Of a stretch of 30,651 bases of DNA, positions 1 to 30,651 are shown in pieces. The DNA is from a virus. The notes under the pieces are model-generated. The model was not told the DNA's origin. It saw nothing but the letters and a program-made list of their open reading frames with translations, and ran no database searches. The stretch spans positions 1 to 30,651 of the IMG/VR virus record IMGVR_UViG_3300046006_001667; one strand, written 5' to 3'. Within the stretch, counting starts at the first letter, position 1. Each line of letters begins with the position of its first letter. The position numbers and the translations under genes are program-made.

Positions 1-214
1 GATCGATCTGGCTTAACAGAACCTTTGGCTCAGCCTGTAGCCTATAGCCAAGCTCTACTGATAAATCCATAACCTTTAGAAAGAACTGGTCAATTTCCTC
101 TGGTAAAATGATATCCAGCATTCCTTTTATGGCTTCAACCTTTGCTGCCTCTGCAGGAGTTCTATCCTGCTTACCCACAGTAACTGTTTTGAGATCAACT
201 TTTATACTTTCCAT
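1..214 (-). CDS. Partial hypothetical protein (N-terminal 71 residues)
   Basis: An open frame starts at ATG 214 and runs off the left edge of the window. A very good ribosome binding site (AGGAGG, about 223-228) lies eight bases before the ATG, inside the end of the upstream gene, so the start is well supported. The visible residues begin MESIKVDLKTVTVG and contain a mixed helical stretch (PAEAAKVEAIKGMLDIILPEEIDQ, split here only for description). I do not recognise the family. It overlaps the HTH gene by 20 bases and follows tail genes, so it may belong to the tail or to a small accessory operon. Its C-terminus lies outside the window. Confidence 0.7.
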   Translation of the reverse strand, partial: MESIKVDLKTVTVGKQDRTPAEAAKVEAIKGMLDIILPEEIDQFFLKVMDLSVELGYRLQAEPKVLLSQID

Positions 215-917
215 TACTTTTGCCTCCTAATGTAGCGACACATGCAATTATAACATCTGCCTTTTGCTTTTGCTTTGTAAGGTAAACATACTCATTCGTT
301 TTGTTAGCTACTCTGATATCAAGCTTCATCATTCGAGCAATGTTTACAAATTTGGAATGTAGAAATACTGAGTGGGGATAAGCAATCAGTTGGACTGCTT
401 CTTCAGTTTCTATGGTTGGTTCATAAATCTTTCCAACCGATTGAGTCATGACATCTTCTATATCGAATGTCGGTAGTTCTTCAGCACATCTAGCCCAGAT
501 TGGAGAGTCATTTATTCCAGATTGAGCTAGTTTCTGAGCATAGGCTACTAGATCAGCCGATTCCCACATGATAATACCATCGGATGCTATGGAATGCAAC
601 CCATCCCAACCATCAAACCATCCCCAATGTATGGGTTGATCGAATGAGAATCCAAAGTGATTTTTGATTGCAATAACCTCATCCAAAAGGTCTAAGGTCT
701 TAGCTGGGATTATCGTTATTGTTGGAATCTTTGCCCCACTATAATGAACCATACTTCGTTGAGTAACATCATTCCATGTTTCTCCACGTTTAATTCGAGA
801 TATAGTTTTTACTGAAACACCATATGAAGCAGCTATTACGTGTTGGTATTCCCCAGCATTGAGTCTTTTTAACACGTCTATAACCTGAGTTTCAGTTAAG
901 GCAGTAGCTGATCTCAT
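195..917 (-). CDS. Putative HTH DNA-binding protein of unknown function
   Basis: A 240-residue protein. Residues about 8-50 look like a helix-turn-helix of the kind found at the ends of phage HNH or homing nucleases and resolvases: a first helix LTETQVIDVLKRL, then a recognition segment GVSVKTISRIKRGETW. The remaining 190 residues contain no HNH, GIY-YIG or recombinase signature that I can see. They are rich in aromatics around residues 90-130 (HWGWFDGWDG). The start at ATG 917 lies immediately before the upstream glycosyltransferase stop, with only a weak purine-rich site, so translational coupling is likely. It could be a regulator or a degenerate mobile nuclease that kept only its DNA-binding head. 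The coding call is firm and the function is not. Confidence 0.7.
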   Translation of the reverse strand: MRSATALTETQVIDVLKRLNAGEYQHVIAASYGVSVKTISRIKRGETWNDVTQRSMVHYSGAKIPTITIIPAKTLDLLDEVIAIKNHFGFSFDQPIHWGWFDGWDGLHSIASDGIIMWESADLVAYAQKLAQSGINDSPIWARCAEELPTFDIEDVMTQSVGKIYEPTIETEEAVQLIAYPHSVFLHSKFVNIARMMKLDIRVANKTNEYVYLTKQKQKADVIIACVATLGGKSNGKYKS

Positions 918-1865
918 TTATAAGTTTGCCTTTAATGCCTGTAGAATCATAGGTAACTTAATTCGTCTGAGACATGACCACTGTTGATTTGATCTACGAC
1001 AGGTGCTACAAAGACGTTTATCACCACAGTAACCTAAACTTTGCTCCGGGACTATCTGGCAATTATAACCTTGAACTCTAAGCTCTGGCTTCATAATGCC
1101 CCAGAGTGCTACTGTACGAGTCCCTACAGCCTGTGCAAGATGAAGTAGACCAGTATCCGGGGTCAAGACCAGTTGGCACTGTTCCAGGAGTGCTGCTACA
1201 TAATCAAGCTTTTTACCAATACAAGAATATCCATATATAGATGGAAGGCTTTTTATAGGGTCAATTCCCACAGGTGCAAAGCCTGATGTGTGAAGCCAGT
1301 CAGCAACTTGAGTAGACATTCCCCCAAAATCCCAATCTCTAATTTGGTCTCCAGATCGTAGAACAATTCCTACCATCGGTTTTACTATTCGATTGGCTGT
1401 TTTCCAGTTAGTTACTTCTTGTCTACATTCTTCTGGTATATCATAATGGGGTAACAAGTCTATCCCAGGAGTATAGTAGTCATGATGTCTAAGCCAGAAC
1501 TCTGCAATACCATAAGGAGCTTGCCCTCCATGTTCTCTCTCAAACTGGATGAATGCAGAGTTACAGTCAATTAGCACATCAGCAGATGCTACTGTATGAG
1601 GAATGTCTCTTCCAGCAGCATATAATATCGGGTCTACAACTTTATTGCCCTCAGTAGTCCATTCTAAGCTAGGAACTTCTTCAACACGGTCTACTTCGGG
1701 CATACCTTCAAACATCAGGGGTAGGGCACCACCCATGTATGTGGGGTCTGTTACTACAGTTAAATTACTTTTTGGATGTTTTTCTTTGATTGCTTTGATG
1801 AGGGGCCTTAGTAATAGAGCATCACCAAATGCTGGTCGTTGACGAATTAATACGATTCTAGTCAT
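918..1865 (-). CDS. Glycosyltransferase family 9 (heptosyltransferase-like) protein
   Basis: A 315-residue protein with the two-domain GT-B layout of family 9 (ADP-heptose:LPS heptosyltransferase type). The N-terminus has the RQRPAFGDALLLRPLIKAI motif and a following strand LTVVTD, typical of the acceptor domain. The C-terminal domain has LVLTPDTGLLHLAQAVGTRT followed by VALWG, the sugar-nucleotide-binding signature of the family. A Cys-rich patch near the end (YCGDKRLCSTC) resembles the Cys-containing tail seen in many family members. A GGGAGG site nine bases before ATG 1865 fixes the start. It sits directly after the tail genes, so it may decorate a virion protein or alter host surface sugar; that is inference. 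The acceptor and donor cannot be read from sequence. Confidence 0.85.
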   Translation of the reverse strand: MTRIVLIRQRPAFGDALLLRPLIKAIKEKHPKSNLTVVTDPTYMGGALPLMFEGMPEVDRVEEVPSLEWTTEGNKVVDPILYAAGRDIPHTVASADVLIDCNSAFIQFEREHGGQAPYGIAEFWLRHHDYYTPGIDLLPHYDIPEECRQEVTNWKTANRIVKPMVGIVLRSGDQIRDWDFGGMSTQVADWLHTSGFAPVGIDPIKSLPSIYGYSCIGKKLDYVAALLEQCQLVLTPDTGLLHLAQAVGTRTVALWGIMKPELRVQGYNCQIVPEQSLGYCGDKRLCSTCRRSNQQWSCLRRIKLPMILQALKANL

Positions 1866-1888
1866 GTTAGTTTGCCTCCCTACATAAC

Positions 1889-2281
1889 CTATCCAACTGC
1901 CTCCATTATAGAGCCACTTACCACAGAAAGGGAAATTTGATATTCATATCCCAGGGAAGAACCTTTTATTGGTCTTACAGATAAAGATTCTATTCCTGGT
2001 GTAAAGACAACAGTTACATTATTACCTATGAAGTCTGTATAGGCATAACTGCTTCCTACTGAACGGTAAATAGCAAATAGACCTTGGATTATGGAAAGTG
2101 AATGAGTCCGACCTCTGATTTGAATAACTTGGTCACCTGCATTAAATCCACGATCTTGGTAGACAGTGGTTCCATCTATGCATTTTTGGACAGAACCACG
2201 TTTTCTTCCACCAATATTTATTTCATCGGGGTCACATAATAGGTCAACCCCGTTTATAGTAACTGTTACTGCTGCTGCCAT
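1889..2281 (-). CDS. Putative phage tail-associated protein
   Basis: A 130-residue, mostly beta-predicted protein that starts one base after the tape measure stop, with AGGAGGT seven bases before ATG 2281. The sequence has alternating hydrophobic strands (AVTVTINGVDLLCD, QVIQIRGRTHSLSII, NVTVVFTPGIESLSV) that suit a small tail-tube-like or distal-tail fold. Position right after the tape measure gene is where tail tip or baseplate hub proteins are usually encoded. I do not recognise a named family. The role as a minor tail protein is inferred from position and beta content only. Confidence 0.6.
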   Translation of the reverse strand: MAAAVTVTINGVDLLCDPDEINIGGRKRGSVQKCIDGTTVYQDRGFNAGDQVIQIRGRTHSLSIIQGLFAIYRSVGSSYAYTDFIGNNVTVVFTPGIESLSVRPIKGSSLGYEYQISLSVVSGSIMEAVG

Positions 2282-2282
2282 A

Positions 2283-5200
2283 TTAGCTACCTCCTATACC
2301 TAATCGTTGTTTAACATTGTAGTCTTCTATGGTTCCTTTAATCTTGTCTAAGACTACTTTACCAAACTCTTTTGCATCCATACCTCCATGTATGTCACCC
2401 ACATTTACGGTTACTCCACCACCCATAGTATTAGGTAAACTATTGTTACTTGTGGTAACACCCCCTGAGTTATAAGCTGCATTAGCTTGTGCTCCAGGCA
2501 TAGTTTGTAAAGCTTGAAGAGCTTGTGGAGTCATACCTGCTGGGCCGATACCTATTCCTGGCCCACCAACAGTATTACCCTTTTGAATTAGCCCTCCAAG
2601 AGAACCAGGAATTGATAGACTGGCTTTAGGTATACCAACTACATCTCCCAAAGTTTGTCTGGCTTCAGCGACACTCCTGGATTGCATTCCATACTTTTCA
2701 GTTAGTAACCTATAAGCTCTTGAATCATCCTTGGCTTGCATTGCAGCATCCTCGGATACCCTACCCTGTTCTAGTGCATTACCACTGGCAGCAAAAGCAT
2801 TACCTGCTTGTTGACTTTGAAGCTTTTCTATATCGAGACCATACTGTGCTCTTGCAAATTGTTGTTCAACAATGTCTACTGCATTTTGTCTTTGGTCTAT
2901 GACATTGGCCTTTCTATCAAGAGCATTAGTCTCTTTACTAATGAGTAGACCTTTCATCTGCATGGTTAGGTCGGTAAGAGTATTTGCATAGTCCTCTTCA
3001 ATTCTATCTAGCCCAAGTTGTGCTCTTTTAGTATTGATATCAGCCAGTTTTTGGTTAATACGTAACTGCTCTTCTTCCATCTGCAGCTTGTCCCGGTAAG
3101 CAGCTTCATACTCTGCCGGGTCAAACTTCTGAGCAAATTCAGATTCTACATAATTGCGGATAGAAGCTGCTGCTCCCTGAACAGGCCCCATACCTCCATA
3201 GAATAAGGCAGGTGCCCCTGCTGCAGCTCTCTGGCCCATCTGTGCTGTCTGTAGGTTAAGATTACCCTCAGCCAGATTCAGAGGATAGTCTTGACCAACC
3301 CTGGTTCGGGCCTGTTCATTCCTGAACATGTTTATCCCGATCTGTTGACGTTCATCAAGTAAAGACTGTGCCTGGAGACCTAATCGTTGACTATTTATAC
3401 CAAGTCGAGCATCCTGTAAAGCAATTCTTTCCAAGCCTGTTGCTTTCAGCTTAGTCAGATCAAGGGTTGTTTGTCGAGAAGCTATATCGATATTTACAGC
3501 TTCTAACTTTAACTGCTGAATCTTTCTTGGAGTATCCTCTGCTGCTCTTTTTCGTGATACACCCAATCTTTGTAAATCAATTTGTGTAGATTCCAGATCA
3601 AAAGCCTTAGCTCTATAGTCCTCTTTTATGTTTCTTTGTCTTTCCCGAAGCTGAGCAGCTAGATACTTTTTGAATCCGGGGTCATCAAGACCCTTGTCAT
3701 ACTGACTGGCTTTTTGGGTTTGTTCACTTTTATAGCTTATATACTCAGCAAGGCCTCTTTTACCCTGGCTAAGAGCTTTTAGAGCTTGACCACCATAGCC
3801 AATATCCATACGTTCCAGATCGATCTTAGTACCAATTTGACTCTTTATACCAGGAGCAGCAGCTCTTTGTAGTCTGGTTTTTTCATTCTCAGTCCTATTG
3901 GTAGTCCATTGCTCATAACCAATACCTTTGTTATCAGGATTTTTTTGGAACTGAGCATATTTTCTTTGAAGCTCTTTAGCATATGGAGTTTTTTCCCAGA
4001 CTTTTACTGCTGCATCCCATTCTTTTTGAGTAGAGTATGCCTCTCTCTGGGGGCCTCTCATTTTCTGGGCAGCTTCATAATCGTTATATGCCACAGGAAT
4101 ACTTCGTATGTTTGCCTCAACATTAAGCATACTGAGTTCTTTTTGTAGACCAAGTAACTTTTTACGAGCAGAAGGCCCCTGGCTCATGGAACCAGAGTAT
4201 AACTGAATTTGGCCCTGAAGAGCTGCTATTCTTTCAGCTCTTCGATCATTAGTAGTTTTGAAGTAAGCTTGGTCAGTAGTTTCACCTATTTTACGAGTTA
4301 TGCCACTTCTTTCTTTAAGAAGAGGAGCAATCTGTTTTTTAGCCCATTCTGCAGACATATATTCAGCACTACCTGGTGCCTGGTTTTTACCAGCTTCTAT
4401 GTCTTTTTGTAGTGGAGCTATTTTCTTGTTTATAGCCCTAAGATCAGATTTAAGATCAGCTACTTTTGCTCCTAATGGGAATCTATCAGCCATGTCAGCA
4501 AGTGCTGCTGCAGATGCTTTTGCCTGTTCTTCAGCTTTTTGCATGGATGAGATAAGAGGTTCAAGGATTCCTCCAGCAACAGCTCCAATACCACCACCAA
4601 CTGCAGTCCCTACTCCTGGGGCAACCATACTTCCGATCATTGCTCCAGTAGCACCCCACTTCATTGCTCCACCTGCAGACATTGCAGCATACTGACCAAG
4701 GGTTGTCCCCTTTTTCAGGTCTACCATACTAGCAGTCTTGCCAAGTTGGGCTACACCAGAACCTATACCTCCAAGAGCACCAATACCAGCACCCATTGCA
4801 GGTCGGTTACCACCAAGCATATACCCGAGAGCACCACCTTGAATACCAGAGCCTAAAAGAGTTCCAGTGGCACCCCACCCGGCCTCTTTAACCATCTGAC
4901 CTCCCATTACACCCATTACACCCATGGGAAGTCTATTCATCAACCCGGCACCTGTAGCCTGTAAATTTCTACTTACCTGACCACCCCATGGTAAATTTCT
5001 GGTTGGGATGGCTTCTCTTTGAGCTATCAGAGCTTGACGTTCACTTTGTATATCGCGTAATCGGCCTTCAGCAGCAGTTGCTCCTGCAGAATCACCAGTG
5101 CTTCTAAGCCATGGGATTCTTGCAGCAAGATTAGCTTCTTCTTGTGCTAATCCAGGAAGTGCTTTTTGTATAGACCTATAATCCATTCTTCCAGCAGCAT

Positions 5201-6755
5201 TAGCAGCTCTTGCAATTGCTCTTTGGCCTCTGGTGCCTATTCTACCAGCTATACTTGGGTCATTGGCAGCTCCATAGCCTAAAGCACTTACAGCTCCTGC
5301 AGCACCACCCCGTTCCATGAGCAGATCATTACCACGCATATATCTTGCAGCAGTTGCAGCTCTTAAACCAGCTCTGGTTGGGTCTCTAAGAATTGGCATT
5401 CCAGAACCATAACCAGCAAGACCTAAAGCTCCTCCAGCTCCTGTTGCTCCTACACCTAGTAATCCTCTATTACTAGCCATTAAAGTAGCTCTGGCTAAGT
5501 CCATAGGCATAGTCCCCATTGGGCCTACTCCACCTATTCCACCTGAACGACCAGCAAGACCTGACACAGCCAGGAATCTTTGCATAGCTGCTGTTGCTGC
5601 CATTACAGAACTGGCTATTTTAGAGAATACCATTGCCAGCATTATCTGCTTTGAGACACTTGCTATTCGGACTAATATGTCTAAAAGAGTTTTGAATGAG
5701 TCAGACTCAACTACAGCCTTAACACCATTGAATAAACCATTAAACCCCTTAGCTGCTGAATTAACAAGAGTATCCATAGTTTTAGATTGTTGTTGATAAC
5801 TCTTTAGAGATTTAGTAAACTGCTCTGTGCCCTTTGCTCCCTTAGCAAATTGGTCTCTGGTTGGTTCTGAGAGCATTCCAATCTGTTTGAGGGTTGGAGC
5901 AATCCCTTTCATGAACTTAGCACCAGCTCTGGCTGATAAGACATCGATCTTAGCTTCCAGAGTTGATACCATACCTTCAATGGAACCTTCAAACTTGGAT
6001 TGCATCTGGTCAAATCCCTTCATCTTACTCTGAAGGAATCTTTCAAGTTGAGGGCCAGACCGGGTTGAAATATCAGCATTCGATATACCCAGTGCTCTAC
6101 CAATAGTAGATCGGGCAACGTTTACACCACCACCCATGAGTAGACGGGAAGCATTCGATATCTGTTCACCCCGGAGACCCAGGGTTTTAGCGACAATAGC
6201 TGTCTGTTCAGTGAGTTTCATGATCTGGTCAGGCTTTAGACCTTTACGAGCACCAGAAGCCAGACCAGATTGGAATGATTGTAACTGTTCATCGAATGTG
6301 AGGATGTTTTTAGCTGAACGTACAAGAATAGTCTGTCTATACTTTTCAGCTTCCCACATGTTTCTTTGTGCTTGCTGACTTTGAGGGAGAGGTCGATTTC
6401 CAGCACCTTGCCAGGAACCGATAGAACCCAAAGTAGCAGCTATAGCAAGAGTAGCAGTCTGGAACTCTTTAGCTTTGCGGATTGCTCTGGAGAAACCCTG
6501 TTCAAGCATGGCCATGCCAGTAACAGCAGCACCAATACCAAGACCTGTGCTTAATGCTCCCATACCGGATACAGCATTAACAAGTTGGTTTCCACCCCTG
6601 GTTAAATTAGTGCCAACACCACCCCCACCAAAGTTGGGGCCATGAATAGCATTAATCCTGGTCTGCATTCGACCCATTGATGCATCGACAAGAGTTTCAG
6701 CCGATTTTAGACTGGCTTGAAATGCAGCTAGATCAACTCCGATGTTTAAGCGCAT
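2283..6755 (-). CDS. Tail tape measure protein
   Basis: At 1490 residues this is the largest protein in the window, and it directly follows the frameshifted tail chaperone pair, the universal place of the tape measure gene. The N-terminus (MRLNIGVDLAAFQASLKSAE) is the usual helical start with a following Gly/Ala hydrophobic stretch near residues 60-90. A long Gly/Ala-rich, membrane-like central region lies roughly at residues 635-760, and long charged helices of coiled-coil type occupy about 770-1330, rich in Gln, Arg, Leu and Ala. The protein is thought to set tail length and to be expelled on DNA entry. Using the general rule of about 0.15 nm per residue, the tail would be roughly 220 nm; this is an estimate. 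No peptidase or lysozyme domain was recognised. Confidence 0.9.
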   Translation of the reverse strand: MRLNIGVDLAAFQASLKSAETLVDASMGRMQTRINAIHGPNFGGGGVGTNLTRGGNQLVNAVSGMGALSTGLGIGAAVTGMAMLEQGFSRAIRKAKEFQTATLAIAATLGSIGSWQGAGNRPLPQSQQAQRNMWEAEKYRQTILVRSAKNILTFDEQLQSFQSGLASGARKGLKPDQIMKLTEQTAIVAKTLGLRGEQISNASRLLMGGGVNVARSTIGRALGISNADISTRSGPQLERFLQSKMKGFDQMQSKFEGSIEGMVSTLEAKIDVLSARAGAKFMKGIAPTLKQIGMLSEPTRDQFAKGAKGTEQFTKSLKSYQQQSKTMDTLVNSAAKGFNGLFNGVKAVVESDSFKTLLDILVRIASVSKQIMLAMVFSKIASSVMAATAAMQRFLAVSGLAGRSGGIGGVGPMGTMPMDLARATLMASNRGLLGVGATGAGGALGLAGYGSGMPILRDPTRAGLRAATAARYMRGNDLLMERGGAAGAVSALGYGAANDPSIAGRIGTRGQRAIARAANAAGRMDYRSIQKALPGLAQEEANLAARIPWLRSTGDSAGATAAEGRLRDIQSERQALIAQREAIPTRNLPWGGQVSRNLQATGAGLMNRLPMGVMGVMGGQMVKEAGWGATGTLLGSGIQGGALGYMLGGNRPAMGAGIGALGGIGSGVAQLGKTASMVDLKKGTTLGQYAAMSAGGAMKWGATGAMIGSMVAPGVGTAVGGGIGAVAGGILEPLISSMQKAEEQAKASAAALADMADRFPLGAKVADLKSDLRAINKKIAPLQKDIEAGKNQAPGSAEYMSAEWAKKQIAPLLKERSGITRKIGETTDQAYFKTTNDRRAERIAALQGQIQLYSGSMSQGPSARKKLLGLQKELSMLNVEANIRSIPVAYNDYEAAQKMRGPQREAYSTQKEWDAAVKVWEKTPYAKELQRKYAQFQKNPDNKGIGYEQWTTNRTENEKTRLQRAAAPGIKSQIGTKIDLERMDIGYGGQALKALSQGKRGLAEYISYKSEQTQKASQYDKGLDDPGFKKYLAAQLRERQRNIKEDYRAKAFDLESTQIDLQRLGVSRKRAAEDTPRKIQQLKLEAVNIDIASRQTTLDLTKLKATGLERIALQDARLGINSQRLGLQAQSLLDERQQIGINMFRNEQARTRVGQDYPLNLAEGNLNLQTAQMGQRAAAGAPALFYGGMGPVQGAAASIRNYVESEFAQKFDPAEYEAAYRDKLQMEEEQLRINQKLADINTKRAQLGLDRIEEDYANTLTDLTMQMKGLLISKETNALDRKANVIDQRQNAVDIVEQQFARAQYGLDIEKLQSQQAGNAFAASGNALEQGRVSEDAAMQAKDDSRAYRLLTEKYGMQSRSVAEARQTLGDVVGIPKASLSIPGSLGGLIQKGNTVGGPGIGIGPAGMTPQALQALQTMPGAQANAAYNSGGVTTSNNSLPNTMGGGVTVNVGDIHGGMDAKEFGKVVLDKIKGTIEDYNVKQRLGIGGS

Positions 6756-6758
6756 GAT

Positions 6759-7510
6759 TTACTCCACAGGCATGATTTTAACTGGTAACCCTCTTGATTG
6801 CATTTCCATTATACCACCATCGCTGGTAGCATCAATGCTTTTTGCATTAGAGTCTCCCGAAGGTTGACTTCCTCCTCCAAGAACTCCTAGACCACTCATC
6901 TTGGCCTGTTGTCTTAAATCCCACATTTTTCTATCCCAGTAACGTTCCCAGAGAACTGCAATCTGCCTGAAAGTTAGAGTTATCGTATATTCGATACTCC
7001 AACCTTTATCCCCGGTAAGGCAGTCTACAACTCCTGCAAAGTCACTACCGGGGATAGATTCAGTTGCTACTCTTTCTCCGATGCTTCCGTCTGCTTCTGT
7101 ATCTCTCTCACGGTCGGAAGCATTAGCCAGTTTCCCCCTGTAGCCAAAATCTCATCAAGGTGGTTGACGTTGAAGAATGCCTCGATAAGATCACCATAGG
7201 CCATAGTTGGAATTTCCAGGGTTGCAAAGAACTCAGGGGTTCTTTTATTCTTTTCGTCACCATAACTGGTTGCCAGAGCAAAGTATTTATTGATAACTTC
7301 TTCCTGCTCTTTGACAACTACACCAAAAGCTTCTCGTTCTCCGTCTTCCTTAATGAACTTCTTCTCAATGCACTCATTGATGAATGTTAAGAGATCAGTT
7401 CTTGATAACTCTCGGAGAATGAATGGCCCTCCAGGGTCTGCTGGGCCAAAGTCTATGTCTATAGACGATGGTACCAGACATTCGGGATTCCACTTAAATT
7501 GCTTTGCCAC
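6759..7510 (-). CDS. Tail assembly chaperone, long frameshift product (G-T type), about 250 aa
   Basis: The zero-frame chaperone gene contains GGGAAAC at 7136-7130 in the exact phase G GGA AAC. Slipping back one base at Asn127 gives an open frame of 123 further codons (GKLANASDRERD onward) ending at TAA 6761-6759, three bases before the tape measure start. Without the shift this 300-base stretch has no gene. The extension includes a well-conserved-looking core (WSIEYTITLTFRQIAVLWERYWDRK), much like the T domain of other phages. In lambda and relatives the two products coat the tape measure protein during tail assembly. The fusion is inferred from sequence; no product has been observed. Confidence 0.85.
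7067..7510 (-). CDS. Tail assembly chaperone, short product (G type)
   Basis: A 147-residue protein starting at GTG 7510, with AGGAGG at 7519-7524 eight bases upstream. It sits between the tail tube gene and the tape measure, the standard place of the lambda gpG equivalent. The sequence is acidic and helical, with segments such as LSRTDLLTFINECIEKKF and YGDLIEAFFNVNHLDEIL. It ends at TAG 7067 in the zero frame, and a share of ribosomes should shift at 7130-7136 into the extension. The short form is expected to be made in excess over the fusion, as in other long-tailed phages. No catalytic motif is present or expected. Confidence 0.85.
   Translation of the reverse strand: MAKQFKWNPECLVPSSIDIDFGPADPGGPFILRELSRTDLLTFINECIEKKFIKEDGEREAFGVVVKEQEEVINKYFALATSYGDEKNKRTPEFFATLEIPTMAYGDLIEAFFNVNHLDEILATGGNWLMLPTVREIQKQTEASEKE
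7130..7136 (-). other. Programmed -1 ribosomal frameshift site GGGAAAC
   Basis: The heptamer is read as G GGA AAC in the zero frame (Gly126, Asn127), a canonical X XXY YYZ slippery site. The -1 frame is open from here to 6759, while the zero frame ends at 7067. It lies 20 codons before the zero-frame stop, as in known tail chaperone shifts. I did not identify a clear downstream pseudoknot by eye. Confidence 0.85.
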
Positions 7511-7533
7511 TTAAATTGCCTCCTAAATAGATT

Positions 7534-7565
7534 GAAGCCAGCATCCTGATAAGAATGCTGGCTTC
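7534..7565 (-). terminator. Strong hairpin between tail tube and chaperone genes
   Basis: An 11-bp perfect stem (GAAGCCAGCAT at 7534-7544 pairing with 7555-7565) encloses a 10-base loop. It lies just after the tail tube stop and just before the chaperone ribosome binding site. The minus-strand sequence after the stem is only moderately U-rich, so this may be a leaky terminator or an mRNA 3' end stabiliser that lowers downstream expression relative to the abundant tube protein. Confidence 0.6.
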
Positions 7566-7599
7566 ATTGTAACATGCTGCCCGGACAGAAAACAACTTA

Positions 7600-8199
7600 T
7601 TACTGTTCAATTAGGAACTGGTAATATTGTTCCCCTGCTGTTCTCGTAGTATCTGCAAGCAAACGGAACGATACAGCCATAAGGTTCCAATCAGATTCTC
7701 TGAATGGCATACTGAGCTGCCCGGATGGGGAAGCTTTGAAGCCTTCAAATATCTGCCTCTTGCCATTGGCTTTTACGTGAGTGAAACGTAAGCCAACAAA
7801 GGCATGAGTCGGAGTTCCACCGAACTTGAACAACGTTCCTGATAGAACCTGGGTCTTGCCCGTCTGGAGAGTCCCCAGTAGAGCAGTCTGAGTGCCATCA
7901 AGGAAAGAAGTCGTTGTGCCCGAAGTGATATTGCCCTGGCCCAGAGCCATTTTGAGTGTAGCAAGATTCAATTCAGCGAGGGTTGCAGCAACTGTAACAG
8001 ACTCACGAATGACTTCCTGCAAGATAGTGACCAGAGGACGACCAGCTTCAAAGTCTAAGACTTCTCTGTTGTGTTCAATGGTAACTTCACTTTTGATAGC
8101 TCCAACATCAGCATAAGCATCAAACACATCATTCGTGTAAGTGCCTAACTCAAGGTTGCCGATGCCCAGGGAGATATTGTCTTTATTCTGAATAGGCAT
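7600..8199 (-). CDS. Major tail tube protein
   Basis: A 199-residue protein with the composition of a phage tail tube subunit: beta-rich and Thr/Ser/Gly-rich, with few cysteines. It has typical features near the N-terminus (a Gly-Asn-Leu-Glu-Leu-Gly-Thr segment and EVTIEHNREVLDFEAGRP) and at the C-terminus (FRESDWNLMAVSFRLLAD), the last resembling the strand pattern of tube proteins that report on residue additions in each ring. It lies between the tail terminator and the chaperone pair, the conserved slot for this gene. It is preceded by the shared 46-bp element and followed by a strong hairpin, which suits a heavily expressed gene. A GGGAG site precedes ATG 8199. Confidence 0.85.
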   Translation of the reverse strand: MPIQNKDNISLGIGNLELGTYTNDVFDAYADVGAIKSEVTIEHNREVLDFEAGRPLVTILQEVIRESVTVAATLAELNLATLKMALGQGNITSGTTTSFLDGTQTALLGTLQTGKTQVLSGTLFKFGGTPTHAFVGLRFTHVKANGKRQIFEGFKASPSGQLSMPFRESDWNLMAVSFRLLADTTRTAGEQYYQFLIEQ

Positions 8200-8222
8200 T
8201 GTAGGTCTCCCTTTCTGTAGGA

Positions 8223-8268
8223 TTTACTAATACTAGCTTAGCATAAAGGTAAGCCGTAGACCTGTCCT
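8223..8268 (-). promoter_or_regulatory. Copy B of a 46-bp element shared with the capsid gene leader
   Basis: On the minus strand this element starts with AGGACA (8268-8263) and ends with TAGTAAA (8229-8223). Between them are TAC-G, TAC and TAAGCT blocks at the same spacing as upstream of the capsid gene (13596-13641). By hand count about 29 of 46 positions match. The last base lies 23 nt before the tail tube start codon. Its place suggests a late promoter or a leader control site; it does not show a clear paired sigma70 -35 and -10. Confidence 0.6.
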
Positions 8269-8280
8269 ATGAAAAATATT

Positions 8281-8685
8281 TTATCCAAAGCAAACATCAA
8301 ATCCCTGTGAGGATTCCCATGTCTTAGTCTCTTTATCATAGCTTGGGGTTGGTGGGCCACCTTGTTCCTGGCATTTATACAATACCAGAGAACCATCTGA
8401 GAATGTATGAGTGTGGAGTAGTCTACTAATCCAGTCAGAAACAGATTGAGTCTGAACAAACTGTTTAGTATAGACAGATACATAAAGCACTCCACTGAAT
8501 ATACTAGCAAATACTTCTGCTTTATCTTTTTCAAAAGCAAGTGTTATACAGGGAAATCCGGGGTCTTTAACCTGTGGCAGATATTGTCGATATACTTGCT
8601 CATGGCTGAATCCATCAGTAGTGAACTGAGGGTCAGCAGCTATTGTATCTCTGATATGATCGATAAATGCTGTTGTATCAGCCAT
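8281..8685 (-). CDS. Putative tail terminator / tail completion protein
   Basis: A 134-residue protein placed just before the tail tube gene, the usual slot of the tail terminator that caps the tube end. The start chosen is ATG 8685 (MADTTAFIDHIRD), overlapping the upstream stop as TAATG and preceded by AAGGTGG; an in-frame GTG twelve bases earlier is possible but lies on that binding site. The pattern, an N-terminal helix, then strands such as PCITLAFEKDKAEVFASIFSGVLYVSV, and a helix WISRLLHTH, resembles small alpha/beta tail terminator proteins (gpU or gp17-like). No diagnostic motif exists for this family, so the role rests on gene order, size and predicted fold. Confidence 0.6.
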   Translation of the reverse strand: MADTTAFIDHIRDTIAADPQFTTDGFSHEQVYRQYLPQVKDPGFPCITLAFEKDKAEVFASIFSGVLYVSVYTKQFVQTQSVSDWISRLLHTHTFSDGSLVLYKCQEQGGPPTPSYDKETKTWESSQGFDVCFG

Positions 8686-9146
8686 TAGTTTTTCCACCTT
8701 AGCTTTATATTTTTAGATATTAAAGCACCAAGGACTGGTGTTATACTACGTTGTAGGTTCCACATAAGTAAGTTCTGCCATGGTCTTTTAATCATTCTGG
8801 CTGTGCCCGATTCAAGCAGCTCACCCAGAACATTATCATTTTCTACCCATAGTGTAAGTCTATAACCTGCCCTTTGTGGCCCAGTAATTCTAAATGATTT
8901 ATAGAAATCACCAGTCTGGTAGTTAATAATTCCTGGTTTTAATCCACCAGGAGGATGACTTTTATATGGATGTCCCATTTTTTTCAGAGCAAGTAAACTA
9001 TAATATTGGGTTCCAACAATCTGCTCTAAAGTGTTTTGGACTATAGGACGAACTTCAGCAAGACCAGCAATACTTGCGTCTGTAACAACTTTGTATATCA
9101 TTTTGAAGTCCTGGTTAGACGCCTTTTTTACATGCAAAAAGCTCAT
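8685..9146 (-). CDS. Putative head-tail joining / tail completion protein (HK97 gp10-like)
   Basis: A 153-residue basic protein in the connector cluster. It starts at ATG 9146, overlapping the upstream stop as ATGA, which suggests coupled translation. The sequence has an N-terminal helical region (ASIAGLAEVRPIVQNTLEQIV), a central segment with YQTGDFYKSFRITG, and a LLESGTARMIKRPW segment. The last, in the form LE.GT..m..RPf, recurs in HK97 gp10-type tail completion proteins, where it is a hallmark. That motif plus position between a head-tail stopper and a tail terminator supports the call. It likely helps join the head connector to the tail. Confidence 0.65.
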   Translation of the reverse strand: MSFLHVKKASNQDFKMIYKVVTDASIAGLAEVRPIVQNTLEQIVGTQYYSLLALKKMGHPYKSHPPGGLKPGIINYQTGDFYKSFRITGPQRAGYRLTLWVENDNVLGELLESGTARMIKRPWQNLLMWNLQRSITPVLGALISKNIKLRWKN

Positions 9147-9601
9147 ACTATGCTTGCTTTCATTCCTAATTGCCTATATGTAGGAGCACTCCGGGGAGGT
9201 CTTACAAATCTGGTCATCTGGCTATTCAGCTTACATCGGAAGACTCCACCCTGTTCTTCGGACTCAGATACCATAAAGACATCTCCCTGGATAATAACAT
9301 GGTCATCAGTCTTTATGCTAAGCCCATCAGGTAAGATCAACCAATCCCAGTTCTGACGGACTATACCTACTCCAAGCTCAAACCATCTATCTCGGGTCTG
9401 AAATCTAAATCCTGGAACATCCTCATCTACACGAACCCAAACTTCTACTTGTTCATCTGCATAGCCACTATGATCTACTATAGCAGGTCTCCATACTTCA
9501 ACAGAAACAACCATGCCGGGCATCATTTCTGCCATAGCATCAAGAACTTCAAGTAAACGTGCTCGAAAGTCAGCTTGTCTTGTTCCAGCATATTCTATCA
9601 T
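9143..9601 (-). CDS. Putative head-tail stopper protein
   Basis: A 152-residue protein between the adaptor-like gene and the gp10-like gene; both junctions are ATGA overlaps. It is rich in beta strands (VSVEVWRPAIVD, EVWVRVDEDVPG, HVIIQGDVFMVSESEEQGGVFRCKL), which suits the small beta-barrel stoppers that close the portal after packaging. The segment that reads as voltage to DNA entry in such proteins (KTDDHVIIQGDVFMV) resembles the 'gd.v.v.g..y.V' pattern common in stoppers. The family assignment is by fold pattern and order and is uncertain; a minor head protein is the alternative. Confidence 0.55.
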   Translation of the reverse strand: MIEYAGTRQADFRARLLEVLDAMAEMMPGMVVSVEVWRPAIVDHSGYADEQVEVWVRVDEDVPGFRFQTRDRWFELGVGIVRQNWDWLILPDGLSIKTDDHVIIQGDVFMVSESEEQGGVFRCKLNSQMTRFVRPPRSAPTYRQLGMKASIV

Positions 9602-10341
9602 GATCGTGCTACTGCTCCATGTGGCCCAGACTGATTATCCATACAGCTTTTGTTATACCCTTCAGCTTTACCTGCCCAGTATTTCATAGCAGCAGTTGAA
9701 TCAGCAAAGCCTAGTAAATCTATGCCAGCAGTAGTAGCATACTTATTAGCAATAGCTTCTGCAGCATAGTAGTATACCCAGTCCATAAGGTCTCCAACTT
9801 GGCTATCTGCAATCAATTCTAAAGTGGTTGGTGTTCCAAACTCTACAACTACCTTTATACTAGAATCTTGGGGGGTTGGGAATAGTCTTAGTACAGAACC
9901 TGCTGCTCCAACTGGCCCTATAATTTCATACCCTTGACTACCAAACTGGTCATGCCATGCATTGAGTTCCTGTCTTAGAATCATCATTTGGGACATCTGA
10001 TGAAAGTATCCACCAGTAAACAGTAGCACTTGGTTTACTGTATACCACCCTGGAGAGAATATATTTAGACTGGAAAAGTCTCCAGCAGGGTTCCAGTATA
10101 CTTCTTTGATAAATGAGGCATTAGCAGCAAATCCAGCTAAGACTGCATCATCAGGGTCAAAAATCTTATAGTCTTGTTGGTCTGCCACAGTATCGAATAT
10201 GGCATAGGTAGTTATGGGAGAGTAGTTGTTCATCTCTTCCAAGGCTGTATCCAATATTTCCTGCAGACCTGCCTGAATAAGTCTCATTGGAAAGTTTCTA
10301 CTGGTTAGTCTTTTAGTTATTGTATCAACTGTTACAGCCAT
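9598..10341 (-). CDS. Putative head-tail adaptor (connector) protein
   Basis: A 247-residue protein, with AGGAGC nine bases before ATG 10341. It follows the capsid gene, where the adaptor docking under the portal is usually encoded. The N-terminus is helical (ITKRLTSRNFPMRLIQAGLQEILDTAL), followed by a strand-rich middle and a helical C-terminal part with DWVYYYAAEAIANKY. This is the arrangement of long connector adaptors in phages with T4-like or crAss-like heads. It carries no enzyme motif. The call rests on gene order and overall pattern; other minor virion roles are possible. Confidence 0.55.
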   Translation of the reverse strand: MAVTVDTITKRLTSRNFPMRLIQAGLQEILDTALEEMNNYSPITTYAIFDTVADQQDYKIFDPDDAVLAGFAANASFIKEVYWNPAGDFSSLNIFSPGWYTVNQVLLFTGGYFHQMSQMMILRQELNAWHDQFGSQGYEIIGPVGAAGSVLRLFPTPQDSSIKVVVEFGTPTTLELIADSQVGDLMDWVYYYAAEAIANKYATTAGIDLLGFADSTAAMKYWAGKAEGYNKSCMDNQSGPHGAVARS

Positions 10342-10374
10342 TATAGTAGCTCCTGGTTATTAGTATCCCAATCA

Positions 10375-10584
10375 TTATACCATTTGGTCGGGTGTCTTAT
10401 CAGGTCTGTTTTCTACCCATAGAGATTGAAACTCTGGTGACCCTTCAAAGTGTACCGGTACATTTGATTCTTTAAGACTTTCAGCAAGTTTGTTCGGTAC
10501 TACACAATAGTTGTTAGGTTGGAGCACAACATCTGCTCCAAAGAATTGTGGACATTTACTTGGGTTGTATATATATGTATTCAT
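10375..10584 (-). CDS. Small hypothetical protein (69 aa)
   Basis: A 69-residue protein between the capsid terminator and the adaptor gene, starting at ATG 10584 (MNTYIYNPSKCPQFFGADVV). Unlike its neighbours, no Shine-Dalgarno sequence is visible. Instead, an extended -10 element (TGCTATACT, 10594-10602) lies nine bases before the ATG, so the transcript would have almost no leader. The composition (Asn, Pro, Cys, Val) and a VVLQPNNYCVVPNKLAESL segment suggest a small beta protein, possibly a head decoration or connector part. I do not recognise a family. Confidence 0.6.
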   Translation of the reverse strand: MNTYIYNPSKCPQFFGADVVLQPNNYCVVPNKLAESLKESNVPVHFEGSPEFQSLWVENRPDKTPDQMV

Positions 10585-10593
10585 AATAGAAAC

Positions 10594-10602
10594 AGTATAG
10601 CA
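10594..10602 (-). promoter_or_regulatory. Candidate extended -10 promoter
   Basis: The minus strand reads TGC TATACT, an extended -10 element. It lies directly after the capsid terminator U-tract and nine bases before the ATG of the 69-residue gene. No good -35 is seen, as expected for an extended -10 site. It could restart transcription of the connector genes after partial termination. Confidence 0.45.
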
Positions 10603-10604
10603 TG

Positions 10605-10640
10605 AAAAAGGCCCCCTGACTATTACATCAGAGGGCCTTT
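10605..10640 (-). terminator. Intrinsic terminator after the capsid gene
   Basis: On the minus strand, 20 bases after the capsid stop, AAAGGCCC and CTGA pair across a short loop with the matching arm and one mismatch (stem arms about 10607-10620 and 10627-10640). The stem is followed by a run of five T. A GC-rich stem plus U-run is the standard rho-independent form. Confidence 0.8.
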
Positions 10641-10660
10641 AGTGTAAAACCCGTTAGGGC

Positions 10661-13573
10661 TTATACAAGCTGTCCAACAGCAGAGGACACGGTGATTGTT
10701 CCGATTGCGTTAGGAGTAACGCATTTCTTTGCAAACCGGGTCATAATACCCTGCTTCTGATCGAATGTTGACGGGTCGGTCAACATAGGAGTGGTGAAGT
10801 CGGCATATGGTGCATAGATGTACGGAGTGTCATTCCACTCAGTTCCACGTCTGAAGCACATAACCTTGGAACCATTTGTAGTTCCAGATGCCCAGAAGTT
10901 GGTCTTCATGATTCTGTATCTGCTTCCGTTAGGAGCAGTCATAATCGGGAAGAAGGTAACTCCAGGATATGGGCCTTCCATTGAACCGTCACCATTGGCA
11001 CCACCACCGATGGAGAATGTGCCTCTCATGGACTTAGCCAGAGCAAGAGCAGCATCCATACCACAGATCAGGTGGGTCATAGCTCCGTTTCTCTGTCCGA
11101 ATATGATGTTGTCCATTTTCTGGATATAGTTCCAGATATAGGCATCCCACTCGGGCTGATTAACGAATCCACTTGCAGGGATTGTAGTTCCGAAAGTCAG
11201 AGCACCAGCAGTTGCCTGGAGAATCATGTCGTTCAGAACTTCAGCATTGACTTCAAGAGCAAGCTCTCTAGCCACACCACCCAGGAGTTCCTGAGCAGCA
11301 TCCAGACCATGGTATGCTCTCAAGTCCTGCATCTCTTCGATAGACCATGCAGCTCCGAGTTTCTTGGTCTTGGCTTCAACCAGCTCACTGGAGAGCTTCA
11401 TTCTGATAATCCTTGCAGCAAGACCTTCAGTGGCATTGTCAGCATAGGAAGTATTGAACGGAGAACTCGAAGTGTTCAGGTCAATACGAGACTCAAGACC
11501 TGCGCTTGGGTCTTCGGTTCGATACTGGTCAAGCCAGAAAATCTTACCGTTTGGTCTATCCATCGGCTGAATAGCTGCAATCTCACTCAGGATATACTGA
11601 GGGAAGACTCTGCGGATAAGTGGGAATATGAGATAGTTGCTCAGAGGAGCACCATCACCAGCAACCGTAGTTGCCCCAGTTGGCAGAGACTGATTTACAC
11701 TCTGAAGCAGGATGTCCTGAGCAAGCTCAGTCTTTCCCTGTTCCAGGGCCAGAAGACTACGTGCTGCTGCAGGGCCATTGAACTGACCTTCGCTGAGTCT
11801 AGCAGTATTCTGCAAGATCATTCGACAAGCAGCTCTTGGACTGGTCAAGTGAGAAGGAGTATTCCCAATAGGAGCACTCTGGCCTTCATACTTGTCAGGC
11901 AGATCAGCTACAAGTCTTTCGATCATCTCACCAACGGTCTGGGGTGCTCTTTCCTCAGCAGACTGTTTGGTGTAGAAAGTAGGTGAATAAGTTGAAGACT
12001 GCTCAACAACTTCTGTGGCTACAGCCGGGAATACCGACTGAAGACTAGGCAGGATTACATCAGATGCATCCATCAGTGACTGAATAGAATCAGCCTTATC
12101 GATAGCTGCCTGATAAGCCTTTAAGCCGACTTCACTGAGACCAGACTGCTCAAGCAAGCCCTTTTTGGTATCAGCGAGAGCAACTGTGGCTCTAACTGCT
12201 GCTGCTCGATCTTCTGCAGATTGAGTTTTATTTTCCACTGGATTGTCCTCTCCCTTAGCGACATTATCGCTTTGATATGTTACGGTTTTAACACCACTTC
12301 CGGTGCTTGCCCCTTGCCACACAGCATCGAAAGCTGTACAGACAAAGCCGTCTTGCATGACTTTACGTTTCTGGCCTCTCCAGTCACTCTGAGCAAACTG
12401 CCCATAACCCCTGGAAGACAGATCAACCTGAACCCCAGACTCAATAAGAGCTTGGAGATTTTTGCCATCAGGTTCAGTTGGGATAATTGTAGCATCAAAC
12501 CATACGTCTGAGTTCTGCATCCAGAACTTCTCAAACTTGATAGCTGCATCAACCAGACCCTGCTCTTCAGCCGGGTGCTCAAGCTTGCCAAGGAACTTAC
12601 CAGCAGATGCCTGTTCGTTCATTTTTGGCATGTTTGCTTGCCAGACAGTTGTCGGATAAACTTCACCCTTACTGTTGACAATATCACCCCTGGTAGCAAT
12701 ACCCTGGATTTTCATGAGTTTGCTTCCATCAGTCTTCTCATCGATAGACTGAACAGTGATATAACTCATGGATTGTTCTGCAAGGTCATGATTCCCGGAT
12801 TGGACGATAAACTCATCCTTGCCATAAAAATCAGCTTGCTTTGTGCCAGCAGCAGCTTTTGCCATCTCAGTGGCAACAACTCCTAAAGCTCCAACTCTTT
12901 GGGCTTCACCAACTGGGATGTCACTTGACTTCTCAGCTTTAGGGGCACTTGATTCTGCTTCAGTAGGTATCTCAGGAACGGATGCACCAGGAGATTCGGC
13001 ATCAGTCTTGGGAGTCCCAACTTTCGGGTTATCACTACTTTTGCCAACAGGTGTATCAGTGGTAATAACTGTTGCGCTGGTGCTACCATCTTGAGCAGTT
13101 ACTTCATCTTTTACTTCCACGATGTCTTCCTCCTTTGTTTGAATAGTTGGAGTTTCAGCTACCTTAGCAGACTGGTCTCCTTCTTCTTCCTCTGCATCCA
13201 TGCCAAGAGCAGTTGCTACGACCGTGACTGACATCGGAGTGCATTCTCCAGAAAACATTATCCCATCTGCTCCGACTGTATAGGTCATTGAGCAATACTC
13301 AAATTCCCCATTAGGGTAGGAGTCACAACAGAATACGATGGAATCAGCAAATACGCCAAGAATACCACTCCAGTAATACTTAGAGTTTTCTTCTTCACGT
13401 TTCCACTCATTGAAAGCATTACGAACCATCGAAAGATGCTCTTCCATTGAACCAGCTACATGGTAGTGGTCTTGGAGAACCAGAGCTTTATCTGCTACGC
13501 TTTGCTTTACAAATGCACGTAATGTGGTCGGGTCGAGAGACTGTAACTTAACTTTTGCTTGTACTTTAGACAT
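10661..13573 (-). CDS. Fused head protease-scaffold-major capsid protein
   Basis: A 970-residue polypeptide with three head functions. Residues 1-130 are an unknown domain, followed by an acidic Ser/Thr/Pro linker (about 130-240). Residues about 285-420 look like a T4 gp21-type prohead protease: catalytic His candidate in GKLEHP (His333) and Ser in DLSSRGYG (Ser386/387). Residues 440-600 are helical and acidic, as in scaffold or delta domains. From about 645 the sequence resembles gp23-type capsid proteins (FPLIRRVFPQYILSEIAAIQ, then PMDRPNGKIFW). LSE-G at 593-596 fits the gp21 cleavage rule (L/I)-x-E before G, which would release a 375-residue mature capsid protein; this is inference. Start ATG 13573 has AAGGAG eight bases upstream; a GTG nine bases earlier is less likely. 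Confidence 0.85.
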   Translation of the reverse strand: MSKVQAKVKLQSLDPTTLRAFVKQSVADKALVLQDHYHVAGSMEEHLSMVRNAFNEWKREEENSKYYWSGILGVFADSIVFCCDSYPNGEFEYCSMTYTVGADGIMFSGECTPMSVTVVATALGMDAEEEEGDQSAKVAETPTIQTKEEDIVEVKDEVTAQDGSTSATVITTDTPVGKSSDNPKVGTPKTDAESPGASVPEIPTEAESSAPKAEKSSDIPVGEAQRVGALGVVATEMAKAAAGTKQADFYGKDEFIVQSGNHDLAEQSMSYITVQSIDEKTDGSKLMKIQGIATRGDIVNSKGEVYPTTVWQANMPKMNEQASAGKFLGKLEHPAEEQGLVDAAIKFEKFWMQNSDVWFDATIIPTEPDGKNLQALIESGVQVDLSSRGYGQFAQSDWRGQKRKVMQDGFVCTAFDAVWQGASTGSGVKTVTYQSDNVAKGEDNPVENKTQSAEDRAAAVRATVALADTKKGLLEQSGLSEVGLKAYQAAIDKADSIQSLMDASDVILPSLQSVFPAVATEVVEQSSTYSPTFYTKQSAEERAPQTVGEMIERLVADLPDKYEGQSAPIGNTPSHLTSPRAACRMILQNTARLSEGQFNGPAAARSLLALEQGKTELAQDILLQSVNQSLPTGATTVAGDGAPLSNYLIFPLIRRVFPQYILSEIAAIQPMDRPNGKIFWLDQYRTEDPSAGLESRIDLNTSSSPFNTSYADNATEGLAARIIRMKLSSELVEAKTKKLGAAWSIEEMQDLRAYHGLDAAQELLGGVARELALEVNAEVLNDMILQATAGALTFGTTIPASGFVNQPEWDAYIWNYIQKMDNIIFGQRNGAMTHLICGMDAALALAKSMRGTFSIGGGANGDGSMEGPYPGVTFFPIMTAPNGSRYRIMKTNFWASGTTNGSKVMCFRRGTEWNDTPYIYAPYADFTTPMLTDPSTFDQKQGIMTRFAKKCVTPNAIGTITVSSAVGQLV

Positions 13574-13595
13574 CAGTCTCACTCCTTCGCATGTT

Positions 13596-13641
13596 TTTAC
13601 TATATTCAGCTTACCAAATGTGTATACGGTAATGGTGTCCT
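13596..13641 (-). promoter_or_regulatory. Copy A of the 46-bp element, upstream of the capsid gene
   Basis: On the minus strand the element runs from AGGACA (13641-13636) to TAGTAAA (13602-13596) and has the same block spacing as the copy before the tail tube gene (8223-8268). It ends 22 bases before the capsid ATG. TTGACA (13646-13641) overlaps the upstream edge and could act as a -35, but the tail tube copy lacks it. A late promoter recognised with a phage factor, or by a phage polymerase, would explain the long conserved block. Confidence 0.6.
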
Positions 13642-13674
13642 GTCAAAAAAATTATTTTGAACTATTTACTATGT

Positions 13675-13712
13675 AAAAAAAAGAGGTCAGCTTTTTAGGC
13701 TAACCCCTCTTT
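13675..13712 (-). terminator. Intrinsic terminator after the methyltransferase gene
   Basis: On the minus strand a stem with AAAGAGG/CCTCTTT outer pairs (13680-13686 with 13706-13712) and an inner AGC/GCT pairing is followed by a run of eight T (13682-13675). It closes the replication-packaging operon just before the capsid leader, separating the two transcription units. Confidence 0.85.
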
Positions 13713-13757
13713 CCATAATGGAGATCAATACGTATACTCAACGACAACCCTAGTATA

Positions 13758-14540
13758 TCATTCAGGTTTATATCCGTCAACAAGTTCTTGTGCTTTTTCT
13801 ATATATTGTGGATTTAAGTCTATACCAATAAACTTTGGTATCCCAAGTTTTTTTGCTGCAATGGCACTGGAACCAATTCCAACGAATGGGTCACAAGCTC
13901 TTTTAATCCGGTCAAGCCCATGTATCAGGAAACACATCTCCGGGACTTCCACTGGGAATGTAGCAGGATGGGGTCTATCATTATCTCGATTCTGAATTGT
14001 CTGGTATGGTATGTACCAGTTATTGCCCCGGCACCTGACCATTGACCCGGTATCCCATCTTTTCTCATTTGACTTATCAGCATAGGGAACTCCGATTGCC
14101 AATCTATCGAGAGGGACATCTCCATTCTTTGTCAGATGAAAGATATACTCATGGCAATCATTTACAAACCGGGGACTATTTATCGGTTTGTAATGTCCAT
14201 AACTTTTGTCATCTACTGAGATACTTTTTATCCAATGAAAGGTATTCTGTAATTTGAATTGGGTTAGCATCATTCCTAATACATCGAATGGTATGCATGG
14301 GTCAGTAGGCTTAGAGCCAACATTCAGGAATAATGACCCGGAATCTGATAAGGCAGAATACATAGCAGTGCAAACTTCATGTATCCACTTGAGATAATCA
14401 GCTCTGGGCATAGAATCATCATAGCTACAACTATAATCTATGCCCAGATTGTATGGGGGTGAGGTAACAATTACATCATAACTGTTAGGTTTTAGGCTGT
14501 AAAGCCCATCGATACAATCCATTGATACTAGCTTAATCAT
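13758..14540 (-). CDS. DNA methyltransferase, beta-class (N4-cytosine or N6-adenine)
   Basis: A 260-residue amino-methyltransferase. The catalytic motif TSPPYNLG (residues 26-33) comes first and the AdoMet-binding motif DPFVGIGSS (217-225) comes last, followed by FIGIDLNPQYIEKA. That order marks the beta class. TSPPY is most usual in N4-cytosine enzymes but also occurs in adenine enzymes, so the target base stays open. The target-recognition region lies between, about residues 90-200. No restriction endonuclease is seen nearby, so it is an orphan that may protect phage DNA or act in regulation. Its ATG overlaps the upstream stop as ATGA, and the gene sits inside the packaging operon. Confidence 0.9.
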   Translation of the reverse strand: MIKLVSMDCIDGLYSLKPNSYDVIVTSPPYNLGIDYSCSYDDSMPRADYLKWIHEVCTAMYSALSDSGSLFLNVGSKPTDPCIPFDVLGMMLTQFKLQNTFHWIKSISVDDKSYGHYKPINSPRFVNDCHEYIFHLTKNGDVPLDRLAIGVPYADKSNEKRWDTGSMVRCRGNNWYIPYQTIQNRDNDRPHPATFPVEVPEMCFLIHGLDRIKRACDPFVGIGSSAIAAKKLGIPKFIGIDLNPQYIEKAQELVDGYKPE

Positions 14541-14797
14541 AAATGTTTGTTTAAGGTCAAGAACACAGGTGTACTATCTCCCAGATAACTACCAATAACG
14601 TTAAACTCGAAGTATTCCTCTGCCTCTTCCCGTTTGCCTCCGGTAGACTTTTGGATTAACTTTATACACTTTTCTTTGTCATAGCAGACTACAGTGGGCT
14701 TGCCAAAAGTTTCAACAAGCCCAACAATAGCCGATTCAAATTCATCAAACAGAATAGCATCCTCATTATGTTCTGCTATAGTTTCACGCAATAACAT
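14537..14797 (-). CDS. Small conserved phage protein of unknown function
   Basis: An 86-residue acidic protein between the portal and methyltransferase genes. ATG 14797 (MLLRETIAEHNED) has GGAG six bases upstream and overlaps the portal gene's end; a GTG at 14809 is an alternative start but would cover that binding site. The central segment TVVCYDKEKCIKLIQKSTGG and the following EEAEEYFEFNVIGSYLGDSTPVFL match a small family I know from many phages, recognisable by 'EYfeyNv.GayvGe.TP'. Its function is unknown. Position inside the packaging operon suggests a role in head assembly or infection takeover, but the sequence does not show which. Confidence 0.75.
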   Translation of the reverse strand: MLLRETIAEHNEDAILFDEFESAIVGLVETFGKPTVVCYDKEKCIKLIQKSTGGKREEAEEYFEFNVIGSYLGDSTPVFLTLNKHL

Positions 14798-16535
14798 TAA
14801 GTTCTCCACTTTCAGTCATTTGATCGATAATGCTCTGTCTAATTTCCAGACGGTCTGCAGCATTAAATGGAGGTATGTCCTGACCTTCTTCACGGAGGTC
14901 ATTAGAGATATCATTGTATACTGCATACATGATATCTACCAGAGAATCTAAGCTAACACTCTGCTTTTTACCCACTTGTTCAGAGCTTCTGGCAGCTCTG
15001 GATTTATTCTGATTGCCACTTCCTGGAGAAGGAGCTTTAGGGACAATAGCTTCATTCTCAATAGTCTTAACTTTTGCATCCATTATCTTTTTAGCATCAG
15101 CACTGAGGAATGCATTCATCATATCCTGCTGTTCATGGTTAAGCTGCATGAATTTGTCTGCCAGGAGGTCTGCAGGAAGTGCTCCAAAGGCTTCAACGAA
15201 GTAGACTGCTGCCTGAGCATAAGTCAGTTCAATATTAGCATCCTCAACTCTATCCTGAGTAGATATAGGAGCTAACTCAATGGTATAGAGACCTTCTTCA
15301 GGGCCTATGCCATTAAGCATGAGTTCCAGGTCATACAAACGTTCAAGACCACTAACAAGGATGTCCTGAACACGCTGAAGGGTATATGCGAATGCAATAT
15401 CTGCATCGGACATCCCAGTTCCACTTACATGGGTTTTCTGAGCTGTCATTAACTGCAGATAACTAATAGGAACTTTCAGCCGACAAACTAACTTTTCCCT
15501 GTGGTAGATAACGTCATTCAGGTTACCTAACTGGGTATTGTTTGCTGTAAGCATATTAACTCCACCTTTTCCAGAACCATCGTCTGGGAGGTAGAAGTCT
15601 GTCTGAACATCCAGAGGGTTATCAGTATTCATTAAAGAGCCATCTGATGCCTGGAGTTTACGTTTGGTTATAGCATCCTTATAGCGTTTAATGGTTGACA
15701 TAATCTCATCCCGAGTCCATTCTGTCTTAATCGGGATTTTATGCACTATCTTATCGTAAGCTCGAACAAGACGGGCAACAGCCATTCCGTCTTCCATTTT
15801 AGATAGCCTTTGCCAGTTTCTTCTGGCAGATGCTAATGGTGCAACTGATAAAAATCCTTTTTTGGCACCATAGATAAATGGAACTATCTGCCATTCTTCA
15901 AGCTCTTTACCACCTTGGTTGGTTACATCTTTATCAGTTACAACCAACCATCCAGGAAGTTTATCTCCATGGTCATTAGTCTTAGGCCATATCTGATATG
16001 AAACAGTTTGCTTGAATCCCTTAATCATCATCAATTGTTTATCAATAATGACTTCTCTAAAGCAATTTCCATGAGGGAAAAACTCATGAATTATCTGCCA
16101 TATGGTATCCTCGATATCAATTCTGAGATTCAGGGCATCCAGAATTTTCTTTACGTCTTCTCTATCCGAGGACACAGCAAAAGCTGTTCGTTTACCTCGT
16201 TTTTTGAATGACTGCCGGGCATCTGCATTACCTATACATCTATCAGAAACAATATCGATAGCTGTAGAAACAAGCTCATCCTCTGCAATCATACGTTCAA
16301 TATCGAGGTATACACTTCTACGATCATTGAATATTCTCCACAGATCAGGCATGAGCACAGAGCTTCCAGTACTTGCATTGCTATCTGTGACTGTTTCTTT
16401 GTTACCAATCCAGGCAACAGGCTGAGTGCCTACCTCTAAGTCAAAAAGATTGGCTATAGATTTACCAATCTTTTTTGCCCAGGAGGGAGCTGGAGTTCGT
16501 CCTTTTCCATTGTCGGTGAAGTTAAATATCCCCAT
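14784..16535 (-). CDS. Portal protein, T4 gp20-like
   Basis: A 583-residue portal protein. The DRRSVYLDIERMIAEDELVS segment, followed by TAIDIVSD near residues 70-100, is the gp20-type N-terminal core. A later stretch (FYLPDDGSGKGGVNMLTANN, then LGNLNDVIYHREKLVCRLKV with PISYL) matches the crown/clip region of gp20-like portals, where a DDGSG-type loop precedes the helix of the tunnel. It forms the dodecameric vertex through which DNA is packaged, and binds the terminase. It follows the terminase gene by 17 bases. A Ser/Ala/Arg tail near residues 495-530 is low-complexity. Position between terminase and capsid agrees with the call. Confidence 0.9.
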   Translation of the reverse strand: MGIFNFTDNGKGRTPAPSWAKKIGKSIANLFDLEVGTQPVAWIGNKETVTDSNASTGSSVLMPDLWRIFNDRRSVYLDIERMIAEDELVSTAIDIVSDRCIGNADARQSFKKRGKRTAFAVSSDREDVKKILDALNLRIDIEDTIWQIIHEFFPHGNCFREVIIDKQLMMIKGFKQTVSYQIWPKTNDHGDKLPGWLVVTDKDVTNQGGKELEEWQIVPFIYGAKKGFLSVAPLASARRNWQRLSKMEDGMAVARLVRAYDKIVHKIPIKTEWTRDEIMSTIKRYKDAITKRKLQASDGSLMNTDNPLDVQTDFYLPDDGSGKGGVNMLTANNTQLGNLNDVIYHREKLVCRLKVPISYLQLMTAQKTHVSGTGMSDADIAFAYTLQRVQDILVSGLERLYDLELMLNGIGPEEGLYTIELAPISTQDRVEDANIELTYAQAAVYFVEAFGALPADLLADKFMQLNHEQQDMMNAFLSADAKKIMDAKVKTIENEAIVPKAPSPGSGNQNKSRAARSSEQVGKKQSVSLDSLVDIMYAVYNDISNDLREEGQDIPPFNAADRLEIRQSIIDQMTESGELNVIA

Positions 16536-16552
16536 TGTAGTCCTGTCCTTAA

Positions 16553-18163
16553 TTATGCTGCTGCAACAGCTTCTGCATAAGCGTCTTCAAAGTCACTACC
16601 ACATTCGATAGCTGCTCTATAAGCAAACCATAGAGCCATGATCGTATCTGAGAACTCTCCACCCGGATGTGCTCTAAGCTCTCCCATAAATATTGCCAGT
16701 AGACTTGTATTGTCTGCTGCCAAAGGAAACTTAGCTGCCGGGATAGCAAATAACCCTTTTTCAAAGGCAATATTAAGACCCGGTAACCCAACTTCCTCAT
16801 GCTTTTTATTATATGCACCAGTTGTGAAACCTGCAATTGGTAAAGATTTATCCTCAGCTTCAAGGGCATCAATAACTGCTTGCTGGAATGCATTGTTCTC
16901 AACATAAGCAAGTCTCCATCGATGTCTTTTACATTGGTTCTTTACTTCTTCCATGATTCCATTGAACTGTATTCTCTGTCTCCAGAGTTCTTTCAGATAT
17001 AGTTTACCATTTTCAGGACATTTAGCTATAGTCCATACAACCGAGTATGCATTTTTCTTACCAAGGGCAGAAGCAAGGTCAACTCCTCCATAGGTAGGCC
17101 AATTATCCCGGACACCATCACCAATATCAGCTAACATTACATCGAAACTTCTTGCCAGAGCATACTCAGGGAATGTTCTTTCTTCATCGGACATAGCATC
17201 CAGTAGATACTGTCTGGTAAATGCACGTTCACCAAGCTCCTGTCTCCGGGACTCAAGTTTCTCTTCACTCCATTTATCGGGCCAAAGGATTGTTTTTTCA
17301 ACTTTAGCATTCCCAGTAATAGGGTCAATTACAGTGTTACCTGATTCATCATACTCAATTTGATATCGAATAGCAGGAGTCCACCATATATGGAAAGCCC
17401 CGGTATTCTTCAGGTCATGTGTACAGTCTGCAATATGATAAGGAGTGCATATCCATACAATTGTTCCTGTGGAAGAGACCAATGAGAACCAGGTTTCTTT
17501 TATAGCCTTAATAACTTGTTCTCTCTGAGCTGGGTTAATAACTGAGTTCTTGAGATCAACTACGTCATCACAAACCAGTAAGTCAGCACGACCTCCAGCT
17601 CCAGTTGATAGAACACCAGAAGCTTCAACTGAAGGGTCTCTTTGTGGTATGTCACGAACAACAAAGAACTTAGTCTGGGTATCTCCACGATCATAGTCAA
17701 CAACCAGATCAGGAAATACTGCTTTGACTCTTTCAGACTTTGATATAAGTTCTCGGGCAAGACCCAGAATTTCTTTAGACTTGTCATCGGAGGAACCAAT
17801 GATCTTTATTCTGAGGTTATGGTTATTTCCAAGTTCCCAGACTAATCTACCAACAAGCTGAACAGACTTTCCATGACCTCTGGGGGCAGCTATCAGAACT
17901 CTATCGAAGTCTGATATCATTTGTTGCCATTCTTTATGGAATGGTTGCTGTTTAAGGTAAAGTAACGTTTCTGGGTCTTGAGATACATACTCAATAAACC
18001 AGTTCACATCCATTCTGCATAGTCTCATATGAACTGGTTTAAGTACTGTAGAACTTAGCTGTTCCCATATCCCAAGTTTATCAGCCAGAGTTTTTGCTCC
18101 AGTTGGGTCATGTAGAAACATTTTAACAAGTTTTGCAATTACATCTTTACCTTGAGCTGCCAA
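16553..18163 (-). CDS. Terminase large subunit
   Basis: A 536-residue packaging motor. The ATPase domain has Walker A APRGHGKS (93-100), Walker B LLVCDD (195-200) and a coupling motif near ICTPYH. The nuclease domain begins with GVDLAS (Asp362), then strands with YVENNAF, and ends with FSDTIMALWFAY, giving the third acidic residue; this is the RNase H-like fold of headful and cos nucleases alike. The start is TTG 18163, supported by GAGG nine bases upstream and by the lack of a good ATG. It overlaps the Hint-like gene by 17 bases. A small terminase subunit was not recognised in the window. Confidence 0.92.
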   Translation of the reverse strand: MAAQGKDVIAKLVKMFLHDPTGAKTLADKLGIWEQLSSTVLKPVHMRLCRMDVNWFIEYVSQDPETLLYLKQQPFHKEWQQMISDFDRVLIAAPRGHGKSVQLVGRLVWELGNNHNLRIKIIGSSDDKSKEILGLARELISKSERVKAVFPDLVVDYDRGDTQTKFFVVRDIPQRDPSVEASGVLSTGAGGRADLLVCDDVVDLKNSVINPAQREQVIKAIKETWFSLVSSTGTIVWICTPYHIADCTHDLKNTGAFHIWWTPAIRYQIEYDESGNTVIDPITGNAKVEKTILWPDKWSEEKLESRRQELGERAFTRQYLLDAMSDEERTFPEYALARSFDVMLADIGDGVRDNWPTYGGVDLASALGKKNAYSVVWTIAKCPENGKLYLKELWRQRIQFNGIMEEVKNQCKRHRWRLAYVENNAFQQAVIDALEAEDKSLPIAGFTTGAYNKKHEEVGLPGLNIAFEKGLFAIPAAKFPLAADNTSLLAIFMGELRAHPGGEFSDTIMALWFAYRAAIECGSDFEDAYAEAVAAA

Positions 18164-18563
18164 CTAATATACCCTCTGCCTCTAAATAATAATTATCATT
18201 TTCCCATTCCAGCTCATAGGTAGGAACTAGAATATCTCGATCTGCTGTGACTATGGGGAATGTATTTTGGATTCTTGGGTTCTTTGTGCATACTCCCATT
18301 AAAAATGGAACTGCATAACACTTTGATGAACCACCCATGGATAAAACCTTGGTTTCTCTGCTGAATGTATAAGTTTTACCCCCAGTACACTTTACATGAA
18401 TAGACTCTGTATCTGCTAATCTAGTAGCTGAGGTTAGAACCATATTAACTATCTTTTTTTCATTATAGTGATATCCACGAACAGTATCTCCAGCTTTAAG
18501 ACCTTCTACAAAGAAGTCCCCATTAGCTATGACCATTGCATTGTATGGCAGAATTACTTTCAT
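18147..18563 (-). CDS. Hint-like (Hedgehog/intein-fold) small protein
   Basis: A 138-residue protein coupled to the dNMP kinase stop (ATGA) and overlapping the terminase start. The N-terminus (LPYNAMVIANGDFFVEGLKA then GDTV) matches block A of Hint domains, in which a Cys is followed by 'lp.gt.v.l.dG.....i..l..GD.V'. The end (YYLEAEGILVGS) resembles the C-terminal block 'f.v.adgilvHN'. The catalytic Cys is replaced by Ile4, the block B His position looks altered (FSRETKVL), and the final HN is GS. It may be a relic of an intein that once sat in the terminase or its neighbour, or a repurposed Hint fold. Function unknown; moderate confidence. Confidence 0.55.
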   Translation of the reverse strand: MKVILPYNAMVIANGDFFVEGLKAGDTVRGYHYNEKKIVNMVLTSATRLADTESIHVKCTGGKTYTFSRETKVLSMGGSSKCYAVPFLMGVCTKNPRIQNTFPIVTADRDILVPTYELEWENDNYYLEAEGILVGSSR

Positions 18564-19141
18564 TTACCTATCCCAAGCTCATGATATGTGGCAATCACTT
18601 TAGCTCTCAACTGATCGAGAGTGCCATCATTGATTATAACACTATTCCAATCCTGGAAACTCTGCCATTCTTGCTCAGAGGCATGATTACTATTAGAATC
18701 AAACCCAGGTCGAACCACTTTTATCAGATACCCACCCTGGAGTTGCACAAGTTTTAACTCATTTGTAAAACGAGCATCTGGTATCATAATAACTTTATTA
18801 TCACCTGCAGTGGTATAAGCATTAATCCACTCTACCATTTTTTTAACCCAGTAGTAGGGGTCATCAACTCTTCGGAACTCAGTACCCCACCATTGCATTA
18901 TAAGTCTGAATCGTTCTTTTTTACCAGGGGTATTCATCATCTGGCTAAGTTCAAACTCACCAATCCCCATTATAGGTGACAGATAATGAGCAACTTCCTC
19001 TTTTAGAGGGTCTGCCATGGCCCTCCGAACGGGCCACAGCTTATGCTCTACTGCTACTTGCATAAGTAGCTCAGCAACAGTATCTTTTCCATGCTGCATA
19101 CTTCCACAGACTCCGATTAGTATAGCCATTAGAGCACACAT
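18560..19141 (-). CDS. Deoxynucleoside monophosphate kinase
   Basis: A 193-residue P-loop kinase like T4 gp1. Walker A is GSMQHGKDTVAELL near the N-terminus. Other family signs are the substrate-binding segment RLIMQWWGTEFRRVDDPYYW (the 'LQ..GT..vR...dp..Wv' pattern) and the strand-loop MIPDARFTNEL ('i.D.RF.nE'). It would phosphorylate dNMPs to dNDPs and so feed the polymerase together with the adjacent ribonucleotide reductase. ATG 19141 has GGAG four bases upstream; the in-frame ATG 19129, which forms TAATG with the reductase stop, gives the conventional N-terminus MAILIGVCG, and either is possible. Neighbours strongly suit the role. Confidence 0.85.
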   Translation of the reverse strand: MCALMAILIGVCGSMQHGKDTVAELLMQVAVEHKLWPVRRAMADPLKEEVAHYLSPIMGIGEFELSQMMNTPGKKERFRLIMQWWGTEFRRVDDPYYWVKKMVEWINAYTTAGDNKVIMIPDARFTNELKLVQLQGGYLIKVVRPGFDSNSNHASEQEWQSFQDWNSVIINDGTLDQLRAKVIATYHELGIGK

Positions 19142-21090
19142 GCCTCTCCATCACAGAATCTTTCGACCTCTGCTTTATTACCTTTGACTGTATCGAAGTC
19201 TAGGTCACTGAGTTTATAGGCCAGTTCATTGTAGACCTCTTCAGTAATCTCTTCATATGGCATCTGAGCAAATGCTCCCTTTGCCAATCGGGGTAAGAAG
19301 CTAACTCCCTTTAGTCGATACTGGTAGAAGTTCAAGGCATTTGCAATGTGTGACCCTTCAGTCTCTGGGTCAAAAGTTATAGTAACAGATACCTGATTAT
19401 CAGCCCAGTATCTCTGCATAAATGCTGCCATTTCAAGCTGTTCCCACATGGTAACCTGTCTCAAGGTTCTCATAGGTTCATGAATCTTTACAGGAATGGC
19501 AACAACCACGGTAGAGTCTTCTTGACCCACACAAGGTTCAATTATATACCCTGCCTCTTGTAGTGGCTTTACCAGGGGTGAACCAAGAGCAAGTCTAACC
19601 CGTCTTAGATACCATCTACTCTCAGGATAGTGGATGCCCGGTGTAGCTCCTGCAAGCAAGGAAACTGTGCCCGAGGGTTTCACTGAAGTAAGTTTAATTG
19701 ACTTCGGAATGCATAACCAATCAGCATATACCTTGTCATAATACTGCAGAGTTTTATAGCCCTCTTCACACCATTCTCGGAGAGTATTGATACCTTTTAC
19801 AGTAACAAACTGAGCTATACCCGACATACTGCATCCAATACGTCTATTCCGCAGGAGGATTCTGTTTGTCTCTGCCCAGTGAGTTTTACCCAGGGTAACT
19901 GTCTTTGCATAGAGGTATGCAAACTTGAGAGTTCTCTGATAGTCTGATAGACTCTCACAACGATGAGGGAATGTCTCTACAAGACAGCAGAGTTCATAGG
20001 ATTCCAGGGTCTGTTCACCACAAGGATTTGGCCCATCAGCCTTTGCATCTTTATAGTCTGCCCCATTGTTCATTCGAGAATAGGTCTTGGCATTCTCCAT
20101 CCATATATATCCAGGTTCACCGTTACTTTGGGTGAAACTTGCTGGAATAGCATAATCGGAACCAATCTTTATATTGATGGAGTTATTCGATGACCATCCA
20201 TAAGCCATACGATCTGGGTTGACCTCATAGTTTTTTAGCTCCAGAAATTCCAGATCGATACCAGTATCCATGGCAAGTTCCGCAGTTCTACGAACATTAC
20301 CAGCAACCACACAACACCCGATCATATTCATTATATCGGTTATTGTACGTTTTGATACAGAGGTATGGATAGCTCTATTTAGAATAAGCCTAAGACCCTC
20401 ATGTAAAGCTTCCAAAGGTTCAGGGCCAGATGCTGTGCCTCCAAATCCCTTAATGGGCAGACCTCTTGCACGAATAAGAGAGTAATCAAAAGTCATAGTA
20501 GGCCCACCCTTAGCATACGACTTTAGAAGCTTTCCTACTGAGTCAACCCATCCTTCTCGGGAGTCAGGTATAATAAACTCTTCATGAACTGGCTTAGGTT
20601 CCCGGAGACTGATTATACCAGCACCTAATGTATCGAAACCAACACCACATCCCAGCATGGAAGCATCCATCAGGAATGTAAATGGCTTTGCAAAGTCCTG
20701 AGCAATGTCCCTGGTAGATACAAATCCGCAGTTATTCAGAGCAGCAAAGCATTCTCTTTCCTCTGTTATGGTAGAACCCATAGCCCAGAGACCTCTTCCT
20801 GGAGGGAGAAACTTCATAGACCACATACGATCATACATTTCCTGAGCTGACTTCTGAGCTTTCTGAGGATTCCAACCAAGCCCATTATGCTCTATATGCC
20901 TTTTCTGCATGTTGTAGCAACCTTCTACAACTCTGGCAATAGTTTCCCACCATTGCTCATTAACACCATCGTCTTTGACTCTGGAGTAGGTTCTTTCATA
21001 AACCAATGCCCCAAGGCCATTGAACCCAAATGGAGGTTTACGGTCTTTATATTGTGATAGGAACTCTGTTGTCAATCTAAACTTATCCAA
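19129..21090 (-). CDS. nrdJ: Adenosylcobalamin-dependent ribonucleotide reductase (class II, monomeric type)
   Basis: A 653-residue enzyme resembling the Lactobacillus leichmannii ribonucleoside-triphosphate reductase. The active site NPCGEQ (355-360) gives the thiyl Cys357 and Glu359. Cys368 lies 11 residues later, as Cys419 does after Cys408 in the reference enzyme. Cys121 (NNCGF) matches the first redox Cys. A C-terminal Cys646-x4-Cys651 pair matches the reducing pair. SVKPSGTVSLLAGATPG is the phosphate-binding segment. It makes dNTPs from NTPs using B12 and thioredoxin-like reductant. Start is TTG 21090 with AGGA six bases upstream, two bases after the nuclease stop. The protein is somewhat shorter than the 739-residue reference. 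The cofactor must come from the host. Confidence 0.92.
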   Translation of the reverse strand: MDKFRLTTEFLSQYKDRKPPFGFNGLGALVYERTYSRVKDDGVNEQWWETIARVVEGCYNMQKRHIEHNGLGWNPQKAQKSAQEMYDRMWSMKFLPPGRGLWAMGSTITEERECFAALNNCGFVSTRDIAQDFAKPFTFLMDASMLGCGVGFDTLGAGIISLREPKPVHEEFIIPDSREGWVDSVGKLLKSYAKGGPTMTFDYSLIRARGLPIKGFGGTASGPEPLEALHEGLRLILNRAIHTSVSKRTITDIMNMIGCCVVAGNVRRTAELAMDTGIDLEFLELKNYEVNPDRMAYGWSSNNSINIKIGSDYAIPASFTQSNGEPGYIWMENAKTYSRMNNGADYKDAKADGPNPCGEQTLESYELCCLVETFPHRCESLSDYQRTLKFAYLYAKTVTLGKTHWAETNRILLRNRRIGCSMSGIAQFVTVKGINTLREWCEEGYKTLQYYDKVYADWLCIPKSIKLTSVKPSGTVSLLAGATPGIHYPESRWYLRRVRLALGSPLVKPLQEAGYIIEPCVGQEDSTVVVAIPVKIHEPMRTLRQVTMWEQLEMAAFMQRYWADNQVSVTITFDPETEGSHIANALNFYQYRLKGVSFLPRLAKGAFAQMPYEEITEEVYNELAYKLSDLDFDTVKGNKAEVERFCDGEACVL

Positions 21091-21092
21091 CT

Positions 21093-22013
21093 TTAATCCT
21101 CGGTTTCTGTAGAATCTATATCCCCGGTCTTGGTCACTTTTATGGAGTAGACACAGGGCTTACAGTCAGTCTTATGGTCACACCATTTACAGGTATTGGC
21201 CCCGGCATTTGCATAGTAGAAACCATGCACCATACACTCAGCTATCTGTTGTATCTGTTTAGCCCACCACTCTGACTTATCCTTGGGGACTGTTTTTATT
21301 CGTATGGTCTGAATAACAGGTGTAGGGAACAGCCTTATAATATTATACGCGAAACCACCATACTTTAGGTCTGGGTATTTATGTTTAAGCTCTTCTTCCC
21401 ATGCCCATTGATAAACCATGGGCTGTATACCATATTGTGCTCTGGCATCAGCCCATGTATCATACGAGAACTTATGGTCAATAACTTCCACAAGTCCCGG
21501 AGTAGACTGGTCTAAAAGGTCGATTCTGCCTGTAAATCGAATACCACCTTTTATGAAGTCAAATGGCTCTTCAACAGAGACCGGGTTATGAAAAGGGTAA
21601 AGTTCCTTATAATAGAACCGAACAGCTTCAACCACTTTTATAGATTCAGCTTCAGTGAGGTCTTCCTTTTTGGCATTTTTCAATGCAAACTTCTCAGCTT
21701 TTGCCAGTGGGTAAAGCTCACCCTCTGTGTTAATTTTATAGTTTAGTAGACCTTCCAGAGTGTTATGATAGGCTGTTCCTCTCCGCATGGGAGTGCCACT
21801 GGGTTTACGGATACCATCCTCATAACTCCGTTTATACTGGTAAGGACAATCCAGAAACTTAGATATACGAGAATATCCAAGGTGAAACTCCTTACCATCT
21901 ACAGTCATTGAAAACTGGTTGCTAGGCAGCTTTAAGGCCGAGGTCTGAGACAGGTTGCCAAGTTCTTCCTGCGTCAATGCACCCGATGATTCGTTTGACG
22001 ATTTCGATGTCAT
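21093..22013 (-). CDS. PD-(D/E)XK exonuclease with Fe-S cluster (Cas4/AddB-like)
   Basis: A 306-residue RecB-family nuclease. It has a YSRISKFLDCPYQYK start (Cys56), the RRGTAYHNTLEGLL helix with His83, GRIDLLD (Asp165), VIDHKFS (Asp179, Lys181) and QPMVYQWAW (Gln197, Tyr201), the standard core in order. The C-terminal Cys275-x2-Cys278-x5-Cys284 with Cys56 fits the 4Fe-4S ligand set of Cas4 and AddB nucleases. No CRISPR genes are near, so a role in phage DNA recombination or end processing is likely. ATG 22013 has GGAG nine bases upstream, placing the first 30 residues inside the VRR-NUC gene; that tail is Ser/Thr-rich and has no motif. Confidence 0.88.
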   Translation of the reverse strand: MTSKSSNESSGALTQEELGNLSQTSALKLPSNQFSMTVDGKEFHLGYSRISKFLDCPYQYKRSYEDGIRKPSGTPMRRGTAYHNTLEGLLNYKINTEGELYPLAKAEKFALKNAKKEDLTEAESIKVVEAVRFYYKELYPFHNPVSVEEPFDFIKGGIRFTGRIDLLDQSTPGLVEVIDHKFSYDTWADARAQYGIQPMVYQWAWEEELKHKYPDLKYGGFAYNIIRLFPTPVIQTIRIKTVPKDKSEWWAKQIQQIAECMVHGFYYANAGANTCKWCDHKTDCKPCVYSIKVTKTGDIDSTETED

Positions 22014-22251
22014 ATACTATTTCTCCAATTCCTTCCGCTCGACGTACACGTCTTAGGAAGAGTCGTTGTAACATACGTAGTTCACCATAATGCTGTTTTA
22101 CTTCCAGAGCAATGTATTTACTCCGGTAACAGACCAGAATGTCAGCTATACCTTTTTCCTGGTTAGGATGACCAACAATGTTAATCATCGTACACTTTGG
22201 AAGGCCTTTCAGGTATGTAATGATAGTTTTTTGAATATATCCCTCACCCAT
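21922..22251 (-). CDS. VRR-NUC domain nuclease
   Basis: A single-domain nuclease of about 109 residues. The core GIADILVCYRSKYIALEVKQ gives the catalytic Asp, Glu and Lys (about Asp37, Glu50, Lys52), followed by a Gln in LRMLQRLFLRRV. These match the VRR-NUC family, small PD-(D/E)XK enzymes common in phages and thought to cut branched DNA such as Holliday junctions. The start is ATG 22251, with GGAG five bases upstream; ATG 22254 directly before it is possible. It overlaps the polymerase stop and, unusually, overlaps the next nuclease gene by 92 bases. It lies in the replication operon with polymerase and helicase. Confidence 0.88.
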   Translation of the reverse strand: MGEGYIQKTIITYLKGLPKCTMINIVGHPNQEKGIADILVCYRSKYIALEVKQHYGELRMLQRLFLRRVRRAEGIGEIVYDIEIVKRIIGCIDAGRTWQPVSDLGLKAA

Positions 22252-24949
22252 CATCTCTCCAATCTAAGGGAGTGCTTTTCCAGTCAACCTTTAAGTCTTT
22301 GCACTCTCCCAAGGAAGGCCCTGACTTTGCCTCTGCCAGGACAGGGATTGTAACATCGATACCCATATCATCTAAGATACTGGGATGAGACATTATTCGG
22401 AGAACCTTTTTAGCTACATCCTCCAAAACGTCATTTCTGACTTCCAGAAGAATAGAGTCATGGACTTCCCCAAAAAGATACGCTTGACCATGATACTGCT
22501 CAGAAACCATAAGATCAGTTTCCAGCATGGACATTAGCTTCCAGTCAGAACCAAAGCCCTGAACTGGAGTATTGATTGCCATTCGTATGGCTTCATTGTA
22601 TTTGCCCTTATGCTCCCTGCTGTTATCGGGGTTGAGAGTTATATTGGGTAAGTGTCTACGTCTACCGGATGGAGACTCCACATACCTCTTTTCCTTACAT
22701 TCTTCTTCTTGTTTTTTATACCAACCTGGCAATCCCACATGGTCATTGAAGAACTGATTACGAATATCAACACATTCACGCATTGTGAACTCAACTCCAT
22801 AGTCAACCAGAGCATACTGTTTGAAAGTCATAGCTGACATACCATATAGGAATCCAAAGTTTACAGCTTTGGCCTTTTGCCTAAGCTCTTTACGTTTCTT
22901 ATCATCGAGAGCATCCCATTCTTCCTGAGATAATCCGGTAACTCTCATAGCTCTCATAGAGTGAATATCCCATCCAAGATTATAAGCCTTGATGAATAGA
23001 GGGTCTTCTGATAACCACCCAGCTATACGAAGTTCAATCTGACTCAAGTCACATTCCAGAATACTCCAACCATCTCTGGCTTTGATACAGTTCCGAATAC
23101 CAAAGGTATAGAGTAGATTCTGTAGATTCATTCCAACTGCAGAGGAAGTCCCTTGACGTTTATTCTGTTGACCTTCTTTACCAGATGCTGTTCTTCCGGT
23201 AACTGTGCCAGTCAGCTTGTAACTGGTAGTGATTCTACCTCTGGTATCAGCAGCTACAATCATTGGTTCCACATATGTAGATAGGGCTTTTGCAAGGCCT
23301 CTCCACTCCAGAAGTAAGTCAACAAACTTATGACCTTTAAGGTGAATCAATGCATCCTCATTAGTTGCTGGTTGACCACTGGGAGTAAAGGCAATCTTTT
23401 TATCATTGCTCTGGGTCAAACCCATTACATCGAATAGCAGTTTACCCAACTTTGTGGGAGAAGCAAATAGACGGTCATCGTATTCACCTTTGATAAGTAG
23501 ACCAGCTTCCTCCATAGAGGTACCTAAACATTCTGTTTTGTAGCTCTCCAGGTAAGCATACATCTTATGTTCATTCTCTTCAATAAGAGCTTCAATGTCT
23601 AGTTTACAAGCTCTGGCCCGATCACCATTAACAGGCCATCCCCTTAACTCCATCTTTGTAAATAAAGCATCTGCTGGTCTGGTAATATGAGTATAAAGTC
23701 TCTTTAACCCTGGAGCTTTTTTCAAAGACTTTATATACTTACGATAGAGTAATAGAGTGGCTACTGTGTCCCTGGTAGCATATGGAATTAAGATATCCAG
23801 GTCTTTGGTCAACTTATCATTGATATCATAAGTTGGGAATCCAAGCTCTGTGGTAATAAGCCTTTTCAGCTTTAGCTCTCTATTTTCATCCAGAGCATGG
23901 GCAACATGCATAGTATCCATAAGAATATTTGGGGCCTTGATTGCTTTTCCAAATCTACGTTTACCCCACTGCCATAGCCATACCCGGTCAAACTTTCCAT
24001 TATGCCAGATACACCAGGACTCCAGTAGGATTTCCCGGATAATCTCAATAGCTTCTTCAAGGGTTTCCCCGTCACTCCAGAAGTTATGCTGTAGATGCTG
24101 TCTGGAGTAGTAGCAGTCCTCTTCAACATCAAGAGGAACAAATACACCACCAAAGTCAGTATCCCAGCAGAACTGAATACATCGAATGTTTTTATCAGGA
24201 GCATATGGATTCAGACCCTGGGTTTCAGTATCAACAGCTATTATGCCTCCAGCAGCTCTGATCTTTTTCTGCATCATTCGGAGACTCTTTAGTGTAGATG
24301 CAACTTTAACAGGAGGGTCAAACTTAATAGCTTCTGCATTTACATCAGTATCAACATCAGTATCATTGTCCATCCACTCTTTGAATCGAGTGAGATCAGC
24401 GTATAATTGCTCTCGGACTTGCACATTGAACTGTGCTGCAAGGTGGTGATCGGTAGCATATATGTAGGCACCTTTGCCCTGATCGAATACTCGATTAGAC
24501 TTTAGCTCTGCAAATGCTCCCGATTTACCTGTAACAGCAACATAGGTGTTTGCCCCGAGACATATAATATGATTCGGATTTACTGCTTTAATCTCTTCCT
24601 GGAGATACCCACCAGATAGAGGTTCACCTTTGGCAAGAGATTTACCAAACCCACAAAGCTTAGCATCAGTGGCTTTTGGTTTAACATCTTTAGAGGGTCG
24701 GACACACTTGATTGCATAGGTACAATAAACATCAAGACCCATACTGACAAGTTTTTCTTTGATTGCTGCAAGAAGCTTACCTGAAAAGGGTGCTCCCCAT
24801 AGATCATCCTGTATACTGGGTTGCTCAGCCACAATCATTACATCGTGGTGTTCAATGTTATCCAGGTCATCCATTAGGCAGACTGTTTTTGGTGCTTTAA
24901 TTGGGTTACCTATACCAAATTGACATAGGTTACATTCAGGATTTCTCAT
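22244..24949 (-). CDS. DNA polymerase, family A, with UDG-like N-terminal domain
   Basis: A 901-residue protein in three parts. Residues 1-190 resemble family 4 uracil-DNA glycosylases: Cys6-x2-Cys9, the AEQPSIQDDLWGAPFSG motif and Cys82-x16-Cys99, the 4Fe-4S ligand layout. Residues 235-410 form the 3'-5' exonuclease: DTET (Asp240, Glu242), HNGKFD (Asp321) and YATRD (Asp394). The polymerase has TGRTASG (584-590), motif A DLSQIELR (Asp634), O-helix Arg690-x3-Lys694-x3-Phe698-x3-Tyr702 and motif C VHDS (His830, Asp831). It is the replicative polymerase of the phage. AAGGGAG eight bases before ATG 24949 fixes the start. The catalytic activity of the glycosylase-like part is not certain. Confidence 0.93.
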   Translation of the reverse strand: MRNPECNLCQFGIGNPIKAPKTVCLMDDLDNIEHHDVMIVAEQPSIQDDLWGAPFSGKLLAAIKEKLVSMGLDVYCTYAIKCVRPSKDVKPKATDAKLCGFGKSLAKGEPLSGGYLQEEIKAVNPNHIICLGANTYVAVTGKSGAFAELKSNRVFDQGKGAYIYATDHHLAAQFNVQVREQLYADLTRFKEWMDNDTDVDTDVNAEAIKFDPPVKVASTLKSLRMMQKKIRAAGGIIAVDTETQGLNPYAPDKNIRCIQFCWDTDFGGVFVPLDVEEDCYYSRQHLQHNFWSDGETLEEAIEIIREILLESWCIWHNGKFDRVWLWQWGKRRFGKAIKAPNILMDTMHVAHALDENRELKLKRLITTELGFPTYDINDKLTKDLDILIPYATRDTVATLLLYRKYIKSLKKAPGLKRLYTHITRPADALFTKMELRGWPVNGDRARACKLDIEALIEENEHKMYAYLESYKTECLGTSMEEAGLLIKGEYDDRLFASPTKLGKLLFDVMGLTQSNDKKIAFTPSGQPATNEDALIHLKGHKFVDLLLEWRGLAKALSTYVEPMIVAADTRGRITTSYKLTGTVTGRTASGKEGQQNKRQGTSSAVGMNLQNLLYTFGIRNCIKARDGWSILECDLSQIELRIAGWLSEDPLFIKAYNLGWDIHSMRAMRVTGLSQEEWDALDDKKRKELRQKAKAVNFGFLYGMSAMTFKQYALVDYGVEFTMRECVDIRNQFFNDHVGLPGWYKKQEEECKEKRYVESPSGRRRHLPNITLNPDNSREHKGKYNEAIRMAINTPVQGFGSDWKLMSMLETDLMVSEQYHGQAYLFGEVHDSILLEVRNDVLEDVAKKVLRIMSHPSILDDMGIDVTIPVLAEAKSGPSLGECKDLKVDWKSTPLDWRDDG

Positions 24950-24970
24950 AGGTAAACTCCCTTACGATGA

Positions 24971-25000
24971 GGGCCACAGCACTTTTACATGTTGTGGCCC
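24971..25000. other. Intergenic hairpin between SSB-like and polymerase genes
   Basis: GGGCCACA at 24971-24978 pairs with 24993-25000, with one further mismatch and two pairs inside. There is no U-run on either strand. It may be a transcript-stabilising or translation-control structure in the 80-base gap before the polymerase start. Confidence 0.45.
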
Positions 25001-25029
25001 AGTAGATTTCAGCAGATAGGCTTTAGGGC

Positions 25030-25490
25030 CTAGTCTTCATCATCGTCATCATCGATGTTGGGGTATTTACCCTTGGTTTTAGCCACTGGCTCAGGCTCTG
25101 GCTTAGCTTTAGCCTTAGCCTTTGGCTTGAGGTCTTCATCGTCCTCATCATCCTCAACAGGAGCTGGCTTGGCCTTTGCCTTAGCAACAGGCACATCGTC
25201 ATCATCCTCAACAGGAGCTGGCTTTGCCTTTGCTCTGGCTTTAGGAGCTGGCTCATCGTCATCCTCAACAGGAGCTGGCTTTGCCTTAGCTCTGGTCTTG
25301 GGTGCCGGGGTCTCATCATCGTCATCATCGACAGGAGCTGGTTTAGCCTTGGTTTTAGCCTTAGCTACTGGCTCATCGTCATCCTCTTCAGCAATGGCTC
25401 TGGTGCGCTTTGCAGCTTTAGCAGCAATAGCATCATCGTCATCCTCTGCAGGAGCAGCATTACCTGCTGGCTTCTTGTCTTCTTCGTCAA
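25030..25490 (-). repeat. Imperfect tandem coding repeats, about 57-63 bp per unit
   Basis: The 3' part of the SSB-like gene holds four clear imperfect units, each with an ACAGGAGCTGG core (read on the plus strand) near 25155, 25210, 25268 and 25330, followed by weaker ones. Each encodes KPAPV plus an acidic and a basic block. Unit spacing is a multiple of three, so changes in copy number would keep the frame. Confidence 0.75.
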
Positions 25491-26073
25491 GATACTTGTC
25501 TTCCGCAGAATCAAGGTCTTCAGAGCTGGAGTATTTCCGAACTCTAGCACGAACTATCTGTTGAAGTTCCTGGAGATATTCGATCTCTTCAGCTTCAAGC
25601 TCAGAGACTATTTCCATCTTGACCTTGGAGAACTTGTACTGTCCATCAGAGGACTGACCGGGTTCTGCAGTAAAACGAACCATTACATGGCTGTAGGAAT
25701 CCAGCTTCTGTTTTTCAACTGCTGCAAGGAAACCTTTCCAGTTCCAGAGTCCTGCTTTCGATATGTAGAGCAGTTCGGGCATGAACTTACCATCACGAAG
25801 GATAGCCAGTTCTCTTTTTTCCACTGTCTCATTCTTCTCAGCATTCTTGAAGAAAGCTTTGCGGAAGTAGACTACGACCCCGTAGAAAGTCTTTACAGAC
25901 TCAGTGTTTTCCGGGTCATCTGATGTAGGAGCAGGAAGAGTATATCTCTGCTTCTCTCTTTCGACTTTGATCTTTCCAAAGCGGAAATCCTCATCCTCAG
26001 ATATGATGGAAAACACTTGCTCCATTTTCTTTGCCGATGGGATACGTACTTTTGGTTCTGTTGCTTCGCTCAA
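25030..26073 (-). CDS. Putative ssDNA-binding protein with charged repeat tail
   Basis: A 347-residue protein. Residues 10-185 form a compact domain with strands such as TFYGVVVYFRKAFF and SHVMVRFTAEPG. It resembles phage single-stranded DNA-binding proteins in size and neighbours (polymerase, helicase), but no diagnostic motif is seen. Residues 200-347 are low-complexity, with alternating basic (AKAKAK) and acidic (EDDDD) blocks; KPAPV recurs at about 244, 265, 284 and 302. The tail ends in DDDDDED, like the acidic tips with which SSBs recruit partners. The start is TTG 26073 with GGAGG seven bases upstream. A sigma70-like promoter lies at 26123-26151. The SSB role is inference. Confidence 0.65.
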   Translation of the reverse strand: MSEATEPKVRIPSAKKMEQVFSIISEDEDFRFGKIKVEREKQRYTLPAPTSDDPENTESVKTFYGVVVYFRKAFFKNAEKNETVEKRELAILRDGKFMPELLYISKAGLWNWKGFLAAVEKQKLDSYSHVMVRFTAEPGQSSDGQYKFSKVKMEIVSELEAEEIEYLQELQQIVRARVRKYSSSEDLDSAEDKYLDEEDKKPAGNAAPAEDDDDAIAAKAAKRTRAIAEEDDDEPVAKAKTKAKPAPVDDDDDETPAPKTRAKAKPAPVEDDDEPAPKARAKAKPAPVEDDDDVPVAKAKAKPAPVEDDEDDEDLKPKAKAKAKPEPEPVAKTKGKYPNIDDDDDED

Positions 26074-26102
26074 TTGATTGCCTCCATTATGTTTGTGTCT
26101 TG

Positions 26103-26116
26103 TTGATTCATCAACA
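26103..26116. promoter_or_regulatory. Perfect palindrome at the expected transcription start of the SSB-like operon
   Basis: GTTGAT-TC-ATCAAC is a perfect inverted repeat (6+2+6). It lies seven bases downstream of the TATACT -10 at 26123-26128, so it covers the predicted start site. It could be an operator or form a 5' hairpin in the message. Confidence 0.4.
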
Positions 26117-26122
26117 TACTCA

Positions 26123-26151
26123 GTATACCTCTTGTGGAAGGTAGTTTCAAC
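26123..26151 (-). promoter_or_regulatory. Sigma70-type promoter of the SSB-polymerase operon
   Basis: The minus strand has TTGAAA (26151-26146), a 17-base spacer and TATACT (26128-26123). This is near consensus. The leader to TTG 26073 is about 43 bases and includes GGAGG. A 16-bp palindrome directly abuts the -35. Confidence 0.75.
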
Positions 26152-26167
26152 TGGTACAATTACCAGT
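26152..26167. promoter_or_regulatory. Palindromic operator candidate, copy 1
   Basis: CTGGTA-CAAT-TACCAG, a perfect 6+4+6 inverted repeat, lies with no gap upstream of the -35 at 26146-26151. A copy with one changed base lies at 27956-27971 in the same relation to another promoter. It also overlaps the stop codon region of the 26160 gene. On the plus strand a short T-run follows, so an incidental terminator reading is possible, but the paired placement argues for protein binding. Confidence 0.65.
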
Positions 26168-26447
26168 TTTTTCTAATGGTCTTTGAATCCAGAATTATTG
26201 ATCTCACTCTGAATCTGCTCCATTCCCCTGATCTAACTATATATAGTCTTTTAGGGTCTTTGGAATGAAAGTTATCTGGGTCAATACCGAGTTGTTTACC
26301 TTTATAGGTTACTATAAGGTGCCCGGTTCCATAGTAGTCTGCTTTGCACGTATACTTTTCATTCTCATCATCCTTATCAATGATAACTACATTAGCAGCA
26401 ATTGGATGTGTAGAACTCAAGAGTTGTTTATGCTCTTTACTTATCAT
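26160..26447 (-). CDS. Small hypothetical protein (95 aa)
   Basis: A 95-residue protein coupled to the helicase stop (ATGA, start 26447), with GGAGG about eleven bases upstream. An in-frame TTG nine bases earlier is possible but too close to that site. The sequence is beta-rich, with strands such as NVVIIDKDDENEKYTCKADY, GHLIVTYKGKQLGID and KRLYIVRSGEWSRF, which suggests a small barrel. I do not recognise a family. Its place between helicase and SSB-like genes suggests a replication accessory, but nothing in the sequence proves this. Confidence 0.65.
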   Translation of the reverse strand: MISKEHKQLLSSTHPIAANVVIIDKDDENEKYTCKADYYGTGHLIVTYKGKQLGIDPDNFHSKDPKRLYIVRSGEWSRFRVRSIILDSKTIRKNW

Positions 26448-27919
26448 CGTATACAAGCCCTCCAGTCAGTTTCAATCTGTCGGGCTAGAGCAAAGTCTGC
26501 TTTAAGTGAAGCCATTACTCGCATATCTACAGTATTCTGTATGAGTAAATGGACATAGGTGATACTTTTGACTTGTCCTCCTCTATGGTTTCGAGACATC
26601 ATCTGTTCATAGTCTTCTGTATCGAAACTGTGAGAGTAGAATATTGTCATGTCGGCAAAGCGCATATCAACACCTTTACTACCGACTGATTCTTTAACAA
26701 TGAAGACAAGATCATCTTTAGCTGACTCTATGAGTTCATGCCGAGCTGATGCCCCGGATACTGACCCATTGAGAATTTTAGGAGTAAATCCAAACTTTTT
26801 CTTAATTGCCTCTGCTACAATCTTTTCTTCTTCGTTCATTTGAACAACGACTAAAGTAGGATAGTCTCTATTTTCCATGATGTCAAGCAACATAGAAACT
26901 TTTTCTGTGCCCAGTCTAATTGGTGCTGGTTTTATCTTTGGAGTATCCGGGTCAGGGTCAGGATATACGAACCCACCAGTGATCTGCATTTGCTTTCTAA
27001 GCACACTAAATACATGACTGGCTGTAATCTCTACACCCTCATTTTCTAACTCTTCCAGATATGCATAGTTCTCTTCAGTGATATCGTTATATACTTTTTG
27101 GCTCTTGTCACATAACGGTAGTCTTCTAGTCTCATGCACAAATGGTGGTAGATCGACAACATCAGTCTTTTTAAGTAGAATAGCACAGCTTGAAAGACGT
27201 TCTACAAAATCACCTAAATTTTGATAACCCAAAATAGCCTGTTTTATTGTTGGATGTGGTATAGTATACTTCAGCTTAAATGCTGCGAAGTCACCTTCAA
27301 AGACGTTCCTCTTGCAGCAGAACTTAATCTGGGCATAAACATCTATAGGTCTTTTTATGTATGCTGTCCCAGTCAGTATAGCCCGGAACTTTGTTCTGGA
27401 TTTCATTGTTCTACAGAAAAAACTGGTGACTTTTGCTCCTGGGGTTTTGATACAGGTGCTTTCATCGAGAATGCCAACATCCCATCGGGTGTCTTTCATG
27501 CAGGTATCGATAACTCTAACAATGGTATGAGCTTGACCATCAATGACAGTCTTTTCTCGTTTCTTACCAATAAACCAGGAGGATTCATAATTGACTAAGC
27601 AGATAACGGGCCAACCTTGGTTAGAAAGTCTAACAGCTTCCTTTATTCCAGCAGAACCTGTATCATGTAAGTCAATGAATGCAACCGGAGCTGTGGCCCA
27701 TTCATGCCAGTTCTCAATCCAAACGTGTAGAACTGCAAGAGGAGCTGCAACGTATATCAGTAAGACACCACGTTCCCGTATTAGATACTCTAACCACTTA
27801 ACGGCAACTCGGGTCTTACCTGTTCCCATCTCCATAAGGAGTGGAACACCTTCATCACTCAGTTCTATGGCTTGGGTATAAGCAGCTTTCTGTTTTTTCC
27901 ACCATGGTAAACATCTCAT
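26444..27919 (-). CDS. SNF2/SF2-type DNA helicase
   Basis: A 491-residue superfamily 2 ATPase, counted from ATG 27919. Motif I is EMGTGKT (30-36), motif II ILDES (150-154), motif III LTGTA (182-186) and motif VI SRNHRGGQ (442-449), the last in the 'R.hRiGQ' form of SNF2 and phage helicases. These enzymes move on double-stranded DNA and act in replication initiation, fork restart or recombination. A TTG 45 bases upstream is in frame, but it has no ribosome binding site and lies over the promoter and palindrome. ATG 27919 also lacks a Shine-Dalgarno and lies six bases after TATACT, which suggests a leaderless message. Confidence 0.88.
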   Translation of the reverse strand: MRCLPWWKKQKAAYTQAIELSDEGVPLLMEMGTGKTRVAVKWLEYLIRERGVLLIYVAAPLAVLHVWIENWHEWATAPVAFIDLHDTGSAGIKEAVRLSNQGWPVICLVNYESSWFIGKKREKTVIDGQAHTIVRVIDTCMKDTRWDVGILDESTCIKTPGAKVTSFFCRTMKSRTKFRAILTGTAYIKRPIDVYAQIKFCCKRNVFEGDFAAFKLKYTIPHPTIKQAILGYQNLGDFVERLSSCAILLKKTDVVDLPPFVHETRRLPLCDKSQKVYNDITEENYAYLEELENEGVEITASHVFSVLRKQMQITGGFVYPDPDPDTPKIKPAPIRLGTEKVSMLLDIMENRDYPTLVVVQMNEEEKIVAEAIKKKFGFTPKILNGSVSGASARHELIESAKDDLVFIVKESVGSKGVDMRFADMTIFYSHSFDTEDYEQMMSRNHRGGQVKSITYVHLLIQNTVDMRVMASLKADFALARQIETDWRACIR

Positions 27920-27925
27920 ATCAAT

Positions 27926-27954
27926 AGTATACAGGATAGATGTCTTTGCTGGAA
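27926..27954 (-). promoter_or_regulatory. Promoter of the helicase operon
   Basis: The minus strand has TTCCAG (27954-27949), a 17-base spacer and TATACT (27931-27926). The -35 is weak (3 of 6), which suggests activator help. The palindrome at 27956-27971 lies one base upstream. The -10 ends six bases before the ATG, so transcription would begin at or near the start codon. Confidence 0.6.
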
Positions 27955-27955
27955 A

Positions 27956-27971
27956 CTGGTACAAATACCAG
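27956..27971. promoter_or_regulatory. Palindromic operator candidate, copy 2
   Basis: CTGGTA-CAAA-TACCAG differs from copy 1 (26152-26167) in one central base. It lies one base upstream of the helicase -35 and 15 bases upstream of the plus-strand -35 of the primase promoter, so it could control both divergent genes. Confidence 0.65.
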
Positions 27972-27986
27972 GTTTTTGAAATAAGC

Positions 27987-28015
27987 TTCCATTCCTAAGA
28001 CTTGTGGGCTATAAT
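27987..28015 (+). promoter_or_regulatory. Promoter of the primase-helicase gene
   Basis: TTCCAT (27987-27992), a 17-base spacer and a perfect TATAAT (28010-28015) lie on the plus strand. The weak -35 resembles that of the divergent helicase promoter. The leader of about 18 bases carries GAGG (28026-28029) before ATG 28040. Confidence 0.6.
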
Positions 28016-28039
28016 GATAAATACCGAGGTTTACTAATA

Positions 28040-30651
28040 ATGGCAAAATCAACGATAACAACAGATGTAGACAAGGCAGTAGAATTTCTTCAATACATGT
28101 TTGGTGATAATCCAAAAGGATTCATTCAACTTTTTAAGTTAAAGCCCGGAGAGGCAAAACCTAAAGAGGGTGAAGAAGAGGAAGAACCTGCTGTAAAAAA
28201 ATCCAAACCCACTGGCTTGAATGATGGATACTCCGCACCTGAAAAGATAGACTCTGACTGGTGGAGACAGTATTCAACCCTCTATAACATATGGTTTTGT
28301 ACGGCTCTTGGCAAAGAAAAAAACAAGACACATGACACTAGAAACACCCTGGAAGTTCCTGCAATATGGTTTGACTTAGATGCCTGTAAGTATTTTGGTG
28401 TACCAGTCAAAGCATACCTATCTGACCATAGAAACGATGATGAGGTATCCTGCTGGGTTGAGTCAAGTGAGAATGCTCTTCAGGGATACTATAAACTCAA
28501 AGTTCCTTATGAGTTAAATGGTAGTAAAGAGAACTTTGAAAAAGACCTATTAGAGATACTATGTAAGGTATGTCTCTATTTTGGTGGTGATACCAGGGTA
28601 ATCTCTCCAGGACGTGTTATGAGACTCCCAGGTAGCTTAAACCTGAAACCTGAATACCCAGTTCCCTTTCAAGTTATAGGCCACTATACAGATAATACAA
28701 TATCGATGAAAGACCTTAAAGCTAAGTTCAAAGGTGTAAATCCTGATACTGTTCCACGTATTGTATTATTTGCCCTGGATTACATTATTCGTGCATCAGA
28801 GTTCTGGAATGTCGGTAGTAGACATCAGATTATGTTGCTGCTTGCCGGTACAGTTCGTAAGATGGGCATGAATAAAGAAGCTTGTTTAGCTCTATTCAAT
28901 GAACTACATATTAAACTTGGAGATGATGAATACAGAGAGGCAGATGTTCTATCAACCTACCAAGAGGAAGACATAAAGAAGCTTGCCAGTCTCCGAAGTG
29001 GCTTTGCCGAGATAGCTGACCCTGTTGAAGAGGTCATAAAGTTCTGGGTAACTCTTAAAAAGGAATACTGTAAAAAGTTAAAGATTCAATTTGTACCAGA
29101 AAACTATGACCCTACTAAAGGTGTTGATGAGAACGGGGCATTCGTCGAGAGGACTACTGAAACATACTTTAATGGCTCTGATGGCCCAGTTGCATTCTCT
29201 AATTTCATCTTACATATTAAGGGCAAACTTGTTAAGATTCCCTCTGGTGATGTAATGTGGTTGGCCCAGATAGTTACAAAGGGACAACCAGCACAGACTG
29301 TAGAGATCAGCACAGCAGCTCATAACACCTGGGCTACATTCTCCAAGATTCCCCATCTACCGACAGGTTTAGCTGTGTACAATACCAAAATATGGAGTCA
29401 CTATGTTGCTTGGTTAGCAGATAACTGTCCCGATGAAACATTCTATGAAACCCCCTATTATGGATGGTTGGATGTAGATGAACATGGTGGTGATCTACTT
29501 ATTCAAGACCAAGACCATGATAAGTATTTATGGACTAAGGGTAATACTGATACTGCTATACCGGGAGCTTACCAAAAAGAGTTAAGCAACTCAGATATAG
29601 TAAGATACCTGAAAAACTTTGCCAAAAACTATGATGGTTACCACGAAGACAGATATATATGGTCTGCTCTAGGATGGTTTGCTGCAGTTCCTATATCAGC
29701 ATTCTTTAGAAAAAAGATCAATGGTTATCCTGCAATGGTCATTTATGGATTAGCAGGTTCTGGTAAAAGTCAGCTTTCAACTAAACTTCTATCAACACAT
29801 TTTGGATGTAAACCTCCAAGTGCTTATGAGGGGTCAAGTCCTTACTATATCAGAAATCATATGCTATCGAATAACTTGTGCCCAATGGTAATAGATAACT
29901 TTAAGGAATCCTCTGGAAACAATAATACACAAAAAGCTCAAGACCTTATAGGTGTTATTTCCAACTCCTGGGATGGTAACATGGTAGGTGCTGGTAAAGC
30001 TGATGGTGGATTACGTGTTGATAGACTTCAAGCTCCAATATGTGTCACAGCAGAGCACCTGTATACCGAGGAATCAACAGTCCATAGAACATTTTCTGTC
30101 TATGTAGACCATAAATGGGTTAACTACATGCAGACTATATCTGATGAAGAAAGACTTGAGCACGATAGAAAACAGGCTTGGTTACATAATGCTAAACATG
30201 CTGGGTATATGAGCACAATTATTCTGAACTGGGTTGTTGAGAATCTGGAAGAGACTCTGGATATCATAGACCAATGTACCTTAAAGCTTCGTAAAGAGTG
30301 TGCCAAGTCTGCTACTGTAGAACGTAAGAGAGATGGCTTCTCAGGGCCACTAACAGGCCTTTACCTGCTCAAACGTATCTATAATTACTATGACCTTGAC
30401 TTCCCTATCCGAACCAACCAATTTTTACCATTGATTATGGAAGCTGACCCAGATGCTAAAAAGGTCAGTCATGGTAGCTCAGCAATGACTGAATTATTCC
30501 GGGCCACTGACAATGTTATATCGATGAATCTCAGACGTAGAACTCCACTTATCGGTAGTGTTTATGTGATTGACCCTCGGGACAAGAGGTATGCTTACTT
30601 CGACATAAACAGGTGGAGGTCTGAAATAAAACCATTTATGACTGGAACATC
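28040..30651 (+). CDS. Primase-polymerase (AEP) / helicase fusion, partial at the right edge
   Basis: The frame is open from ATG 28040 to the window end (870 codons plus two bases). The N-terminus is a helical segment plus an acidic linker (about 40-50). The AEP primase core has WFDLDA (Asp112, Asp114), ALQGYYKL (146-153) and GDTRVISPGRVMRLPGSLN (183-201), the catalytic pattern of phage PrimPols. A PriCT-like helical domain follows (NVGSRHQIMLLLAGTVRK, 257-274). The ATPase has Walker A YGLAGSGKS (569-577) and Walker B MVIDNF (616-621), with flanking sequence like DUF927-type helicases. It would prime and unwind at the fork. It is the only plus-strand gene and is divergent from the helicase gene. 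Confidence 0.88.
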   Translation, partial: MAKSTITTDVDKAVEFLQYMFGDNPKGFIQLFKLKPGEAKPKEGEEEEEPAVKKSKPTGLNDGYSAPEKIDSDWWRQYSTLYNIWFCTALGKEKNKTHDTRNTLEVPAIWFDLDACKYFGVPVKAYLSDHRNDDEVSCWVESSENALQGYYKLKVPYELNGSKENFEKDLLEILCKVCLYFGGDTRVISPGRVMRLPGSLNLKPEYPVPFQVIGHYTDNTISMKDLKAKFKGVNPDTVPRIVLFALDYIIRASEFWNVGSRHQIMLLLAGTVRKMGMNKEACLALFNELHIKLGDDEYREADVLSTYQEEDIKKLASLRSGFAEIADPVEEVIKFWVTLKKEYCKKLKIQFVPENYDPTKGVDENGAFVERTTETYFNGSDGPVAFSNFILHIKGKLVKIPSGDVMWLAQIVTKGQPAQTVEISTAAHNTWATFSKIPHLPTGLAVYNTKIWSHYVAWLADNCPDETFYETPYYGWLDVDEHGGDLLIQDQDHDKYLWTKGNTDTAIPGAYQKELSNSDIVRYLKNFAKNYDGYHEDRYIWSALGWFAAVPISAFFRKKINGYPAMVIYGLAGSGKSQLSTKLLSTHFGCKPPSAYEGSSPYYIRNHMLSNNLCPMVIDNFKESSGNNNTQKAQDLIGVISNSWDGNMVGAGKADGGLRVDRLQAPICVTAEHLYTEESTVHRTFSVYVDHKWVNYMQTISDEERLEHDRKQAWLHNAKHAGYMSTIILNWVVENLEETLDIIDQCTLKLRKECAKSATVERKRDGFSGPLTGLYLLKRIYNYYDLDFPIRTNQFLPLIMEADPDAKKVSHGSSAMTELFRATDNVISMNLRRRTPLIGSVYVIDPRDKRYAYFDINRWRSEIKPFMTGT

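Follow-up and report, generated by a model that had tools for sequence, protein, structure and literature searches.

The shared element and its two genes

Why do the capsid and tail tube genes of this phage carry a similar block of 46 bases just upstream of their start codons? The window (the whole stretch of 30,651 nucleotides analysed) contains the block twice on the minus strand. A sequence-only reading had proposed that it was a late promoter needing a phage factor, a promoter for a phage RNA polymerase, or a leader control site shared by the two genes. Its description of the block is accurate. A gap-free alignment of minus-strand segments 13641-13596 and 8268-8223 has 29 identities in 46 positions, which agrees with the first hand count. 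Both copies begin with AGGACA and end with TAGTAAA, with TAC, TAC and TAAGCT in register, and the end of the element lies 22 bases before the start codon for copy A (ATG 13573) and 23 bases before it for copy B (ATG 8199). The genes that follow do encode virion proteins, capsid (PHROG 207 and 138) and tube (PHROG 2175 and 807). Capsid and tail tube are the virion proteins of highest copy number. The features of the region are as follows.

13596..13641, minus strand: element copy A, 5' of the capsid gene (alignment and matrix)
8223..8268, minus strand: element copy B, 5' of the tail tube gene (alignment and matrix)
10661..13573, minus strand: head protease / major capsid fusion gene, 970 aa (PHROG 207 and 138)
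7600..8199, minus strand: major tail (tube) protein gene, 199 aa (PHROG 2175, 9e-9; PHROG 807, 7e-4, weak)
13675..13710, minus strand: terminator-like hairpin and T run, upstream of copy A (−15.5 kcal/mol)
10605..10639, minus strand: terminator-like hairpin, 3' of the capsid gene (−23.0 kcal/mol)
10594..10622, minus strand: ordinary promoter-like site TAGTCA-17-TATACT with TG, beyond the capsid terminator; contrast class
about 7525..7566, minus strand: 15-pair hairpin, 3' of the tail tube gene (−24.7 kcal/mol)

The capsid gene at 10661-13573 fuses a head maturation protease and a T4-type major capsid protein in one 970-aa frame, and the capsid is likewise one long reading frame in the related phages G003, L045 and G004.

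The match between the copies exceeds chance. The best ungapped 46-base match between the two 120-base upstream regions is 31, in a frame shifted a few bases upstream. Dinucleotide shuffles of both regions (n = 2000) gave a mean of 22.8, a standard deviation of 1.3 and a maximum of 28, and none of the 2000 reached the observed match. When 56 upstream regions were compared, the capsid/tube pair ranked first of 1540 pairs. A score of 29 is by itself not unique among these pairs, and ordinary promoters are common to two of the next pairs.

The window itself is only a fragment. This phage is also represented by two sister contigs (99.99% identity across 20-25 kb), and joining the window to a sister contig gave a sequence of 53,209 bases, extending 22.6 kb beyond the window. 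A matrix scan of this sequence returned the two sites at 55.6 and 53.9 bits, with the next best at 10.3. A third copy is thus absent from the additional 22.6 kb as it is from the window, and given only two high-scoring sites the claim that the capsid and tail tube genes, and no others, follow the element stands for all 53,209 bases at hand.

A terminator-like hairpin is found 5' of the element in three phages (the window phage, G003 and L045), and in two of them, the window phage and G003, another follows the capsid gene. The order in G003 (hairpin, element, capsid gene, hairpin) matches that of the window phage. The hairpin 3' of the tube gene may serve as a terminator or an RNA stabiliser. 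The TGCTATACT promoter-like site comes after the terminator-like hairpin at 10639-10605. Other late genes of the cluster, including the tape-measure gene, carry TGnTATAAT-type sites. The element would therefore constitute a separate promoter class within the late cluster, serving the two products of highest copy number.

Conservation and anatomy of the element

A matrix scan of the phage and its relatives had been suggested as a check. It added a capsid-gene copy in each of two relatives, but no further late-gene copies in this phage. The matrix, built from the two window copies only, found one extra site each in G003 and L045, before the capsid gene. The G003 site (L010 9610-9655) lies 21 bases before the capsid start (p 6e-5 over 150 bases tested) and that of L045 lies 25 bases before it (p 8e-4 over 150 bases tested). 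The capsid proteins are 52-55% (G003) and 52-53% (L045) identical to that of the window phage. This gives an alignment of four independent sites, three before capsid genes and one before the tail tube gene, and leave-one-out matrices made from the other three sites gave per-position p values of 1.6e-10 to 9e-8 for the four. Invariant columns number 18 of 46 inside the element, while the flanks have 3 of 40 (upstream) and 1 of 30 (downstream). The invariant bases are GGACA, TA, T, T, TG, TAA, T, AG and A, and the distance from the element to the start codon is nearly constant at 21-25 bases. In L009, a contig closely related to G003, TAAACT is changed to TAGACT together with one spacer base; TG, TA and the final T are kept, and within the hexamer only the interior differs.

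The conservation has clear boundaries. G004 (capsid about 50% and tube 61% identical) has no significant matrix match at its capsid or tube gene. GGACA is present upstream of both, and with the matrix match not significant these regions were not counted. By its capsid G004 is an equally close relative. Not every relative, then, requires the element. A relaxed match 5' of the G004 portal gene was judged to be at chance level. The distant relatives G013, G014 and G019 (capsid 35-39% identity) gave no match to the element. An exact-pattern scan with 16 fixed bases through 2.9 million viral contigs returned 61 contigs, among which only this phage, G003 and L045 have the site just before a capsid or tube gene start. 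The others lie mostly within coding sequence or have no fitting gene start 3', and look like chance. GenBank phage records contained no DNA relatives and no relatives of the tube protein.

The conserved bases fall into the following parts.

13636..13640, minus strand: GGACA box, copy A (invariant in four sites; −39 to −35 if +1 is 13601)
8263..8267, minus strand: GGACA box, copy B (four-site alignment)
13608..13616, minus strand: extended −10, copy A, TGGTAAGCT (TG, T−12, A−11 and T−7 kept in all sites)
8235..8243, minus strand: extended −10, copy B, TGCTAAGCT (four-site alignment)
13600..13601, minus strand: predicted transcript start region, copy A, AG at +1/+2 (invariant AG 6 bases past the −10)
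8227..8228, minus strand: predicted transcript start region, copy B, AG (four-site alignment)

Taking the invariant AG as +1 places TGnTAA..T at −15 to −7, GGACA at −39 to −35 and TA at −30/−29. The gap between GGACA and the TAA hexamer is 22 bases in all four sites; the spacing never varies. In every site the second block can be recognised as a −10 that carries TGn and keeps its place ahead of the gene, reading TGGTAAACT, TGGTAAAGT or TGGTAGACT in the relatives. T−12, A−11 and T−7 are the bases that sigma70-type factors need most. The hexamers 17 bases from the −10 are ACCATT, AGGTCT, ACCCCT and ACCTAT, none of them TTGACA-like, and the earlier statement that the block is more than a sigma70 pair is right insofar as no −35 hexamer lies 16-18 bases from the −10.

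Two other arrangements within copy A were rejected. A TTGACA overlapping its start could be taken for a normal −35, but it has no −10 at 16-18 bases and is absent from copy B. The pair TATACA-16-TATAGT is not kept in the other copies and leaves the conserved TGGTAA unexplained. Separately, an extra extended −10, a possible second promoter, lies between the terminator and the element at L010 9582-9590 (TGGTATAAT) and at L045 3193-3201 (TGGTATACT); it is absent in the window phage.

Candidate functions of the element

The interpretation offered at the outset is supported in part: of its three proposals, a late promoter that depends on an additional factor fits best. Sequence, spacing and position are kept in two relatives. 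The late-promoter reading draws on that conservation and on a sigma70-type extended −10 correctly placed for a start at the AG; promoter activity, the start site, the activator and lateness we infer. On balance, and judging from the sequence, we think that the 46-bp element is probably a dedicated late promoter, used by a host sigma70-type polymerase with a putative activator bound at GGACA. Host RNA polymerase with its main sigma factor would recognise the weak extended −10 and start transcription at the conserved AG, six bases past the −10, giving a predicted leader of 27-31 bases that contains a purine-rich ribosome-binding site. GGACA at −39 to −35 would be bound by a protein, probably one that the phage encodes and produces in the course of infection, which would recruit the polymerase and perhaps also contact the TA at −30/−29. 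We propose such a protein because there is no −35 at the normal distance and the interior of the −10 is poor. A bipartite site of fixed spacing that combines a poor extended −10 with a strongly conserved upstream box and lacks a −35 is what would be expected of an activator-recruited promoter. Together with the terminators around the capsid gene, the element would provide the two most abundant virion proteins with late transcripts of their own. Several points count against parts of this. The independent sites number just four, with a single one at a tube gene, and G004 has no significant match at either gene. An extended −10 can work without an activator, and in G003 and L045 the upstream TGGTATAAT / TGGTATACT site could be the real promoter.

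No gene for an RNA polymerase or sigma factor had been seen in the window, and none was found in the 53 kb or in two relatives, with genome ends missing and the polymerase family search run without a positive control. PF00940 had no match in any record (no positive control, genome incomplete), and polymerase families, PHROG included, had none among the phage proteins scanned, the genome ends being missing. The PF04542 sigma family was absent from the incomplete genome of the phage and from its relatives, with controls positive in 10 of 14. Foldseek gave local matches to sigma region 4 and to PhyR, over 41-60 residues, for a three-helix segment of a conserved 238-aa protein whose gene lies outside the window (G002 21645-22361). 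Given E-values >1 and a low-confidence model, we treat this protein as a lead only. Two conserved proteins of no assigned function were considered as the activator; their structure models are of low confidence, too weak to name one. Searching the literature for GGACA in connection with phage promoters gave no match.

An alternative sigma factor, of phage or host origin, might read GGACA and TGnTAA..T as its own pair across the 22-base gap, with no separate activator. The hexamer starts with TAA and not TAT in all four main sites, the entire bipartite site is conserved, and the 238-aa protein has its local likeness to sigma region 4 and PhyR at E-values >1. We nevertheless consider this unlikely, as PF04542 has no match in phage or relatives with controls positive, the gap is ~5 bases longer than sigma70-type spacing, and the kept TG, T−12, A−11 and T−7 are the bases of an ordinary sigma70 site. 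It is similarly doubtful that GGACA-N22-TGnTAA..T is read by a new phage sigma factor, or an activator resembling one, that has no sequence relationship to those known and serves the genes of the two most abundant virion proteins alone, leaving the other late genes to ordinary promoters. The kept T−12, A−11 and T−7, with TGn, occur in every site and could also belong to a strong ordinary extended −10 promoter, conserved in its upstream and start-region bases and needing no extra factor; T-rich DNA just upstream could serve as an UP element. Yet the hexamer matches the consensus at only 3-4 of 6 positions, better TGnTATAAT sites stand before other genes of the same phage, and sigma70 by itself has no known use at −39 for GGACA, the best conserved block. 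Such a promoter is hardly a probable explanation.

Conserved bases lying in a 5' leader transcribed from an upstream start might instead act on translation, stability or protein autoregulation. The TGGTATAAT / TGGTATACT sites, 20 and 9 bases before GGACA in G003 and L045, would allow this, as would the near-constant 21-25 bases to the start codon. However, the predicted folds of the four leaders disagree, and none is stable or shared. Three of the four fold no better than shuffles (z of +1.9, 0.0 and +0.6; L045 is at −2.0), the window phage has no good upstream promoter, and a search of Rfam gave no match. With no stable or shared RNA fold the earlier suggestion of a shared leader control site is not favoured, and we regard it as quite improbable. 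Least credible, to the point of being very improbable, is a promoter read by a single-subunit RNA polymerase of the phage, whose gene would lie in the missing genome sequence. The genome ends are indeed missing and conservation extends to about +4. Against this, neither PF00940 (no positive control) nor the polymerase families matched among the phage proteins scanned, and the site consists of two blocks 22 bases apart, the second an extended −10, and not of a single ~20-base block. That proposal too is not favoured, given the rigid spacing typical of a sigma factor or activator, the extended −10 and the lack of a polymerase or sigma match in the 53 kb and two relatives scanned.

Relation to known phage promoters

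T4 late promoters have TATAAATA at −10, use gp55 and have no upstream box. Like them the element precedes late virion genes (its lateness being predicted), but it has TGnTAAGCT plus an upstream box, and no sigma match was found in the incomplete genome. T7-type promoters consist of one ~20-base block and go with a phage polymerase gene. They too precede abundant structural genes, whereas the element lacks the single block, and a search for the polymerase gene, with no positive control and in an incomplete genome, found none.

In T4 middle promoters a MotA box takes the place of the −35 and the host −10 remains, preceded by TGn in roughly half of them; the box, (a/t)(a/t)(a/t)TGCTTtA, is centred at −30, 12 +/- 1 bases from a near-consensus −10 (PMC2988021). 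The element similarly has an upstream box in place of a −35 and keeps a −10. The centre of its GGACA, however, lies at −37, and 22 bases separate the box from a poor −10; there is no TGCTT box at −30, and no match to MotA or AsiA was seen. At Mu Pm, Mor binds a 16-bp dyad centred at −43.5 that replaces the −35, with the −10 kept and host sigma70 polymerase used (PMC4390567). The proposed activator site would likewise replace the −35 of a host sigma70 promoter that keeps its −10, but the four element sites share no dyad, and none has a 16-bp dyad at −43.5.

A second shared promoter class in these phages has the geometry of the Mor site. It comprises a 16-bp dyad, CTGGTAATTGTACCAG or close to it, followed by a −10 of TATACT, TACAAT or TATAAT. 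Sites lie at 26151-26166 and 27956-27971 (both minus strand) in the window, at 11042 and 15400 in the G002 contig, and at 15413 in the G003 contig. The dyad ends 23 bases (24 once) before the −10, which places its centre at −43.5. Among the genes preceded by this class are a helicase gene and a conserved gene of 347 aa (25030-26073); the latter contains an imperfect tandem repeat at 25145-25386. In L045 the −10 region of the element (3235-3250, CTGGTAAAGTATCAG) is a near dyad resembling the CTGGTA-N4-TACCAG sites of this class. To judge by this likeness, which the window copies lack, one regulator might bind both the L045 element and the dyad class. Elsewhere in the window phage, contig L034 has 292 bases without a called gene before the dUTPase region (11089-11380) and a tRNA-Gln gene (16381-16455).

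The element illustrates how, in an uncultured phage, the supply of the two most abundant particle proteins could be matched, by a special promoter for each gene plus terminators isolating the capsid gene rather than by one long late operon. Should the activator be identified, it and the GGACA box would make a compact, testable control module. By its sequence and geometry the element belongs to neither the T4 middle nor the Mu Pm class. Activator-dependent control of extended −10 promoters is a known kind of phage regulation, of which the element is most likely a new example.
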